DNA from: Aquabacterium olei
GTDB lineage: Bacteria > Pseudomonadota > Gammaproteobacteria > Burkholderiales > Burkholderiaceae_C
Assembly (NCBI RefSeq): GCF_003100395.1
Contig: NZ_CP029210.1
Span: 372,001 to 436,000, forward strand
Length of the DNA: 64,000 nucleotides
Direction: 5' to 3'
The first letter of the stretch is position 1. Every line of letters starts with the position of its first letter. Under the pieces are notes generated by a model that was given only the letters and a program-made list of their open reading frames with translations, was not told where the DNA came from and did no database searches. Below, piece by piece: positions 1-64,000 of the stretch. Both the position numbers and the translations under genes were made by a program.

Positions 1-843
1 GGCTCGCCCACCACGCGCTTCTACGAGATCAAGGACATCCTGCGCGAGCACAAGCTGCACACGGTGTGCGAAGAGGCCTCGTGCCCCAACATCGGTGAAT
101 GCTTCGGGCACGGCACGGCCACGTTCATGATCATGGGCGACAAGTGCACGCGCCGCTGCCCGTTCTGCGACGTGGGCCACGGCCGCCCCGATCCGCTCGA
201 CGTCAACGAGCCGGCCAATCTGGCCAAGGCGATTGCGGCCCTGAAGCTCAAGTACGTGGTGATCACCTCGGTCGACCGCGATGACCTGCGCGACGGTGGC
301 GCCGGCCATTTCGTCGAGTGCATCAAGCAGGTCCGCGAACAGTCGCCAGCCACGCGCATCGAGATCCTCGTGCCCGACTTCCGCGGTCGCGACGACCGTG
401 CGCTCGAGATCCTCAAGGCCGCGCCGCCCGACGTGATGAACCACAACCTCGAGACGGCGCCGCGCCTGTACAAGGAAGCGCGCCCGGGCTCGGACTACCA
501 GTTCAGCCTGAACCTGCTCAAGAAGTTCAAGGCGCTGCACCCCGACGTGCCGACCAAGAGCGGCATCATGGTCGGCCTGGGCGAGACCGACGACGAGGTC
601 TATCAGGTGATGCGCGACATGCGCGCGCACGACATCGACATGATCACGATCGGACAGTACCTGGCGCCATCGGGCCACCACCTGCCGGTGCGCCGCTACG
701 TGCACCCGGACACCTTCAAGGCCTACGAGCAGGCCGCCCGCGAGATGGGCTTCACCCACGCCGCGGTGGGGGCCATGGTGCGCTCGAGCTACCACGCCGA
801 CCAGCAGGCTCTGCAGGCCGGTGTGGCGGTCGACGGCGCCTGA
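1..843 (+). CDS. lipA: Lipoyl synthase LipA, 5'-truncated by the window edge
   Basis: Radical-SAM enzyme that inserts two sulfurs into protein-bound octanoyl groups to make lipoyl cofactors in the cytoplasm. The frame is open from base 1, so the start lies upstream; 280 codons are visible. The auxiliary-cluster motif C-x4-C-x5-C is at visible residues 23, 28 and 34 ([12 protein letters not shown]), and the radical-SAM CxxxCxxC is at 49, 53 and 56 (CTRRCPFC). The C-terminal RSSYHAD segment typical of LipA is present near the stop. Family proteins usually run slightly over 300 residues, so only the N-terminal few dozen residues are missing. lipB would be expected just upstream, outside the window. 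Confidence 0.97.
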
Positions 844-905
844 GTCGGCTGCGCCGGGGCGTCCGGCGCGGGCCACGATCCGGTCCCCCGGGGGCCTCCT
901 GAAAA

Positions 906-1937
906 TCAGGTGTAGTCGGACAAGGGCACGGTGGGGCGGCGGCCCAGGTGGGCAAAGTTGTCCTGCAGCCAGGCGTCCGCCGCGAGACGACCGACGCCGT
1001 GCAGGCGCAGCAGGTGCGGCCAGCCGGCCTGCAGCTTGCTGCTCGCGTCCAGACTGACCCGGTCCTTCTCGGTGTCGATGCGATGCAGGCGCAACGCGCC
1101 GATCCGCTGGAACAGCGTCGCCCGTCGCGGTGGACCGGCGCCGTCCGCCTTTTCCTCCTGCAGCGCCGCCTGGACCAGAGCCAGCGTGCGCAGGTCCTTG
1201 AGCAGCGCGCTGTTGAAGGTGATCTCGTTGGTGCGGTCCATGATCTGCTGCTGGGTCACCGGCAGCGCCTGGCGGTTCGACGGGTTGATCTGCACCAGCA
1301 TCAGGTCGTCGCTGCCGCCCTCGGCCACCAGAGGCAGCAGGGGCGGGTTGCCCACGAAGCCGCCGTCCCAGTAGGCCTCTCCGTCCACCGTTACCGAGCC
1401 GAACAGCAGGGGCAGACACGCCGAGGCCAGCAGGACGTCGACGCTCAGTTCGTCCTGCCGGAAGAGCTTGAGTTCACCCGTGCGCACGTGGGTGGCCGAC
1501 ACGTACACCCGCACCTTGTTGCAGGCGCGGACCCGGTCGAAGTCGACGCTGGCGCGAACGATCTCCCCCAGCGTGTGCGTGCCCGGCAGGTACTGGCGGG
1601 GCGACCACAGCGACATCCAGCCCGCCATCCACTGGATGGGCAGGGGCGCGGCCTGGTCGCCCGTGATGGCGTGCAGCCATCCACCCGGGGCGGCCCGGCC
1701 CACGGCGGTCCAGAACCGGCGCAGGGCTTCGCGCGCGCCGGCTCGGCCTCCCGCGTGCAAGCCATCTGCCAGAACCGCCGCGTTCATGGCGCCGGCACTG
1801 GCCCCGCTGACGGCCTCGATTTCGAGGCGTTCATCTTCCAGCAGGCGGTCGAGCACCCCCCAGGTGAAGGCGCCGTGGGCGCCCCCTCCCTGGAGCGCCA
1901 GTTTGATCTGCTTGCGGTGGCGTGTGGTGCTGGCCAT
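906..1937 (-). CDS. Patatin-like phospholipase family protein
   Basis: Predicted serine acyl-hydrolase acting on lipids. The patatin oxyanion loop GGGAHG is at residues 17-22 and the nucleophile elbow GASAG puts the catalytic serine at 47; a DGG motif (YWDGGFVGNP) supplies the dyad aspartate. The frame is open 26 codons further upstream, but the ATG at 1937 is preceded by AAGGAGAT about ten bases upstream, so I start there (343 residues). No signal peptide is visible, suggesting a cytoplasmic or peripheral enzyme. It is divergent from the regulator at 2142 across about 200 bp. The substrate cannot be read from sequence. Confidence 0.9.
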   Translation of the reverse strand: MASTTRHRKQIKLALQGGGAHGAFTWGVLDRLLEDERLEIEAVSGASAGAMNAAVLADGLHAGGRAGAREALRRFWTAVGRAAPGGWLHAITGDQAAPLPIQWMAGWMSLWSPRQYLPGTHTLGEIVRASVDFDRVRACNKVRVYVSATHVRTGELKLFRQDELSVDVLLASACLPLLFGSVTVDGEAYWDGGFVGNPPLLPLVAEGGSDDLMLVQINPSNRQALPVTQQQIMDRTNEITFNSALLKDLRTLALVQAALQEEKADGAGPPRRATLFQRIGALRLHRIDTEKDRVSLDASSKLQAGWPHLLRLHGVGRLAADAWLQDNFAHLGRRPTVPLSDYT

Positions 1938-2141
1938 GCGGCGTGGGATCTCCTTCCCCCATTCTGGCCGGAGGGGCGGGTCGGCGGCCCTATCCCCTTG
2001 GGTGTGATCAGGCACTTGAAAGGGGGGAGGAGACGTCCGGAATCCTTTAATGTCACCGTGCCGACAGTTATCATGCGGTCATCGCACTGCTTGTTTCCGG
2101 GTGCGCCATGACGACAAACCAGAACGGGATCAGGGGTGGCC

Positions 2142-2885
2142 ATGCCAGCCAGTTCGAAGCAACTTGGGGTGCCCGGCGGCGCGGGCGTGGGCACGGCCCT
2201 GACGCCCCGTCAGTTCGCGGTGGGGGCCCTGGTGGCGCAGGGATTGACGAATGCCGAGGTGGCCGAGCGCCTGGGGCTCAGTGTCGCCACCGTGAAGGTC
2301 TACCGCCGGGAGGCGATGCAGCGGCTGGGCGCGGCCTCGCCGGTTCAACTGGTGCGGCACTTCCTGGGTGTGCCGGCTTCGGCCGCCCCGGGCATGGGCG
2401 CCCGGCTGGTGCGGCCTCTGCAGGCCCACGTGGTCGACACCGACGCCACGGCGCGGCGCGGGCTGCTCCAGGCGCTGCGGCGCCGTGGCATCCCGGCTCA
2501 GGAGCACCCGGGGGTGGCGGAGTTGCTGCACGACGGCGCACCGGCCGCCACCGACGTGGTGCTGATGTCGCTGTGTCCGCCGGTGTTTGCGTGGGATGAG
2601 GGCGCATTCGAGCCGGTTGTTGCCCTGCGCCGTGCCACCGACTGTGGCCTCCTGCTGCTGCTGCCCAGCTACCACATGGGGCACTGGACGGCCGCGCGCG
2701 AGGCCGGCGCCGACGGCGTCTTCAGTCGCCCGGTCGACTTCCGCGAACTGCATCTGGCGGTGATGAACCTGTATGCGCGGCTCGGCCACGGCGCGGCAGT
2801 CGACGTAGACTCGCCCTCATGGCCCGCAAGACCCCCCATGTCAGCGAAACCCCTGCCACCCAGTGGCTCAAGGCTCATGGCGTGA
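2142..2885 (+). CDS. LuxR-type HTH protein with a C-terminal pseudo-receiver domain
   Basis: Transcriptional regulator with unusual architecture. Residues about 20-70 form a LuxR/GerE helix-turn-helix (LTPRQFAVGALVAQG, then LTNAEVAERLGLSVATVKVY). Residues about 95-215 resemble a response-regulator receiver fold, opposite to the usual receiver-then-HTH order. The receiver keeps acidic residues after strand 1 (D99, D101), but the phosphoacceptor position is serine (S143 in VVLMSL) and the conserved lysine is arginine (R196 in FSRP), so phosphorylation is unlikely. A GTG two codons upstream is an alternative start. The last 67 bases overlap ybaK, and the C-terminal tail beyond about residue 220 looks unstructured. 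Its target is unknown; the divergent patatin gene is a candidate. Confidence 0.75.
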   Translation: MPASSKQLGVPGGAGVGTALTPRQFAVGALVAQGLTNAEVAERLGLSVATVKVYRREAMQRLGAASPVQLVRHFLGVPASAAPGMGARLVRPLQAHVVDTDATARRGLLQALRRRGIPAQEHPGVAELLHDGAPAATDVVLMSLCPPVFAWDEGAFEPVVALRRATDCGLLLLLPSYHMGHWTAAREAGADGVFSRPVDFRELHLAVMNLYARLGHGAAVDVDSPSWPARPPMSAKPLPPSGSRLMA

Positions 2886-3307
2886 GCTACACCGAGCACG
2901 CCTACGACTACGTCGACCACGGCGGCACGGCCGAATCCGCACGCCAGCTCGGCTGGCCCGAACACCAGGTCATCAAGACGCTGGTGATGGAAGACGAGCG
3001 CGGGGATCCGCTGGTGGTCCTGATGCATGGCGATCGCCAGGTCAGCACCAAGAATCTGGCCCGCGCGATCGGCGTGAAGTCGGTGCAGCCCTGCAAGCCC
3101 GAGGTGGCGCAGCGCCACAGCGGCTACCTGGTGGGCGGGACCTCGCCCTTCGGCACGCGCAAGGCCCTGCCGGTCTATGTGGAAGCCAGCGTGCTGGCGC
3201 TGGAGCGCATCCTCATCAACGGCGGGCGCCGCGGCTTTCTGGTGGGCCTGGCGCCTGCCGTGCTGGAGACCGTGCTGGGCGCGCGCCCGGTGCAGTGCGC
3301 GATCTGA
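2819..3307 (+). CDS. ybaK: YbaK/EbsC-family aminoacyl-tRNA deacylase
   Basis: Small cytoplasmic editing hydrolase that in E. coli clears Cys from Cys-tRNA(Pro). The 162-residue length, the central HQVIKTLVM segment carrying the family lysine, and the GGTSPFGTRKALPVY block match the YbaK/EbsC fold. The ATG lies inside the 3' end of the preceding regulator in another frame, so the two may be translationally linked. It converges with the TetR gene that ends 22 bp downstream. Confidence 0.93.
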   Translation: MARKTPHVSETPATQWLKAHGVSYTEHAYDYVDHGGTAESARQLGWPEHQVIKTLVMEDERGDPLVVLMHGDRQVSTKNLARAIGVKSVQPCKPEVAQRHSGYLVGGTSPFGTRKALPVYVEASVLALERILINGGRRGFLVGLAPAVLETVLGARPVQCAI

Positions 3308-3329
3308 TCCTGCCCCGTACCGGCGTGCG

Positions 3330-4052
3330 TCAGGCCGACTGACTCTGCCGCGCCTCGAGCGGTGGCAGCCGGGCTTCGACGTCGCGCGCGTACAGGATGG
3401 CCGCCTGGAACAGCGAGAAGGTGTTGCGCAGCACGTCTTCCAGGGGGGCGCGGCAGCGGTCGGCCACCCACTTGGTTGCGATGCGGGTGTTCGAGCCCAC
3501 CAGCCCCTGAGCCAGGGTGTGGTGATTGAGCCCGGCTTCGGGCAGCCGCGGGAACATCTGCGTCATGAAACCCTGGATGAGCAGCGCGAAGTCCTCCTGC
3601 GCCTTGTCGAAGGCGGTCTGCATTTCGCCGCCTACGTTCAGTGCATCGATCAGCGCCACGCGGGCCCGCCGCGGGTCGTCGCGGATGAACTCGAAGAAGG
3701 CGCGCAGGGCGGCTTCGGCCAGCTTGTCGGGTTCGGGCTCGCTGCGCGCAAGCGCCATCACGGTGGCCTGCATCAGGTCCCGGCTCACTTCCGCGTAAAC
3801 CGCTCGGAAGAGGTCTTCCATCCCGTCGAACGACTCATAGAAGTAGCGCGAGGTGAGCTGCGCCTGCTTGCAGACGTCGCGCACGGTGGACTGGTGGTAG
3901 CCCTGGTCGCCGAACACGGCCAGGGCGGCCTCGATCAGGCGGGCCCGCCGCTGGCGCTGGCGCTCTTCGGAATCGACGCCGCCATAACGCCGGCCTGACG
4001 TCCCCGCGGTGGAGGGGGGGTCAGGGTTAACCCGATTTCTGGAAACGGCCAT
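3330..4052 (-). CDS. TetR-family transcriptional regulator (paralogue of the one at 13.5 kb)
   Basis: DNA-binding repressor with an N-terminal TetR HTH (RLIEAALAVFGDQGY, then STVRDVCKQAQLTSRYFYES) after a basic leader of about 30 residues, and a ligand-binding C-terminal half containing FFEFIRDDPRRARVALIDA. The ATG at 4052 is used; no Shine-Dalgarno precedes it and a TTG two codons upstream is possible. The start codon overlaps one copy of a TTGTCAAAT direct repeat, which suggests autoregulation or a leaderless message. It is divergent from the short-chain dehydrogenase/esterase pair, its likely target. A second TetR (13520-14185) shares the RRY-x-GV, RYF-x-E and DPRRAR signatures. Confidence 0.92.
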   Translation of the reverse strand: MAVSRNRVNPDPPSTAGTSGRRYGGVDSEERQRQRRARLIEAALAVFGDQGYHQSTVRDVCKQAQLTSRYFYESFDGMEDLFRAVYAEVSRDLMQATVMALARSEPEPDKLAEAALRAFFEFIRDDPRRARVALIDALNVGGEMQTAFDKAQEDFALLIQGFMTQMFPRLPEAGLNHHTLAQGLVGSNTRIATKWVADRCRAPLEDVLRNTFSLFQAAILYARDVEARLPPLEARQSQSA

Positions 4053-4089
4053 TGTCAAATACTATTTTTGAGATTGATCGTTGTCAAAT
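4052..4089. promoter_or_regulatory. TTGTCAAAT direct repeat, candidate TetR operator
   Basis: TTGTCAAAT occurs at 4052-4060 and again at 4081-4089, with an inverted TCAAATA / TATTTTTGA pair between and around them. The block is AT-rich within a GC-rich context and lies between the TetR start and the divergent dehydrogenase. Seen directly; the assignment as the operator of this TetR is inference. Confidence 0.5.
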
Positions 4090-4275
4090 CCGGCGCGACA
4101 CCGATGCCGGTGCGCACGCGATGACTGCGGTGCAGTGCCCAAAAGTATGGCACGTCGGGGCGACTTCGCTGCCTCCCGTGTGCATACGGATGTGCTCTGA
4201 CTGCCGTCCGCCGCGCCGGAAGGGCTGCGCTCAGGCTGTTTTTGCTCCACCCTCACACCACCAGGCACACCGTAC

Positions 4276-5118
4276 ATGAAGGACTTCCGCAACAAGGTCG
4301 CCGCCATCACAGGCGCAGCATCGGGCATGGGACGCACGCTGGCGCTCGAGCTGGCGCGCCGCGGCTGCCACCTGTCGCTGAGCGACGTGAACGAGCGCGG
4401 TCTGGCCGAGACGGCGTCGATGGCGGCGGCCCTCGGCGTCAAAGTGACCACGGCCAAGGTCAACGTGGCCGACTTCGAGGCGATGACGGCGTGGGCCGAC
4501 GACACGGCCCGCACCCACGGCAAGGTCAATGTGGTCTTCAACAACGCGGGCGTGGCGCTGGGCGCCTTTTGCGAGAGCGTGAGCCGCAAGGACTTCGAAT
4601 GGATCATGGGCATCAACTTCTGGGGCGTCGTCAACGGCACGCAGGCCTTCCTGCCGCACCTCAAGCGCGCGGGTGAGGGGCACATCGTCAACACCTCCAG
4701 CCTGTTCGGCCTGTTGGCCACGCCCACCCAGGGCACCTACAACGCCAGCAAGTTCGCCGTGCGCGGCTACACCGAGGCGCTGCGTCAGGAGCTCGACATG
4801 ATGAAGTGCGGCGTGAGCGCCACCTGCGTGCACCCGGGCGGCATCCGCACCAACATCGCCCGCGATGCCAAGATGGACGCCAGCATCGACAAGGCCACCG
4901 GCGGCAAGTCGGAGGTGGCCCGCGCCAAGTTCGACAAGCTGCTCAATGCCACCAGCGCCGAAAGCGCGGCGTTGCAGATCCTGAAGGCGGTCGAGCGCAA
5001 CGAGCGACGCGTGCTGGTCGGGATGGACGCCAAGTTCCTCGACAAGCTGGTGCGGCTGCTGGGCAGCGCCTACCAGCCCCTCACCACCTTCTTTGCCAAG
5101 AAGAGCATGCTGGGCTGA
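4276..5118 (+). CDS. Short-chain dehydrogenase/reductase (SDR)
   Basis: NAD(P)-dependent oxidoreductase of the classical SDR type. The cofactor motif TGAASGMG is at 12-19, NNAG at 89-92, and the catalytic YNASK places Tyr155 and Lys159. An acidic D37 after strand 2 (SLSDVNERG) favours NAD(H), an inference. At 280 residues it has about 30 more than minimal SDRs, in a C-terminal extension ending FFAKKSMLG. It is followed 29 bp later by an esterase on the same strand and is divergent from a TetR gene, which suggests an inducible two-gene unit acting on a lipid or hydrophobic alcohol. The substrate is unknown. Confidence 0.93.
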   Translation: MKDFRNKVAAITGAASGMGRTLALELARRGCHLSLSDVNERGLAETASMAAALGVKVTTAKVNVADFEAMTAWADDTARTHGKVNVVFNNAGVALGAFCESVSRKDFEWIMGINFWGVVNGTQAFLPHLKRAGEGHIVNTSSLFGLLATPTQGTYNASKFAVRGYTEALRQELDMMKCGVSATCVHPGGIRTNIARDAKMDASIDKATGGKSEVARAKFDKLLNATSAESAALQILKAVERNERRVLVGMDAKFLDKLVRLLGSAYQPLTTFFAKKSMLG

Positions 5119-5147
5119 GCCCGGTGTCCGCCCCCCGGAGTGCCCCC

Positions 5148-6131
5148 ATGTCTGCCGTCATGAAGACCCCTCACGCCTCGTCCCGTCCCGAAGGCCCCAT
5201 CCAGCGCACCTATGCGCCGGTGCCCGGGGCCCGCGAGCGCATCGTCGCCGCCATGATGCGCACCAGCCTGCGCACCTTCTTCAAGCCGGTCATCAAGCCG
5301 CCGATGCCGGTGGGCCTGCAGCGCGCGGTGCTGCACACGCTGTCGGTGCTGATGCCGCCGGGTGGCGGCGTGCGCGTCGAGCACGTGAAGCTGGGCGCGA
5401 TGGCCGCCGAGCGCATCACGCCCAAGGCCAACCCCAAGCCGCGGCACGCGCTGCTGTACCTCCATGGCGGCGCCTTCTGTGCCGGCAGCCCGCGCAGCCA
5501 CCGCAGCATCACCTCGCGCCTGAGCCGCATGGCCGACTGCGAGGTGCTGGCCATTCATTACCGCCGTGTGCCCGAGCACCCCTTTCCGGCGCAGATCGAA
5601 GACGCGGTGACGGGTTTCAAGGACTTGCTGCAGCGCGGCTACCGGCCGGAGCACATCGCGGTGGCGGGCGACTCGGCGGGCGGCACGCTGACCTTGCTGG
5701 TGTTCAAGGCGCTGGAGCGCGAGGGGCTGCCCACGCCCAAGTGCCTGGTGATGATGTCGCCGGCGTTCGACGCCCGGCTCAACAGCGACAGCGTCAAGAA
5801 GTACAAGAAGCGCGACCCGATGATCAACATCGAGTGGGGCATGCAGGGCTTTGCCTGGTATCGCCCGCAGCACGACCATCCGCTGGCCTTTCCGAAGCGT
5901 CAGGACCTGAGCACGCTGCCGCCCACGCTGGTGCAGGTCGGTGAGATCGAAGTGCTGCACGACGATTCGGTGTGGCTGCTGCATGCGGCGAAGCGCTTCG
6001 ACCGCCATGTGGAGCTCGAGATCTATCAGGACCGCTGGCATGTGTTCCAGATCCACGCCGGCATGATGCCGAGCGCCACGCAGGCGCTGGCCCGTCAGGC
6101 GGCGTTCCTGAAGCAGCATTGGGGCGCCTGA
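5148..6131 (+). CDS. Alpha/beta hydrolase of the hormone-sensitive lipase family
   Basis: Predicted carboxylesterase. The HSL oxyanion motif HGGAF begins at His106 and the nucleophile elbow GDSAGG gives catalytic Ser176; a late DRWHVFQIH segment carries the catalytic His. The open frame extends far upstream, but the ATG at 5148 follows GGAG with a 7-base spacer and lies just after the dehydrogenase stop, so it is the likely start (327 residues). No signal peptide is seen, which suggests a cytoplasmic enzyme. A bidirectional terminator follows. Confidence 0.92.
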   Translation: MSAVMKTPHASSRPEGPIQRTYAPVPGARERIVAAMMRTSLRTFFKPVIKPPMPVGLQRAVLHTLSVLMPPGGGVRVEHVKLGAMAAERITPKANPKPRHALLYLHGGAFCAGSPRSHRSITSRLSRMADCEVLAIHYRRVPEHPFPAQIEDAVTGFKDLLQRGYRPEHIAVAGDSAGGTLTLLVFKALEREGLPTPKCLVMMSPAFDARLNSDSVKKYKKRDPMINIEWGMQGFAWYRPQHDHPLAFPKRQDLSTLPPTLVQVGEIEVLHDDSVWLLHAAKRFDRHVELEIYQDRWHVFQIHAGMMPSATQALARQAAFLKQHWGA

Positions 6132-6155
6132 AGGCCTTCGGTTCGCATCGCCAAA

Positions 6156-6183
6156 AAAAGGCCACCCTCGCGGGTGGCCTTTT
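6156..6183. terminator. Bidirectional rho-independent terminator
   Basis: A perfect inverted repeat with arms AAAAGGCCACCC and GGGTGGCCTTTT surrounds a TCGC loop. It lies between the convergent esterase and acyl-CoA synthetase genes and can act on either strand. Confidence 0.9.
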
Positions 6184-6208
6184 GCGTTCCGGTGAGCGCG
6201 TGTGCTGC

Positions 6209-7930
6209 TCAGGCCACCTTCTTGCGGCGCGCCATCGCAGCCAGTTCCTCGTCGCGCAGGTCCTTGCGCAGGATCTTGCCGACGTTGCTCATCGGCAGGT
6301 CTTCGCGGAACTCGATGTACTTGGGCCGCTTGTAGCCCGTGAGCTGCTCCTTGCAGTAGGCGGCGACGTCGTCCTCGGACAGGCTGTAGTCCTTGCGCAC
6401 CACGAACAGCTTGACGGCCTCGCCGGAGCGTTCGTCCGGCACGCCGATGGCACAGCACTCGGTCACGCCAGGGTGCAGGCTCACCACCTGCTCGATCTCG
6501 TTGGGGTACACATTGAAGCCCGACACCAGGATCATGTCCTTCTTGCGGTCCACGATCTTGATGAGACCGTCTGCCGCCATCACCCCGATGTCGCCGGTGC
6601 GGAAGAAGCCGTCGGCCGTCATCACCCTGGCGGTCTCTTCGGGGCGCTTCCAGTAGCCGGCCATCACCTGCGGGCCGCGCACGGCGATCTCGCCGGCTTC
6701 GCCCTGGGCCACGGGCTGGCCCTGTTCATCGAGCAGCGCGACCTCGGTGGAGGGCAGCGGATAGCCGATGGCGCCGTTGTACTGGCGGTTGTCGAGCCGG
6801 TTGACGGTCACCACGGGCGAGGTCTCCGACAGGCCATAGCCTTCGACGATGGGCACGCCCGTGATGCGCTGCCAGGCCTCTGCGGTGGCCTGCTGCACGG
6901 CCATGCCGCCGCCGTTGCACACCTTCAGGCGCGAGAAGTCGAGCTGCTCGAAATCGGGCTCTTCGACCAGCGCGTTGTAGAGCGTGTTGACCGCGGGGAA
7001 CTGGGTGATCTTGAACTTCTTGAGCGTCTCGATCAGCTTGCCGACGTTGCGGGCGTTGTCGATCATCACGTTCAGCGTGCCCATGCGTGCGCTCAGGAAG
7101 TAGCACACCGTCAGCGCGAACACGTGGTACAGCGGCAGGGCCACCACGTTGACCAGCTGGCCCTGCACCTTGTCGAGCTCGGGCTTGAACCAGGCCTCGC
7201 ACTGCAGGATGTTGGCCACCAGGTTGCGGTGCGTGAGCGTGGCGCCCTTCGACACGCCGGTGGTGCCGCCGGTGTACTGCAGGAAGGCCACATCGCTGCC
7301 GGTCAGGGGCGGCGGGGTGAAGGGCAGGCCCTTGCCTTCGGCCAGCGCCTGCTTGAACGGGGTGACCTGCAGCCGGCTGCTGGACGGCAGCTTGAAATCG
7401 ATCACGTGCTTGTCCACATTGCGCGACTTGTACGTGATCCAGGGGCCCTTGATCGCACCAAACACGTCGCCCAGCGAAGCCAGCAGAAGGTGCTTGACGG
7501 GCGTGCGGTCGATCACTTCCTGCACCGTCGGGCCGAAGTACTCGAGCACGATGAGGGCTTCGACCTCGGCATCGTTGAGCTGGTGTTCCAGTTCGCGCGG
7601 CGTGTACATCGGGTTGACGTTGACCACCACGTGACCCGCCCGCAGGATGCCGGCAATGGCCACGGCGTAGTGCGGGATGTTGGGCATCATCACGGCGACG
7701 CGGGCGCCTTTCGAGAGCTTGCGGGCCTGCAGCCAGGCGGCCAGTTGCCGCGACAGGGCGTCGACCTCGGCGAAGGTCCAGCGCGAGCCCAGATAGGCCA
7801 TCATGTCCGTGCCCGCGTGCGCGCGGAAGGCGGCATCGAGCAGCGACACCAGCGAGGGGTGGCTGTCCGGATCGATCGTGGCCGGGACGCCGGGTTCGTA
7901 CTGCTTCAACCAGGGTTTGACGTTGGTCAT
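6209..7930 (-). CDS. fadD: Long-chain fatty-acid--CoA ligase
   Basis: Activates fatty acids to acyl-CoA with ATP through an acyl-adenylate. The AMP-binding signature YTGGTTGVSKGA, the GYGLSETSP motif, the TGD motif (FFRTGDIG) and the hinge DRKKDMILVSGFNVYP are all present, and the catalytic lysine lies in MSNVGKILRKDLR near the end. The open frame runs 60 codons upstream, but the ATG at 7930 gives an N-terminus beginning MTNVKPWLKQYEPG and the usual length (573 residues). A perfect CAATCTG/CAGATTG palindrome 30 bases upstream is a likely operator. The enzyme feeds the beta-oxidation genes at 14-16 and 23-29 kb. Confidence 0.95.
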   Translation of the reverse strand: MTNVKPWLKQYEPGVPATIDPDSHPSLVSLLDAAFRAHAGTDMMAYLGSRWTFAEVDALSRQLAAWLQARKLSKGARVAVMMPNIPHYAVAIAGILRAGHVVVNVNPMYTPRELEHQLNDAEVEALIVLEYFGPTVQEVIDRTPVKHLLLASLGDVFGAIKGPWITYKSRNVDKHVIDFKLPSSSRLQVTPFKQALAEGKGLPFTPPPLTGSDVAFLQYTGGTTGVSKGATLTHRNLVANILQCEAWFKPELDKVQGQLVNVVALPLYHVFALTVCYFLSARMGTLNVMIDNARNVGKLIETLKKFKITQFPAVNTLYNALVEEPDFEQLDFSRLKVCNGGGMAVQQATAEAWQRITGVPIVEGYGLSETSPVVTVNRLDNRQYNGAIGYPLPSTEVALLDEQGQPVAQGEAGEIAVRGPQVMAGYWKRPEETARVMTADGFFRTGDIGVMAADGLIKIVDRKKDMILVSGFNVYPNEIEQVVSLHPGVTECCAIGVPDERSGEAVKLFVVRKDYSLSEDDVAAYCKEQLTGYKRPKYIEFREDLPMSNVGKILRKDLRDEELAAMARRKKVA

Positions 7931-7959
7931 GACACGCTTCCGCAAAAAAAGATCAGAAT

Positions 7960-7977
7960 CAATCTGAAAACAGATTG
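7960..7977. promoter_or_regulatory. CAATCTG-AAAA-CAGATTG palindrome upstream of fadD
   Basis: Perfect 7-bp inverted repeat with an AAAA spacer, 30 bp upstream of the fadD start in a locally AT-rich stretch. It looks like a repressor or activator site; the binding protein is unknown and the motif differs from the operator at the acyl-CoA dehydrogenase loci. Confidence 0.5.
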
Positions 7978-8052
7978 TGTCATTTTGCGTGGCGCAAGGG
8001 GATCCGGCCATCCCCGGGGTGCATGCGTTTGCGTGCGACGCCACCGTGTCGC

Positions 8053-10212
8053 TCACGCTTCCCGGGCGAGGGTTTCCAGCTCTTCGGGGTGCATCAGGCG
8101 ACCGCCCCACAGCACGCGGATGTCATCGCCTTCGCGGAGCGAGTGCTCCCGGTGGGTGATGATGAAGCGCGCGCAGCCCAGGGCCTGGATGTGGTCCTGC
8201 ACACGCCGCTCGGTGGCGAAGTCGAGGTGGCTGGTGTATTCGTCGAGCAGCAGGAACTGCGGCTGTTTGTAGAGTGCGCGGGCCAGCAGCACGCGTTGCT
8301 TCTGCCCGCCAGACAGGCTTGTGCCCATGTTGCCGACCAGCGTCTGGTAGCCCATGGGCAGGCGCGCGATGTCGTCGTGCACGCAGGCCAGTTCGGCGGC
8401 GTGCCGTACCTTCTCCGGCGTGGCGTGCGCGTCGTGCATGGCGATGTTGTCGTAGAGGTTGCCGGAGAACAGCTGATCGTCCTGAAAGACGGTGCCGATC
8501 ACCGAGCGGTGGGCTTCGGCACCCAGCTGGGCGAGCGGCACGCCGTTGAGCCGCACTTCGCCCGATTCCGGCGTGACCTGGCCTGCCAGCACCTTCATCA
8601 GCGTGGACTTGCCGCCGCCCGACGGACCCACGACCGCGAGGGTCTGCCCGCTGCGCAGGGTCAGGCTGATGTGGTCGAGGACGGGCTGCGATTGCGGGTC
8701 GTATCGGTAGACGACGTCATGCAGGCTGAGCGTCATGCCCCCTTGCGGCAAGGGGGTGGCCGCACGCTGCATCTGCTGCGCAGACGAGGGGGCTTCGGTC
8801 GGCGTGAGCACGATGTCAGCGAGCCGGTCGCCCTGAACGCGCAGCAGGCGCAGGTTGATGAGCCGCTCGATGAAGTCGCCGACGCGTTGCAGGAACTGGC
8901 CCTTGTACGCAAGAAAGGCAACGAGCATCCCGATGGAGAAGTGCTCGTCGATGATCATGCTGGCGGCGAGGTACAGCACCGTGGCCTGTTCGAGCGCGCC
9001 GACCGTGCCGTTGATGCCCTGATGCAGCAGGTTGATGCGCTCCTGCCTGACGCGGGCGTTGACGATGGCGGCCTGCTGGTTCATCCAGCCCGCCACGCGC
9101 CATGCCGGCCGGGAGAAGAACTTGATCGCATGGATGCCTCGCAGCGTCTCCAGCAGAAAGGACTGTGTCTGCGCCTGCCGCACGATGAGCTCTTCCGCGG
9201 CGCGGCGGTACGGGCCGAACACCGCGAGCCGCACGCCGAGGTAGCACACGGCCACGCCCAGCACGATGCCGCCGAGCAGGGGGCTGTACGCGAACATCAG
9301 GCCCAGCGTGATGAGGCTGACCAGCCCGTCTAGCACCGCCTCCACCAGGGTGTGGGTGAGGGTGTCCTGAATGGACTCGACGGCATGCATGCGCGACAGC
9401 ACATCGCCGGTATGCCGGCGCTCGAAGTACGACAGCGGCAGCTGGATCAGGTGACCGAAGACGCGCGTGCTGCTGGCGAGCTGCCAGCGCAGACCGGTGC
9501 CCAGCGCCACCCAGCTGCGCAACAGCCGCGTGGCCAGCGACATGAGGGCGAGCAGGCCGAGCGCCAGGGCCAGCACCACGAGCAGGGGCTGATCGCGGCT
9601 GACGATGACGTCGTCGATGACCCACTGGCTGAGCAAGGGCATCAGCAAGGTGAACACCTCCAGCACCACCGACAGCACCGCCATCTGTGCGAACGAACGG
9701 CCCAGCCCGGGGTGGCCGGCGAACAGGCTGCGAAGGCGCCATGGCGTGCGCTCACGCCGGGGTTGAAACGCAGCGGCCGGAGACAACTCCAGCGCGACGC
9801 CGGTGAAATGGCGCCCGGCTTCGGCCAGGCTCATGCGCCGCTCGCCCACGGCCGGGTCGTGCACCGTGACCCGCTGGCCGTCCACCGCGACCAGCACCAC
9901 GAAGTGGTTCATGTCCCAGTGCAGCACGCAGGGGCGTTGCAGTGCCTCCAGTTCGTCAAGTTCCAGCCGCACGGCCCGGGCGGACAGCTTCAGTCTGGCG
10001 GCCATGTCCATCAGCACCGCCAGGGTCGTGCCGCGCGCGGACACCGCAAAGCGCTGCCTGAGCGTGTGCAGGTCGGTGTCGTGTCCGTGGGCGCCCAGCA
10101 CCATGGCCAGGCAGGCCAGGCCGCATTCGGTCGCTTCGGTCTGCAGGACCACCGGCACACGGGGGCGTCGCCATCCCGACGACGACGGGGCAGAGGAGGA
10201 GGAAGAGATCAT
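8053..10212 (-). CDS. Peptidase-containing ABC exporter (C39 peptidase, membrane and ATPase domains)
   Basis: Inner-membrane transporter that cleaves double-glycine-type leaders and exports the peptide. Residues about 17-140 form a C39 cysteine peptidase with the triad apparently intact: Cys30 (TEATECGLACL), His103 (DMNHFVVL) and Asp119 (VHDPAVG). A six-helix membrane domain follows (about 190-465), then the ATPase with Walker A GPSGGGKST, signature LSGGQKQR and Walker B FLLLDEYTS. The ATG at 10212, 11 bp after the HlyD-like stop, is preferred over a start 20 codons upstream that would overlap that gene (719 residues). An intact catalytic Cys separates it from RTX-type exporters with a dead C39-like domain. 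The 61-codon gene at 13252 is the only candidate substrate seen. Confidence 0.94.
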   Translation of the reverse strand: MISSSSSAPSSSGWRRPRVPVVLQTEATECGLACLAMVLGAHGHDTDLHTLRQRFAVSARGTTLAVLMDMAARLKLSARAVRLELDELEALQRPCVLHWDMNHFVVLVAVDGQRVTVHDPAVGERRMSLAEAGRHFTGVALELSPAAAFQPRRERTPWRLRSLFAGHPGLGRSFAQMAVLSVVLEVFTLLMPLLSQWVIDDVIVSRDQPLLVVLALALGLLALMSLATRLLRSWVALGTGLRWQLASSTRVFGHLIQLPLSYFERRHTGDVLSRMHAVESIQDTLTHTLVEAVLDGLVSLITLGLMFAYSPLLGGIVLGVAVCYLGVRLAVFGPYRRAAEELIVRQAQTQSFLLETLRGIHAIKFFSRPAWRVAGWMNQQAAIVNARVRQERINLLHQGINGTVGALEQATVLYLAASMIIDEHFSIGMLVAFLAYKGQFLQRVGDFIERLINLRLLRVQGDRLADIVLTPTEAPSSAQQMQRAATPLPQGGMTLSLHDVVYRYDPQSQPVLDHISLTLRSGQTLAVVGPSGGGKSTLMKVLAGQVTPESGEVRLNGVPLAQLGAEAHRSVIGTVFQDDQLFSGNLYDNIAMHDAHATPEKVRHAAELACVHDDIARLPMGYQTLVGNMGTSLSGGQKQRVLLARALYKQPQFLLLDEYTSHLDFATERRVQDHIQALGCARFIITHREHSLREGDDIRVLWGGRLMHPEELETLAREA

Positions 10213-10223
10213 GCGCGCCTGAA

Positions 10224-11501
10224 TCAGAGTCGGCCGGTGAAGGCGAAGAGGGGATCGAAGAGCCAGCGCCACAAGGCCCGGCGCTCGATCTCGATGTCGG
10301 CCACCAGGGTGTGGCCGCTGCGCAAGGGCAGCGCCTGGCCGTAGGCCACCACCGTGTCGCGTTCCAGCGCCACGTGAACCAGAAACACCGCCCGGGTGTC
10401 CTGCCGGTTGCCGCCCAGTTCGCTGGCCGGCACATCGGCCAGCGGGATGGCCGTGATCTGCCCCCGGTGCTGGCCGAAACGCTGGTAGGGAAAGGCGTCG
10501 TAGGCCAGGCGCACGGTCTGCCCCGGCCGCAGAAAGCCCATGGCGGTGCTGGGCACGCGCAGCACCGCTTCAAGCGGCGAGGCGGCCGGGACCACGCTGA
10601 GCACCGTGGCCCCGCCGGCCACCGTCTGCCCTTCCGCGAGACGCAGGTTGGTGACGGTGCCGTTCACCGGTGCGCGCAGCAGCATCACCTGCTCGCGGCG
10701 GCGCTGAGCCTGTTCGGCATGCAGCGTCAGGGCATCGCGCTGCCGCAGCGCCGATTGCGCGGCCTCGTCCGCCAGCAGGTGCTGCCGATCGGTCTGCACC
10801 TGCGCCAGTTCGGCCTGCATCTGGGTGGACTGGCGCCGCAACTCCTGCTGGCGCGAGGCGTGCTGCGTGACGAGTTGCAGCTGCTGCGCGAACTGGAGCT
10901 CCGACACGATGCGGTCGTCGCGCAGGGGGCGCATCTGCTCCAGCAGGCGCTCTGCCACCGCTTGCTGCTGAGCCTGCAACTGCAGCTCCGTCTGAAGCGA
11001 GCGCGCCGATTGGCGCAGGTGGCTCGTGCGCTCGTCCAGGCCGGACAGCCGGGCCTGCAGGCTGTCATGACGCCGGGCCGCTTCGGTGCGCAAGGCCTGC
11101 TGCCGTTCCCGCAGGCTGACCTCGACCTGGCTCAGGGCATCGCCCAGATCGCTGTGCTGGGTCTGGTGGATCTCGGCCAGGACATCACCGGCCCGCACGG
11201 TCTGGCCTTCTTTCACGGGCAGCCGCATCAGCACCCCGGTGCCGGGCGCCACCAGCGTGGACACGCCGGACCGGGCCTGCAGCACGCCGGTCACGCGCTC
11301 CTTGCGGGTGTGCTGTCCCCAGATCAGCACGCCGAGCACCGCCAGGGCCAGGGCCACCACCAGGGCGGTCCACACGCGGGCCCCGACGGGCCCGATCGAG
11401 AGGGCGGGGCCTGTCAGGGTGCCGACGCGCGCGGCCAGCGCTTCAGGGCGGAACAGGGGGCCGTCATCACGCGGCGGCGGGCTGGGGGGCGTGGTGGTCA
11501 T
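10224..11501 (-). CDS. HlyD-family periplasmic adaptor (type I secretion)
   Basis: Membrane-fusion protein linking the ABC exporter to the outer-membrane channel. It has a short cytoplasmic N-terminus, one membrane helix at about residues 43-62 (ALVVALALAVLGVLIWG), a biotinyl-lipoyl half-motif (LPVKEGQTVRAGDVLAEI), a long Gln/Arg/Ala-rich coiled-coil hairpin (about 120-270) and the second lipoyl half (LLRAPVNGTVTNLRLAEGQ). It is 425 residues long. The start ATG overlaps the TolC-like stop as ATGA, so the two are translationally coupled. The frame is open further upstream, but that part is the shadow of the TolC-like gene. Confidence 0.93.
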   Translation of the reverse strand: MTTTPPSPPPRDDGPLFRPEALAARVGTLTGPALSIGPVGARVWTALVVALALAVLGVLIWGQHTRKERVTGVLQARSGVSTLVAPGTGVLMRLPVKEGQTVRAGDVLAEIHQTQHSDLGDALSQVEVSLRERQQALRTEAARRHDSLQARLSGLDERTSHLRQSARSLQTELQLQAQQQAVAERLLEQMRPLRDDRIVSELQFAQQLQLVTQHASRQQELRRQSTQMQAELAQVQTDRQHLLADEAAQSALRQRDALTLHAEQAQRRREQVMLLRAPVNGTVTNLRLAEGQTVAGGATVLSVVPAASPLEAVLRVPSTAMGFLRPGQTVRLAYDAFPYQRFGQHRGQITAIPLADVPASELGGNRQDTRAVFLVHVALERDTVVAYGQALPLRSGHTLVADIEIERRALWRWLFDPLFAFTGRL

Positions 11502-12994
11502 GGCGTCGCGAGGTCGCTCGTCGGGTGGTCGATCTCCGCGAGCCAGGGCGCGATGTGCGCCGCGTCCAGCTTGCCGAGCAGGGCCAGGATCCGGGTGCCC
11601 GATGTCATGCGGGCCACCTGGCTGTCGGCCACCGCCAGCGCCGCGTCGAGCACGGCCTGCTGGGCACGGAGTCGGTCGCTGGTGGGGCGCAGGCCCGCAA
11701 GCCACGCGCGGTGGACGGCGTCGAGGGCGGCTTCGGCGTGTCGCAGCCACGCGGTTCGCGCCCCCAGGTGTTGCTCCTCGAGGCGGTGGGTCTCGATGGC
11801 CGCCCGCAGGTCCCGTGCGAGTTCGGCCACCACCACGTCATGGCGGGCCAGGGCCTGCACCAGTTCGGCGGCCGCGATGCGCTCGCCATCGCCCAGCGTG
11901 TCGGCACCGAAGAGGGTCCATTGCGCACTCACACCGATGCTGTCGTTGCGCAGGGACTGCCGGTCGGCGACCCCGTCGGAGCGCGGCGTGGTCTGACGGT
12001 ACCCCCGGCTTGCAGAGGCCTCCACCGTGGGCAGCCAGCGCGCCGCCTGCCGCGCCTCGACCCGGGCCTGGGCGGCGCGGATCTGGGCCTGCGCCGCCTC
12101 GGCCAGCGGGTGTGCGCGCACGAGGACGGCCACGTCCCCACCCTCCCTGTCATGCCAACGCGGGGGAAAAGGGCCCGGGGCCGGCGTGTGCAGCCCGCGC
12201 GGCAGCGAGGCGGTCGGCCCGACCAGGCGGCGAAGGGTCAGCAGTTGTTGGGCCGCGTCACCTTGATCCTGCAGCCACTGGTCCTGCACCTGCAGGGCGA
12301 GCGAGCGGGTGGCCTGCACGTCCACCAGCGTGAGCAGGCCTGCGGTCAGCAGGCGCGCCTGAACCTGTTCGAGCGCCTCGAGTTCGGCGATCTGCCGGGC
12401 GCGGATGGACGCCCTGGCCTGCGCATGCAGCCCGGCCAGGTAGGCCTGGCTGACGCCAAGGGCCAGCTCGGACCGGGTGGCCAGGGCCTGTAGGCGAGTG
12501 GCCTGTCCCGTCGCCTGCAGGCCCTGGACTTCCCGTTGCTCGGCGGGGCGCCACAGCGGCATGCTCAGTGTGAGGCTGTGGCTGGTCGCGGGCGCGTCGA
12601 CCGCCCGACCGTCACCGACCTGCCGCCCGCGCTGCCCGCTGGCCTGGGCATCCAGGCGCGGCCACGTGGCCTCTCGTGCGCCCCGGCGATGACGCGCTTC
12701 CGCGGCGTCGGCCTGAGCCTCGGCCTCTGCCAGCGCCGGGTTGTCGATGACGGCGTCCAGCCAGCGTACCCAGGCCGGGGCCCCTGAGCGCGGCGGTGGC
12801 GCATCCGCCGCCACGGGGGCCTGCGCCAGCCGCAGGTGCCAGTCGAGCTGCAGGGCGGGGGCGAAGCTGGGGACGCCGCAGAGCAGGCTGCCGGCCCACA
12901 CGGCCGGGCCAAGCCCGCGCAGGCACCCGAGGGCCCGATGGACGGGCACAAGGGCAGGGCACTCGACAAACAGCCTGAATCGGTTTCCGTGCAT
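11498..12994 (-). CDS. TolC-family outer-membrane channel of the peptide exporter
   Basis: Outer-membrane efflux channel completing the type I system. The sequence shows two internally similar halves rich in Ala, Gln, Leu and Arg, with the repeat hallmarks NPALAEAEAQADAAEARHRR and HPLAEAAQAQIRAAQARVEA, typical of TolC helical barrels. The N-terminus after MHGNRFRLFVECP has a hydrophobic stretch (GPAVWAGSLLCGVPSFAPA) that reads as a signal peptide. The start at 12994 is preferred; an ATG at 13045 adds 17 residues and cannot be excluded. It is first in the operon, and its stop overlaps the HlyD-like start. Confidence 0.9.
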   Translation of the reverse strand: MHGNRFRLFVECPALVPVHRALGCLRGLGPAVWAGSLLCGVPSFAPALQLDWHLRLAQAPVAADAPPPRSGAPAWVRWLDAVIDNPALAEAEAQADAAEARHRRGAREATWPRLDAQASGQRGRQVGDGRAVDAPATSHSLTLSMPLWRPAEQREVQGLQATGQATRLQALATRSELALGVSQAYLAGLHAQARASIRARQIAELEALEQVQARLLTAGLLTLVDVQATRSLALQVQDQWLQDQGDAAQQLLTLRRLVGPTASLPRGLHTPAPGPFPPRWHDREGGDVAVLVRAHPLAEAAQAQIRAAQARVEARQAARWLPTVEASASRGYRQTTPRSDGVADRQSLRNDSIGVSAQWTLFGADTLGDGERIAAAELVQALARHDVVVAELARDLRAAIETHRLEEQHLGARTAWLRHAEAALDAVHRAWLAGLRPTSDRLRAQQAVLDAALAVADSQVARMTSGTRILALLGKLDAAHIAPWLAEIDHPTSDLATP

Positions 12995-13045
12995 ACGTTT
13001 CCCAGTATCCCGGCGGGTTAAGAATTCCGGGGTGGGAATATCCAT

Positions 13046-13251
13046 GCATTCCTGTTGTGACGGGCATAAAAGCCGTGCGCAGGCAGATTGGATTAATCCT
13101 TTCAGGTTATCTTCCGCTTGTTCGATCTGTCATTTCTGTTTTCCTGATTGAAAGAAGTCTGCGGGTATTGATGGGTTTTATTCTGGCGCGGGGTGCGTCA
13201 TATTCGGCCCTGGGCTGCAAGCCCTTTATTCAATCCAGAACGGAAGACATC
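13046..13251. promoter_or_regulatory. AT-richer divergent promoter region between exporter operon and precursor gene
   Basis: About 200 bp that is visibly less GC-rich than both flanks, with runs such as GATTAATCCTTTC and TTTCTGTTTTCCTGATTG. It must hold the promoters of both the leftward exporter operon and the rightward peptide gene; I could not fix individual -35/-10 pairs. CGGAAGA at 13241-13247 is the probable ribosome-binding site of the peptide gene. The reading frame of the peptide is open back to 13057, but that part has atypical codon use. Confidence 0.55.
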
Positions 13252-13437
13252 ATGAAAACCCTTTCCCTCCAAGAAGTTCAGCAAGTCAGCGGCGCGGCCC
13301 TCGACCCGGAGCTCGGCCTGTTCAAGCCCACCGGCATTGCCTTGATCGACGCCATTCACAAGCAGGAATGGAACACCTATGGGCGCCCGCTCTACAACAC
13401 GTTTGCCGTGCTGTTGGGCTTTCCGAAAGCGCCCTGA
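13252..13437 (+). CDS. Candidate microcin/bacteriocin-like precursor peptide with double-glycine-type leader
   Basis: 61-residue peptide. Its first 15 residues, MKTLSLQEVQQVSGA, match the microcin V leader MRTLTLNELDSVSGG position by position: M, basic, T, L, S/T, L, amide, E, aliphatic, two variable, V, S, G, small. Cleavage after Gly-Ala at 14-15 would release about 46 residues starting ALDPELG. The mature part has no cysteine, near-balanced charge, and a C-terminus rich in aromatic and hydrophobic residues (TFAVLLGFPKAP). The ATG at 13252 has GGAAGA five bases upstream. It is divergent from a C39-peptidase/HlyD/TolC operon and ends at a strong terminator. Export and leader cleavage are well supported by context; antimicrobial activity is inference. 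Other roles (signal, adhesion) are possible. Confidence 0.8.
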   Translation: MKTLSLQEVQQVSGAALDPELGLFKPTGIALIDAIHKQEWNTYGRPLYNTFAVLLGFPKAP

Positions 13438-13460
13438 GTGACTCGCCGGCTGGTTCGGCG

Positions 13461-13500
13461 GAAAGTAAAAAACCCCGCAGATGCGGGGTTTTTTACTTTC
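13461..13500. terminator. Bidirectional terminator after the precursor gene
   Basis: Perfect 18-bp inverted repeat (arms 13461-13478 and 13483-13500) around an AGAT loop: a CCCCGC/GCGGGG core flanked by A-run and T-run. It separates the convergent peptide and TetR genes and would give the short peptide transcript a stable 3' end. Confidence 0.93.
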
Positions 13501-13519
13501 ATGCTGCCGATCAGTTTCT

Positions 13520-14185
13520 TCACGCGGTTTTCTGGAGCGCCGTGGCGTTGGCGGAAGATAACCACTGGTCCAGTCCCGTCCACGCGTAGAGGTTGTGATC
13601 GATCAGGGTTTCGACAGGAAGGTCGAAACCGCGCTCGATCCACAGCATCGTGGTATGACTCACCATGCCGATGCATCCGGAAATGATGAGGTCGATATTC
13701 GGGTATCCCTGCAGGGCAGGGTACTTCTGGCGAAACCGCGCGCGAAGCAGGTCCACGATGAAGGCGTATTGCTGCGCCACGCGGTCCTCGGCGGTCAGCC
13801 CACTGTTCGAGGCATCCTGAATGAGGATGCGGGCGCGACGGGGGTCCTGTCGGATCTGCTCGAAGAAGGTCTGCAGCGCCCCCCGGGCGCGTGTCAGCAG
13901 GTCAGGGGGCAGGCTGCGGATGGCCTCCTCCACCGCCATGGACACGTCCATCGTCGTCCGATCGTGCACGTGCTTGAAGCACTCGTGAACGGTGGCGAAG
14001 TGTTCGTGGAAGTAGCGGTCTGCCAGGCGCGCCTGCGCGCAGATCAGGCGCATCGTCGTCAGCCGGTAGCCGTGCACCCCGAACACTTCGTAGGCTGCCT
14101 GCAGCAGCCTTTCGTGTCGCTGCGCCCGGCGTTCATCGGCGCTCACGCCGCTGTAGCGACGCTGCGAGATCGTCGGTGTCGTCAT
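13520..14185 (-). CDS. TetR-family transcriptional regulator
   Basis: Repressor with an N-terminal HTH (RLLQAAYEVFGVHGY, then TTMRLICAQARLADRYFHEH) and a C-terminal ligand domain containing FFEQIRQDPRRARILIQDA. It is clearly a paralogue of the TetR at 3330-4052, with the same RRY-x-GV lead-in and DPRRAR block. An ATG at 14185 gives 221 residues; one at 14218 is also in frame, and neither has a convincing ribosome-binding site. It lies 65 bp downstream of an acyl-CoA dehydrogenase on the same strand and may be read from the promoter at 16.15 kb. It is convergent to the peptide gene; nothing ties it to the peptide beyond adjacency. Confidence 0.9.
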   Translation of the reverse strand: MTTPTISQRRYSGVSADERRAQRHERLLQAAYEVFGVHGYRLTTMRLICAQARLADRYFHEHFATVHECFKHVHDRTTMDVSMAVEEAIRSLPPDLLTRARGALQTFFEQIRQDPRRARILIQDASNSGLTAEDRVAQQYAFIVDLLRARFRQKYPALQGYPNIDLIISGCIGMVSHTTMLWIERGFDLPVETLIDHNLYAWTGLDQWLSSANATALQKTA

Positions 14186-14250
14186 GTCAAGGGAGGCATG
14201 GGGCGCGGCGCAGGCCATGGAAGGACCCGCGCCGCGGCACGACCACCAGG

Positions 14251-16071
14251 TCAGACGAAGCTGAAGTGCTCGTTGTCCATCTGCATGATGGAGCGCGTCG
14301 ACGACAGCATGGTCTTCTTGTGCGCGTTGGCGCGCGGGGCGAGGCGCTCGAAGAAGAACTCGGCCGTCTGGAGCTTGGCGGTGTAGAACTCCTTCGACTC
14401 CTTGCCGCCCTGGGCGAGCTTCTGCTTGGCCACAATGGCCTGCTTGAGCCAGAAGTGGCCCATCATCGCGAAGCCGGCGTACATCAGGAAGTCGTAGCAG
14501 GCGGCGCTGACCACGTCGCGGTCCTTGTTGGCGCGCAGCATGATCTTGACGGTGATCCACTTCCACTCGAGCGCGCGCTTGAACGAGGCGCGGGCCATGG
14601 CGCCGACGGCGTCGCCGTCGAGCAGGTGCGGCTTGGCCAGCGCGATCATCTCGTTGGTGAAGTTGAAGATGCACTTGCCGCGCGACTGCAGCAGGGTCTT
14701 GCGGCCCAGCAGGTCGAGCGCCTGGATGCCGGTCGTGCCTTCGTACAGGGTGGCGATGCGCGCGTCACGGGCGATCTGCTCCATGCCGTGCTCCTTGATG
14801 TAGCCGTGGCCACCGAAGACCTGCATGCCCAGGTTGGCGCATTCCAGGCCCATCTCGGTGATGAAGCCCTTCAGGATGGGTGTGTAGAAACCCAGCTTGT
14901 CGTCGTAGGCCTCGTACTTGGCCTGGTCGCCCGTGGCCACGCCGGCCACCATGTGGTCGGCCAGCTTGGCGGCTTCGTAGATCATGGCGCGGGCGCCTTC
15001 AGCCACGGCGCGCTGGGTCAGCAGCATGCGGCGCACGTCGGCGTGCCAGATCAGCGCGTCGTTCGGGTGGTCGGCGTCCTTCTTGCCCGACAGCGCCCGC
15101 ATCGAGCGGCGCTCCTTGGCATACGGCAATGAACCCTGGTACGACAACTCGGCGTGGGCCAGGCCCTGCACGGCGGTGCCGATGCGTGCGGTGTTCATGA
15201 AGGTGAACATGGCCTCCAGGCCCTTGTTGGGCTCGGCAATCATGTAGCCGGTGGCGCCGTCGAAGTTCATCACGCAGGTGGCCGAAGCACGGATGCCCAT
15301 CTTGTGCTCGAGCGCACCGGCGCGCACCGCGTTGCGCTCACCCACGCTGCCGTCCTTGTTGACGAGGAACTTCGGCACGATGAACAGCGAGATGCCGCGG
15401 GTGCCCTTGGGCGCATCGGGCAGACGGGCCAGCACGATGTGGATGATGTTCTCGGCCAGATCGTGCTCACCCGACGAGATGAAGATCTTGGTGCCGGTGA
15501 GCTTGAAGGAGCCGTCGGGCTGGGGTTCGGCCTTGGTCTTGACCTGCCCCAGGTCGGTGCCGCACTGCGGCTCGGTCAGGCACATCGTTCCCGTCCATTC
15601 GCCGCTGACCAGCGGGGGCATGTAGGTGGCCTTCTGCTCGGTCGAGCCGAACTGGAACACCGTGTTCATGCAGCCCAGGCTCAGGCCGGGGTACATGGTG
15701 AACGACCAGTTGGCCGTGCCCATCATCTCGGCCTTGAGCAGGTTGAGCGACATGGGCAGCTCCTGCCCGCCGTACTCCTTGGGGTGCGACAGGCCCTGCC
15801 AGCCGCCGGCCACGTACTCGGCATAGGCTTCCTTGAAGCCCTTGGGCGTGGTGACTTCGCCGTCCTTGAGCGTGCAGCCCTCGAGGTCACCCGGCAGGTT
15901 CAGCGGGGCCAGCACTTCTTCGCAGAAGGTGGCGCAGCCTTCCAGGATGGCGTCCACCATGTCGGGCGAGGCTTCTTCGCCATTGGGCAGGCTCTTGAAG
16001 TGGCCCTCGAAATCAAAGACTTCGTTGAGCAGGAAGCGCATGTCGCGCAAAGGCGCCTTGTACTGCGGCAT
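14251..16071 (-). CDS. Acyl-CoA dehydrogenase (600-residue class)
   Basis: FAD-dependent enzyme for the first step of beta-oxidation. Middle-domain signatures MCLTEPQCGTDLG and KIFISSGEHD, and the active-site YEGTTGIQALDLLGRK, which carries the catalytic base glutamate, are present. At 606 residues it has the extra C-terminal domain of the large FadE/DmdC-like class. It is a paralogue of the enzyme at 23638-25428. A sigma-70-like promoter and a (A/C)ACGGTCGT-type operator lie just upstream. Chain-length preference cannot be inferred. Confidence 0.95.
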   Translation of the reverse strand: MPQYKAPLRDMRFLLNEVFDFEGHFKSLPNGEEASPDMVDAILEGCATFCEEVLAPLNLPGDLEGCTLKDGEVTTPKGFKEAYAEYVAGGWQGLSHPKEYGGQELPMSLNLLKAEMMGTANWSFTMYPGLSLGCMNTVFQFGSTEQKATYMPPLVSGEWTGTMCLTEPQCGTDLGQVKTKAEPQPDGSFKLTGTKIFISSGEHDLAENIIHIVLARLPDAPKGTRGISLFIVPKFLVNKDGSVGERNAVRAGALEHKMGIRASATCVMNFDGATGYMIAEPNKGLEAMFTFMNTARIGTAVQGLAHAELSYQGSLPYAKERRSMRALSGKKDADHPNDALIWHADVRRMLLTQRAVAEGARAMIYEAAKLADHMVAGVATGDQAKYEAYDDKLGFYTPILKGFITEMGLECANLGMQVFGGHGYIKEHGMEQIARDARIATLYEGTTGIQALDLLGRKTLLQSRGKCIFNFTNEMIALAKPHLLDGDAVGAMARASFKRALEWKWITVKIMLRANKDRDVVSAACYDFLMYAGFAMMGHFWLKQAIVAKQKLAQGGKESKEFYTAKLQTAEFFFERLAPRANAHKKTMLSSTRSIMQMDNEHFSFV

Positions 16072-16106
16072 AGGTCGTCACCTCGGTCAGGGTCAGGGGA
16101 GGGTGT

Positions 16107-16134
16107 CGAACGGTCTTTTGAAACGGTCGTTCGA
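16107..16134. promoter_or_regulatory. Operator-like inverted repeat in the acyl-CoA dehydrogenase leader
   Basis: CGAACGGTC at 16107-16115 and ACGGTCGTTCGA at 16123-16134 form an imperfect inverted repeat. The second half is identical over 12 bases to 22807-22818 upstream of the TetR/beta-oxidation operon. It sits between the -10 box and the start codon, where a repressor would block transcription. Confidence 0.65.
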
Positions 16135-16146
16135 ATTCAGGCGCAT

Positions 16147-16176
16147 TTATAGCGCATGGTGCACCGTCTGTGTCAA
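16147..16176 (-). promoter_or_regulatory. Sigma-70-like promoter of the acyl-CoA dehydrogenase gene
   Basis: Read on the minus strand: TTGACA (16171-16176), an 18-base spacer, then CTATAA (16147-16152), about 75 bp upstream of the start codon. This is the best consensus-like promoter found in the window. Confidence 0.7.
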
Positions 16177-16400
16177 GCCGGCCCCATCGCCCCCGGGGCC
16201 TCCCCCCGGAAGCGAGGGGCAGGCTTTCCCGGGGCACGCCGTGGTGACGCCGGAATGAAGCCGATCAGTGGTGTGCTGCGGGGGCGGGGGCAATGAGGGC
16301 GGGACCCGCGTTTGACCCTTCCGAGGGATGGCGAAGTGACGCGGGGCGTGCCAGCATGGTTGTTTAGCCGCATCCGGCTTCTCCCCTTCACCCTGTCCCC
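16177..16400. other. Rest of the intergenic region before the GntR gene
   Basis: Together with the promoter and operator this forms a 329-bp gap between divergent genes. I see GC-rich sequence with a CCCCCGGGG patch near 16195 but no ORF with a ribosome-binding site, no RNA gene and no repeat. It should contain the rightward promoter of the GntR gene, which I could not place. Confidence 0.4.
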
Positions 16401-17132
16401 ATGACGCTGGTCGTTCCGTCCCTGTCCACGCCGTCTGTCGCCCTGTCTGCCGGCACGCTGGCCGAGCGGGTGTACGCCCAGATCAAGCAGCTGATCTTCG
16501 ATTTCGTGCTGTTACCGGGCGATCGGTTCTCGGAGAGCGATCTGGCCAACCGTGTGCAGGTCAGCCGCACGCCACTGCGCCAGGCATTGCAACGCCTGCA
16601 GCGCGAGGGGTTCCTGCTCGTGTTCCCCAAGAGCGGGTGGCAGGTCGCCCCGCTCGATTTCAACGCCTTCGACCAGCTCTACGACCTGCGCATGCTGCTC
16701 GAAACGCACGCGGTGGTCCGCCTGTGCGAGGCCGATCCGCGTCCTTCGCTCGATGAGCTCAACCGTGTGTGGCTGGTGCCCGAGGCCGAGCGTCAGCACA
16801 CCGTGTTGACGATCGACCGTCTTGACGAGGCCTTCCACACCGCCTTGGTGGAGGCCGCGGGCAACGCCGAGATGGCGCGTGTGCACGCCGATGTGACCGA
16901 CCGCATCCGCATCATCCGCCGGCTGGATTTCACCAAGCCGCAGCGTGTGGAGGCCACGTACGAGGAGCACGCGCAGATCCTGCGTGCCGTTACCCGGCGT
17001 CGTGCCGACGAGGCGCAGCGACTGCTGCGCGCCCACATCGAGCACAGCAAGCTCGAGGTGCGGCGGATCACGATCGAGACGCTCCAGAACGCCCGGCTGC
17101 GCATGGCCGAGGCGCACACCCCGCAGGGCTGA
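16401..17132 (+). CDS. GntR-family (FadR/FCD subfamily) transcriptional regulator
   Basis: Winged-HTH regulator with an FCD ligand-binding domain. The GntR HTH occupies about residues 18-85 (RVYAQIKQLIFDF, then FSESDLANRVQVSRTPLRQA, then LQREGFL). The all-helical C-terminal domain carries the metal-ligand-type pattern (RLDEAFHTALVEAAGN, YEEHAQILRAVTRR, LLRAHIEHS). It is 243 residues, normal for the group. It is divergent from the acyl-CoA dehydrogenase, but its effector (commonly a carboxylic acid in this subfamily) and targets are unknown. It converges with a small unknown gene 10 bp downstream. Confidence 0.93.
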   Translation: MTLVVPSLSTPSVALSAGTLAERVYAQIKQLIFDFVLLPGDRFSESDLANRVQVSRTPLRQALQRLQREGFLLVFPKSGWQVAPLDFNAFDQLYDLRMLLETHAVVRLCEADPRPSLDELNRVWLVPEAERQHTVLTIDRLDEAFHTALVEAAGNAEMARVHADVTDRIRIIRRLDFTKPQRVEATYEEHAQILRAVTRRRADEAQRLLRAHIEHSKLEVRRITIETLQNARLRMAEAHTPQG

Positions 17133-17142
17133 GCGGCCGGGC

Positions 17143-17478
17143 TCAGTCGCCGAGTTGCAGGTCGGGGATGCGGCGCAGCATCAGCACATCACGCGGGTCG
17201 ACCGGCTGTGTGTCGCCGTGTCCGACGAAGCGGTAGTGCTGCCCGGAGGTGCTGGAGCGCACGCTTAAACGGCCTTGCCCCGTGAAGCGGGCGAACCGCG
17301 TGGGGGCATGGGCGGGGGGCACCGGGGGCAGGGCGTTGCCCAGTGACACCGTGACCGGTGAACGTCGAGGCAGCAGCGTCGTGGCGACCACGGGCGGTGC
17401 GGCAGGCGACGGGGCCGGGCCGAGGCCGGGCGCCGAAAACGGAATGGGCATGCGTTGTGCGGACGGACGGGCGATCAT
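17143..17478 (-). CDS. Small protein of unknown function
   Basis: I do not recognise this family. The frame opens at 17604, but the ATG at 17478 has AGGAG about six bases upstream, giving 111 residues. The N-terminal half is rich in Pro, Ala and Ser and looks disordered. The C-terminal half looks folded: TRFARFTGQGRLSVRSSTSG, then QHYRFVGHGD and VDPRDVLMLRRIPDLQ, a strand-rich pattern with conserved-looking Gly, Tyr-Arg-Phe and Asp-Pro-Arg. No signal peptide or cysteine is seen. It ends 10 bp from the convergent GntR gene and is 138 bp downstream of the FIST gene on the same strand. Confidence 0.7.
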   Translation of the reverse strand: MIARPSAQRMPIPFSAPGLGPAPSPAAPPVVATTLLPRRSPVTVSLGNALPPVPPAHAPTRFARFTGQGRLSVRSSTSGQHYRFVGHGDTQPVDPRDVLMLRRIPDLQLGD

Positions 17479-17616
17479 GGTGGCTCCTGGGGTGGGCTCA
17501 GCCATGCTCGAACGGGCCATGGCGCGCAGCGGTCTGCATGCAGTGTCCGGTGCGGCCCGATGCCGGGGAATCCCCCTTGGGGTGGTGTTTGGGGGGTGAA
17601 CCACCCAGATAGGGGG

Positions 17617-18846
17617 TCAGCTGCCGAAGACCGTCAGCACGCCGGTGTAGCCGTAGAGATGCCGGCGCGCGATCTCGCCGCCCGCGAAAAACCCGACCAG
17701 CGGGACATCGCCCAGCGCGTGCCGAACGATCTCCATTTCGGCGTGCGGCCCGCCGAAATGCGGCCCGCCGCGCCCCGAGCAGCTGATGTACACCGCGCCG
17801 GCCATCTGGCGGCCGGGTGACTCCGTCGGGTCGAACTCCTCGCGCACCTCGGCGCAGGCCCGCACCAGATCCTGCCGGGCGGCCTGCACGTGGCGCTGGC
17901 AGAACGCCAGCTGCATGCCTTCCTCGACCCAGTCGCTCACCGCCACGCCCTGGCGAGCGGGATCCAGCCCCACCAGGTGCCGCACGCGGGTGTCGGCGCC
18001 GAAGTGCTGTCCGTGCTGCATCAGGTCCGATCCGGCGTCGGTCAGACCGACCAGGGTGGCCCGCATGCGGGGCAGGGCTTCGCGCTGCCAGTCCGTGCCG
18101 CCCACCCGGGCGGTGACACCCAGGTCGCGCAGCAGGCAGGTGAGGGCGGGTTCGCCGTCGAGCTCATAGACCAGGTTGCGGTCGGCGGAGGTGACCTCGC
18201 GGCGGGGGCCGATCGGCTCACAGCCCTGGGTCACCCGAGAGACCACGTCGACGTCGGCATTGAAGGCCACGCCCGACACCCCGCCTTCCCACACGCCGAC
18301 CTCGTCCTGGCCATCGTGCGGGTCAAAGGCCAGGTGCAGGGCGTGCTGGCGGCCGGTGCTCAGGCCGCCGAAGAGGTAGCCCGTGTCGGTGCGCTCCGCG
18401 AGCTCGGCGAGCAACTCCGGCATGTCAGCCGTGCGGGCATCGGCGTGCACCTGCGCGGTGTGGGCGCGCCACACGCCCTCTTGCGCCATCACCCGTTCTG
18501 CCGCGCCGGGCAGCGGGTGCCGGCCATGGAAGATGCGGAAAGTGGCCGCTGGCAGGTTGCACAGCATCACCACCAGCGCCGGCTCGTCGATGTACTCCAC
18601 CCCGGTGGCCAGCACGCCGATGCCCACACCCCCGACCCAGGCGACGCCCGGCAGGCGTGCGCGCAGGCTGTCGAGCACGGCCTCGGCGTGGTCCGAATAC
18701 GCTTCGGTGAGGTAGCACCAGCCGAGGCTGGCTTCCATCGTGGTCGCGCCCTGCGACGCCAGTTGCGCCCAGACGATCTCGAGGGCCAGCTCGGGATGCG
18801 GGTGGGTGGCGTGGGCGTGCAGGAAGCGCAGCGGGGCAGATCGCAT
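17617..18846 (-). CDS. FIST-domain protein (FIST N plus FIST C), no output domain
   Basis: A predicted sensory protein: FIST domains are associated with small-molecule sensing in signal-transduction proteins. The N-terminal FIST part (about 1-220) has the GVAWVGGVGIGVL and FGGLSTGRQ glycine-rich segments. The C-terminal part (about 225-405) has VYISCSGRG, VGFFAGGEI and the terminal YTGVLTVFG typical of FIST_C. Unlike many FIST proteins, no methyl-acceptor, kinase or GGDEF module is attached. It lies 18 bp downstream of phaM on the same strand, so the two probably form an operon. Its ligand is unknown. Confidence 0.88.
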   Translation of the reverse strand: MRSAPLRFLHAHATHPHPELALEIVWAQLASQGATTMEASLGWCYLTEAYSDHAEAVLDSLRARLPGVAWVGGVGIGVLATGVEYIDEPALVVMLCNLPAATFRIFHGRHPLPGAAERVMAQEGVWRAHTAQVHADARTADMPELLAELAERTDTGYLFGGLSTGRQHALHLAFDPHDGQDEVGVWEGGVSGVAFNADVDVVSRVTQGCEPIGPRREVTSADRNLVYELDGEPALTCLLRDLGVTARVGGTDWQREALPRMRATLVGLTDAGSDLMQHGQHFGADTRVRHLVGLDPARQGVAVSDWVEEGMQLAFCQRHVQAARQDLVRACAEVREEFDPTESPGRQMAGAVYISCSGRGGPHFGGPHAEMEIVRHALGDVPLVGFFAGGEIARRHLYGYTGVLTVFGS

Positions 18847-18864
18847 GGCCGTGCCTGTGAGGGG

Positions 18865-19677
18865 TCAGTCGGCCTGCGGGTCGCCGCGACGGCGTGCTGC
18901 GGGGCGCGAAGGGCTGCGCGGCGAGCCGGTCGCGGCCGTCTTGCGGGGCGGCGCCTTGTCGGCGGTGCGGCTGCGGTCGCGGGCCGGTGCGCTGCCGGCG
19001 GCCTGGGGGGGGGCCTGGGCTGCCGCGGGTGCCGCCGGCGGCATGGCCGATGCGGCGGCCTGGTTGGCCAGGTGCGTGAACTGCTGCGTGAGGGTGTCCC
19101 ACCAGCGCATCGGGTTGATGAGTTCCGGCGACGCCTCGGCCGACCGGCTGGCCTCGGCCCCGGCTGCGGGCGATTCGGGTGCCTGCTCGGCGACGGGGGC
19201 GGCGTCCGCCGGGCGGTCTGCCGACGCGGCCGAGGCGCGTGCCCGGGCCATCCAGTCCGGCGCAGCGGGGGCCTCCACGCCGCTGGCCGGCGAGTCGGGG
19301 CGCACCTTCAGTGCATCGCGCACGGCGTCCATCGACACGTTCATGCCCTTGAGGGTGGCCAGTGTCATGCGCTGCACCTCCATTCCCTGGATGGTCATGG
19401 CGATCATGCGGGCGTTCTGCTCCAGCCAGAACTGCACCGTCTTGAGGTCCCGGATGCGCTTGTCGAGTTCTTCCGGGTCGAGCGTCGGCAGCGACCAGGC
19501 GGGCAGGCCCGCGGGTGCGGCGCCCGCGGCCGCCTGCAGATTCGGCATGGCGCTGCCGGCGGCCTTCATCCAGTCCTGGAAGAAGTCGAGGCCGGCGCCA
19601 AGGCCCGCAAACGGATTCAGGCGGTCGGTGGGGTTCGGCGTGCCGTCGTCGGCAGGGCTGGAGGGGCGGGTCGACAT
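18865..19677 (-). CDS. phaM: PhaM-like polyhydroxybutyrate granule-associated protein
   Basis: PhaM in Ralstonia eutropha activates PHB synthase and tethers granules to the nucleoid. This 270-residue protein has the same plan: an N-terminal segment with FFQDWMKAA, a helical core (LDPEELDKRIRDLKTVQFWL, then NARMIAMTIQGMEVQRMTLA), a variable Ala/Pro/Glu-rich linker, a conserved NPMRWWDTLTQQFTHLANQA block near residue 190, and a basic Lys/Arg/Pro/Ala tail that would bind DNA. GAGGAG precedes the ATG. No phaC, phaA or phaB is in the window. The name rests on layout and motif resemblance. Confidence 0.82.
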   Translation of the reverse strand: MSTRPSSPADDGTPNPTDRLNPFAGLGAGLDFFQDWMKAAGSAMPNLQAAAGAAPAGLPAWSLPTLDPEELDKRIRDLKTVQFWLEQNARMIAMTIQGMEVQRMTLATLKGMNVSMDAVRDALKVRPDSPASGVEAPAAPDWMARARASAASADRPADAAPVAEQAPESPAAGAEASRSAEASPELINPMRWWDTLTQQFTHLANQAAASAMPPAAPAAAQAPPQAAGSAPARDRSRTADKAPPRKTAATGSPRSPSRPAARRRGDPQAD

Positions 19678-19769
19678 GCGGGTCTCCTCTTGGGCTTTAG
19701 GTCATTGTGCCCGGCCTGTGCGGCGCACGCGAGGGCTGGGGAAAACCCCGCCGCATAATCGGCGGCTTC

Positions 19770-21362
19770 ATGCAACGCCGACAACTGTTTCTCCACGCCA
19801 GCCGCATGGCCGCCACCCTGGCCTGGCAGCAGCTTTTTGGGCCCGGTGCCCGGGCGCAGCCCCTGCAGGCGCCGGACTGGACCGCCCCGGGCGAGGTGTT
19901 TTCGCTGGGGGTGGCAAGCGGGGAGGTGCAGCCCGAGTCGGTGGTGATCTGGACGCGGCTCGCCCCCCAGCCCCTGAGGCCGGACGGGGGCATGCCGGCC
20001 GCGGCCGTGCCCGTGCGCTGGCTGGTGGCCCGCGACGCCCGGTTCGAGCACGTGGTGGCGTCCGGCCAGGCGCTGGCCTCGCCGGAGGCCGCGCACAGCG
20101 TGCATGTCGACGTTTCGGGCCTGCAGCCGGGGCGCAGCTACCACTACCGTTTCGAGGCCGGTGGCCAGACCAGTCCGGTCGGACGCACCCGCACCGCGCC
20201 GGCGCCCGAGGCCCGGCCGGCGCGCATGCGGGTGGCGCTGGCGTCGTGCCAGCACTATGAAGCGGGCCACTTCACGGTCCACCGCGAGATCGCCGCGGCC
20301 GACGTCGACCTGGTCGTCTTCGTGGGCGACTACATCTACACGTCGTCGGTGCCGTCGTTCAACCGTGTGCGCCGGCACCCGCATCGCTTCCCGCGGGATC
20401 ATGCCGACTTCACGCTGGCGCATTACCGCGTGCACCACGCGAGCTACAAGCTGGACGCCGACCTGCGCGCCTGCCATGCGGCGCACCCCTGGCTGCTGGC
20501 CTGGGACGACAACGAGGTGGTCAACGACTACACCGGCGACCGCGATGCCGAGATCGACGATGTCGACACCTTTCTCGCGGTGCGGACGGCCGCCTACCGG
20601 GCCTATTTCGAGCACCTGCCGATCTCGCCGTCGCGCGCCCCGACCGGCCCGCGGATGCGCATGCACGCCCGCTATGACTGGGGACGCCTCGCCACGTTCT
20701 GGACGGTGGACACGCGGCAGCACCGTGACCCTTCGCCCTGCACCGGCCGCACGCAGAGCCTCTTCAACGGCAAGCTGGTGCGCAACTGCACCGAGCTGGC
20801 CGCGCCGGGGCGCGATCTGATCGGCCGGGCGCAAGCCGACTGGCTGAGTTGGGAACTGGCGTCCAGCCCGGTCGACTGGAAGTTCATCGTTCAGTCGACC
20901 CAGGTTGCGCCGGGCACGATCCGGGCGCCGTTCGGGCGCGTGATCTATGGCGACGGATGGGATGCGTTCCCCGCAGCGCGCGAACGCCTGATGCAGGCCA
21001 TCGCCCAGCCTCGCGTGCCCGACGTGGTGTGCCTGGGCGGCGATGTCCACCGCCATGTGGCCGCCCAGCTGCGCCTGCATCCCGAGGACACCGCCTCGCC
21101 CGTGATCGCCAGCGAGGTGGTGACGACCTCGGTGTCCAGCAAAGGCCTGAGCGAAATCGTCACCGCCTGGCTCAAGGGCGGCAACCCCGACATGCTGCAC
21201 GCCCGTGCCGACCAGCGCGGCTACGTGGTGCTGGACGTCACGCCGCGCCAGATCGACATCGAATTCCGCGGCACGCCGCACCCGGTCCGCCCCGACTCGC
21301 GGCTGCGCACCCAGGCCCGCTACCGCATCGACCGGGGCATTGCCGGTCCGCGGCGCGTCTGA
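19770..21362 (+). CDS. phoD: PhoD-family alkaline phosphatase/phosphodiesterase
   Basis: Exported metal-dependent phosphomonoesterase/diesterase that scavenges phosphate. The N-terminus MQRRQLFLHASRMAATLAWQ has a twin-arginine followed by a hydrophobic stretch, consistent with Tat export. Next come the PhoD N-domain (FSLGVASGEVQPESVVIWTR) and the metallophosphatase motifs LASCQHYEAG, FVGDYIYTS, WDDNEVVNDY and LGGDVHRH. It is 530 residues from the ATG at 19770, within the usual range. It is divergent from phaM across 92 bp. No obvious Pho box was found. Confidence 0.94.
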   Translation: MQRRQLFLHASRMAATLAWQQLFGPGARAQPLQAPDWTAPGEVFSLGVASGEVQPESVVIWTRLAPQPLRPDGGMPAAAVPVRWLVARDARFEHVVASGQALASPEAAHSVHVDVSGLQPGRSYHYRFEAGGQTSPVGRTRTAPAPEARPARMRVALASCQHYEAGHFTVHREIAAADVDLVVFVGDYIYTSSVPSFNRVRRHPHRFPRDHADFTLAHYRVHHASYKLDADLRACHAAHPWLLAWDDNEVVNDYTGDRDAEIDDVDTFLAVRTAAYRAYFEHLPISPSRAPTGPRMRMHARYDWGRLATFWTVDTRQHRDPSPCTGRTQSLFNGKLVRNCTELAAPGRDLIGRAQADWLSWELASSPVDWKFIVQSTQVAPGTIRAPFGRVIYGDGWDAFPAARERLMQAIAQPRVPDVVCLGGDVHRHVAAQLRLHPEDTASPVIASEVVTTSVSSKGLSEIVTAWLKGGNPDMLHARADQRGYVVLDVTPRQIDIEFRGTPHPVRPDSRLRTQARYRIDRGIAGPRRV

Positions 21363-21384
21363 GCAGCGTGCCTACAATCACGCC

Positions 21385-21990
21385 ATGGCCCGTCTTCCTT
21401 TCAGTCAGCAGGTACGCCAGGCGCGCGAAGACGCCATCGTGGATGCCGTGAACCGGCTTCTGGCGGGCAAGGGCTTCGACCTGATGACGATGGATGAAGT
21501 GGCCGCCGAGGTTGGCATCGCCAAGGCCAGCCTCTACAAGCACTTCGACTCGAAGGAAGCGCTGGCGGCGGCGGCGATGAAGCGCCTCTTGAACCGCGCC
21601 CGTTTCGAGCTGGACCGTGTCGAGGCGCTGACCGAGCTCGACCCCCTGGGCCGGCTGCAGGCCGTGGTGCGCTGGACCATGGGTGTGCAGCTGGCTGGCG
21701 AGATGCCCTCGCTGCCTTCGCAGAACTCCTCGTTGCGCACGGCCCTGATGGCCGACATGGACTACATGACGCTGCTGTTGGGCGTCAGCGAGCGCCTCAG
21801 CGGCTGGATCCTGCAGGCGCAGGCCGCCGGGCAGTTGGGCGCCACCGTGCCGCCCGAGGTGGTGCTCTACACGCTGTTTGCGCGCGCCTGCGATCCGGTT
21901 CTGGCCGTGCTCAAGGCCGGCGGACACCCTGACGAGCGCATCATCGACTGGGTGATGGCCACCACGTTCGACGGGCTGCGCGCCCGCTGA
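21385..21990 (+). CDS. TetR/AcrR-family transcriptional regulator
   Basis: 201-residue repressor. The N-terminal HTH reads AIVDAVNRLLAGKGFDLMTM, then VGIAKASLYKHFDSKEAL. The C-terminal domain is helical with no recognisable ligand motif. The start at 21385 lies 22 bp after the phoD stop, so it may be co-transcribed with phoD or have its own promoter. Its target is unknown. It converges with the HNH gene. Confidence 0.93.
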   Translation: MARLPFSQQVRQAREDAIVDAVNRLLAGKGFDLMTMDEVAAEVGIAKASLYKHFDSKEALAAAAMKRLLNRARFELDRVEALTELDPLGRLQAVVRWTMGVQLAGEMPSLPSQNSSLRTALMADMDYMTLLLGVSERLSGWILQAQAAGQLGATVPPEVVLYTLFARACDPVLAVLKAGGHPDERIIDWVMATTFDGLRAR

Positions 21991-22034
21991 GCGGCAGCCG
22001 GGCGTGGCGGCCGCGCCACCGACGCCGTTCTGAC

Positions 22035-22595
22035 TCAGTTCTGGCGCAGGCGGCTGTGGGCCGGCACGCAGGCCAGCAGGAACTCCATCTGGTCGGCCAG
22101 AATGCGACGCCCGCGCAGGATCATGTCCTCATGCAGGCTGGGCACATAGGGCAGGTAGTACAGCGACCACCCGAGTTCGTGCAGCGTGCGGTTGCCCTTG
22201 CGCCCGTTGCACCCCCGGCACGCGGTGATGCAGTTCATCCAGGTGTCGTGGCCGCCGCGCGAGGTCGGCACGATGTGCTCACGCGTGAGGTGATCCAGCG
22301 CGAAGTGCCCGCCACAGTAAGCGCACATCTGCCGATCGCGTGCAAACAGCTTCGGGTTGCTCAGCGCGGGCTGCTGCCGCCACGCACGGCTCGGCACGGC
22401 CCCGTGCACCGCCACGATGGGGTGCAGGGCCAGCCGCGATTGCAGACCCGTGAGCCGCTGGATGCCGCCGCGCAGCACCATGAAGGGCTCGCCCAGCGTC
22501 CACGCGACACCGTCGCTCGCATACACCACCGCCGCTTCCTTGGCCGACAGCCAAGCCTGCGGACGGCCTGACACGTCAAGTTGCAGCACGTCCAT
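22035..22595 (-). CDS. HNH endonuclease family protein
   Basis: 186-residue protein with a C-terminal zinc-ribbon HNH nuclease: CAYCGGHFALDHLTREHIVP gives the first CxxC and the catalytic-type DH/HI-P segment, then SRGGHDTWMNCITACRGCN gives the central Asn/Asp and the second CxxC, followed by KGNRT. The N-terminal 90 residues are of unknown function. The ATG at 22595 has GGAGG four to five bases upstream and is preferred over upstream open frame. Such solitary HNH proteins are common in Burkholderiales chromosomes; no restriction or phage context is visible. Confidence 0.9.
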   Translation of the reverse strand: MDVLQLDVSGRPQAWLSAKEAAVVYASDGVAWTLGEPFMVLRGGIQRLTGLQSRLALHPIVAVHGAVPSRAWRQQPALSNPKLFARDRQMCAYCGGHFALDHLTREHIVPTSRGGHDTWMNCITACRGCNGRKGNRTLHELGWSLYYLPYVPSLHEDMILRGRRILADQMEFLLACVPAHSRLRQN

Positions 22596-22806
22596 GCAGC
22601 CTCCAGTAAGGCATTGGTGCGATACAGCATAGAGACCTTGCGTGACATTCTCAAGCACGCACGGCCCTGCAGATGGCGGGGACCCTGTGGAGAACCCTGA
22701 GGCCGCGCAACCGCACCGCCAGCAAGGCGATGCACCCCGGCACGACAAATCCCCAAAAAAAATTGGGGCGGACTCACACAGCCGTCATCATTTTCTGCAA
22801 AATAGC

Positions 22807-22836
22807 ACGGTCGTTCGATTTAGCACGACCGTTCGT
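22807..22836. promoter_or_regulatory. Operator with inverted ACGGTCGT half-sites upstream of the beta-oxidation operon
   Basis: ACGGTCGTTCGA (22807-22818) and GCACGACCGTTCGT (22823-22836) place the core ACGGTCGT in opposite orientations, 22 bp upstream of the TetR start. The core recurs upstream of the acyl-CoA dehydrogenase at 16.1 kb. Binding by the adjacent TetR is inference. Confidence 0.7.
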
Positions 22837-22858
22837 ATTTTTTTGAAGGAGCCCGCCT

Positions 22859-23578
22859 GTGTCCGTCCCGCCGCCCATCGACACCAAACACGCCGCCGAG
22901 TCTGGGCGCGAGCGTGGGCGTGGTGCCGCCAAGGGGCAGCAGACGCGCGCAGCCATCCTCGACGCGGCCCTGAACCTGGCCTCGCAGATGGGCATCGAAG
23001 GCCTGTCGATCGGCGCGCTCGCTGAAGTCACCGGCATGAGCAAGTCCGGCGTGTTCGCCCACTTCGGCTCACGTGAAGAATTGCAGATCTCGGTGATCCG
23101 CGAGTACCACGCCCGCTTCGAGGAAGAGGTCTTCAAGACGGCCATCCAGCAGGCGCGTGGCCTGCCGCGCCTGCGTGCCCTGTTCGAGAACTGGGTGGCC
23201 AAGGTCGCCACCGAAATCGATTCCGGCTGCATCTACATCAGCGGTGCCGTCGAGTTCGACGACCGCCCCGGCCCTGTGCGCGACGCGCTGGCCGGCATGG
23301 TCGTCACCTGGCACACGTCGCTGGTGCGCGCCATCCGCATGGCCATCGAGATGGGCCACCTGCGTGCCGACACGGATCCGATGCAGATGCAGTTCGAGAT
23401 CCACGGCCTCATCCTCTCCTTGCACCACGACGCCCGCTTCCTGCGGTCGACGGGGGCCATCGAGCGCGCCCGCGTCGCTTTCGACCGCGTGGTGCAGTAC
23501 TACGCACAGGGTGCACCCAACCCCTTGCCATACCAACCATCCACCGCGGCGGCGTCATCCGCACCGGTGTCCCGCTGA
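22859..23578 (+). CDS. TetR-family regulator of the beta-oxidation operon
   Basis: 239-residue repressor. The HTH is at about 25-75 (AAILDAALNLASQMGIEGLS, then TGMSKSGVFAHFGSREEL). The C-terminal domain (FENWVAKVATEIDSGCIYIS, then FDDRPGPVRDAL) resembles the TetR_C class that senses acyl-CoA-type ligands, which is inference. The start is GTG at 22859, with AAGGAG seven bases upstream; there is no ATG alternative nearby. It is the first gene before an acyl-CoA dehydrogenase, a FadN-type enzyme and a thiolase, and an inverted-repeat operator lies just upstream, so autoregulation plus control of fatty-acid degradation is likely. It may correspond to the betaproteobacterial FadP group, which I cannot confirm. 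Confidence 0.92.
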   Translation: MSVPPPIDTKHAAESGRERGRGAAKGQQTRAAILDAALNLASQMGIEGLSIGALAEVTGMSKSGVFAHFGSREELQISVIREYHARFEEEVFKTAIQQARGLPRLRALFENWVAKVATEIDSGCIYISGAVEFDDRPGPVRDALAGMVVTWHTSLVRAIRMAIEMGHLRADTDPMQMQFEIHGLILSLHHDARFLRSTGAIERARVAFDRVVQYYAQGAPNPLPYQPSTAAASSAPVSR

Positions 23579-23637
23579 ACCCATCGCCTGGCCAGATCAG
23601 GTTTATTCAAGTGTCTTTCTGACCGAGGAGCTTCACG

Positions 23638-25428
23638 ATGCCTTCCTACACCCCCCCCCTGCGCGACATGCAATTCGTGATCCACGAGCTGCTGGGTGGC
23701 GTTGACGAGTTGAAAAAGATCCCCGCCTATGGCGATCTGGACGCCGACACCGTCAACGCGGTGCTGGAAGAAGGCGGCAAGTTCGCCTCCGAAGTGCTGG
23801 CTCCGCTGAACCTGGTGGGCGACGTCGAAGGCTGCACGCTGAACAAGGAAACCCACGAGGTCACGACCCCGAAGGGCTTCAAGGAAGCCTACAAGCAGTA
23901 CACCGAAAACGGCTGGTCGGCGCTGTCGGCCGATCCGGAGTGGGGCGGCCAGGGCCTGCCCCTGCTGGTCAACCAGGCCATCTACGAGATGCTGAACTCG
24001 GCCAACCAGGCCTGGACCATGTACCCCGGTCTGAGCCACGGTGCCCACGCCTGTCTGGAAGCCCACGGTTCGGCCGAGCAGAAGGCCATGTACCTGCCCA
24101 AGCTGACCTCGGGCGAGTGGACCGGCACGATGTGCCTGACCGAACCGCACTGCGGCACCGACCTGGGCCTGCTGCGCACCAAGGCCGAGCCGCAAGCCGA
24201 CGGCACCTACAAGCTGACCGGCGCCAAGATCTTCATCTCGGCCGGTGAGCACGACATGGCCGACAACATCGTCCACCTGGTGCTGGCCCGCCTGCCGGAC
24301 GCGCCTGCGGGTTCGAAGGGCATCTCGCTGTTCGCCGTGCCGAAGTTCCTGGTGAACGCCGACGGCTCGCTGGGTGCGCGCAACGGCATCTACTGCGGTG
24401 GCCTCGAGCACAAGATGGGCATCCACGGCAACGCCACCGCCCAGATGGTGCTGGAAGACGCCGTCGGCACCCTGGTCGGCCAGCCGCACCGCGGCCTGCC
24501 CGCCATGTTCGTGATGATGAACGGCGCCCGTCTGGGCGTGGGCAACCAGTCGCTGGGCCTGACGCAAGTCGCCTACGAGAACGCCGTCAACTACGCCAAG
24601 GACCGCGTGCAGATGCGTGCCCTGTCGGGCCCGAAGCGCCCTGACCTGGCGGCCGACCCGATCATCGTGCACCCCGATGTGCGCAAGATGCTGCTGACCG
24701 CCCGTGCCTACGCCGAAGGCGCCCGCGCCCTGGTGTACTACGTGGCCATCGAGCTGGACAAGGCCCACAACCACCCGGACGAAGCCGTGCGCAAGGAGTC
24801 CGACGACATCGTCGCGCTGCTGACCCCGATCGTGAAGGCCTTCATCACCGACAACGCCTGGATCTCGACGGTGCACTGCCAGCAGGTCTACGGCGGCCAC
24901 GGCTTCATCCACGAGTGGGGCATGGAGCAGTTCGTCCGTGATGCGCGCATCAACATGATCTACGAAGGCACCAACACCATCCAGTCGCTGGACCTGCTGG
25001 GCCGCAAGGTGCTGGGCGATGCCGGCGCCAAGCTGACCAAGTTCGGCAAGGTGGTGGGCCGCTTCGTCAAGGAAAACGCCGACAACGAAGCCATGCAGGA
25101 GTTCACCAAGCCGCTGGCCGACCTGGGTCAGAAGGTGCAGGCCTTCACGATGGAAATCGGCATGAAGGGCATGCAGAACCCGGACGAAGTGGGCGCCGCG
25201 GCCGTCGACTACCTGCGCGTGGTCGGCCACATGGTCTACGCCTACTTCTTCGCCCGCATGGCCCAGATCGCGCTTGAAAAGCAGGCCACCGGCGACGCCT
25301 TCTACAAGGCCAAGCTGGCCACCGCCCGCTTCTACTTCGCCAAGCTGATGCCTGAAGTCGAAACGCTGATGATCACGGCCAAGGCCGGTCTGAAGCCGCT
25401 GACCGAAATGGAAGAAGCCCTGTTCTGA
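23638..25428 (+). CDS. fadE: Acyl-CoA dehydrogenase (600-residue class), first enzyme of the operon
   Basis: FAD-dependent oxidation of acyl-CoA to trans-2-enoyl-CoA. The same signatures as its paralogue are present: MCLTEPHCGTDLG, KIFISAGEHD, GGHGFIHEWGMEQ and the active-site YEGTNTIQSLDLLGRK. It has 596 residues with the extra C-terminal domain. A good AGGAG precedes the ATG. Codon use in this gene and the next two is strikingly uniform and strongly biased (almost only C/G-ending codons), suggesting high expression. A hairpin separates it from the FadN gene. Confidence 0.96.
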   Translation: MPSYTPPLRDMQFVIHELLGGVDELKKIPAYGDLDADTVNAVLEEGGKFASEVLAPLNLVGDVEGCTLNKETHEVTTPKGFKEAYKQYTENGWSALSADPEWGGQGLPLLVNQAIYEMLNSANQAWTMYPGLSHGAHACLEAHGSAEQKAMYLPKLTSGEWTGTMCLTEPHCGTDLGLLRTKAEPQADGTYKLTGAKIFISAGEHDMADNIVHLVLARLPDAPAGSKGISLFAVPKFLVNADGSLGARNGIYCGGLEHKMGIHGNATAQMVLEDAVGTLVGQPHRGLPAMFVMMNGARLGVGNQSLGLTQVAYENAVNYAKDRVQMRALSGPKRPDLAADPIIVHPDVRKMLLTARAYAEGARALVYYVAIELDKAHNHPDEAVRKESDDIVALLTPIVKAFITDNAWISTVHCQQVYGGHGFIHEWGMEQFVRDARINMIYEGTNTIQSLDLLGRKVLGDAGAKLTKFGKVVGRFVKENADNEAMQEFTKPLADLGQKVQAFTMEIGMKGMQNPDEVGAAAVDYLRVVGHMVYAYFFARMAQIALEKQATGDAFYKAKLATARFYFAKLMPEVETLMITAKAGLKPLTEMEEALF

Positions 25429-25444
25429 CCGACAGGCACCCGAT

Positions 25445-25476
25445 GAAGGGCGTGCTCCGCACGGGGTGCGCCCTTC
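25445..25476 (+). other. Intercistronic hairpin between fadE and the FadN-type gene
   Basis: GAAGGGCG (25445-25452) pairs with CGCCCTTC (25469-25476), with a further possible GC-rich inner stem. No T-run follows, so it is more likely an RNA-stabilising or processing element than a terminator. Confidence 0.5.
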
Positions 25477-25518
25477 AGCCTCTCTCCTCCTTTCCAAAAA
25501 TCTCTGCCAGGAGAAAAC

Positions 25519-27918
25519 ATGAGTCGATTCAATGTCCGCAAGGTGGCCGTGCTCGGCGCCGGCGTGATGGGTGCCCAGATCGCGGCCCATCTGGTCAACT
25601 GCAAGGTGCCGGTCGTGCTGTTCGACCTGCCTGCCAAGGAAGGCCCGAAGAACGGCATCGTCACCAAGGCCGTTGAAAACCTCAAGAAGCTCAAGCCGGC
25701 ACCGCTGGGCGTGGCCGAAGACGCCGCGCTGATCCAGCAGGCCAACTACGAAGAGCACCTGGAAGCCCTGCGCGGCTGCGACCTCATCATCGAGGCCATC
25801 GCCGAGCGTCTGGACTGGAAGGAAGACCTCTACAAGAAGATCGCCCCGTTCGTGAACGACAACGCGATCCTCGCCACCAACACGTCGGGCCTGTCGATCA
25901 CCGCCATGGCCAACGTGCTGCCCGAGCAGCTGCGTTCGCGCTTCCTGGGCATCCACTTCTTCAACCCGCCGCGCTACATGGCGCTGCTGGAACTGATCCC
26001 CACCGAGTACACCAAGCCGGAAGTCGTCGACCAGCTCGAAGCCTTCTCGACCTCGGCCGTGGGCAAGAGCGTCATCCGCGCTTACGACACCCCGAACTTC
26101 ATCGCCAACCGCGTGGGCGTGGCCGGCATGCTGCTGACCTTCCGCGAAGTCGAGCGCTCGGGCCTGGGCTATGACGTCGTCGACGACCTGACCGGCAAGA
26201 AGCTGGGCCGCGCCTCGTCGGCCACCTTCCGCACCGCCGACGTGGTGGGCCTGGACACGATGGCCCACGTCATCAAGACGCTGCAGAACGGTGCCAAGGA
26301 CGACCCGTTCAACGGCGCGTTCGAAACCCCCGCTGCCCTGACCACCCTGATCGAGAAGGGCTTCCTGGGTCAGAAGACCAAGCAGGGCTTCTTCAAGAAG
26401 GAAGGCAAGACCATCCTGCAGTTCAACGCTGCCACGGGTGAGTACGGTGCCGCCGGCGGCAAGGCCGACGACGAAGTCAGCAAGATCCTGAAGAAGCCGG
26501 CCGCCGAGCGCCTGAAGGCGCTGCGCGAGTCGAGCCACCCGCACGCCCAGTTCGTGTGGGCCATCCTGCGCAACGCCTTCCACTACGCCGCTGTCACGCT
26601 GGAATCGATCGCCGAGACCGCCCGCGACATCGACTTCGCCATGCGCTGGGGCTTCGGTGCCAAGCAAGGCCCGTTCGAGCTGTGGCAGGAAGCCGGCTGG
26701 AAGCAGGTCGCTGAATGGGTGAAGGCCGACATCGACGCCGGCAAGGCCCTGTCGAAGGCGCCGCTGCCCGCCTGGGTGTTCGACGGCCGCGACGGTGTGC
26801 ACACCGCCGAAGGTTCGTGGGCCCCGAAGCTGGGCAAGTACGTGCCGGTGCGCAACCTGCCCGTGTACGAGCGCCAGTACTTCCGCGAGAACGTGCTGGG
26901 CTCGAACGCCCCGTCGGCGGCCACCGCCGGCAAGACCCTGTTCGAAGACGCCGCCATCCGCCTGTGGACGCTGGACGACGAAGTGGTCATCGCTTCGATC
27001 AAGTCCAAGATGCACACCATCTCGGCCGAAGTGACCTCGGGCCTGACCAAGGGCCTGGAGCTGGCCGAAGCCGGCTACAAGGGCCTGGTGATCTGGTCGC
27101 AGGACGGTCCGTTCTCGGCCGGTGCCGACCTGCAGTCGATGATGCCGGCCTTCATGCAGGGCGGCGGCAAGGCCATCGCTCCGTTCGAGAAGCAGCTGCA
27201 GGACTTCATGCTGTCGCTGCGCTACGCCAACGTCCCGACCGTGGCTGCGATGCACGGTCTGGCCCTGGGGGGCGGCTGTGAGCTGGCCGTGCACGCTGCC
27301 AAGCGCGTGGCCGCGATGGAAACCTACGTCGGCCTGGTCGAAGTGGGCGTGGGCCTGATCCCTGGCGGCGGTGGCCTGGCCTACCTGGCCCGCCGCGCAG
27401 CCGAGTTGCTCGAACCGTCGAAGGGCGTGTCGGGCCAGGTCGGTGGCGAGCTGATGGGCTTCCTGAAGGAAGGCTTCCAAGCTGCGGCCATGGCCAAGGT
27501 CGGTACCTCGGCGATCGAGTCGCGCAAGTTCGGCTACCTGATCGACGGCGACGTCATCGTGCCGCACAAGGACGAAGTCCTGCACGTGGCCATCGCCCAG
27601 GCCAAGGCCATGTTCGAGTCGGGCTACCGCGCCCCGGCCAAGAAGCTGATCCCCGTGGCGGGCCGCAGCGTCAAGGCCACGCTGCAGTCCTCGCTGATCA
27701 ACATGCGTGATGGCGGCTTCATCAGCCAGCACGACTACTACATCAGCTCGTGCATCGCCGATGTGCTGACCGGCGGCGACGTCGATGCCGGCACCCTGGT
27801 GAGCGAGGAATACCTGCACGCCCTGGAGCGCAAGCACTTCTGCACGCTGCTGGACAACCCCAAGACGCAAGAACGCATCATGGGCATGCTGTCGACCGGC
27901 AAGCCTGTCCGCAACTGA
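25519..27918 (+). CDS. fadN: Bifunctional 3-hydroxyacyl-CoA dehydrogenase/enoyl-CoA hydratase, FadN type
   Basis: Carries out hydration and NAD-dependent dehydrogenation in beta-oxidation. The dehydrogenase is N-terminal: Rossmann motif VLGAGVMGAQIAAHL at about 10-24, then ATNTSGLSIT and FFNPPRYMALLELIPT. The enoyl-CoA hydratase part is C-terminal, about residue 500 onward, with GPFSAGADLQSMMP and MHGLALGGGCELAVHAAKRV. This order is the reverse of E. coli FadB/FadJ and matches the B. subtilis FadN layout (799 residues here). AGGAG precedes the ATG, and the thiolase follows 18 bp after the stop. The gene symbol reflects domain order and operon partners, not proven orthology. Confidence 0.93.
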   Translation: MSRFNVRKVAVLGAGVMGAQIAAHLVNCKVPVVLFDLPAKEGPKNGIVTKAVENLKKLKPAPLGVAEDAALIQQANYEEHLEALRGCDLIIEAIAERLDWKEDLYKKIAPFVNDNAILATNTSGLSITAMANVLPEQLRSRFLGIHFFNPPRYMALLELIPTEYTKPEVVDQLEAFSTSAVGKSVIRAYDTPNFIANRVGVAGMLLTFREVERSGLGYDVVDDLTGKKLGRASSATFRTADVVGLDTMAHVIKTLQNGAKDDPFNGAFETPAALTTLIEKGFLGQKTKQGFFKKEGKTILQFNAATGEYGAAGGKADDEVSKILKKPAAERLKALRESSHPHAQFVWAILRNAFHYAAVTLESIAETARDIDFAMRWGFGAKQGPFELWQEAGWKQVAEWVKADIDAGKALSKAPLPAWVFDGRDGVHTAEGSWAPKLGKYVPVRNLPVYERQYFRENVLGSNAPSAATAGKTLFEDAAIRLWTLDDEVVIASIKSKMHTISAEVTSGLTKGLELAEAGYKGLVIWSQDGPFSAGADLQSMMPAFMQGGGKAIAPFEKQLQDFMLSLRYANVPTVAAMHGLALGGGCELAVHAAKRVAAMETYVGLVEVGVGLIPGGGGLAYLARRAAELLEPSKGVSGQVGGELMGFLKEGFQAAAMAKVGTSAIESRKFGYLIDGDVIVPHKDEVLHVAIAQAKAMFESGYRAPAKKLIPVAGRSVKATLQSSLINMRDGGFISQHDYYISSCIADVLTGGDVDAGTLVSEEYLHALERKHFCTLLDNPKTQERIMGMLSTGKPVRN

Positions 27919-27936
27919 TCGATCGGAGACACACAC

Positions 27937-29160
27937 ATGTCCAAGCAACTCCGCGACGTCTACGTCGTTGCCGCCACCCGCACCCCGATCGGCAAGTCGG
28001 GCCGTGGCGTGTTCAAGAACACCCGCCCTGACGACCTGCTGGTCGCCACCATCAAGAACGCCCTGAAGCAGGTTCCCTCGCTGGATCCGGCCGCCATCGA
28101 AGACGCCATCATCGGCTGCGCGATGCCCGAAGGCGAACAGGGCATGAACGTGGCGAAGATCGCCGCGCTGCTGTCGGGTCTGCCCAAGACCGTGGCCGGT
28201 GCCACCGTGAACCGCTTCTGCGCGGCCGGCATCACCGCCGTGTCGATGGCTGCCGACCGCATCCGCGTCGGTGAAGCCGAAGTCATGATCGCCGGTGGCG
28301 TGGAATCGATGTCCATGGTCCCCATGGGCGGCTCCAAGCCCTCGTTCAACCCGGCCGTGGTGAACGTCGACGAGAACGTCGGCATCGCCTACGGCATGGG
28401 CATGACCGCCGAGAAGGTGGCCGAGCAGTGGCAAGTCACCCGTGAAGAGCAGGACGCCTTCTCGGTGGAATCGCACCGTCGTGCCATCGCCGCCCAACAG
28501 GCTGGCTGGTTCGACGCCGAAACCACCCCGATCGAAGTCGAAGTGCGCACGCCGAATCTGGAAACCGGTGAAGTGACCGTTTCCAAGAAGGTCATCACCC
28601 GTGACGAAGGCGCGCGCCCCGACACCTCGATGGAAGGCCTGGCCAAGCTGCGCCCGGTGTTCGCGGCCAAGGGTTCGGTCACGGCCGGCAACTCGTCGCA
28701 GACCTCGGACGGCGCTGGCTGCCTGATCCTGGCTTCGAAGGAAGCCTGCGAGAAGTATGGTCTGCAGCCGCTGGCCAAGTTCGTGGCCTTCGCGGTCAAG
28801 GGCGTGCCGCCCGAGATCATGGGCATCGGCCCGATCGAAGCCATCCCCAAGGCCCTGGAGTACGCCGGCCTGAAGGCCTCGGACCTGGACTGGGTCGAGC
28901 TGAACGAAGCCTTTGCCGCCCAGTCGCTGGCCGTGCTGAAGGACCTCGACAGCAAGGGCCACGTGCTGGACCGCGCCAAGGTGAACCCGATGGGCGGCGC
29001 CATCGCCCTGGGCCACCCGCTGGGTGCCACCGGCGCCATCCGTGCCGCCACCGTGGTGCACGGCCTGCGTCGCACCGGCGGCAAGTACGGCATGGTGACG
29101 ATGTGCATCGGCACCGGCCAGGGCGCTGCCGGCATCTTCGAGCGCGTGGACAGCCTGTAA
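27937..29160 (+). CDS. fadA: Acetyl-CoA C-acyltransferase (3-ketoacyl-CoA thiolase)
   Basis: Thiolytic cleavage of 3-ketoacyl-CoA to acetyl-CoA and a shortened acyl-CoA. The nucleophilic cysteine lies in VNRFCAAGITAVSMAA (about residue 93), the second active-site block is GGAIALGHPLGATG, and the C-terminal cysteine is in TMCIGTGQGAAG. It has 407 residues, slightly longer than E. coli FadA. It is the last gene of the TetR-fadE-fadN-fadA operon and is followed by a rho-independent terminator. Confidence 0.96.
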   Translation: MSKQLRDVYVVAATRTPIGKSGRGVFKNTRPDDLLVATIKNALKQVPSLDPAAIEDAIIGCAMPEGEQGMNVAKIAALLSGLPKTVAGATVNRFCAAGITAVSMAADRIRVGEAEVMIAGGVESMSMVPMGGSKPSFNPAVVNVDENVGIAYGMGMTAEKVAEQWQVTREEQDAFSVESHRRAIAAQQAGWFDAETTPIEVEVRTPNLETGEVTVSKKVITRDEGARPDTSMEGLAKLRPVFAAKGSVTAGNSSQTSDGAGCLILASKEACEKYGLQPLAKFVAFAVKGVPPEIMGIGPIEAIPKALEYAGLKASDLDWVELNEAFAAQSLAVLKDLDSKGHVLDRAKVNPMGGAIALGHPLGATGAIRAATVVHGLRRTGGKYGMVTMCIGTGQGAAGIFERVDSL

Positions 29161-29187
29161 TCGGCCCCACCGTGCTGCACGCCTGAG

Positions 29188-29211
29188 AAAGCCCGCCGCC
29201 GTGCGGGCTTT
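29188..29211 (+). terminator. Rho-independent terminator of the beta-oxidation operon
   Basis: AAAGCCCGC (29188-29196) and GCGGGCTTT (29203-29211) form a stem followed by TTTCTT, 28 bp after the thiolase stop. Confidence 0.9.
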
Positions 29212-29231
29212 TTCTTGACCGCCTCGCCACC

Positions 29232-30131
29232 ATGGAACACCTCGAACACCTCCACCTGCACACCGACGATGGCCACACGCTGGCGGCCCGGGCCTACCGG
29301 CCGCTGGAGGGGGCGACGGTGCAGCGCGCCGTCATCGTGGCGCCGGCGCTGGGTGTGCCGCAGTCGTTCTACGACCGCTACGCACGCTGGCTGGCCGGCC
29401 ATGGTTGCGTGGTCTACACGCTCGACTGGCGCGGCATGGGCGAGTCGGCCCCGGCCGACCTGAAGCGTTACCGCGCCCGCCTGACCGACTGGGCGCGGCA
29501 CGATGCGCCGGCCATCATGGCGCTGGTGAGCGAACGCCACCCGGGTCTGCCCATCAGCTGGTTCGGCCACAGCATGGGCGGCATCCTGTTCGGGATGGTG
29601 CCGCAGCACCCGCAGATCGACCACGTCGTGACGCTGGGCAGCGGCAGCGGCTTCACGCGCCATCTGGCGCCGCGGTTGCGGCCGTGGATGGGGCTGTTCT
29701 GGCATGTGGTGGTGCCGCTGAGCGTGGCGCGTCACGGCTATTTCGCCGGGCGGCGGATCAACGCGGTGGGTGACCTGCCGCGCGGCATCGTCGCGCAGTG
29801 GAAGCGCTGGTGCGCCAGCCCCGACTTCCTGTTCAGCGAAGGGCCCGAGGTCGTGGCCGCGTACGCCGCCGTGCGCAAGCCGATCACGGCCGTGCTCTTC
29901 ACCGACGACACGATGGCCAGCGCGCGCGGGATCCGCGCCGTGCACGCGGGCTACACCGGCACCACGGTGCGCCACCTCCACCTGCGTCCGCAGGACATCG
30001 GGGCGGCGCGCGTGGGTCACTTCGATTTCTTTCACGCCCGCACGGGCCCGCGTGGCTGGGCACACAGCCTGGCCTGGCTGGGCGTGACACCGCAGGCCGA
30101 CACGGCCGAACCCTCCCGGCAGGCCGCCTGA
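29232..30131 (+). CDS. Alpha/beta hydrolase (serine hydrolase, S33-like)
   Basis: 299-residue hydrolase. The nucleophile elbow GHSMGG (about residue 114) follows the strand ISWF; YTLDWRGMGES is the typical strand-4 turn; AVLFTDDTMAS likely carries the acid; and GHFDFF supplies the late His. There is no signal peptide, so it is probably cytoplasmic. It starts 20 bp after the terminator of the beta-oxidation operon and precedes an enoyl-CoA hydratase by 65 bp, so a role in lipid or thioester metabolism is plausible but unproven. Confidence 0.88.
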   Translation: MEHLEHLHLHTDDGHTLAARAYRPLEGATVQRAVIVAPALGVPQSFYDRYARWLAGHGCVVYTLDWRGMGESAPADLKRYRARLTDWARHDAPAIMALVSERHPGLPISWFGHSMGGILFGMVPQHPQIDHVVTLGSGSGFTRHLAPRLRPWMGLFWHVVVPLSVARHGYFAGRRINAVGDLPRGIVAQWKRWCASPDFLFSEGPEVVAAYAAVRKPITAVLFTDDTMASARGIRAVHAGYTGTTVRHLHLRPQDIGAARVGHFDFFHARTGPRGWAHSLAWLGVTPQADTAEPSRQAA

Positions 30132-30196
30132 CGCCCTAACATGGCGCCTTGATTCCGGCCCCTGCCTCTCGAACCGCATCCTTCAGGAGACCTCTC

Positions 30197-30973
30197 ATGT
30201 CCGATCCCATCCTCGCCCACGTCGAAGGCGCGGTGCTGACCCTCACCTTCAACCGCATCGAGAAGAAGAACGCGATCACGACCGCGATGTACTCTGCGCT
30301 GGCCGACGCCCTGACCGAGGCCGCCCAGGACGACGCCGTGCGCGTGGTGGTGTTCCAGGGCGCGGTCGAGGTCTTCACCGCGGGCAACGACCTGGCCGAC
30401 TTCCTGAGCAAGCCGGCCGACCTGTCGCCGGGCGCTGAGCCCGCGCCGGTGGTGCGCTTCCTGGAAGCGCTGCGCACCTTCCCCAAGCCCGTGGTGGCGG
30501 CTGTGTGCGGCCCGGCCGTGGGCATCGGCACGACGCTGCTGCTGCACTGCGACCTGGTCTACGCGGGTGACAACGCGGCCTTCAGCCTGCCGTTCGTCAA
30601 CCTGGGCGTGTGCGCCGAGGGCGGCTCGAGCCTGCTGCTGCCGCAGCTGCTGGGCTACCAGCGTGCGGCCGAAAAGCTGCTGCTGGGCGATGCCTTCTAT
30701 GCCGACGAGGCGCTGGAGATGGGCCTCGTCAACCGCATCCTGCCGCCCAACGAAGTGAACGGCTACGCCCAGGCGCAGGCTGCCAAGCTGGCCGCCAAGC
30801 CGGCCACCTCGCTGCGCGCCACGAAGGCGCTGATGAAGAAGCCGATGACCGGTCTGGCCCAGGCCATGATCGACGAGTTCCAGTCCTTCGGTGACCTGCT
30901 GCGCGGCCCGGCCGCCCGCGAGGCGATCAGCGCGGTGATGGAAAAGCGCAAGCCCGATTTCTCGAAGTGCTGA
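30197..30973 (+). CDS. Enoyl-CoA hydratase/isomerase family protein
   Basis: Crotonase-fold enzyme, 258 residues. The oxyanion-hole segments are FTAGNDLADF and CGPAVGIGTTLLLHCDLVYA. The second glutamate position is in FVNLGVCAEGGSSLLLPQLL, which resembles delta-3,delta-2-enoyl-CoA isomerase and PaaG/CaiD-like members more than a standard hydratase. AGGAGA lies seven bases before the ATG at 30197, which fixes the start against upstream open frame. It may serve unsaturated fatty-acid degradation next to the main operon. Confidence 0.92.
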   Translation: MSDPILAHVEGAVLTLTFNRIEKKNAITTAMYSALADALTEAAQDDAVRVVVFQGAVEVFTAGNDLADFLSKPADLSPGAEPAPVVRFLEALRTFPKPVVAAVCGPAVGIGTTLLLHCDLVYAGDNAAFSLPFVNLGVCAEGGSSLLLPQLLGYQRAAEKLLLGDAFYADEALEMGLVNRILPPNEVNGYAQAQAAKLAAKPATSLRATKALMKKPMTGLAQAMIDEFQSFGDLLRGPAAREAISAVMEKRKPDFSKC

Positions 30974-31121
30974 CCAGGCTGGACGGACCTGTAGAGGGTC
31001 TGTCCACGAACTGTCGCGCCTTACGGCCGCCGGCGGTGGGCAGAATGCCAAGGAAGTCTCGGCACGGAGGTGTCAAAGGCGGGGCGCGCGCGCATAATGG
31101 GCGTTTCCGGTCTTCAATCTG

Positions 31122-32081
31122 GTGGCGCGGTGCGCTGCCGTCTGGCCCGCCTTGTTCGACATCCGTCTGCCCTCCACCCTGGTCCAGTCCGTGCTGGACG
31201 CCCTGCCGACGCCGGTCTTCTTCAAGGACCGTGCCGGCCGCTACCGGGGGTGCAACCGCGCCTTCACCGAGCTGATGGGCAAGCGGCCCGATGAACTGCT
31301 CGGGATGTCGGTGTTCGACCTGTCGCCGCCGGAGCTGGCGCGTGTCTACCAGGAGGCCGATGAGGCACTGATGCTGGCCGGGGGCGAACAACGCTACGAA
31401 GCCGAAGTGCAGCGCCCGAACGGCGAACGCCTGCACGTGCTGTTCTACAAGGCCGCGGTGCGCGACGAGCACGGCGTCGTGTGCGGCCTGGTGGGCACCA
31501 TCCTCGACATCACCGAGCGCAAGGCGCTGGAGCACCGACTGGCCGATCTGGCCGACCGCGACGCGCTCACGGGCCTGCTCAACCGACGGGCCATCCTCGC
31601 CCACCTCGAGGGCCTGCATGCCGATCGGCGACAGGCCCGGCAGCCGCTGTGCCTGCTGATGGTCGACGTCGACCACTTCAAGTCCATCAACGACCGCTTT
31701 GGCCATGCCATCGGCGACGAGGCCCTGGTGCGTGTGGCCGGCTGCCTGCGCAGCAACCTGCGCGACGGCGACCGGGTGGGCCGCATCGGTGGCGAGGAGT
31801 TTCTGGTGGTGCTGGGCAGCACCGACCTGGATGACGCGCGCGGCGTGGCCGAGCGGCTGCGTCAGGCCGTCTCGCAGATCATGGTCGAGACGCTGGGCGG
31901 CATGCTGCAGCTGACCGTGAGTGTGGGCCTGGCGAGCAGCCTGCCCGATGAGGACTGGGCCCACGTGCTGGGCCGGGCCGACGAAGGGCTGTATGCCGCG
32001 AAGCGTACCGGACGCGACCGCGTTGTGGTGGCCCAGAACGAAGGCCGCCACCTGCTGAGCAAGGACTGGCGGCGCTCCTGA
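31122..32081 (+). CDS. PAS-GGDEF diguanylate cyclase
   Basis: Makes cyclic di-GMP from two GTP. The PAS domain covers about residues 18-130 (LDALPTPVFFKDRAGRYRGC, then ILDITERK). The GGDEF domain starts with RDALTGLLNRRAI and has the active GGEEF at 223-227 and MVDVDHFKSINDRFGH for metal and GTP binding. A canonical inhibitory RxxD (RDGD, 214-217) lies five residues upstream of GGEEF, so product inhibition is expected. No membrane helix is present, so it is cytoplasmic. The start is uncertain: GTG at 31122 is used, but a TTG about 10 codons later (before FDIRLP) is possible. Confidence 0.92.
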   Translation: MARCAAVWPALFDIRLPSTLVQSVLDALPTPVFFKDRAGRYRGCNRAFTELMGKRPDELLGMSVFDLSPPELARVYQEADEALMLAGGEQRYEAEVQRPNGERLHVLFYKAAVRDEHGVVCGLVGTILDITERKALEHRLADLADRDALTGLLNRRAILAHLEGLHADRRQARQPLCLLMVDVDHFKSINDRFGHAIGDEALVRVAGCLRSNLRDGDRVGRIGGEEFLVVLGSTDLDDARGVAERLRQAVSQIMVETLGGMLQLTVSVGLASSLPDEDWAHVLGRADEGLYAAKRTGRDRVVVAQNEGRHLLSKDWRRS

Positions 32082-32105
32082 CGCCGCCGCCGCTGCGGCC
32101 GGCCC

Positions 32106-32912
32106 TCAGGGCCCCTGGAATCCGCCCTGGCGGAAGGTGAGCACCAGCGTGTCACGCCAGCCGTGATCGGCCAGGGGCTGGATCGGCGTCGATTCGTGGA
32201 TCACACGCTCGTCGTCGATCAGCATGGTGCTCCAGGGCTCGGTCAGCGTGAAGCGCACGCCGCGGGGGCCGTCGGCTTCGAAGACCCGGGTCTCGCCGCC
32301 CTTGATGGCATGGCGCTCGAGCATCAGCACGGCCACGAAGTCCACGCCATCGCGGTGGGCGCCTTCCGGTGTGGGTCGGCCGATGCCGCCGGTGGTGTCG
32401 ACCCGGAACTGGTGGGCCTCGATGTACCAGCGGTCGACCGGCTTGGCCTGCGCCAGCAACTGACCGATCTGCGCCAGCAGGCCCTGCCACAGCGGGTGGG
32501 CACAGACGTCGGGCGCCACGGGCTCGAACCAGCGCTCGAAGCCGCCGTGCAGTGCGTTGTAGGTGACCGGCTGCCAGTGCGCGCGGTGCGGCACCTGGGT
32601 CAGCGTGCCGTCGGCGGTGTCGAGCGTGAAGCAGCTGTGGCGGCGGAAGCGGTAATGCCCGCCGTCGCGCAGGTGCTGGTCGGGCGGCAGGTCGTTCCAG
32701 CTGGCGTGCAGAGCGTCGGCGGTGGCCGCGTCGCTGTGCAACCAGTCGAGCAGCACGGCAGGGCGGAGCAGGGCCCAGCCTTGCTGGCGCAAGGCGTCAG
32801 GAACCTGATCGAGGGAGGTCGAGGTGAGCGCTTCCATAAGGGCGACATGGTCGCACAGACGGCGGTGTGCGCCCGGCGACAGGGTGGCGTCGCCCGCGGT
32901 GCGATGGGCCAT
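32106..32912 (-). CDS. 2-oxoglutarate/Fe(II) dioxygenase-like protein
   Basis: Probable non-heme iron oxygenase of the 2OG-Fe_Oxy_2 type, which includes amino-acid hydroxylases and the biofilm-linked BsmA. The metal-binding HRD (AHRDGVDFVAVLMLER), a downstream HES (DDERVIHESTPI) and an arginine in WRDTLVLTFR for 2-oxoglutarate fit the double-stranded beta-helix pattern. It has 268 residues from the first ATG; an ATG 25 codons later is possible. It lies 30 bp downstream of the thioesterase on the same strand and converges with the cyclase gene. The substrate is unknown. Confidence 0.8.
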   Translation of the reverse strand: MAHRTAGDATLSPGAHRRLCDHVALMEALTSTSLDQVPDALRQQGWALLRPAVLLDWLHSDAATADALHASWNDLPPDQHLRDGGHYRFRRHSCFTLDTADGTLTQVPHRAHWQPVTYNALHGGFERWFEPVAPDVCAHPLWQGLLAQIGQLLAQAKPVDRWYIEAHQFRVDTTGGIGRPTPEGAHRDGVDFVAVLMLERHAIKGGETRVFEADGPRGVRFTLTEPWSTMLIDDERVIHESTPIQPLADHGWRDTLVLTFRQGGFQGP

Positions 32913-32942
32913 GGCTTGACCTGTCGCAAGCCGCAGACGGCC

Positions 32943-33365
32943 TCAGGCTGCGGGCACCGGCCGGGGCTTGCCTTCGAGGTCGATGGCCACGTAGGTGATG
33001 TGCGCCTCGGTGACCTTCACGAGGATCGGGTCCGTGGGCTGGCGCTCGGCCCAGACCTCGACATGCACCTTCATCGAGGTGCGGCCGACCGATTCGATGC
33101 GGGCGTAGAACGACAGCAGGTCGCCCACCGACACCGCATTGCGGAAAACGAACTCGTTGACGGCGACGGTGGCCACGCGCCCGCGCGAGACGCGGCCGGG
33201 CAGCACGCAGCCGGCCAGATCGACCTGGGCCATGATCCAGCCGCCGAAGATGTCGCCGTTGCCGTTGGCGTCCTTGGGCATGGGCATGACCCGCATGACG
33301 AGCTCCATGTCGGGGTGGAGCTCGGTGGGGGTCAGAAGGGTGTTGGGGCGGGGGACGACGGTCAT
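32943..33365 (-). CDS. Acyl-CoA thioesterase, hotdog fold (YciA-like)
   Basis: Hydrolyses acyl-CoA to free acid and CoA. The single hotdog domain has the family motif NGNGDIFGGWIMAQVDLAG, with the catalytic Asp at the end of the N-terminal helix region, followed by VAVNEFVFRNAVSVGD. The ATG at 33365 is used (140 residues); a TTG two codons upstream is in frame. It is divergent from the Atm1-type exporter across only 53 bp. Confidence 0.93.
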   Translation of the reverse strand: MTVVPRPNTLLTPTELHPDMELVMRVMPMPKDANGNGDIFGGWIMAQVDLAGCVLPGRVSRGRVATVAVNEFVFRNAVSVGDLLSFYARIESVGRTSMKVHVEVWAERQPTDPILVKVTEAHITYVAIDLEGKPRPVPAA

Positions 33366-33418
33366 GGGCAATCAGGCAGACAATCTGCTTCTTCGGTCTG
33401 ACCCGTGATTGTTCCAGA

Positions 33419-35245
33419 ATGCGCCGTTACGCACACGTTCCCGCCGCCGAGACCCCTGCCGGCTCGCCCCCCGCCGCCCCGCAGCACGGCGAACGCCAGA
33501 CGCTGGCGCGTCTTTGGCCCTATCTGTGGGCCTACAAAGGTCGGGTGATGCTGGCGCTGGCCTTCATGGTGGGCGCCAAGCTGGCCAACGTGAGCGTGCC
33601 GCTCGTGCTCAAGAACCTGGTGGACCGCCTCGCGCCGGATGCAGGCAGCCCCCAGGCGCTGCTGGCCGTGCCGGCCGGGCTGCTGCTGGGCTACGGGCTG
33701 CTGCGCCTGTCGACGTCGGTGTTCACCGAGTTGCGCGAGCTGGTGTTTGCCAAGGCCACCGAGGGCGCGGCGCGCCGCATCTCGCTGGAGGTGTTCTCGC
33801 ACCTGCACGCGCTGAGCCTGCGCTTTCACCTCGAGCGCCAGACCGGGGGCATGACCCGCGACATCGAGCGTGGCACGCGGGCCGTGCACTCGCTGATCTC
33901 GTACTCGCTCTACAGCATCGTGCCCACGGTGATCGAGGTGGCGCTGGTGCTGACGCTGCTGGGCGCGAAGTTCGACATGGTGTTCGTGTGGATCACGGTG
34001 GCCGCGCTGGTGCTGTACGTGAGCTTCACCGTGGGCGTGACGACGTGGCGCACCCGTTTCCGGCGGGAGATGAACGAGCTCGATTCGAAGGCGCACACGC
34101 GCGCGGTCGATTCGCTGCTGAACTACGAGACCGTCAAGTACTTCAACAACGAGGCGTTTGAAGGCCGGCGCTATGACGAGGCCCTGGAGCGCCTGCGCAA
34201 GGTGGCCGTGCGCACGCAGCAGACGCTGTCGCTGCTCAACGCGGGGCAGCAGACCATCATCGCCACGGCCCTGATCGCCATGCTGTGGCGTGCCACGCAG
34301 GGGGTGGTCGACGGCCGCATGACGGTGGGCGACCTGGTCATGGTCAACGCCTTCATGATCCAGCTCTACATCCCGCTGAACTTCCTGGGCGTGATCTACC
34401 GCGAGATCAAGCAGTCGCTCACCGACCTCGACAAGATGTTCACGCTGATGGCGCGCGAGCGGGAGGTGGCCGATGCGGCCGATGCGCGCCCGCTGCTGAT
34501 CAAGGACCAGCAGGCCCCCGCCGTGCGTTTCGACCATGTGCAGTTCGCGTACGACCCGGCACGGCCCATCCTGCACGACGTGAGCTTCGAGATCCCGGGC
34601 GGGCAGACGGTCGCGGTGGTGGGCCCATCGGGTTCGGGCAAGTCGACGCTGGCGCGGCTGCTGTACCGCTTCTACGATGTGCAGGGTGGCCGCATCACCG
34701 TCAATGGCCACGACGTGCGCAGCCTCACGCAGGACAGCCTGCGCCGCCACATCGGCATCGTGCCGCAGGACACCGTGCTGTTCAACGACACCGTGGCCTA
34801 CAACATCGCCTATGGCCGGCCCGATGCCACGCGCGAGCAGGTGGAGCAGGCGGCCAAGGCGGCGCACATTCACGACTTCATCCTGGCCACGCCCGGCGGC
34901 TACGACACCATGGTGGGCGAGCGGGGCCTGAAGTTGTCGGGCGGCGAAAAGCAGCGGGTGGCCATTGCCCGCACGCTGCTGAAGAACCCGCCCATCCTCG
35001 TGTTCGACGAGGCCACGTCGGCGCTCGATTCGGCCAACGAGCGCGCCATCCAGGCCGAGCTGGCCGCGGTCGGCCAGGGCAAGACGGTGCTGGTGATTGC
35101 ACACCGGCTGTCGACCATCGTGCACGCGCACGAGATCCTGGTGATGGAGCAGGGCCGCATCATCGAGCGCGGCACGCACCCGCAGCTGCTGGCCGCGAAC
35201 GGCCGCTACGCGCAGATGTGGCGGCTGCAGCAGCACGAGGCCTGA
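33419..35245 (+). CDS. Atm1/HMT1-type ABC transporter (fused membrane and ATPase domains)
   Basis: Inner-membrane half-transporter that dimerises; the family exports glutathione-linked or heavy-metal conjugates. The membrane domain (about 40-330) includes the Atm1-type signature LLNYETVKYFNNEAFE. The ATPase has Walker A GPSGSGKST, signature LSGGEKQR, Walker B ILVFDEATSALD and the H-loop IAHRLST. At 608 residues it is normal for the group. The N-terminal 30 residues are Pro/Ala-rich. Substrate assignment is by family only. Confidence 0.94.
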   Translation: MRRYAHVPAAETPAGSPPAAPQHGERQTLARLWPYLWAYKGRVMLALAFMVGAKLANVSVPLVLKNLVDRLAPDAGSPQALLAVPAGLLLGYGLLRLSTSVFTELRELVFAKATEGAARRISLEVFSHLHALSLRFHLERQTGGMTRDIERGTRAVHSLISYSLYSIVPTVIEVALVLTLLGAKFDMVFVWITVAALVLYVSFTVGVTTWRTRFRREMNELDSKAHTRAVDSLLNYETVKYFNNEAFEGRRYDEALERLRKVAVRTQQTLSLLNAGQQTIIATALIAMLWRATQGVVDGRMTVGDLVMVNAFMIQLYIPLNFLGVIYREIKQSLTDLDKMFTLMAREREVADAADARPLLIKDQQAPAVRFDHVQFAYDPARPILHDVSFEIPGGQTVAVVGPSGSGKSTLARLLYRFYDVQGGRITVNGHDVRSLTQDSLRRHIGIVPQDTVLFNDTVAYNIAYGRPDATREQVEQAAKAAHIHDFILATPGGYDTMVGERGLKLSGGEKQRVAIARTLLKNPPILVFDEATSALDSANERAIQAELAAVGQGKTVLVIAHRLSTIVHAHEILVMEQGRIIERGTHPQLLAANGRYAQMWRLQQHEA

Positions 35246-35266
35246 GCCAGCCCCGCAGTGGCGGGG

Positions 35267-36202
35267 TCAGGGCTCGATGGCCATGCCGCGCAGCACCACG
35301 CCCTGGCCCACGCCGCCAATGAAGCGGGCCTGGCCCGACTTCAGATCGACCTCGTACAGCCGCGTGGCCCGGTCGACGCCGCGGCGGGTGGCCAGGTAGG
35401 CCCGGTTGTTGGTGTCGGCGATGTCGAACGCGGCGTCGTCGAATCCGTCGATGACCAGCGGCCCCACCGAGCGCATCAGGCCCGTGTTCGGCGAAACCTC
35501 GGGTCGTGTGCCCTCCAGCGAGCCCATGATGGACAGGTGGCGCGTCTGTGCGTCGATCGCGTAGTTCGTGGTGATCTTGTCGTTGTCGGCGTTGTAGGTG
35601 TAGCCCACCGCGACGATGCGTGCGGGGCGGCCCTCCAGCAGGTCACCCGGCGCGTAACGCAGCGCGCCATCGGGCTGGACGCCCGGCTGCTGCGGGTTGC
35701 CGTCCACGGCGGCGCCGGTGTCCGGGTGCAATCGCATGTTGGCGCTCGCATCGGTCACCACGCGGATGCGGTCCACTGTCGGGTTGAAGTCGAAGCCGAC
35801 ACGGGCGCCGGCCGGCATTGTGATCGGCTCGCCGATGGGCGTGGTCTGGCCCGAGGCCCGGTCGATGCGCAACAGGCGGCCTTGCGTCGACAGCCCGTAC
35901 AGCAGCCCCCTGGCGACGCGGTAGTCGATGCCCACCAGGGCCTCGCCCGGCGCGAGCCCCTGCAGCGGCTGACGGCTCAGGATCTGCTCGGGCGCGCTGC
36001 CGTTGAAGGTCACCAGCACGTTGTCGTCGGTCACGCCGACGATCAGCTCCTTGCGCTCGATGCGCGGGGCGGGGGTCTCGAGGTGGGACGCCCGTGCGGC
36101 GGTGTCGGGCGCCGGGGCGCTGACGCACCCGGCCAGCACCGACAGGGCCAAGCTGCCCATGAGGGCGACGCGGCAAGAGGATGGACGGCGAAGGATGGCC
36201 AT
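35267..36202 (-). CDS. DUF4394 lipoprotein
   Basis: 311-residue putative lipoprotein. The signal peptide SLALSVLAGC has a clear lipobox (LAGC, Cys about 26). The mature part is a beta-rich DUF4394 domain with repeated strand-turn units (GIDYRVARGLLYGLSTQGRL, then VGFDFNPTVDRIRVVT and VGYTYNADNDKITTNYAID), probably a propeller-like fold. The function is unknown. AGGAG lies nine bases upstream of the start. It is 43 bp downstream of the prohibitin-like gene on the same strand. Confidence 0.88.
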   Translation of the reverse strand: MAILRRPSSCRVALMGSLALSVLAGCVSAPAPDTAARASHLETPAPRIERKELIVGVTDDNVLVTFNGSAPEQILSRQPLQGLAPGEALVGIDYRVARGLLYGLSTQGRLLRIDRASGQTTPIGEPITMPAGARVGFDFNPTVDRIRVVTDASANMRLHPDTGAAVDGNPQQPGVQPDGALRYAPGDLLEGRPARIVAVGYTYNADNDKITTNYAIDAQTRHLSIMGSLEGTRPEVSPNTGLMRSVGPLVIDGFDDAAFDIADTNNRAYLATRRGVDRATRLYEVDLKSGQARFIGGVGQGVVLRGMAIEP

Positions 36203-36245
36203 GGGCGGTACTCCTGGGCCGGCAGCCCGCAGCCGCCAACCTTGT

Positions 36246-37076
36246 TCAATCGGGCTTGACCTGGATGAACGGCACGGTGCCGCCCGTCACGTTGGGCAGT
36301 TTGCCATCCCACTTGCGGATGGCCTCCCGCTCGTTTTCCACCTTGCGCAACTCCAGCAGTTCGCGCGTCACCTGCTGGCGTTGCAGGGCCAGCGCGTCGG
36401 CTTCGGCCCTGGCCGACGCCACCTTCTGCTTGGCCTCCACCTCGATGCGCTGCAGGTCGCGTTCGGCCTTGAGCTTCTCCTGTTCGGCCTTGACCTTGGC
36501 TTCGATGGCTTCGGCGAACGATCGCGAGAACGCGAAGTTCACGATGGCAAATTCATCGAGGACCAGGCCGTGTCGTGCCATCTTCTGTTTCAACAGGTCG
36601 CCGATGGCGTCGCGCACCTCGGTGCGCCGCGTGACCAGCTCTTCGGCCGTGAAGCGCGCGGTGACGGCTTTCACCGCCTCCTGCGCGGCCGGGATGATGA
36701 TGCGGTCGGCCGCGATGTCGGTGCTGGGACCGATGGTGCGGAACACGTCCACCACCCGGTGCGGGTCGAGGTGGTAGTTGATGGCAATGCGTGTGTGCAC
36801 CGACTGCAGGTCGCGTGAGGCGGCGTCGCCTTCACCTTCGCCCTTCTGGATGCGCACGTCCATGAGGTGCATGGACTGCGCCAGCGGGACCTTGAAGTGG
36901 ATGCCGGGATCGTAGACCGCGTCGTCGGCCTTGCCGAAGGTGGTCTTCACCCCGCGCTCGCCGGCGGTGATCACCACCACGGGGTTGAGGATGGACAGCG
37001 CGAACAGCGCGCCGCCGATGAGCAGCGCGCCCTTGAACACCGGGCCCACACGGGAGGGAGAAGAAAACGTCGTCAT
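36246..37076 (-). CDS. Prohibitin-family SPFH/band 7 membrane protein
   Basis: 276-residue protein with one N-terminal membrane helix (ALLIGGALFALSILNPVVVI), then an SPFH domain (GERGVKTTFGKADDAVYDPG, then LMDVRIQKGEGEG), followed by a long charged coiled coil (EAIEAKVKAEQEKLKAERDL and on). This is the layout of prohibitin/HflC-like scaffold proteins, which form membrane microdomains and modulate FtsH. The ATG has AGGAAGG upstream. It is divergent from pyrC. There is no partner hflK-like gene nearby. Confidence 0.92.
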   Translation of the reverse strand: MTTFSSPSRVGPVFKGALLIGGALFALSILNPVVVITAGERGVKTTFGKADDAVYDPGIHFKVPLAQSMHLMDVRIQKGEGEGDAASRDLQSVHTRIAINYHLDPHRVVDVFRTIGPSTDIAADRIIIPAAQEAVKAVTARFTAEELVTRRTEVRDAIGDLLKQKMARHGLVLDEFAIVNFAFSRSFAEAIEAKVKAEQEKLKAERDLQRIEVEAKQKVASARAEADALALQRQQVTRELLELRKVENEREAIRKWDGKLPNVTGGTVPFIQVKPD

Positions 37077-37189
37077 GGTCCTTCCTGATGCGGCCGCTCG
37101 AATGGCGGCCTTGTCGGCATCCTACCGGCACCGCGGGCAGGCGGCGGTGCGAAAATGGCGGCTGATTTCACACCCCAAACCGCTCTGCC

Positions 37190-38233
37190 ATGACTGCCAC
37201 CGCGCCCGCCACGCTGACCCTGACCCGCCCCGACGACTGGCATCTGCATGTGCGCGATGGCGCGGCCATGGCCTCGGTCGTGCCGGCCACGGCGGCGCAG
37301 TTCGCCCGCGCCATCATCATGCCCAACCTGCGCCCGCCGATCACCACGGCCGAGCAGGCGGTGGCCTACCGCGACCGCATCCGCGCGGCGGTGCCGGCCG
37401 GCGTGACCTTCGAGCCGTTGATGGCGCTCTACCTGACGGACAACACCCCGGCCGAAGAGGCGGCCCGCGCCAAGGCCATGGGCGCCGTGGCCTTCAAGCT
37501 CTACCCGGCCGGCGCCACCACCAACAGCGACGCTGGCGTGACCGACCTGCGCAAGACCTACAAGGTGCTGGAAGCCATGCAGCGCGAGGGCCTGGTGCTG
37601 TGCGTGCACGGCGAGGTGACCGACAGCGACGTGGACGTGTTCGACCGCGAGAAGGCCTTCATCGACGAGAAGCTGATCCCGCTGCGCCGCGACTTCCCTG
37701 AGCTGAAGGTGGTGTTCGAGCACATCACCACCAAGGAGGCCGCGCAGTACGTGACCGAGGCCGACCGCTTCGTGGGCGCCACCATCACGCCGCAGCACCT
37801 GCTGTACAACCGCAACGCCATCTTCATGGGCGGCGTGCGCCCGCACTACTACTGCCTGCCCATCCTGAAGCGCGAGGAGCACCGCGTGGCGCTGGTGCAG
37901 GCCGCCACCAGCGGCAGCACGAAGTTCTTCCTGGGCACCGACAGCGCGCCGCACGCCTCGCACCTGAAAGAGCACAGCTCGGGCTGCGCCGGCTGCTACA
38001 CCGCGCCGTGCGCCATCGAGCTGTACGCCGAGGCCTTCGAGGCCGCCGGTGCGCTCGACAAGCTGGAGGGCTTTGCCAGCTTCCATGGCCCGGATTACTA
38101 CGGCCTTCCTCGCAACACCGACCGCATCACACTGGCCCGCGAGGACTGGGTGGTGCCGGAAAGCCTGCCCTTCGGCGAGACCGTGATCAAGCCGCTGCGC
38201 GGTGGCGAGACGCTGCACTGGCGTCTGCGCTGA
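37190..38233 (+). CDS. pyrC: Dihydroorotase
   Basis: Zn enzyme of pyrimidine synthesis that cyclises N-carbamoyl-aspartate to dihydroorotate. The HxH metal motif is in [10 protein letters not shown] (about residues 17-19); the carbamylated lysine is in [19 protein letters not shown]; later metal-binding histidines are in CVHGEVTD and [10 protein letters not shown], and the catalytic Asp is in FLGTDSAPH. It has 347 residues, matching the class II (PyrC) type. It appears to be a single-gene unit. Confidence 0.97.
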
Positions 38234-38244
38234 TCCGGGGCGGC

Positions 38245-39048
38245 TCAGGGGCTCTCTGGGGTGTCGGGTGGGGCGGGCCGCCCTGCCCGCAGCGCATGAA
38301 CCTCGTCGCGCAGGCTGGTGATCTCCTGGCGCAGCGAGCGGATCTGGGCGTGCATGTCGCGGAGGATGTCGCGCTCGACCTTGCGTTCCTGCGTGCCGAC
38401 AAACATGGCCGCGATGCTGGCCGTCACCAGCGACAGCAGGCCATAGCCCAGCAGCACGACGAAGACCGAAAACACACGCGAGGCGGTGCTGCTCGGCACG
38501 ACGTCGCCATAGCCCACCGTGGCGGCCGTGGAGAACGCCAGCCACAGGCCCTCGTGCAGCGAGGTCACCCCCGGGTCGAGCCAGTAGAAGCCGATGCCGC
38601 ACAGGCCGATGACGGTGGCGCCCATGCCCAGCAACCGGGCCAGCCCCGTTTCGGTGAACAGCGGCTTGCTGATCTTCAACAGCCGATAGAGCATCAGCAC
38701 CGCGATGGCCAGGCGCCAGATGAGCGCCGGTTCCGACTCATTGCTCTGCGGCAGCACCGCGTTGAGCAGCAGGGCCGCGCCCAGAAACCAGTCGAGTCGC
38801 AACTCCATGGGGTGGTGGCCCCACGTGTGACTCTGCTCGTTGACCGCGGGGCCCGGTGCCTGCAGCGCCCGCCTCACCCGCCACGCCGACACCAGCACGA
38901 CCGTGCCGCTGAGCAGGTACATCCAGGTTGCCCAGGTGGCCGGCGTCGGCATCATGGAGTCGTAAAAGGCCGGCACGCTGGCGGTCAGCGCGATCAGCAT
39001 CGGCCAGGGTGAGTGGGCCGCATCGAGGCGGCCGAAGCGTCGGGGCAT
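38245..39048 (-). CDS. Potassium-channel-type ion channel protein
   Basis: 267-residue membrane protein with five or six hydrophobic segments. The last two enclose a pore loop with the selectivity filter TVGYGD (STAATVGYGDVVPSS). A C-terminal cytoplasmic coiled coil (VERDILRDMHAQIRSLRQEI and on) likely drives tetramerisation. No RCK nucleotide-binding domain is attached. The N-terminal half is unlike the usual two-helix bacterial channels and resembles a voltage-sensor-like bundle, though no clear Arg repeat is seen. It lies 44 bp downstream of the cysteine synthase on the same strand. Confidence 0.88.
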   Translation of the reverse strand: MPRRFGRLDAAHSPWPMLIALTASVPAFYDSMMPTPATWATWMYLLSGTVVLVSAWRVRRALQAPGPAVNEQSHTWGHHPMELRLDWFLGAALLLNAVLPQSNESEPALIWRLAIAVLMLYRLLKISKPLFTETGLARLLGMGATVIGLCGIGFYWLDPGVTSLHEGLWLAFSTAATVGYGDVVPSSTASRVFSVFVVLLGYGLLSLVTASIAAMFVGTQERKVERDILRDMHAQIRSLRQEITSLRDEVHALRAGRPAPPDTPESP

Positions 39049-39092
39049 GGCAAGGCCGGGCTGCGGCAGCCCGGAAAGCAGGGGGTGAGACC

Positions 39093-40010
39093 TCAGGCGG
39101 GCAGGAAGCCTTCCACCGACAGGTAGCGCTCGCCCGTGTCATAGCAGAAGCCGAGCACGCGGGCGCCGTCGGGCAACTCGGGCAGCTTCTGCGCGATGGC
39201 GGCCAGCGTGGCGCCGGAAGAGATGCCGACCAGCATGCCTTCCTCGCGGGCAGCGCGGCGCGCGTACTCGCGGGCGTCTTCGGCTTCCACCTGGATCACG
39301 CCATCAAGCAGGTCGGTGTGCAGGTTGACCGGCACGAAGCCGGCGCCGATTCCCTGGATGGGGTGCGGCGCGGGGCTGCCGCCCGAGATGACGGGCGACG
39401 CCTTGGGTTCGACCGCAAACACCTTGAGCTGTGGCCAGGCGGCCTTGAGCACCTTTGCGCAGCCCGTGAGGTGGCCGCCGGTGCCCACGCCGGTGATCAG
39501 GGCGTCGAGGCCTTCGGGGAAGTCGGCCAGGATCTCCTGGGCCGTGGTGCGTTCGTGCACGGCGATGTTGGCCGGGTTCTCGAACTGCTGCGGCATCCAG
39601 GCGCCGGGCGTGGTGGCAACGATCTCTTTGGCACGCTCGATCGCACCCTTCATGCCCTTCTCGCGCGGCGTGAGGTCGAACTGCGCGCCGTAGGCCAGCA
39701 TCAGGCGACGGCGTTCGATCGACATGCTGTCGGGCATGACGAGCACGAGGCGGTAGCCCTTGACCGCGGCCACCATGGCCAGGCCGATGCCGGTGTTGCC
39801 CGAGGTGGGCTCGACGATGGTGCCGCCAGGCTGGAGCGCGCCGCTGCGTTCGGCGTCTTCCACCATCGCCAGGGCAATGCGGTCCTTGATCGAGCCGCCG
39901 GGGTTGGCGCGTTCGGCCTTGATCCAGACCTCGGGCGCCGCGCCGAACAGGCGGTTCATGCGGACGTGAGGGGTGCGGCCAATGGTGTCGAGGATGGATG
40001 AGGCTTTCAT
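39093..40010 (-). CDS. cysM: Cysteine synthase (O-acetylserine sulfhydrylase)
   Basis: PLP enzyme converting O-acetylserine and sulfide (or thiosulfate) to cysteine. The PLP lysine is in [12 protein letters not shown] (about residue 42), the substrate loop is [12 protein letters not shown], and the phosphate-binding loop is [11 protein letters not shown]. The ATG at 40010 with GGAGA upstream gives 305 residues. Whether it is CysM or CysK specific is not settled by what I can see; the length fits either. It is divergent from dsbD. Confidence 0.92.
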
Positions 40011-40082
40011 GGTGGTTCTCTCCGCGGTCATAAAGACCTTATGCACAAAGCGCCTGAGAGCATACGACGCGGGCCGGGCAGA

Positions 40083-41831
40083 ATGCGTGCCATGCTGCAA
40101 ACACCGATTCTGATGCGCGGCGGCCGCCTTGTGGAGCAGGGCGTCGCGGTCGTGCTGCTCTGTCTGACCCTCATCATGGTGGCCCTTTGGCCGCAGGGCG
40201 TGCGCGCCGAGGATTTCCTGCCCGCCGACCAGGCTTTCCGGCCGAGCGTGGGCGTGGCCGGCAAGCAGGCCGTGCGCGTCGACATCGCGCAGGTGCCTGG
40301 GGTGTATCTCTACCGCGAGCGCTTCGAGGCCCGCCTGCAGGCCGGTGAACGGGCGGCACCCGAGGCGCTGAGCTGGCGTCTGCCGCCGGGCGAGTCCAAG
40401 CACGACGCCACGTTCGACAAGGTGATGGAGGTCTACCACGGCCCGGTCTCGGGCGAAGTGGCGCTGCCGGCCGGGCTGCGCGGCGAGCCCATGCTCACCA
40501 TCGTCTACCAGGGCTGTGCGGATGCCGGCCTGTGTTACCCGCCGCAGACCCGGCGCTACGAACTCCAGATCGGGCCGGATGGCGCCTTGCAGGGCGTGCG
40601 CCCGGCGGGGGGCTCGGTGGCGCTGGCCGCGCCGGGGGGCGGTCGCCTGCTGGGCAGTGCGACGGTGCCCGCCGTGCCATCGCCTGCGGCCGCCCCGGCA
40701 CCCGTGGACGCCGATGGCGACCGGGTGAGCCAGGCGCTCGCCTCAGGCCGGCTGGCGGTGGTTCTGCCGGTGTTCCTGCTGGCCGGCTTGCTGTTGTCGC
40801 TCACGCCGTGTGTGCTGCCGATGGTGCCCATCCTGTCGTCCATCATCGTGGGGCAGCAGGGGCGGGTCAGCCGGGGGCGCGGCTTTGCGCTGGCGCTGAG
40901 CTATTCGCAGGGCATGGCGCTGGTCTACACCGGCCTGGGCGTGGCCGCCGGCCTGCTGGGCCAGGGCCTGGCCGCCTACCTGCAGCACCCCTGGGTGGTG
41001 CTGGGCTTTGGCGCATTGATGGTGCTGCTGGCGCTGTCCATGTTCGGGCTGTACGAGCTGCGTCTGCCGGTGGCCGTGCAGAGCTGGTTGGGCGAGGGCA
41101 CGCAGCACCTGCCCGGCGGGCGTTTCCTGAGCGTGTTTGCCATGGGCGTGGTGTCGGCGCTGATCGTCAGCCCGTGTGTGTCGGCGCCGCTGGCCGGGGC
41201 GCTGCTCTATATCAGCCAGACGCGCGACGTGTGGCTGGGCGGCGGCGCGTTGTACGCCATGGCCTGGGGCATGAGCGTGCCGCTGTTGCTCGTGGGCCTT
41301 TCGGCCGGCACGCTGCTGCCGCGCACGGGGCCGTGGATGAAGGCGGTCAAGGCGCTGTTCGGCGTGCTGATGCTGGTGATGGCCGCCTGGGTGACCCGGC
41401 CTGCCTGGCCGGTGCTGGTGGCCCAGGTGACGGGCCAGCAGGCCGCTGTGGGGGCGCACCGCAGCGTGCTGCCGTTCGAGCGCGTGCGCAATGTGGCCGA
41501 GCTGGATGCGGCCCTGGCGCGCGCCGCGGCCGAAGGCCGGCCCGTGATGCTGGATTTCTATGCCGACTGGTGCGTGTCGTGCGTCGAGATGGAGCAGCTG
41601 ACCTTCCGCGATGAGGGCGTGCGCCAGCGTGTGCAGCGCGCGGTGCTGCTGCAGGCCGATGTGACGGCGAACAACGACGACGACCGCGCGCTGCTGGCGC
41701 GTTTCCAGCTCTTCGGGCCGCCCGGCATCCTGTTCTGGAACGCGCAGGGGCAGCCGGTGCCACAAGCCCGTGTGGTCGGCTTCCAGAAGCCCGAGGTGTT
41801 CGTGCAGGCGCTGCAGCAGGCGGGCTTGTGA
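40083..41831 (+). CDS. dsbD: Thiol:disulfide interchange protein DsbD
   Basis: Inner-membrane protein moving electrons from cytoplasmic thioredoxin to periplasmic thiol proteins. All three modules are visible: an N-terminal periplasmic domain with the redox pair in [13 protein letters not shown], a central eight-helix domain with [13 protein letters not shown] and [13 protein letters not shown], and a C-terminal thioredoxin domain with [15 protein letters not shown] signal peptide ending GVRAEDF follows an uncertain start: ATGs at 40041, 40083, 40092 and 40113 are all in frame. The stop overlaps the next gene's start. Confidence 0.94.
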
Positions 41832-43033
41832 GCATGCACCCCGACGCCCGGGCGCTGTGGCGCGCCCCGATGTGGCTGCTGTCGGTGCTGCTGGCGGCGC
41901 TCGGCATGCTGGGCCCGTTCGCGGTCGACACCTACCTGCCGGCGTTTTCGGGCATCGCGGCCGACCTGCAGGCCACGCCCGTGCAGATCCAGCAGACGCT
42001 GTCGGCCTACCTGTTTGCCTTTGCCTTCATGAGCCTGTTCCATGGCTCGCTGTCCGACAGCCTGGGCCGCCGGCCTGTCGTGCTGACCGGCATCGCCGTG
42101 TTCACGCTGGCCTCGGCGGGCTGTGCGCTGTCGACCAGCATCGGGCAGCTGGTGTTCTTCCGGGCGCTGCAGGGGCTGTCCACCGGGGCGGGCATCGTGG
42201 TGTCGCGCGCGGTCATCCGCGACCTGTTCCCGCCGGCCGATGCGCAGCGGGTGATGTCGCAGGTCACGCTGTTCTTCGGCATTGCGCCCGCCATCGCGCC
42301 CATCATCGGGGGCTTCCTCTTCGCCCATCTCGGCTGGCATGCGGTGTTCTGGTTCCTGACCGGCGTGGGCGCGGTGCTGTGGGTGGCCAACTGGCGTCTC
42401 CTGCCTGAGTCGCTGCATGTGGGGCACCGGCAGCCCTTCGTGCTGCGCAACCTGATGCGTGGCTATGTGGCCATCGGCACCAGCCCGCGCTTCCTGCTGC
42501 TGGCGCTGGCCAGTGGCGTGCCCTTCAACGGCATGTTCCTGTATGTGCTGGCGGCGCCGGCCTTCCTGGGCGAGCACCTCCACCTTGCACCCACCGAGTT
42601 CTTCTGGTTCTTTCTGTGCACCATCAGCGGCATCATGGGCGGCGCCTGGATCAGCGGGCGGCTGGCCGGGCGCATCGAACGCGACCGCCAGATCCGCATC
42701 GGTCTGGGCGTGATGCTGGCCGTGTCGGTGCTGAACCTGGCCGCCAACATGCTGATGCCGGCGCACGTGAGCTGGTCCCTCATCCCGATCGGCCTGTATG
42801 CGCTGGGCTGGGCCATGATGACGCCCGTCGTCACGCTGATGGTGCTGGATCTTTACCCTGACCGGCGCGGCATGGCGGCGTCGATGCAGGCCTTTGTTGG
42901 GGCGCTGTCCAACGGCGTGGTGGCCGGCGTGGTGGTGCCCATGGTGATGCACGACACCGTGGCGCTGGCGGTGGCCTCGCTGTTGCTGATGTTGGTGGGC
43001 CTGTTCGCGTGGATCGCGCTGCAGCGGCGATAA
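41828..43033 (+). CDS. Bcr/CflA-family drug efflux transporter (MFS)
   Basis: 12-helix major-facilitator exporter of the DHA1 Bcr/CflA group, probably a proton antiporter for drugs or metabolites. Motifs are FAVDTYLPAF in helix 1, the A-motif GSLSDSLGRRPVVL between helices 2 and 3, and GAGIVVSRAVIRDLFP in the helix 4-5 region. The GTG at 41828 overlaps the dsbD stop (GTGA); an ATG two codons later is equally possible. Its TAA stop lies inside the -10 box of rnpB. Confidence 0.93.
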   Translation: MSMHPDARALWRAPMWLLSVLLAALGMLGPFAVDTYLPAFSGIAADLQATPVQIQQTLSAYLFAFAFMSLFHGSLSDSLGRRPVVLTGIAVFTLASAGCALSTSIGQLVFFRALQGLSTGAGIVVSRAVIRDLFPPADAQRVMSQVTLFFGIAPAIAPIIGGFLFAHLGWHAVFWFLTGVGAVLWVANWRLLPESLHVGHRQPFVLRNLMRGYVAIGTSPRFLLLALASGVPFNGMFLYVLAAPAFLGEHLHLAPTEFFWFFLCTISGIMGGAWISGRLAGRIERDRQIRIGLGVMLAVSVLNLAANMLMPAHVSWSLIPIGLYALGWAMMTPVVTLMVLDLYPDRRGMAASMQAFVGALSNGVVAGVVVPMVMHDTVALAVASLLLMLVGLFAWIALQRR

Positions 43034-43034
43034 T
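43029..43034 (+). promoter_or_regulatory. -10 box of rnpB
   Basis: GATAAT ends eight bases before the first base of the RNase P RNA, ideal for transcription initiation at 43043. It overlaps the TAA stop of the efflux gene. No good -35 match is seen at 17 bp; TTCGCG at 19 bp is weak. Confidence 0.6.
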
Positions 43035-43042
43035 GCGCGGGT

Positions 43043-43377
43043 GAAGTCGGCCAGACCGCCGCTGGTGCGGGGCCCGAAAGGGCGCACTGGAGGAAGGTCC
43101 GGACTGCACAGGGCAGCGTAGGAGGTAACACCTCTCCACCGCGAGGTGAGGATCAGAGCAACAGAGACGAGTCGGGCTGGCTTTCGGGCTGGTTCGGGTG
43201 AAACGGGCAATCTCTACGCGCAGCAACACCAAATAGGCACACGATGACCTGGCCCGGGGAGTGTGCGGGTAGGTGGCACCGAGCCGCTCTGGCGACAGGC
43301 GGCCCAGAGGAATGGCGGTCACGGTCCGGCGTTGCAAGACGACGGACTGCACAGAATCCGGCCTATCGGCCGACTTC
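43043..43377 (+). ncRNA. rnpB: RNase P RNA, bacterial type A
   Basis: Catalytic RNA that trims 5' leaders of pre-tRNAs. The ends form the P1 helix: GAAGTCGGCC (43043-43052) pairs perfectly with GGCCGACTTC (43368-43377). The conserved 5' core is GGAGGAAGGTCCGGACT and the 3' core includes CAGAGGAATGGCGG and ACAGAATCCGGCCTATCGG. The GCCCGAAAGGGC region and the CACCTCTCCACCGCGAGGTG stem match the usual type-A hairpins. It is about 335 nt, and TTTTTT follows the 3' end (43382-43387). Confidence 0.96.
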
Positions 43378-43477
43378 ACACTTTTTTCACGATGAGGCAT
43401 CGCCCGCGGCGGCCTCATTCAAGTTCGGGGCGGTGGCGTCCGACAACCCGGGGAGTGACCCTTTTCACATCCCCACC

Positions 43478-44509
43478 ATGTCCGACCTCGATCTCCGCCA
43501 CGCCAGCCAGCGCCTGAAGTACTACGCCAGCCTCGTCATGCTGTCGATCGGGCTGTCGTACGCGGCGGATGCCCACGCGGCCGAGGCCCACGGTGACGGT
43601 CATGCGGCCCAGGCGGTGCCCAAGGCGACTCCGGCCGCATCCGGCGCGGCCAGCAACGTCTCCATGACCGAGCTGCGCGACATGATCGATCAGAAGATCA
43701 ACGAGGTGCGCGCGCGGCGCGAAGGGCCGGCCGTGGTGCGCGTGCCCGTGCGCGGCGCCCGTGCCACGGCCAGCAAGGCGGCGCCCACCCGGGCCGGCTC
43801 GGGCGGCGGCAGCGTGGTCGACCCCCACGGCCACGAGGTGCACTGGGCCTATGGCGGCGCCACGGGCCCGGAGAGCTGGGGGCAGCTCAAGCCCGAGTAC
43901 CGCCAGTGCATGCTGGGCAAGCGCCAGAGCCCCATCGACATCCGCGACGGCATCCCGGTCGAGCTCGACCCGATCGCGTTCGACTACCGGCCCAGCGCCT
44001 TCCGGGTGACGGACAACGGCCACACGGTGCAAGTCAATGTGGATGCGGGCAACGGCATCACCGTGAGTGGTCGGCGCTATGAACTGCTGCAGTTCCATTT
44101 CCACCGGCCCAGCGAGGAGCGCATCAACGGCAGGCAGTTCGAGATGGTCGCGCACCTGGTGCACAAGGATTCGGAAGGGCGCCTGGCCGTGGTGGCCGTG
44201 CTGCTGGACGCCGGGCCCGCCAACCCGGTGGTGCAGCAGGTGTGGAACAACCTGCCGCTGGAAAAGCACCTGGAGCAGGCAGCGCAGCAGCCGCTGGACC
44301 TGAACGGCCTGCTGCCCGAGGCGCGGCAGTACTACACCTACATGGGTTCGCTGACCACGCCGCCATGCAGCGAGGGGGTGCTGTGGCTGGTGATGAAGCA
44401 ACCCGCCGGGGTTTCGCGCCAGCAGATCGGCGTGTTCAGCCGGCTTTACCCGATGAACGCCCGGCCGGTGCAGCCGGCGTCCGGCCGGCTCATCAAGGAC
44501 GGGCAGTGA
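43478..44509 (+). CDS. Alpha-type carbonic anhydrase with an extended N-terminus
   Basis: Periplasmic Zn enzyme interconverting CO2 and bicarbonate. Zinc ligands are His207, His209 (LLQFHFHRPSEE) and His226 (MVAHLVHK), with the bacterial-type 17-residue spacing. SPIDIRDG and the TTPPCSEGVLW motif are intact. A hydrophobic stretch ends in SYAADAHAAEAHG, a likely signal peptide after an unusual 14-residue leader. About 90 extra residues precede the catalytic domain: an Ala-rich part, a helix (MTELRDMIDQKINEVRARRE) and a basic linker. The ATG at 43478 is used; the longer open frame runs into rnpB. It ends 3 bp from the convergent ruvC. Confidence 0.93.
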   Translation: MSDLDLRHASQRLKYYASLVMLSIGLSYAADAHAAEAHGDGHAAQAVPKATPAASGAASNVSMTELRDMIDQKINEVRARREGPAVVRVPVRGARATASKAAPTRAGSGGGSVVDPHGHEVHWAYGGATGPESWGQLKPEYRQCMLGKRQSPIDIRDGIPVELDPIAFDYRPSAFRVTDNGHTVQVNVDAGNGITVSGRRYELLQFHFHRPSEERINGRQFEMVAHLVHKDSEGRLAVVAVLLDAGPANPVVQQVWNNLPLEKHLEQAAQQPLDLNGLLPEARQYYTYMGSLTTPPCSEGVLWLVMKQPAGVSRQQIGVFSRLYPMNARPVQPASGRLIKDGQ

Positions 44510-44512
44510 GCC

Positions 44513-45073
44513 TCAGTACACGCGCCCGCCCTTGATCTGGGCGTGCGTGCGGCGGCTGAGGTCCGTCATGCGGGCCATCTGCGCCATGGCGTGGCCTGCG
44601 TGTGCGTGGCAGATGGCCAGGCCCAGCGCGTCGGCGGCGTCGTTGTGCGGCTCGCGCGGCAACTCCAGCAGCCGCATCACCATGTGCCGGATCTGGGCCT
44701 TGGCTGCATGCCCGTGGCCCACCACCGCTTTCTTCATCTGCAGTGCGGTGTATTCCGACACCTGGGGTGAGGTGGTGAACGACAGCAGCCCCGCGATGGC
44801 GGCGCCGCGGGCCTGCCCCAGCAGCAGCGTGGACTGCGGGTTGACGTTCACGAAGACGATCTCCACCGAGGCGTCGGTCGGCTCATAGCGCGCGACCACC
44901 TCCCGCACGCCCTCGAAGATCAGGCGCAGGCGGTTGGGGAGGTCGCCCTGGGCCGCTTCCTTGGTCCGGATGGTGCCGCTGGCCAGGTAGCGCAGCCGCG
45001 GGCCATCGGTCTCGATCACACCGAAGCCGGTCGTCTGCAGGCCGGGGTCGATGCCCAGGATGCGCCGGCTCAT
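44513..45073 (-). CDS. ruvC: Holliday junction resolvase RuvC
   Basis: Cleaves Holliday junctions with RuvAB. The first acidic residue is Asp9 ([15 protein letters not shown]), followed by [19 protein letters not shown] and the late [15 protein letters not shown] acidic pair. It has 186 residues from the ATG at 45073, which has GGAGG five bases upstream. ruvA and ruvB are not adjacent on either side. Confidence 0.95.
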
Positions 45074-45226
45074 CGGGCCTCCGCCCGCGGTTGTCCGGCG
45101 TGGGGGACGGCGGGGCGCGCTGCGCCTAAACAACAAGAAGAGTCTCGGATTTCGGTCTTTTGCACTTCTCGGCTCGTGAAATCGTTCCTTACACTCCAGC
45201 GAAGTCTTGCAGTGTCGAGGATGGTG

Positions 45227-45808
45227 ATGTGGGTGGACAAGGCGCGAAGCCGGGCGGGCAGGCGCGCATGCGGCGGGCCGACGGCGTGCCGTGGTTTCAC
45301 GGTCATCGAACTGATGGTGGTGCTGACGGTGTCCGTCATTCTGATGGCCGTGGCGGCGCCGGCGTTCCAGCCGATCGTACAGGCCAATCGCACGCTCACT
45401 GAAATGAACACGCTCACCGCTTCGATGCGCGTGGCGCGGGCCGAGGCCTTGCGTCAGGGGTTGCCCGTCACCTTGTGCGCGTCCACGAACGGCACGTCAT
45501 GCTCGGGGGCCAACACCTGGCAAGGCGGCTGGATCCTCTTTGTCGACCAGGATGCCAACCGCGCGGTCGACACCGGGGACCGCATCGTGCGCGTGCAACC
45601 CGGCTTTTCGGGCGGCGATGTCGTCAGCGCAAGCAACACCACCTCAGGCGTCACCTTCAGCCGCGACGGCTTTGCGTTCAACCTGGGCGCGGCCGTGACC
45701 TGGACGATCCGCACCACCCCCGTGAGCAACGCGGCGACGCGCTGTGTCGTCCTCAACCGCGTGGGGCGCGTGCAGGAGCGCGCGTATGACGGGAGCGCGT
45801 GCACATGA
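45227..45808 (+). CDS. fimT: GspH/FimT-family minor pseudopilin
   Basis: Type IV pilus minor pilin-like protein. A class III signal is present: a basic, Cys-containing leader ending CRG, cleaved before [20 protein letters not shown] with Glu at +5. The remainder has a GspH-type C-terminal domain. The ATG at 45227 has GAGG seven bases upstream; a GTG at 45176 would extend the leader. It is first of six overlapping or abutting pilus genes, and its stop overlaps pilV as ATGA. Confidence 0.9.
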
Positions 45809-46377
45809 ACGCGGCCTGCCGTGTCGGGTCCACGCGTCGCCGGCAGGCGGGTTATGCGCTGCTCGAGGCCGCGGTCGCGCTGCTGGTGCTGGGCCTGGGG
45901 CTGCTGGGTGTGGCCAAGACCCAGGCCCTGGTCCTGAAGAGCACATATTCGTCCGGACAGCGCTCGCTGGTGTCGCTGTCGGCCGCCAGCCTGGCCGCGG
46001 CCATGGAGGGCAATCCGGCCTACTGGCGTGGGCTGGCCCGGGGCCGCACCACCGCGCTGACCGTGAGCGTCACGCCGGCCAGCGGTGGCGGGGTGACCCT
46101 GTCGCAGAACGAGCTGACTGCCGCAAACCGGGATTGCTCGACCGCCACGTGCTCGAGCACCGAACTGGCCGCCTACGACCTCAAGGCCTGGGCCGCCAAC
46201 CTGCAGTCCCAATTGGGCGATGCCCTGATCGGCGTGACCCTGGTGTTGCAGCCACCGGACGGGGCCAGCGCCGTCAACGCCGCGCTGACCATCCAGTGGC
46301 GCGAGAACATTCCCGCCATCCAGGGCGGCACGGCCGGCACGTCCAACCAGAGCCTGACCCACTACGTCCAGCCATGA
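45805..46377 (+). CDS. pilV: Type IV pilus minor pilin PilV
   Basis: The prepilin leader ends RRRQAG, followed by YALLEAAVALLVLGLGLLGVAKTQAL, the PilV-type hydrophobic helix with Glu at +5. The C-terminal half is Ser/Thr/Ala-rich. ATGA overlaps exist at both ends (fimT stop and pilW start), indicating translational coupling. It likely forms part of the pilus priming complex with PilW, PilX, PilY1 and PilE. Confidence 0.9.
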   Translation: MNAACRVGSTRRRQAGYALLEAAVALLVLGLGLLGVAKTQALVLKSTYSSGQRSLVSLSAASLAAAMEGNPAYWRGLARGRTTALTVSVTPASGGGVTLSQNELTAANRDCSTATCSSTELAAYDLKAWAANLQSQLGDALIGVTLVLQPPDGASAVNAALTIQWRENIPAIQGGTAGTSNQSLTHYVQP

Positions 46378-47102
46378 TGCGCCGTCGCCCCCCTGCTTGC
46401 CACCGGCAGGCCGGCTTCACGCTGGTCGAGCTGATGGTCGCCGTGGCCATCGGCCTGCTGGTGGTCGCCAGCGCCATCGGCGTCTTCATCAACATGAAAG
46501 CGACCTATCTGGCGCAGGACACCCAGTCGCAACTGCAGGACGCGCAGCGCATGGCGGTGCAGATGATCCGCACCACGGTGCAGGCGGCGGGCTACCACGT
46601 GAATCCGGCGCGCAACGCCCGGATCGATGCCCTGCCTGCCCGGACGGCCACGGCCAGCGTGCCCAGGTTCTCGGCAGGCCAGGCCGTGTCGGCCAAGGCG
46701 GGCACCGGCACCACGGGCGACACGCTCTACGTGCGCTTTCAGACCTTGTCGGGGGACGGCATCTTCAACTGCAAGGGCGACACCAACCAGGGCACGGCGG
46801 GCACCGCCCGGCTCTACCTCAATGCGCTGAGCGTCAACGCGAGCAACGAACTGGTGTGCGAGGTCGATGACGGCGAGGCGGCCCAGCCCATCCTGGCCAA
46901 CGTCAGCCGGCTGGCGGTGTCCTTCGGGGTGCATGAGACGGCCACCACGTTCGACACCGACCGCAATGTCAGCCGCTACAAGACGGCCGCCCAGATGAGT
47001 GACGACGAGTGGAGCCGCGTGCTGACTGTGCGCATCGAACTGACCTTCGTGAATGGACAGCGCACCTGGCAGCAGGTGATCAACCTGGCCAACTACATAT
47101 GA
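46374..47102 (+). CDS. pilW: Type IV pilus minor pilin PilW
   Basis: 242 residues. The prepilin motif is CHRQAG followed by [20 protein letters not shown]. The large C-terminal globular domain has the PilW-type start TYLAQDTQSQLQDAQRMAVQ and two cysteines (IFNCKGDTN, ELVCEVDDG) that may form a disulfide. ATG codons at 46374 and 46377 are tandem; the first overlaps the pilV stop. The stop overlaps the pilX start. Confidence 0.92.
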   Translation: MMRRRPPACHRQAGFTLVELMVAVAIGLLVVASAIGVFINMKATYLAQDTQSQLQDAQRMAVQMIRTTVQAAGYHVNPARNARIDALPARTATASVPRFSAGQAVSAKAGTGTTGDTLYVRFQTLSGDGIFNCKGDTNQGTAGTARLYLNALSVNASNELVCEVDDGEAAQPILANVSRLAVSFGVHETATTFDTDRNVSRYKTAAQMSDDEWSRVLTVRIELTFVNGQRTWQQVINLANYI

Positions 47103-47713
47103 GCGAGATCGACGACCGAAACTGCCGGGCGCCATCCGGGTTGCGCGCACAACGCGGTGCCGCCCTGGTGACAGCGCTGTTGTTGCTGCTCGTGATGACC
47201 GTGCTGAGCGTGACGCTGTTCCGCAAGGTGGTCGGCGAGGAGCGCATTGCGGGGGACGTGCGCGAGCACCAGCGCGCCTACGCGGCCGCCCAGACCTCGC
47301 TGCAGTTTGCCGAGAACTGGTTGAGCACGGTCTACACCGGCAACCTGAACACCTGCGCGGCCGGCACGACGGCGGTGACGTCGGTCAGCCTGGTCAAGGT
47401 CTGTGACGCACCGCTGTACGGCAGCGCCAGCACGACGAGCGCCCAGCGTGCCATCGTGACCGAGCCCACCAGCTGGCCGACTCGCTTCACCTACCAGCCC
47501 GCCGGCATGGCCGTGGGCTCGTCGGACACCAGCGTCCAGCGTCACGCCCAGCTGCCCGGCTTCCACATCACCTCGCTCGGGCTCGGGCCCGATGGCCGCA
47601 CACCGTTCTATCAGGTCACCAGCTACGGCATCGGCGGCAACGGCACGTCGGTGTCGGTGGTGCAGTCCACATACGCCCTCACCGCGCAGGTGACGGCGCT
47701 CGACAATCCCTGA
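47099..47713 (+). CDS. pilX: Type IV pilus minor pilin/assembly protein PilX
   Basis: 204 residues. The N-terminal RAQRGAALVTALLLLLVMTV is the typical PilX leader junction and hydrophobic helix, which lacks the standard GFTLIE pilin signature. HQRAYAAAQTSLQFAENWL is the conserved helix following the membrane part. A short Cys-containing loop (NTCAAGTT ... KVCDAP) may be disulfide-bonded. It starts within the pilW stop (ATGA) and pilY1 follows 9 bp after its stop. Confidence 0.9.
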   Translation: MSEIDDRNCRAPSGLRAQRGAALVTALLLLLVMTVLSVTLFRKVVGEERIAGDVREHQRAYAAAQTSLQFAENWLSTVYTGNLNTCAAGTTAVTSVSLVKVCDAPLYGSASTTSAQRAIVTEPTSWPTRFTYQPAGMAVGSSDTSVQRHAQLPGFHITSLGLGPDGRTPFYQVTSYGIGGNGTSVSVVQSTYALTAQVTALDNP

Positions 47714-47722
47714 GGCTCCTTC

Positions 47723-50700
47723 ATGGCATGGCACCCTTCCGCGCTTCGACCCGTTGCCTTGTGCATCGCGGCCCTGTGGCCGCTGGCAGCCAACACGCAG
47801 TTGGTGATCAGTGACACGCTGACGGGGGCCACCTCGGCCTACCTCTGGCGCAGCCTCGGTGGGGCGTGTCTTACGGCCGGCACCTATGCCAGCGGCAGCA
47901 CCCGCATCCCGGGCTGCAACGGCCACCCCTCCTACAGCGGGACCGTGCAGGTCGGCGGCGTGGCCGGCCGACTGCCAGACCCGGTGGGGCAAGGCGCGCT
48001 GCGGCTGACCAACGGCGACACCGTGCGGGACGGGCGCAACAGCGCCGACCAGACTGGTTCGGTGGTGTCGGACTTCACCTTTCCGTCGTCGCAGGGCCTG
48101 CAGGTGACCTTCACGAGTGTGACCTATGGCGGCAACGGCTATGGCGGCACCACCACCACGCCGGGTCCCGGGGCCGACGGGCTGGCCTTCTTCCTGATGG
48201 ATGGCTCGCGCCCGGCCAGCGACGGCGAGGGGGCGTATGGCGGCTCGCTGGGCTACAGCTGCTCCAATAACAAGTACAACGCAGACGGGGTGCGGGGTGG
48301 CTACATCGGGCTGGGCATCGACGAGTTCGGCAACTTCTCGAATCCGGATGACACCTCTGCTTCGGGCCCGGGCTTTCGGCCCCGATCCATTGTGCTGCGT
48401 GGTGGCGGGAGCATCACGTGGGGCTGGCTGAATGCGTCGTACTCGGCCTACTACCCGTCATGGCTGAGTGCCGACGAGCGCTCCGAGGCGGTACGCAACA
48501 CCTGCAAGTCGGGCAAGCTGTGGGATTACGACCGGCGCTCCTGGTGGGGCGGGCGGTTGGCGCCGGCCGAAACAACCCAGCCTGTGCTCACCTACCCCCA
48601 CATCGCGCGGTCGGATCTGCCCAGCACCCAGCCCATCGCGAACCAGCAGGTCGTCAGCCTGCCGACGCGTGGCAACGCCATCCCGATCACCTACTCACTG
48701 AAGATCACGCAGAACGGTCGGCTGAGCCTGTCCTACAGCTACAACGGCGGCGCGCCGACGCCCGTGCTGACCGACCAGGCCATCACGGCATCGAACGGCC
48801 CCTTGCCATCGACCTTTCGCTTCGGTTTCAGCGCCTCGACGGGCGGTGGCAGCAACGTCCACGAAATCACCTGCTTCAAGGCCGAGCAGATGGCCACCTC
48901 CAGCAGCTCGGCCGGCGTGAACGCTCAGCAGGCTTCGCGCGTGCAGGCGGGCACCCAGGTCTACCTGGCCTACTACCACGCCACCAACAACTGGGGGCAG
49001 CTGACGGCCAACAGCCTGCTGTATGACAGCACCACGGACAGCATCAGCCTGGCCACCACCGCCAACTGGGATGCCCATTGCGTGCTCACCGGCGGCACGT
49101 GCCAGGCCACGGGCGGCACCACGGTGACAGCTCAGGGGCCATCCAGCCGTGCGCTGCTGACCTGGAACGGCACGCAAGGCATCCCCTTCCAGTGGACCAA
49201 CCTGACCACCGCCCAGCGCACCGCCCTGACGGCCGGTGATGCCACGGCCACGTCGTCGCGTCTCAGCTACCTGCGCGGTGACCGCAGCCAGGAGATCACC
49301 GCGTCGGGCACCGGCACCTTCCGCACGCGCACCGGCGTGCTGGGCGACATCCAGAACGCCAGCCCGACCTGGGTGGGGCCGCCGACCACGAACTACCCGG
49401 ACACCTGGCGTGACCGGCTCACCGGCACCCAGGGGGTGGAGGCCAACTACAGCACCTTCCAGAGCACGTACGCCACCCGCCCGCATGTGGTCTACGCGGG
49501 CTCGAACGATGGCTGGCTGCATGGCTTCCGGGCTGGCGCGAACGATGCCGCGGGCAACTTCTCGACCGCCACCACCGCCAACGACGGGCGCGAGGTGCTG
49601 GGCTACATGCCGGCCCAGGTGCTCAACACCATCCACTCGACGACCGCCTCGCTGAGCTACGCCTCGCCCAGCTACATCGACAACGCCTATGTCGACGCCA
49701 CGCCCGGTACCGGTGAGATCTTCTACAAGGGCGCCTGGCGTACCTGGCTGGTGGGCGGGCTGGGCGGCGGCGGCAACGCCACGGGGCAGATTGCCAGCCG
49801 CACGGCCACCGGCACCGGCACCATCTATGCGCTGGACGTGACCAACCCGGCGAACTTCTCGGAAGCGAACGCCGCCAGCCTCGTGATCGGGGAGTGGACT
49901 TCGGCCAACCTCACCTGCGCCAACGTGGCCACGGGCTGCGGCAACAACCTCGGCAATACGTATGGCACGCCCATCATCCGCCGTTTGCACAACGGCGAGT
50001 GGGCGCTCATCTTCGGCAATGGCCGCAACAGCGCCAACGGCGTGGCCGGCATCTTCGTCGTGACGTTCAACGCCACGTCGGGAGCACCCACCGTGCGCTT
50101 TCTCAGCACCGGCTACGGGCCCTCACGTGACCCGCAGGGCGCCAGTGGCAAGAACGGCATCGCCTTCGTGTCCTCGGCCGACCTGGATGGCGACCGCATC
50201 ACCGACTACATCTACGCTGGCGACGTGTTTGGATATGTGTGGCGCTTCGACCTGACCAGCAGCACGGCCTCGGACTGGGCCGCGCGCAGCACCCCGGTGT
50301 TCTCCACCGGCGGACTGCCCATCACCACGCGGGTCAACGTGTCGTCCGCGCTGTCGACCACCGGTGCGCCGCGCGTGATCCTCAACCTGGGCACGGGCCA
50401 GGTCTTCCCGCAAACGGCCACCGCGGGCGCGACCCATGCCAGCGGCACGCAATACCTGTTCGGCGTGTGGGATGCCGACATGACCCGCTGGAACGACATT
50501 GGCACCACCGCACGGTACGCTGCGCTCACCGGCGCCACGGCCTACCCGACGGTGGCGGCCAGTGAACTGGTCACGCAGACCATCACCGCCGTCAGCGGCA
50601 CGAATGGCGAGGTGAACGGCTACCGGGCCGTGAGTCGTGCCGCCGTGTGCTGGCGTGGCAGCACCGTGTGCGGCAGCGAGGCCGCGTCCAACAACCACAT

Positions 50701-51103
50701 GGGCTGGCGCATGGCGCTGCCGGGCACGAACGAGCAGGTGGTGTTCAACCCGGTGATGTTCAACAGCCTGATGGTGGTCAACACGCTGATCCCGGCGGTG
50801 GATCAGCCCCTGAGCTGCACCACGACCGCGTCGGCCGGCTTCACCATGGCGGTGCAGGCCGACACCGGCGCGGCACCCGCCACGTCGTTCTTCAACGCGC
50901 TGGTTCCGAGCAGCGTGGCGGTGCCCACCAACACCGGCATCGGCGGGGTGGGGCTGAATGGCACGGGCTCGCCGAGCTTCGTCACCACCAAGGGCCGCAC
51001 GGTGCTCGTGCAGCAGAACAACCGCGGCACCGGCACGGCGGTCGAGGTCACGCCCTCGGCCTCGGGCAAGGGCAAGCGCGTCAACTGGATCCGCCTGCGC
51101 TGA
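47723..51103 (+). CDS. pilY1: PilY1-like pilus tip protein with an N-terminal L-type-lectin-like domain
   Basis: 1126-residue exported adhesin. The signal peptide is at about 1-24. Residues about 30-390 resemble an L-type (legume-like) lectin: GADGLAFFLMDGS near 150 and GGYIGLGIDEFGNFS near 192, with beta-rich flanks. The usual von Willebrand A domain and MIDAS of Pseudomonas PilY1 are not seen. The C-terminal PilY1 beta-propeller starts near 585 (VVYAGSNDGWLHGF) and carries the calcium-binding loop DLDGDRITD at 820-828. GAGG precedes the ATG. It is placed between pilX and pilE, so it is probably the pilus tip adhesin with glycan binding; the lectin call is from motif resemblance. Confidence 0.88.
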   Translation: MAWHPSALRPVALCIAALWPLAANTQLVISDTLTGATSAYLWRSLGGACLTAGTYASGSTRIPGCNGHPSYSGTVQVGGVAGRLPDPVGQGALRLTNGDTVRDGRNSADQTGSVVSDFTFPSSQGLQVTFTSVTYGGNGYGGTTTTPGPGADGLAFFLMDGSRPASDGEGAYGGSLGYSCSNNKYNADGVRGGYIGLGIDEFGNFSNPDDTSASGPGFRPRSIVLRGGGSITWGWLNASYSAYYPSWLSADERSEAVRNTCKSGKLWDYDRRSWWGGRLAPAETTQPVLTYPHIARSDLPSTQPIANQQVVSLPTRGNAIPITYSLKITQNGRLSLSYSYNGGAPTPVLTDQAITASNGPLPSTFRFGFSASTGGGSNVHEITCFKAEQMATSSSSAGVNAQQASRVQAGTQVYLAYYHATNNWGQLTANSLLYDSTTDSISLATTANWDAHCVLTGGTCQATGGTTVTAQGPSSRALLTWNGTQGIPFQWTNLTTAQRTALTAGDATATSSRLSYLRGDRSQEITASGTGTFRTRTGVLGDIQNASPTWVGPPTTNYPDTWRDRLTGTQGVEANYSTFQSTYATRPHVVYAGSNDGWLHGFRAGANDAAGNFSTATTANDGREVLGYMPAQVLNTIHSTTASLSYASPSYIDNAYVDATPGTGEIFYKGAWRTWLVGGLGGGGNATGQIASRTATGTGTIYALDVTNPANFSEANAASLVIGEWTSANLTCANVATGCGNNLGNTYGTPIIRRLHNGEWALIFGNGRNSANGVAGIFVVTFNATSGAPTVRFLSTGYGPSRDPQGASGKNGIAFVSSADLDGDRITDYIYAGDVFGYVWRFDLTSSTASDWAARSTPVFSTGGLPITTRVNVSSALSTTGAPRVILNLGTGQVFPQTATAGATHASGTQYLFGVWDADMTRWNDIGTTARYAALTGATAYPTVAASELVTQTITAVSGTNGEVNGYRAVSRAAVCWRGSTVCGSEAASNNHMGWRMALPGTNEQVVFNPVMFNSLMVVNTLIPAVDQPLSCTTTASAGFTMAVQADTGAAPATSFFNALVPSSVAVPTNTGIGGVGLNGTGSPSFVTTKGRTVLVQQNNRGTGTAVEVTPSASGKGKRVNWIRLR

Positions 51104-51130
51104 GCGCGGCAACCGAACAGAGGGCATTCC

Positions 51131-51544
51131 ATGGCCATCCGTCTTCACCGCCCGCGCGGCTTCACCCTGATCGAACTGATGGTGGCGGTGGCCATCGTCG
51201 GCATCCTGGCTGCGGTGGCCTACCCGAGCTACACCGACTACGTGCGCAAGTCCCGTCGGGCCGACGCGCGCAGCGCCTTGCTCGACATCGCAGCGCGGCA
51301 GGAGCGGCGCTTCAGTCAGATCAACAACTACAGCAGCAACCTGGCTGACTTCGGCTACACGGCGTCCTCGGTGACCGGCTACACCCTCGCCCTGTCCGGA
51401 GTCACGACCTCGGCCTTCACCGTCACGGCCACGCCGACCGGGGTGCAGGCGGGAGACGCGTGCGGCACCTTCGAGCTCAACGAAACGGGCCGCACCCGCA
51501 ACCTCGATGGCACCACGGTGATCACCGGCGTCGTCTGCTGGTGA
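51131..51544 (+). CDS. pilE: Type IV minor pilin PilE
   Basis: 137 residues. Leader [10 protein letters not shown] is cleaved before [20 protein letters not shown], with Glu at +5. The typical [20 protein letters not shown] continues the N-terminal helix, and two C-terminal cysteines ([10 protein letters not shown] and the penultimate VVCW) form the D-loop. It is the last gene of the fimT-to-pilE cluster, 27 bp after pilY1. Confidence 0.93.
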
Positions 51545-51685
51545 GTGAACGCAGCCAGGGGGATGCCCTCGCTCGCGCGATGCCCGGTGGCGTGCCGGCC
51601 TGGTGTACGCTGGGCGACTTCTGACGGCACCTCGGCTTTTCGGTAAAGCGGCGTGCCGTTCCGCTTTGGGAGCAGGGAGACGGCA

Positions 51686-53077
51686 ATGACCTTCATGGAC
51701 GACGCCACGGCAGGGGCCCTGCTGGCAGCCAGCGGGTTCCTGGTGGTCCTTGCCGGCAGCTTCGCTGTGGGCGATCGGCTGCGCCCCACCTGGGGTCTGA
51801 GGTGGTTTGCGCTGGCGATGGTGCTGACCTTGCTGCGCGCCGTCGGGTCCGCGTCGTCGCTGGCCGCCTGGCCCGAGTGGGCCACCGCGGCGGCCATGCT
51901 GGCCGCGCTCAACGTGTCGGCGCTGTACGTCGGGGTGCGCGCCTACATCGAGCAGCCGGTGCGTGGCCATGGGGTCTGGCTGGTCGGTGGGATGCTGGTC
52001 TGGTTCGGTCTGCGGTCCGGCTTCGAGTGGGTGGGGCTCGGGGCCACGGCGGGGCCCTGGGCCTCGGGGGTGATCTTCGCCTACCTCGCCTTCCTGTGCG
52101 TGCGCCGAATGCGTTCGTTTGCCGGGGGCGCCTACGTGCTGGCGGCGGTCGTCTTCATCCTGCACCCCGCGCTGGTGCTGGGCATCGGGCCCCTGGTGGT
52201 GGCGCCCGACATGAAGGGCCTGCGCGGCTGGGGCGTCATGGGCTCGGCCGTGGTCGGGCTGGGGCTGCTGATGGCAGCCATGGGCCGCCTGCGCATGGAG
52301 CTGGAGCGTGAAATCGCGCGGCGCTGTCAGGCCGAAGCCTCGCTGCGGGAAGCCAATGCTTCGCTCGAAGCGCGGGTCAAGGACCGCACTGCCGAGCTGG
52401 AAGAGCTGGTGAGCGACCTCGAGTCCTTCAATCACATGGTCTCGCACGACCTGCGGGGGCCGTTGGGCGGCATGAAGGGCCTCGCCGAGGTCTGCCAGCA
52501 GGGCCTGCAGTCCGGTGACCTCGTTCGGGTGGCGCGTTACCTCGGCGTCATGCAGCAGGAAGCCGATCGCCTCGGGCAGCTGGTGAGCCAGCTGCTGGAG
52601 CTGGCCAAAGTCACCCATGCGCAGCTCGAACGGCATGAAACCGAGCTGGGCGACGTGCTGGGCCGCGCGCTGGATGTTCTGCGGCTCAGCCACGGTGCCG
52701 ACGCGGTGGCCTGCGTGACCGCCACGCCGCTGCCGCGGGCCACCGTCGACCCGGTGCTGCTGCAGCAGGTCTTCGTGAACCTGATTGGCAATGCCATCAA
52801 GTTTGCCGGCCTCATGGCCCATCCGGAAGTGCGCGTGCGTTCGGACGAGGCCGCGGCCCAGATCGTCGTTGAGGTGCGCGACAACGGGCCGGGCTTTTCG
52901 CCGGAGCAGGCCAGAAGCCTGTTCCAGCCCTTCGTGCGCCTGCATGGCAAGGCAGTCGAGGGCAACGGCATCGGCCTGACCATCGTGCGCCGCATCGTCG
53001 AGCGACATGGCGGCACGGTGTGGGCAGAAGGCCAGGTGGGGGCAGGGGCCCGCTTCTTCTTCAGCCTGCCGGTGTGA
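51686..53077 (+). CDS. Membrane sensor histidine kinase
   Basis: 463 residues. The N-terminal part has about six to seven hydrophobic helices (to residue about 205), with no periplasmic sensor domain. A short coiled coil follows, then HisKA with the H-box NHMVSHDLRGPLGG (His254), and HATPase with N-box NLIGNAIKFAG, G1 VRDNGPGFS and G2 GIGLTIVRRIVERHGG. AGGGAGA lies seven bases before the ATG. No response regulator is adjacent. It follows pilE by about 140 bp and might monitor membrane or surface state; its partner is unknown. Confidence 0.92.
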   Translation: MTFMDDATAGALLAASGFLVVLAGSFAVGDRLRPTWGLRWFALAMVLTLLRAVGSASSLAAWPEWATAAAMLAALNVSALYVGVRAYIEQPVRGHGVWLVGGMLVWFGLRSGFEWVGLGATAGPWASGVIFAYLAFLCVRRMRSFAGGAYVLAAVVFILHPALVLGIGPLVVAPDMKGLRGWGVMGSAVVGLGLLMAAMGRLRMELEREIARRCQAEASLREANASLEARVKDRTAELEELVSDLESFNHMVSHDLRGPLGGMKGLAEVCQQGLQSGDLVRVARYLGVMQQEADRLGQLVSQLLELAKVTHAQLERHETELGDVLGRALDVLRLSHGADAVACVTATPLPRATVDPVLLQQVFVNLIGNAIKFAGLMAHPEVRVRSDEAAAQIVVEVRDNGPGFSPEQARSLFQPFVRLHGKAVEGNGIGLTIVRRIVERHGGTVWAEGQVGAGARFFFSLPV

Positions 53078-53105
53078 GCGCGGCAGGGCCGTACGCCCCA
53101 TGAAA

Positions 53106-53127
53106 AAGAGGCCCCGCGGGGCCTCTT
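53106..53127. terminator. Bidirectional terminator between the kinase and purH
   Basis: A near-uninterrupted palindrome, AAGAGGCCCC and GGGGCCTCTT around GC, preceded by an A-run on the left. It separates two convergent genes. Confidence 0.85.
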
Positions 53128-53131
53128 GTGT

Positions 53132-54721
53132 TCAGTGTCGGAAGTGGCGCGTGCCGGTGAACACCATCGCGATGCCGCGCTCGTTGGCCGCAGCAATCAC
53201 TTCGTCGTCGCGCATCGAACCACCCGGGTGGATCACGCAGGTCGCGCCCGCGTCCACCACCACATCCAGGCCGTCGCGGAACGGGAAGAACGCGTCCGAC
53301 GCCACGGCGGTGCCTTGCAGGGTCAGGCCAGCATGGCCGGCCTTGATCGAGGCAATGCGGGCCGAGTCCAGGCGGCTCATCTGGCCGGCACCCACGCCCA
53401 TGGTCATGCCGTCCTTGCAGAACACGATGGCGTTGCTCTTGACGAAGCGGGCCACCGTCCACGCAAACAGCATGTCCTTCATCTGCTGCTCGGTCGGTTG
53501 CAGCTGGGTCACGACCTTGATGTCGCCCACGATGTCGATGGCGTCAGCCGATTGCAGCAGCATGCCGCCGCCCACGCGCTTGAAGTCGAGGGCATTGCCC
53601 AGTTTGCGGGTGGCGTCGTCCAGCGGCACTTCCAGCAGGCGCACGTTCTGCTTCGAGGCATAGGCTGCACGGGCGGCGTCGGTGAACTTCGGTGCGATCA
53701 CCACTTCCACGAACTGCTTGTTGGCGTTGATGGCCTCGATCACGTCGGCGTCGACCACGCGGTTGAACGCCATGATGCCGCCGAAGGCCGAGGTTGGGTC
53801 GGTCTTCAGTGCCTTGGTGTAAGCCTCCAGCGGGCCGGCGCCCACGGCCACGCCGCAGGGGTTGGCGTGCTTGATGATGACGCAAGCCGGAGCTTCAAAG
53901 GCCTTGACGCATTCCCAGGCCGCATCGGCGTCGGCGATGTTGTTGAAGCTCAGCTCCTTGCCCTGGATTTGGGTCCAGTTGGCCAGGGTGGACACCACGG
54001 GGGCGGCTTCACGGTAGAAGGCGGCCGACTGGTGCGGGTTCTCGCCATAACGCATGCCCTGCACCTTGTGCAGCTGCAGGTTGTAGACGGCGGGGTATTC
54101 GGCCCTGGCCGGCACGGCTTCGGTGGCCAGCTCGGCGCCGGCTTCCAGCGCCGTCAGGTAGTTGGTGATCATGCCGTCGTAAGCCGCGGTGTGGGCGAAC
54201 ACCTTCTTGGCCAGCATGAACTTGGTCGAGCGGGTGATGCCGTTGGCCTTCATTTCCGACAGCACCTGTTCGTAGTCCACCGGGTCGATGATCACGGCCA
54301 CGTCCTGCCAGTTCTTGGCGGCCGCGCGCAGCATGGTGGGGCCGCCGATGTCGATGTTCTCGATGGCGTTCTCCAGCGTGCAGTCGGCCTTGGCGGTGGC
54401 TTGCGCGAAGGGGTAGAGGTTGACCACCAGCATGTCGATCGTGTCGATGCCGTGTTCCTTCAGCGCGGCCATGTGCTCGGGCAGGTCGCGGCGGGCCAGG
54501 ATGCCGCCGTGCACACGCGGGTGCAGCGTCTTCACGCGGCCGTCGAGCATCTCGGGGAAGCCGGTGATCTCAGACACCTCGGTCACGGGCAGGCCTTTTT
54601 CAGCCAGCAGCTTGGCGGTGCCGCCGGTGGACAGCAGGCGCACGCCCTGGGCGTTCAACGCCTGGGCAAATTCAACGATGCCGGTCTTGTCGGACACGGA
54701 CAGCAGGGCGGTCAGGGCCAT
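53132..54721 (-). CDS. purH: Bifunctional AICAR transformylase/IMP cyclohydrolase
   Basis: Catalyses the last two steps of IMP synthesis. The N-terminal cyclohydrolase domain begins [19 protein letters not shown]. The C-terminal transformylase has [30 protein letters not shown] (the KHxNPCG catalytic motif) and [12 protein letters not shown]. At 529 residues it is the usual length. It is the last gene of dusB-fis-purH, 54 bp after fis. Confidence 0.97.
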
Positions 54722-54775
54722 GGTTCTTCCTTCTGGAAAAGAGCGTGGATGCGGGAAATCGAAAACAGAGGCAGC

Positions 54776-55012
54776 TCACTTGATGAGCTTGTGCTCCAGC
54801 AGCTTGCGGCGCAGCGTGTTGCGGTTGATGCCAAGCCATTCGGCCGCCTTGGACTGGTTGCCCTCGGCGCGCTGCATCACCACCTCGAGCATCGGCCGTT
54901 CCACCGCGTTGACGACCATGTCGTACACCGCATGCGGCTCCGCGCCGCGCAGGTCGTGGAAGTAGCTCTCGAGGTTGTCCTTGATGCAGTCCTGGATGGT
55001 CTTCTTGCTCAT
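54776..55012 (-). CDS. fis: Fis-family nucleoid-associated DNA-binding protein
   Basis: 78 residues from the ATG at 55012. The C-terminal HTH AEGNQSKAAEWLGINRNTLR, then RKLLEHKLIK, is the Fis/NtrC-type domain; the N-terminal part (CIKDNLESYFHDLRG) is the dimerisation helix of betaproteobacterial Fis. It lies 13 bp after dusB, the conserved arrangement in proteobacteria. It bends DNA and adjusts transcription to growth rate. Confidence 0.96.
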   Translation of the reverse strand: MSKKTIQDCIKDNLESYFHDLRGAEPHAVYDMVVNAVERPMLEVVMQRAEGNQSKAAEWLGINRNTLRRKLLEHKLIK

Positions 55013-55025
55013 ATTCTTGTCGTTC

Positions 55026-56120
55026 TCAGTTCGCGTGGCAGGCGGCGTGTTCGGCCGTTGCCGCGTCGTCGTCCTCGGCTGCGTCCAGGTCACCCGCTGG
55101 CAAGCGGTCGTGCGTCAGACTGAGGGCGTCGAAAAAATCCGTGACAGCCTGCACCTGCGCGGCACAGCTGTCGAGGGTGTTCATGTGGGCGCGAAACGTT
55201 TCGCCACCCGGCAGACTGCGCACGGCCCAGCCGATGTGCTTGCGCGCGGTGCGCACGCCAGCGAACTCGCCGTACAGGCCATAGTGGTCTTCCAGATGCG
55301 CCAGCAGCCATTGCCGGACCTGCTGTGTCAGCGGGGGCGCGCGGTGCTCGCCCGTGGCCAGGTAATGCGCGATGTCACCGAAGATCCAGGGGCGCCCCTG
55401 CGCTGCACGGCCCACCATGATGGCGTCGGCCCCCGTGTGGCGCAGCACGGCCAGCGCCTTCTCGGGCGAGTTGATGTCGCCGTTGGCCACCACCGGCACG
55501 CCGACCGCCGCCTTCACCGCCGCAATCGTGTCGTACTCGGCCTGGCCCGTGTAGCCCTGCTCGCGTGTGCGGCCGTGCACGGTCAGCATGGCCACGCCGG
55601 CCTGCTCGGCGGCCCGGGCAATGCGCACGGCGTTCTTGTTGTGCTGGCTCCAGCCGGTGCGCATCTTCAGCGTCACGGGCACGTTGTGCGGCAGGCAGGC
55701 CGCCACCACGGCCTCCACGATCTGCAGCGCGAGCGGCTCGTCCTGCATCAGCGCCGAGCCCGCCCATTTGTTACACACCTTCTTGGCCGGGCACCCCATG
55801 TTGATGTCGATGACCTGGGCGCCGCGATCGATGTTGTAGGCGGCGGCCTCGGCCATCATGGCCGCGTCCGTGCCAGCAATCTGCACGGCAATCGGCGCGG
55901 TCTCACCCTCGTGGTTGGCGCGGCGCGAGGTCTTCAGGCTGTGCCACAGGTCCTTGCGCGAGGTCACCATCTCGCTGACCGCGTAGCCCGCACCCAGCTG
56001 CTTGCAAAGCTGGCGGAAGGGGCGATCCGTCACGCCCGCCATCGGCGCCACGAACAGGCGATTCGGCAGCTCGACAGAGCCAACCTGCAGCGCGCGGGTG
56101 GTCAGGGGGGCGGGAGACAT
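55026..56120 (-). CDS. dusB: tRNA-dihydrouridine synthase B
   Basis: FMN enzyme reducing uridine to dihydrouridine in tRNA. It begins with LFVAPMAGVTDRPFRQLCKQ. The catalytic cysteine is in DINMGCPAKKVCNKWAGSAL; FMN-binding segments are MRTGWSQHNKNAV and the GDI-x-SPEKA phosphate region. Start ATG at 56120 (364 residues), preferred over an upstream ATG at 56159. It is the first gene of the operon, with a promoter at 56194-56222. Confidence 0.96.
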   Translation of the reverse strand: MSPAPLTTRALQVGSVELPNRLFVAPMAGVTDRPFRQLCKQLGAGYAVSEMVTSRKDLWHSLKTSRRANHEGETAPIAVQIAGTDAAMMAEAAAYNIDRGAQVIDINMGCPAKKVCNKWAGSALMQDEPLALQIVEAVVAACLPHNVPVTLKMRTGWSQHNKNAVRIARAAEQAGVAMLTVHGRTREQGYTGQAEYDTIAAVKAAVGVPVVANGDINSPEKALAVLRHTGADAIMVGRAAQGRPWIFGDIAHYLATGEHRAPPLTQQVRQWLLAHLEDHYGLYGEFAGVRTARKHIGWAVRSLPGGETFRAHMNTLDSCAAQVQAVTDFFDALSLTHDRLPAGDLDAAEDDDAATAEHAACHAN

Positions 56121-56193
56121 GGGCGGGAAGGCGGTCAAAGACAGCGCAGCCCTGTCCACGCGGGCGGACAGGGCTGCTTAAAAAGAAGGCAGA

Positions 56194-56222
56194 AGTATAG
56201 CCGGGTGCGAGGCGCTTGTCTC
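56194..56222 (-). promoter_or_regulatory. Promoter of dusB-fis-purH
   Basis: On the minus strand: GAGACA (56217-56222) as -35, a 17-base spacer, and TATACT (56194-56199) as -10, about 75 bp upstream of the dusB start. Four of six -35 bases and five of six -10 bases match the sigma-70 consensus. Confidence 0.65.
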
Positions 56223-56295
56223 CCTTGCGCGGGGTGGCGCTGGGGGGCTGTGCAGCGTCTGGCGGGCCGTGTCTACGGGAAACCCCTGATAAACA

Positions 56296-56332
56296 TTGCA
56301 TTACAAATGCAATCGTTACAGAGAGAATGCAA
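56296..56332. promoter_or_regulatory. TTGCATT-ACA-AATGCAA palindrome plus a third AATGCAA, upstream of ompW
   Basis: A perfect 7-bp inverted repeat at 56296-56312, with AATGCAA repeated at 56326-56332, in an AT-rich island before the porin start. It resembles a dimeric regulator site with an extra half-site. The regulator is unknown. Confidence 0.6.
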
Positions 56333-56361
56333 TGGTTGTGCGGTACCTCCGCGTTCCACCC

Positions 56362-57222
56362 ATGATTGACATGAAGCCGTTCCACCTTTCCCTGCTCGCC
56401 GCCGCCGTCCTGACGCTGCCGGCTGCTTCTTTCGCCGACACCGAGGCCTCGCCGTACACCGTGAAGATGGGCGTGGCGCGCATCTTTGCGCGCGCGACCA
56501 GCACCGACTTGAAGGGCACGCTGCCGCCGTACGGCGTCGAAGTGCCTGCCGGCAACCAGCTGGAAGTGATGCCCGAGTCCACCGTGCTCTTCACCATCAG
56601 CCGCCGCCTGACGGACAACTGGGAAGCGGAACTGGTGCTGGGCACGCCGCCCACGCACGACGTCCGCCTGCGCGTCGGCAAGGAGACCATGGGCCGCGCG
56701 GCGCAATACCAGGCGCTGGCCGCCAACGGCATCCGCACGCGTGATCAGGTTGCCGGCTACATCGCCTCGCAGCCCGGCATCACCGTTCAACAGGCCACGC
56801 TGTCGGCCAATGCACTGGTGACCGCCGCCCAGGTCGGCAAGTACAACGGCGCCACCGTGGCCCGCGTGGAGCAGGCCGCCCCCACGGCCTTCATCAACTA
56901 CCGCTTCTTCGAGCGCGGCACGGCGCTGCGCCCCTACGTTGGCGTCGGCATCAACTACACCCGCTTCAAGGCCCGCGAGACCACGGCCGGCGCCAACGTC
57001 TACATGGACGGCCCGGTGGACATCAAGCTGAGCGATTCCTGGGGCCTCGCGTTCCAGACGGGCGTGACCTACCGCATCGACGACAAGTGGTCGCTCAATG
57101 CCGGCTGGATGACGGCCTCCGTCAAGAACAAGATGACCATCTCGACGGCCAACGGCGAGCAGAAGGCGTCCTACCGCTTCCACCCGTCGGTGTACACCGT
57201 GTCGGTCGGCTACAGCTTCTGA
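56362..57222 (+). CDS. ompW: OmpW-family outer-membrane protein with an enlarged loop
   Basis: Eight-stranded beta-barrel thought to pass small hydrophobic molecules. The signal peptide MIDMKPFHLSLLAAAVLTLP ends PAASFA. OmpW hallmarks: MGVARIFAR near the start, RPYVGVGINYTRFKARET, SWGLAFQTGVTYRIDDKWSL and the terminal YTVSVGYSF ending in Phe. At 286 residues it is longer than E. coli OmpW (about 210) because of roughly 70 residues between GTPPTHDVRLRV and FINYRFF. An ATG at 56332 with GAGAGA upstream is an alternative start, but 56362 or 56371 gives a cleaner signal peptide. Confidence 0.9.
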   Translation: MIDMKPFHLSLLAAAVLTLPAASFADTEASPYTVKMGVARIFARATSTDLKGTLPPYGVEVPAGNQLEVMPESTVLFTISRRLTDNWEAELVLGTPPTHDVRLRVGKETMGRAAQYQALAANGIRTRDQVAGYIASQPGITVQQATLSANALVTAAQVGKYNGATVARVEQAAPTAFINYRFFERGTALRPYVGVGINYTRFKARETTAGANVYMDGPVDIKLSDSWGLAFQTGVTYRIDDKWSLNAGWMTASVKNKMTISTANGEQKASYRFHPSVYTVSVGYSF

Positions 57223-57264
57223 CGCATCGCCGCCCGCCCCCCGCGCACGGGGGCATGCGCCGGG

Positions 57265-57284
57265 AAGGGCCCTTCGGGGCCCTT
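57265..57284 (+). terminator. Terminator with UUCG tetraloop after ompW
   Basis: AAGGGCCC (57265-57272), TTCG loop, GGGCCCTT (57277-57284), then TTT. Confidence 0.92.
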
Positions 57285-57328
57285 TTTCGTGGGGCGCTCG
57301 CCCGTGCAGGCTGCCCCACAATCGCGCC

Positions 57329-57838
57329 ATGGAAGCCACCTTGATGACCTGGGTGCAAGCCCTGCTGGCCTGGTTCTCTCTGCCCGAGGTCGGGCTCGGG
57401 GCCGTGTTTCTGGTGTCCCTGGTGTCGGCCACGCTGCTGCCACTGGGCTCCGAGCCGGCGGTCTACGCCCTCGTGTCCCTCAAGCCGGACCTGTTCTGGC
57501 CCACCGTCGCCGTGGCCACGGCCGGCAACACGCTGGGCGGGGCCATCAGTTGGTGGATGGGGCGGGCTGCGCACCGGGCTTCCGACCACCTGCGCCACCG
57601 GGCGCCCGATTCCGACCTGCCCCCCGGTGCCGGCCAGGCCGAGGGCCGCGCTGCCCGCTGGCTTGGGCGGTTCGGGCCGGTCGCCTGCCTGCTGTCCTGG
57701 CTGCCCGTGGTGGGCGATCCGCTGTGTGCCGTGGCCGGCTGGCTGCGGATGCCGTTCTGGCCCTGCGTGGGCTACATGGCGGTCGGCAAAGCCCTGCGCT
57801 ACGTCACCATGACCGCGGCGTTGTTGTGGATGATCTGA
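57329..57838 (+). CDS. YqaA-like VTT-domain membrane protein
   Basis: 169-residue inner-membrane protein of the YqaA/DedA-related group, a family linked to lipid scrambling or membrane homeostasis. Segments LVSATLLPLGSEPAVYALVS, then VATAGNTLGGAISWWMGRA, then FGPVACLLSWLPVVGDPLCA are the re-entrant and helix signatures of VTT proteins. An Asp/Pro/Gly-rich linker divides the two halves. The specific function is unknown. Confidence 0.88.
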   Translation: MEATLMTWVQALLAWFSLPEVGLGAVFLVSLVSATLLPLGSEPAVYALVSLKPDLFWPTVAVATAGNTLGGAISWWMGRAAHRASDHLRHRAPDSDLPPGAGQAEGRAARWLGRFGPVACLLSWLPVVGDPLCAVAGWLRMPFWPCVGYMAVGKALRYVTMTAALLWMI

Positions 57839-57899
57839 GGGGGGCATCGGTCAGATGGTCGACCCCGGCAGGCGCTTTTTCCCCCTTCCGGGGGCCTCC

Positions 57900-58121
57900 C
57901 ATGAACATGGGAATCATCTTGTAACGATTGCCCCGTCTTTGCGTGAATATTTGACGCAGGGCGACACTAAACTGCGTTGCGTCAGGTCGGTGAAGAGCGC
58001 AGCAAGACGTCGCCCGGCCTGACAAACAAGCCAAAAAATCGCTGTCATCAAGAGAAGAGTCAGGTCCGGGGAGGACATGTCTCGGAAAAAGGGCTCCGGT
58101 CTGCCGATCGGGGCCCTTTTT
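57900..58121 (+). ncRNA. Possible small RNA or leader ending in a terminator
   Basis: The 308-bp gap 57839-58146 holds no convincing ORF with good context. It contains a possible stem GTCAGG (57981-57986) / CCTGAC (58018-58023), a second GTCAGGTC copy near 58060, and an intrinsic terminator at 58086-58121. A GGAGG-ATG at 58076 would encode only about 30 residues running through the terminator. A rightward transcript ending here has no upstream gene after the VTT stop, so a stand-alone RNA is possible. No known RNA family recognised. Confidence 0.3.
58086..58121. terminator. Intrinsic terminator left of cusF
   Basis: AAAAAGGGC (58086-58094) pairs with GCCCTTTTT (58113-58121), with further pairing inside (CCG / CGG). 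It can serve the leftward cusF transcript as well as any rightward transcript. Confidence 0.8.
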
Positions 58122-58146
58122 CTTGTCCGTGCACCCGAGCGGGCGC

Positions 58147-58440
58147 TCAGGGCCGTGGTGTGATCGAGGTGATCGTGAACTGGCCGCCCACCTTGTCTGC
58201 GGTGAAGGTCACCTTGTCGCCCACCTGAAAGCGCTTGAGCCACGCCGGGTCGCTCACCCGGAAGCTCATCTGCATCGCGGGGATGTCGAGGTTGCGGATC
58301 TCGCCGTGCTTCAGCGTGATCTTGCCCCCTTCGGCATCGACCTTGCGGACCTCGCCTTGCACCGGCTGGGCCAGCACGGACAGCGACAGCCCCAGCCCGA
58401 CCAGCAGGGTGATGAGGGGGCGGGCGAGAGACGGTTTCAC
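58147..58440 (-). CDS. CusF-like periplasmic copper-binding protein
   Basis: 97-residue protein. A signal peptide (RPLITLLVGLGLSLSVLAQP) is followed by a single OB-fold CusF domain: GEVRKVDAEGGKITLKHG, then the metal site NLDIPAMQMSFRV with two methionines, ending VGGQFTITSITPRP. The start is GTG at 58440 with AAGGAG seven bases upstream. CusF normally hands Cu(I)/Ag(I) to a CusCBA pump; none is in the window. Confidence 0.88.
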   Translation of the reverse strand: MKPSLARPLITLLVGLGLSLSVLAQPVQGEVRKVDAEGGKITLKHGEIRNLDIPAMQMSFRVSDPAWLKRFQVGDKVTFTADKVGGQFTITSITPRP

Positions 58441-59575
<1,135 letters not shown>

Positions 59576-59576
59576 C

Positions 59577-61043
59577 ATGGCCCCCCGCTGGTCGGGCGGG
59601 GCCGCTTCCCCGTCCGCAGGGCGTCTGGCATGGCCGGTCGCCCTGTTCGTCTATCTGGCCCTGGTGGCCGCCATGCAGGCCGGCGTGTCGCCCACGGTCG
59701 AGCTCGACCAGGCGGAGCAACTCATCCTGGCGCAGCGCCTGGACTGGGGCTACACCAACCAGCCGCCGCTCTACACCTGGCTGGTGTGGGCGCTCGGCAC
59801 CGTCACCGGGCTGCCGGTGCTCGCGTTGTGGGGCATCAAGATCGGTCTGCTGGGTGGGCTGGTGCTGGCGTGCGACGGTGCCGCCCGTGAACTGGGCCTG
59901 AGCGCCGCACAGCGGCGGGTGGCCCTGGCCGGCCTGGCCCTGCTGCCCGCCGTGGTGTGGGAGGCGCAGCGCGACCTCACCCATTCGCTGCTGGCCGCTG
60001 CTGCCACCGCCGCCGTGCTGTGGTCGGCGCTCAACAGCCTGCGCCAGCCGGCGTGGTGGCGTGACGCGCGCACCGGCCTGCTGGCGGCCGCGGCCCTGCT
60101 GGCCAAGCACAACGCCATGGTCTTTCTGGTGGCCTTGCCGCTGGCCCTGGCGCTGTCGCCCGTCACCCGGGGGCGCTGGCGCTGGCGGAGCCTGTTCACG
60201 GTCGCGGCCGTGGGCGCGCTGGTGTGGCTGCCGCACGGGCTTTGGCTGATGCAGCATCCCGAGTCGCTCGACCGCACCCTGCAGAAGATCCAGGGCTCCG
60301 GCGGGCCGGGTGGGCTGGCTGCCGAGGCGGCCCAGGCCCTGCTGGCCTTCTTCACGCCATGGTGGCTGCTGGCGCTGCCCATGCTCTGGCAGGCGCGCCG
60401 CGCGTCCGAGGCCAGCCGCTTCCTGGGGCATCTGGCGCTGGCCGTGGCGGCCGGTCTGCTCCTGTTCACCACGGCGCTGGGTGTGGACCGCTTCAGCCCG
60501 CGCTGGTTCTTTCCGCAACTGTTCTTCCTGCCGCTGTGGCTGGCCGCCGCGACCGACCCAGCCGTGCGCAAATGGGGGCGGCGCATGGTGGCGGTGGGCG
60601 CGGTGGTGACCGCGATCGCTGCGCTGGCGCTGCCGGCGCGCGTGCTGTGGCCTTCGGGCAAGCCCACGCGCCAGAACCTGCCCTATGCCGATCTCGCGGC
60701 CGCGCTGCGCACGCAATGGGGGGCGGTGCCGCCGCTGCTGCTGGCCACGCACCACATGCCCGGCGCCAACCTGAAGCACGCCTGGCCCGAGGCGCCCCGT
60801 GTGCTGACCCCGGTCGTCCCCTGGTTGGAGCCCTTGCCCGCCGAGGTGCTGCTGGTGGCCCAGCCCGCCGACCTGCGCGACCCGCGCGTGCAGCGCTGGG
60901 TGCAGGCCCGCACCGGCCACGCCGTGACCGACATTGCCTGGCAGGGCGAGGTGGCGGCCCGCCCGTGGTACCGCTCTGAAGCCGAGTCGGTGGTGCTGAA
61001 GTGGGCCCGCCTGCCCGTCCGTCCCGTCGTGCTCAAGCCCTGA
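59577..61043 (+). CDS. GT39-family (PMT/ArnT-like) membrane glycosyltransferase
   Basis: 488-residue multispanning protein with about ten to twelve hydrophobic segments and a periplasmic C-terminal domain. The first loop carries ELDQAEQLILAQRLDWGYTN followed by QPPLYTW, the acidic and QPP signature of the PMT_2/ArnT superfamily that uses polyprenyl-phosphate sugar donors. The acceptor (lipid A, protein or wall polymer) is unknown. It starts one base after argB, so it is probably co-transcribed. Confidence 0.85.
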   Translation: MAPRWSGGAASPSAGRLAWPVALFVYLALVAAMQAGVSPTVELDQAEQLILAQRLDWGYTNQPPLYTWLVWALGTVTGLPVLALWGIKIGLLGGLVLACDGAARELGLSAAQRRVALAGLALLPAVVWEAQRDLTHSLLAAAATAAVLWSALNSLRQPAWWRDARTGLLAAAALLAKHNAMVFLVALPLALALSPVTRGRWRWRSLFTVAAVGALVWLPHGLWLMQHPESLDRTLQKIQGSGGPGGLAAEAAQALLAFFTPWWLLALPMLWQARRASEASRFLGHLALAVAAGLLLFTTALGVDRFSPRWFFPQLFFLPLWLAAATDPAVRKWGRRMVAVGAVVTAIAALALPARVLWPSGKPTRQNLPYADLAAALRTQWGAVPPLLLATHHMPGANLKHAWPEAPRVLTPVVPWLEPLPAEVLLVAQPADLRDPRVQRWVQARTGHAVTDIAWQGEVAARPWYRSEAESVVLKWARLPVRPVVLKP

Positions 61044-61048
61044 ACACC

Positions 61049-61750
61049 ATGCCCCGCACCGACCCCATCTGGCTGTTCGACCTCGACAACACGCTGCACG
61101 ACGCCAGCCGCGCCGTGTTCGGCCGGCTCAACCAGTCGATGACGGACTACATCGTCACGCACCTGGGCCTGCCGCATGACGAGGCCGATGCGCTGCGGAT
61201 GCACTACTGGCGCCGCTATGGCGCCACGCTGCTCGGGCTGGAGCGTCACCACGGCATCCGGGCCGCCCATTTCCTGGCGCACACGCACACGCTGCCGGGG
61301 CTGGAGGGCACGCTCAGCATGCCCCACGTCGACCGCGTCGCCCTCCAGCGACTGCCCGGTCGCAAGATCCTGCTGACCAACGCGCCTGCCGACTACGCCC
61401 GTCGGGTGCTCACGGCGCTCGACCTCGCCAGCTGCTTCGAGTCGGTGGTGTCGATCGAAGGCATGCGCGTGTTCGGCCACCTGCGCCCCAAGCCCGACGC
61501 CCGCATGCTGCGCATCGTGCTGGCCCGCTTGAGGCTGCCGGCCCAGCGTTGCATCCTCGTCGAAGACACGCTGGCCAACCTCCGCAGCGCGGCCAGCCTG
61601 GGCATGGGCACGGTGTGGATGCGGCATTACCTGCGAGACAACCCGCATGGCCCGGAGACCGGCGCCGGTCACGGTCGGCCGCCCTGGCTGTGTGTCAGAA
61701 TCCGACGGCTTCGGGCATTGCACCACTGGCGGCCACGTCGGCCCCGCTGA
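61049..61750 (+). CDS. HAD-type pyrimidine 5'-nucleotidase
   Basis: Cytoplasmic phosphatase of the HAD superfamily, subfamily IA. Motif I is LFDLDNTLHDAS with the nucleophile Asp near residue 11, motif II is ILLTNAPADYARRVL, motif III is KPDARMLR and motif IV is CILVEDTLANLRSA. The family releases nucleosides from pyrimidine monophosphates. The last 30 residues are Arg/His-rich and may lie outside the fold. It starts 5 bp after the glycosyltransferase. Confidence 0.92.
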   Translation: MPRTDPIWLFDLDNTLHDASRAVFGRLNQSMTDYIVTHLGLPHDEADALRMHYWRRYGATLLGLERHHGIRAAHFLAHTHTLPGLEGTLSMPHVDRVALQRLPGRKILLTNAPADYARRVLTALDLASCFESVVSIEGMRVFGHLRPKPDARMLRIVLARLRLPAQRCILVEDTLANLRSAASLGMGTVWMRHYLRDNPHGPETGAGHGRPPWLCVRIRRLRALHHWRPRRPR

Positions 61751-61805
61751 ACGCGGCCCGGTCCGGGCAGCAGACCAACACGCCCCCATGCGGGCCAGGC
61801 AGGCG

Positions 61806-62468
61806 ATGAGCAGCAGCGAGGCAGACCCCATCGACGACACCGAGTCGGCATCCCCCGACGCGCTGACCGCACCGCCCACGTCCGTGCGCAAGCGCCCCGC
61901 GCCGGGCGAGCGTCGCAACCAGATCCTGCAGGCCCTGGCGGCCATGCTCGAACAGCCTTCCGCCGAGCGCATCACCACCGCCGCCCTGGCTGCACGCTTG
62001 GAGGTGAGCGAGGCCGCGCTGTACCGGCACTTCGCCAGCAAGGCCCAGATGTACGAGGGCCTCATCGGCTTCATCGAACAGAGCCTGTTCACGCTGGCGA
62101 ACCAGATCGTGGCGCGCGAGCCGGATCCGGCGCGTCAGATCGCCCGCGTGATCGGCATGGTGTTGCAGTTCGGCGAGAAGAACCCCGGCATGTGCCGTGT
62201 GATCGTGGGCGAGGCCCTGCTGCACGAGCACGAGCGGTTGGCCGCGCGCATGAACCAGGCGCTCGACCGGCTGGAATCGCTGCTGCGCCAGAGCTGGCGC
62301 ATGCTGGCCGAGTCGCGGGGTGCGGCCACGCCCACGGTGGCGGCACAGGCCGGTGCGTCGCTGGCGATGGCGGTGCTCTTGGGACGCCTGCAGCGCTACA
62401 CGCGCACGGGCTTTGTCCGTCACCCCACCGAGCACCTCGACGCCACGTTGCAGACGCTGCTGGCCTGA
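61806..62468 (+). CDS. slmA: Nucleoid occlusion factor SlmA
   Basis: TetR-fold DNA-binding protein that blocks FtsZ ring assembly over the nucleoid. The HTH is in AALAARLEVSEAALYRHFAS, followed by KAQMYEGLIGFIEQSLFTLA, the characteristic SlmA helix. It has 220 residues with a Ser/Asp/Pro-rich N-terminus of about 25 residues. The ATG at 61806 is used; one at 61788 is in frame. It follows argB within a few genes, the common neighbourhood. Confidence 0.93.
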   Translation: MSSSEADPIDDTESASPDALTAPPTSVRKRPAPGERRNQILQALAAMLEQPSAERITTAALAARLEVSEAALYRHFASKAQMYEGLIGFIEQSLFTLANQIVAREPDPARQIARVIGMVLQFGEKNPGMCRVIVGEALLHEHERLAARMNQALDRLESLLRQSWRMLAESRGAATPTVAAQAGASLAMAVLLGRLQRYTRTGFVRHPTEHLDATLQTLLA

Positions 62469-62485
62469 GGCGGCATGTGACGGCA

Positions 62486-63274
62486 ATGACGCAGGCAGTG
62501 GCTCAATGTGTGAGCCTGGCGGGAGAGGCTGTGTGGCTGCGGCCCGACCGCACCGCCTGGCTGGCGCCGGCCGGGTGCTCGCACGAAGCACCATCGGGGC
62601 AGCGAGAGGTGCGGGACGTGCCGTGGCCCGCTGGCGGCACGCTGCTCGTGGCCGACGTGCACCTGGGCAAGGCCCACCAGTTCAGCGCGCGGGGGCTGCC
62701 GCTGCCGGCCTCGGTGCGCCAGGGCGCCGATGGCGACACGCTCACCCGCTTGCTGCATGCCTTGCACACCAGCCATGCCGCACGCCTGGTGGTGCTGGGC
62801 GACCTCTTCCATGGCCCGCAGGGCGGTGACAGCGTGGCCCGCTTTGCCGAGGCCATGGCCAGCTGGGCCGTGGATGTGGGTGAACGCGCCGAGCTGGTGC
62901 TGATCGGCGGCAACCACGACACCCGCGCCCGCGCCGACCTCGGGCCCCTGCAGCAGCGCCTGGGCGCGCGCCTCCTCCACCTGCCCGAGCACGGCCACTG
63001 GCGGCAGGGTGCGCTGGCCTGCACCCACCACCCCGCGCCCGTGCCGGATGCCGGCTACACGCTGTGCGGGCACTGGCATCCCTGCGTGTCGCTGCGCGCC
63101 CGCGCACGTGATCACCTGCGCCTGCCCTGTTTCTGGCTGGGCGAACCCGTGCGCCGCCCGCTGGGCGTCCTGCCGGCCTTCGGTGCCTTCACCGGCATGC
63201 ATCCGGCCGAGCCCGGCCCGGGTGACCAACTGTGGGCCATCACCCCGCAAGGCCTGCATCCCCTCAGCACGTGA
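62486..63274 (+). CDS. pdeM: PdeM-like metallophosphoesterase (DNA-repair-associated)
   Basis: 262-residue calcineurin-type nuclease/phosphoesterase. The motif set is complete: VADVHLGKAHQF, VVLGDLFHGPQ, IGGNHDTRAR, CTHHPAPVP and LCGHWHP. The family is known from the ligase-associated DNA damage response, usually beside a Lhr helicase and ligase; none is here, although the window ends soon after. Start ATG at 62486, 17 bp after slmA. Confidence 0.88.
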   Translation: MTQAVAQCVSLAGEAVWLRPDRTAWLAPAGCSHEAPSGQREVRDVPWPAGGTLLVADVHLGKAHQFSARGLPLPASVRQGADGDTLTRLLHALHTSHAARLVVLGDLFHGPQGGDSVARFAEAMASWAVDVGERAELVLIGGNHDTRARADLGPLQQRLGARLLHLPEHGHWRQGALACTHHPAPVPDAGYTLCGHWHPCVSLRARARDHLRLPCFWLGEPVRRPLGVLPAFGAFTGMHPAEPGPGDQLWAITPQGLHPLST

Positions 63275-63304
63275 GCCACGGGCCCTGCCTCTACACTGGC
63301 GCCC

Positions 63305-64000
63305 ATGAGCTCTCCCGACGTGTCCTCCCTGATTGCGCGCGCCGAATCCCTGTTGCAGCGCCTTGAAACCCTTGTCCCGTCGTCCCACCACAGCCCGGTG
63401 ATCGAGCCGGACTGGCAGGCTTCGGTCGCCTTCCGCTACCGCAAGCGCAGCACGGCCGCGTGGGCCGCCGGCTGGCTCGAGCCGGTGCGTCACGTGGCCC
63501 ACATCCGCTACGACGACCTGCAGGAGGTCGACACGCAGAAGGCGCGTTTTGCACGCAACCTGGCGCAGTTCGTGGCCGGGCGCCCGGCCAACAACGTGCT
63601 GCTCAGCGGTGCGCGCGGCACCGGCAAGTCGTCGCTCGTGAAGGCAGCCCTGCACGCGCATGCGGGCGAGGGGCTGCGCCTCATCGAGGTCGACAAGGCC
63701 GACATGATCGACCTGCCTGATCTCATTGACCTGGTGAGCAGCCGCCCCGAGCGTTTCATCGTTTTCTGCGACGACCTCAGCTTCGACGAGGGCGAACCCG
63801 GCTACAAGGCGCTGAAGTCCATCCTGGACGGCACCGTGTCGGCCAGCGGCGACAACGTGCTCATCATTGCCACGTCGAACCGCCGGCATCTCCTGCCCGA
63901 ATACCACTCCGACAACAAGAGCTACACGCGCTCGGATGACGGGGAGTTGCACCCCGGCGAGGTGGTGGAGGAAAAGATCTCGCTGTCCGAGCGTTTCGGG
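63305..64000 (+). CDS. DUF815 AAA-type ATPase, 3'-truncated by the window edge
   Basis: 232 codons visible. After a 100-residue N-terminal region, Walker A is GARGTGKSS and Walker B is FIVFCDDLSFDEGE, followed by sensor-like IIATSNRRHL. The visible part ends within EKISLSERFG, near the sensor-2 region, so the protein continues beyond 64000 by perhaps 50-60 residues. The function of DUF815 ATPases is not established. It starts 30 bp after pdeM on the same strand. Confidence 0.92.
   Translation, partial: MSSPDVSSLIARAESLLQRLETLVPSSHHSPVIEPDWQASVAFRYRKRSTAAWAAGWLEPVRHVAHIRYDDLQEVDTQKARFARNLAQFVAGRPANNVLLSGARGTGKSSLVKAALHAHAGEGLRLIEVDKADMIDLPDLIDLVSSRPERFIVFCDDLSFDEGEPGYKALKSILDGTVSASGDNVLIIATSNRRHLLPEYHSDNKSYTRSDDGELHPGEVVEEKISLSERFG

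Follow-up and report, generated by a model that had tools for sequence, protein, structure and literature searches.

A peptide gene beside a C39 exporter operon

In the window, the whole 64,000-nucleotide stretch analysed here, a short precursor gene lies 3.0 kb from a divergent exporter operon that encodes TolC, HlyD and a C39-peptidase ABC exporter (PCAT), and is convergent with a gene for a TetR-family regulator (Table 1). The ATG of the precursor gene is preceded by GGAAGA. An alternative in-frame GTG at 13057 would give an ORF of 126 aa; the similarity of ortholog proteins starts at the ATG and not at this GTG. The perfect inverted repeat beyond the stop codon, which carries a T-run, is a likely terminator separating the peptide gene from the TetR gene. 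From this start and this repeat, the peptide gene reads as its own short transcript. A consensus terminator scan with a loop minimum of 3 did not list this repeat.

Table 1 Features of the peptide locus, in window coordinates
Feature	Position	Strand	Basis and remarks
Precursor gene, 61 aa + stop	13252..13437	+	codon-level selection; leader rank 1/4857
Double-glycine-type leader, residues 1-15, last two Gly14-Ala15	13252..13296	+	leader matrices, ortholog comparison
Predicted mature peptide, residues 16-61, 46 aa	13297..13434	+	AlphaFold2, conserved residues
Perfect 19-bp inverted repeat with T/A runs	13461..13500	.	candidate terminator, peptide gene / convergent TetR gene
TolC-type outer-membrane channel	11498..13045	-	PF02321 3e-34; TIGR01844 6e-32, under cut-off; start perhaps near 12994
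HlyD-type membrane fusion protein	10224..11492	-	PF13437 1.5e-17; TIGR01843 1.4e-40, under cut-off; start inferred
C39-peptidase ABC exporter (PCAT)	8053..10212	-	PF03412 7e-35, PF00664, PF00005; start inferred
TetR-family regulator	13520..14182	-	syntenic neighbour of peptide gene; domain scans, synteny

The translation bears out the leader features named in the original prediction (L-x-L, E8, V12-S13-G14 and a small residue at 15), with L-S-L at residues 4-6, E at residue 8 and V-S-G-A at residues 12-15. A comparison of the leader across relatives, which the same prediction had proposed, showed that the cleavage site is retained in the aligned orthologs as V[SAT]G[GA]. The 46-residue product after residue 15 lacks Cys, also as predicted, and has a mass of 5.10 kDa and a net charge of about 0 at pH 7. 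AlphaFold2 modelled the precursor with a single long helix over residues 30-55 plus a short leader helix (residues 6-12), at a mean pLDDT of 82 and a pTM of 0.57.

The PF03412 match of the PCAT is nearly full length (2-131 of 133), and the Cys, His and Asp motifs that mark active C39 domains are visible in it by eye rather than by alignment to CvaB. Genome-wide, three C39 domains were detected, one of them strong (6.8e-36) and the others at 9.9e-5, just above the Pfam cut-off, and at 6.5e-4, below it. The best NCBIfam score of the PCAT was to the NHLP exporter model TIGR03796, under the cut-off of that model, and in PADLOC it matched mad3 and mad8 only; PADLOC returned no match for the peptide.

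Leader rank and codon-level selection

The leader score at 13252 was 40.0 bits, first among the 4857 start codons of the window and followed by a runner-up of 10.8 bits, using a 15-position matrix trained on 45 leaders from which the window's own subfamily was left out. Triplet-shuffled window sequence (640 kb) yielded no match of at least 14 bits, in this case with a matrix that included the window's subfamily.

Eight orthologous genes depart from the window's at 17-27 of the 46 core codons, with 1-7 residue changes, whereas in the leader they depart at 6-10 of 15 codons, with 5-8 residue changes. Core dN/dS was 0.02-0.09 between the window and these eight orthologs and 0.02-0.66 in the remaining 28 ortholog pairs, the highest values involving L036 and L037. 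When five other orthologs were aligned, the variable columns of the peptide gene numbered 6, 5 and 19 at codon positions 1, 2 and 3. These substitution patterns indicate that the peptide core is under purifying selection, strongest when measured from the window, and that selection on the leader is weaker. Recent transfer of the peptide gene is unlikely, because core dS relative to the window ranges from 0.75 to 2.9.

We then set the window against six exporter-linked loci, using the best aligned piece in each comparison. The peptide core was identical at 43-45 of 46 residues (93-98%), above every neighbour compared: an acyl-CoA-dehydrogenase-like protein, named by eye, reached 82-91% across the six loci, an AMP-binding enzyme, present in four of them, 87-90%, the PCAT 67-74%, TetR 56-62%, HlyD 45-51% and TolC 33-36%. 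The leader matched at 7-10 of 15 residues. Two further loci without an adjacent exporter retained 41 and 39 of the 46 core residues, and in remoter relatives of the same subfamily (A, described below) core identity fell to roughly 50-70%. The alignments thus indicate that near-identity of the core is a property of the loci compared and not of subfamily A as a whole.

A peptide family with confident genome matches in one genus

A first protein search returned 21 family proteins, the window's own among them. Out of 146 candidates, a profile built from 13 sequences then retrieved 106 proteins at E ≤1, counting the window's own; 105 of the 106 scored ≤4e-7. The original prediction had called the peptide new, which holds for its naming only, since 105 further proteins match the profile: the family is unnamed, and its members, where named in the sources, are labelled hypothetical or uncharacterized. 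By eye, they split into two subfamilies, A and B, which have in common the leader and the core motif LIDxIHxxEWNxYGxPL and differ in their cores. In subfamily A, to which the window's peptide belongs, ALDPELGLF... stands ahead of this motif; in subfamily B the motif follows straight after GG. Among 64 aligned members, E39 and L47 are conserved in all 64, H36 in 63, D33 in 62 and Y43 in 61. Some B-type relatives (P0092-P0095 and P0102-P0106), from metagenome-derived sources, have acidic tails.

The statement that the mature part belongs to no recognized family held up against Pfam, NCBIfam and PDB, where all matches were non-significant. Pfam gave no match for the window peptide and a best value of 0.065 for any relative, and the best values in NCBIfam and PDB were 0.0067 and 0.22, respectively. 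The class IIb lactobin A/cerein 7B model TIGR03949 matched 13 of the 64 relatives weakly (best E 0.0067) and did not match the window peptide, for which no partner peptide was seen. We found no description of the family in the titles and abstract openings of open-access literature on Aquabacterium with bacteriocin or microcin, nor in those of open-access double-glycine peptide literature, and the words Burkholder, Aquabacterium, Betaproteobacteria and Pseudomonadota are all absent from the main text of PMC11494933.

Every confident genome match of the peptide family falls within one genus. Within it, 18 of 42 genomes carry an A- or B-type peptide (20 copies, E ≤1e-17). At the family level 3 of 399 genomes match, all three from this same genus; at the class level 2 of 274 match, the second weakly and within a 330-aa frame; and at the phylum level 3 of 398 match, namely the own genome and two weak cases. 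The records named for seven loci are Aquabacterium commune, fontiphilum and lacunae, a 'Comamonadaceae' isolate and three MAGs. Plasmid or phage carriage of the peptide was rejected, as neither set gave a match.

One exporter lineage with exchangeable cargo

Defining a PCAT ortholog by at least 64% identity over at least 600 residues, we found one in 24 of the genus's 42 genomes, a set that contains the window's own genome. An A or B peptide is present in 16 of the 24 genomes with the PCAT and in 2 of the 18 without it (Fisher p = 4e-4, which is optimistic given that the genomes are related). The two exceptions are G014, with a completeness of 53%, and G019, where a PCAT fragment is present; counting G019 as PCAT-bearing gives p = 8e-5, with the same caveat of kinship. 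Each of the remaining eight PCAT genomes has a different GG-leader cargo ORF. In 20 of the 24 genomes a GG-leader ORF of one kind or another is found within the exporter locus, the exceptions being G003, G337, G024 (A. lacunae, as judged from equal coordinates) and G336. In G003 and G337, peptide and exporter each lie close to a contig end. In A. lacunae (peptide locus L037) the peptide sits beside TetR; linkage of peptide and exporter is not absolute, because the PCAT of this genome sits on a different contig.

Judged by eye, the cargo of this exporter lineage falls into seven or more GG-leader core types: A, B, C (L082-L085), D (L079, L094), E (L086, L087), F, which contains Cys (L088, L089), and G (L078). 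In a tree of the PCATs, each of the smallest supported groups contains a single cargo type, with support of 100/100 for B (five rows, one with an unlinked peptide), 100/98 for D, 100/100 for E and 100/100 for F. Three rows of type C group at 100/100, at 99/96 once L085 is added, and C and D unite at 97/92. Loci of type A form two groups, one of five rows (94/90) and one of L035 and L092 (95/100), and a single A group is not supported. Of the 23 inner branches 11 are unsupported, and the window row is long-branched with an unsupported placement.

Search for immunity genes, receptors and regulatory sites

Locus comparison, with a codon-position test of one recurring ORF, revealed no maintained ORF besides the peptide in the gaps near the peptide gene. 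The window gap ORFs 13032-13151 (+) and 13107-13220 (-) have no match in other loci, and apart from the peptide itself and its overlapping frames no window gap ORF recurs. Several gap ORFs do match one another within the close relatives L031-L034 and L036; the recurring ones overlap TolC or the upstream block. The one examined at codon level, a hydrophobic 64-aa ORF (L032:9701-9895), was considered as an immunity gene and rejected, as it shows no codon pattern in five loci: its region has 44, 40 and 43 variable columns by codon position and 17 gap columns, compared with 6, 5 and 19 variable columns for the peptide gene. We read this region as conserved non-coding DNA. Within the three nearest genes on each side, the only neighbours shorter than 250 aa are the TetR regulator and a 243-aa ORF (16401-17132), which reads by eye like a GntR-type regulator.

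No receptor was found linked to the window's peptide type. A histidine kinase near B-type peptides was rejected as a receptor; its link to the B peptide is not independent, because its close orthologs (79-100%) are confined to five genomes of one PCAT clade. A membrane-EAL protein that adjoins the B peptide at three loci was also discarded, since a 75% homolog occurs in G001, a genome without B. In L038, L039 and L040, the B peptide is flanked by a homocysteine methyltransferase gene on one side and the membrane EAL protein on the other, and an MHYT-GGDEF-EAL protein is encoded near it; the domains were taken from L039 and the homologs assigned by clustering.

An upstream motif search covering 22 of 31 upstream regions returned a 12-base and an 18-base motif that each beat six of six random sets, in a comparison in which the set contained kin, the random sets were run with half the number of search starts and the site positions varied. 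A GTTAACCC-like site occurs about 100-200 bases upstream of several cargo types, weakly so in the window (13088-13099), and may reflect chance and kinship. In L035 (10001-10186) and L092 (10048-10233), the peptide gene alone is inverted against both neighbours relative to the window, and the upstream region differs. An invertible segment was rejected as an explanation, as flanking inverted pairs are short in the window (13 bp), L031 (13 bp) and L033 (15 bp at 87%) and none was found in L035 or L092.

Probable export route and proposed role

A GG-type leader and a linked C39 exporter place the peptide in the general class of C39-exported double-glycine peptides. Gram-negative peptides of this kind are easily filed as microcins from the leader alone; for the window's family, leader and exporter fit a microcin, whereas selection and gene content point elsewhere. 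A water bacterium with one strong C39 exporter and one such peptide found makes a clean case for separating weapons from signals or community factors.

TolC is usually encoded elsewhere in class II microcin systems, and its presence in the operon sets the window apart from the usual microcin V arrangement. According to the sections of PMC9746304 used here, a class II microcin locus comprises precursor, immunity protein, PCAT, membrane fusion protein (MFP) and TolC, cores and immunity proteins are variable while PCATs and MFPs are conserved, and verified precursors measure 75-120 aa. The window shares with these microcins (microcin V type; CvaAB-TolC), as described there, the GG/GA leader, a C39 PCAT, an HlyD-type MFP and TolC. 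It differs in having no maintained immunity ORF near the peptide gene and in a core conserved over the exporter among related loci, the reverse of that description. The original prediction had called the mature product shorter than typical class II microcins; the precursor is short as well, at 61 aa against a range that is one of verified cases and no strict rule. The label of a microcin-V-type peptide therefore stands for the export route, given leader, cleavage site and adjacent C39 exporter, and does not extend to a killing microcin, given the missing immunity ORF, the conserved core and the short precursor.

From leader and gene arrangement, export of the peptide by the neighbouring PCAT along a microcin-V-type route is very probable. 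The 15-residue leader would dock on the PCAT encoded 3 kb away, at its C39 peptidase domain. Cleavage after Gly14-Ala15 would then free the 46-residue peptide, uncharged and mostly helical, to exit via the PCAT-HlyD-TolC channel. Outside, it might target cells from its own group, serving as a signal or as a biofilm or community factor. We tentatively prefer such a role to that of a killing microcin, and slightly favour it over a bacteriocin, because the core is conserved, an immunity gene is missing and the gene appears to form its own transcription unit. We keep this reading lower, and a bacteriocin higher, because dN/dS is uneven and remoter relatives diverge. Against a signal, the window type has no linked receptor, and the kinase and EAL genes near B peptides give no independent link.

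Small GG-motif peptides with a C39 exporter have a biofilm role in Synechococcus elongatus, as shown for EbfG1-4/PteB in the sections of PMC4997328 used here, and the window resembles that system in its gene content, namely in these two components. The Neisseria Naps are described, in the parts of PMC11798529 drawn on, as cationic microcin-like GG peptides with undetectable antimicrobial activity; their system has NapP, a C39 peptidase by prediction, together with a FapF-like channel and the putative immunity gene napI. Compared with that account, the window peptide is uncharged and has a PCAT-HlyD-TolC exporter, and no immunity gene was found at the locus. NHLP leaders are long. The window's likeness to NHLP exporters lies in the best-scoring, sub-cut-off model of its PCAT, and the difference in a leader of 15 residues.

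A bolder extension of the signal reading, which we regard as rather unlikely, would be a genus-wide communication system in Aquabacterium-like bacteria, in which one PCAT-HlyD-TolC exporter serves at least seven core types that are block-replaced by lineage, and the window's type is kept almost constant in several species by selection for a shared signal, with no arms race and no immunity genes. The uneven dN/dS and the divergence of remoter relatives weigh against this extension as well.

A true class II-type bacteriocin is a serious possibility, if somewhat short of even: the same export would deliver a helix that inserts into the membranes of related bacteria, with protection by an unlinked gene or absence of the target. 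A GG/GA leader with PCAT, MFP and TolC in a single locus is what such a peptide would have; the one predicted helix is hydrophobic at both ends by eye, and the core divergence of remoter relatives points the same way. Cargo types are swapped on one exporter lineage and include glycine-rich peptides and peptide pairs whose sequences resemble bacteriocins by eye; such exchange between lineages would also fit antagonism. However, no maintained immunity ORF adjoins the peptide gene, the core is conserved above leader and exporter in related loci, the net charge is close to 0 and matches to bacteriocin families are not significant. An immunity gene may lie elsewhere, or none may be needed where producers have no target.

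We consider it improbable that the peptide is a secreted metal-binding or surface-structure peptide, in which the face D33-x-x-H36-x-x-E39-x-x-x-Y43 would bind metal or pack helices into an assembly. The near-invariance of these four residues within the predicted helix speaks for it, as does a CorA-type Mg2+ transporter gene (L041:10250-11218) that adjoins a B peptide and has a clustered homolog in L042. By contrast, the five window neighbours scanned include no metal transporter, the CorA link is limited to two related loci, and conserved faces have many uses. Last, a spurious ORF or chance leader, to be considered for a short frame in G+C-rich DNA with abundant shadow ORFs, is hardly credible and was rejected in view of in-frame purifying selection in two comparisons, the first rank of the leader, synteny and the 105 further proteins.

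Other double-glycine peptides of the exporter lineage

Type D consists of two different adjacent GG-leader peptides (L079:10981-11440 and L094:5883-6319), which resembles a two-peptide system; the exporter adjoins in L079. Cys-containing GG-leader peptides lie next to the exporter at L088:3132-3326 and L089:8830-9039, with a B-type peptide about 25-30 kb away on the same contig. In A. lacunae (G024), a tandem pair of GG-leader peptides of another type, identical in protein sequence, is found at L096:6241-6420 and 6585-6764.
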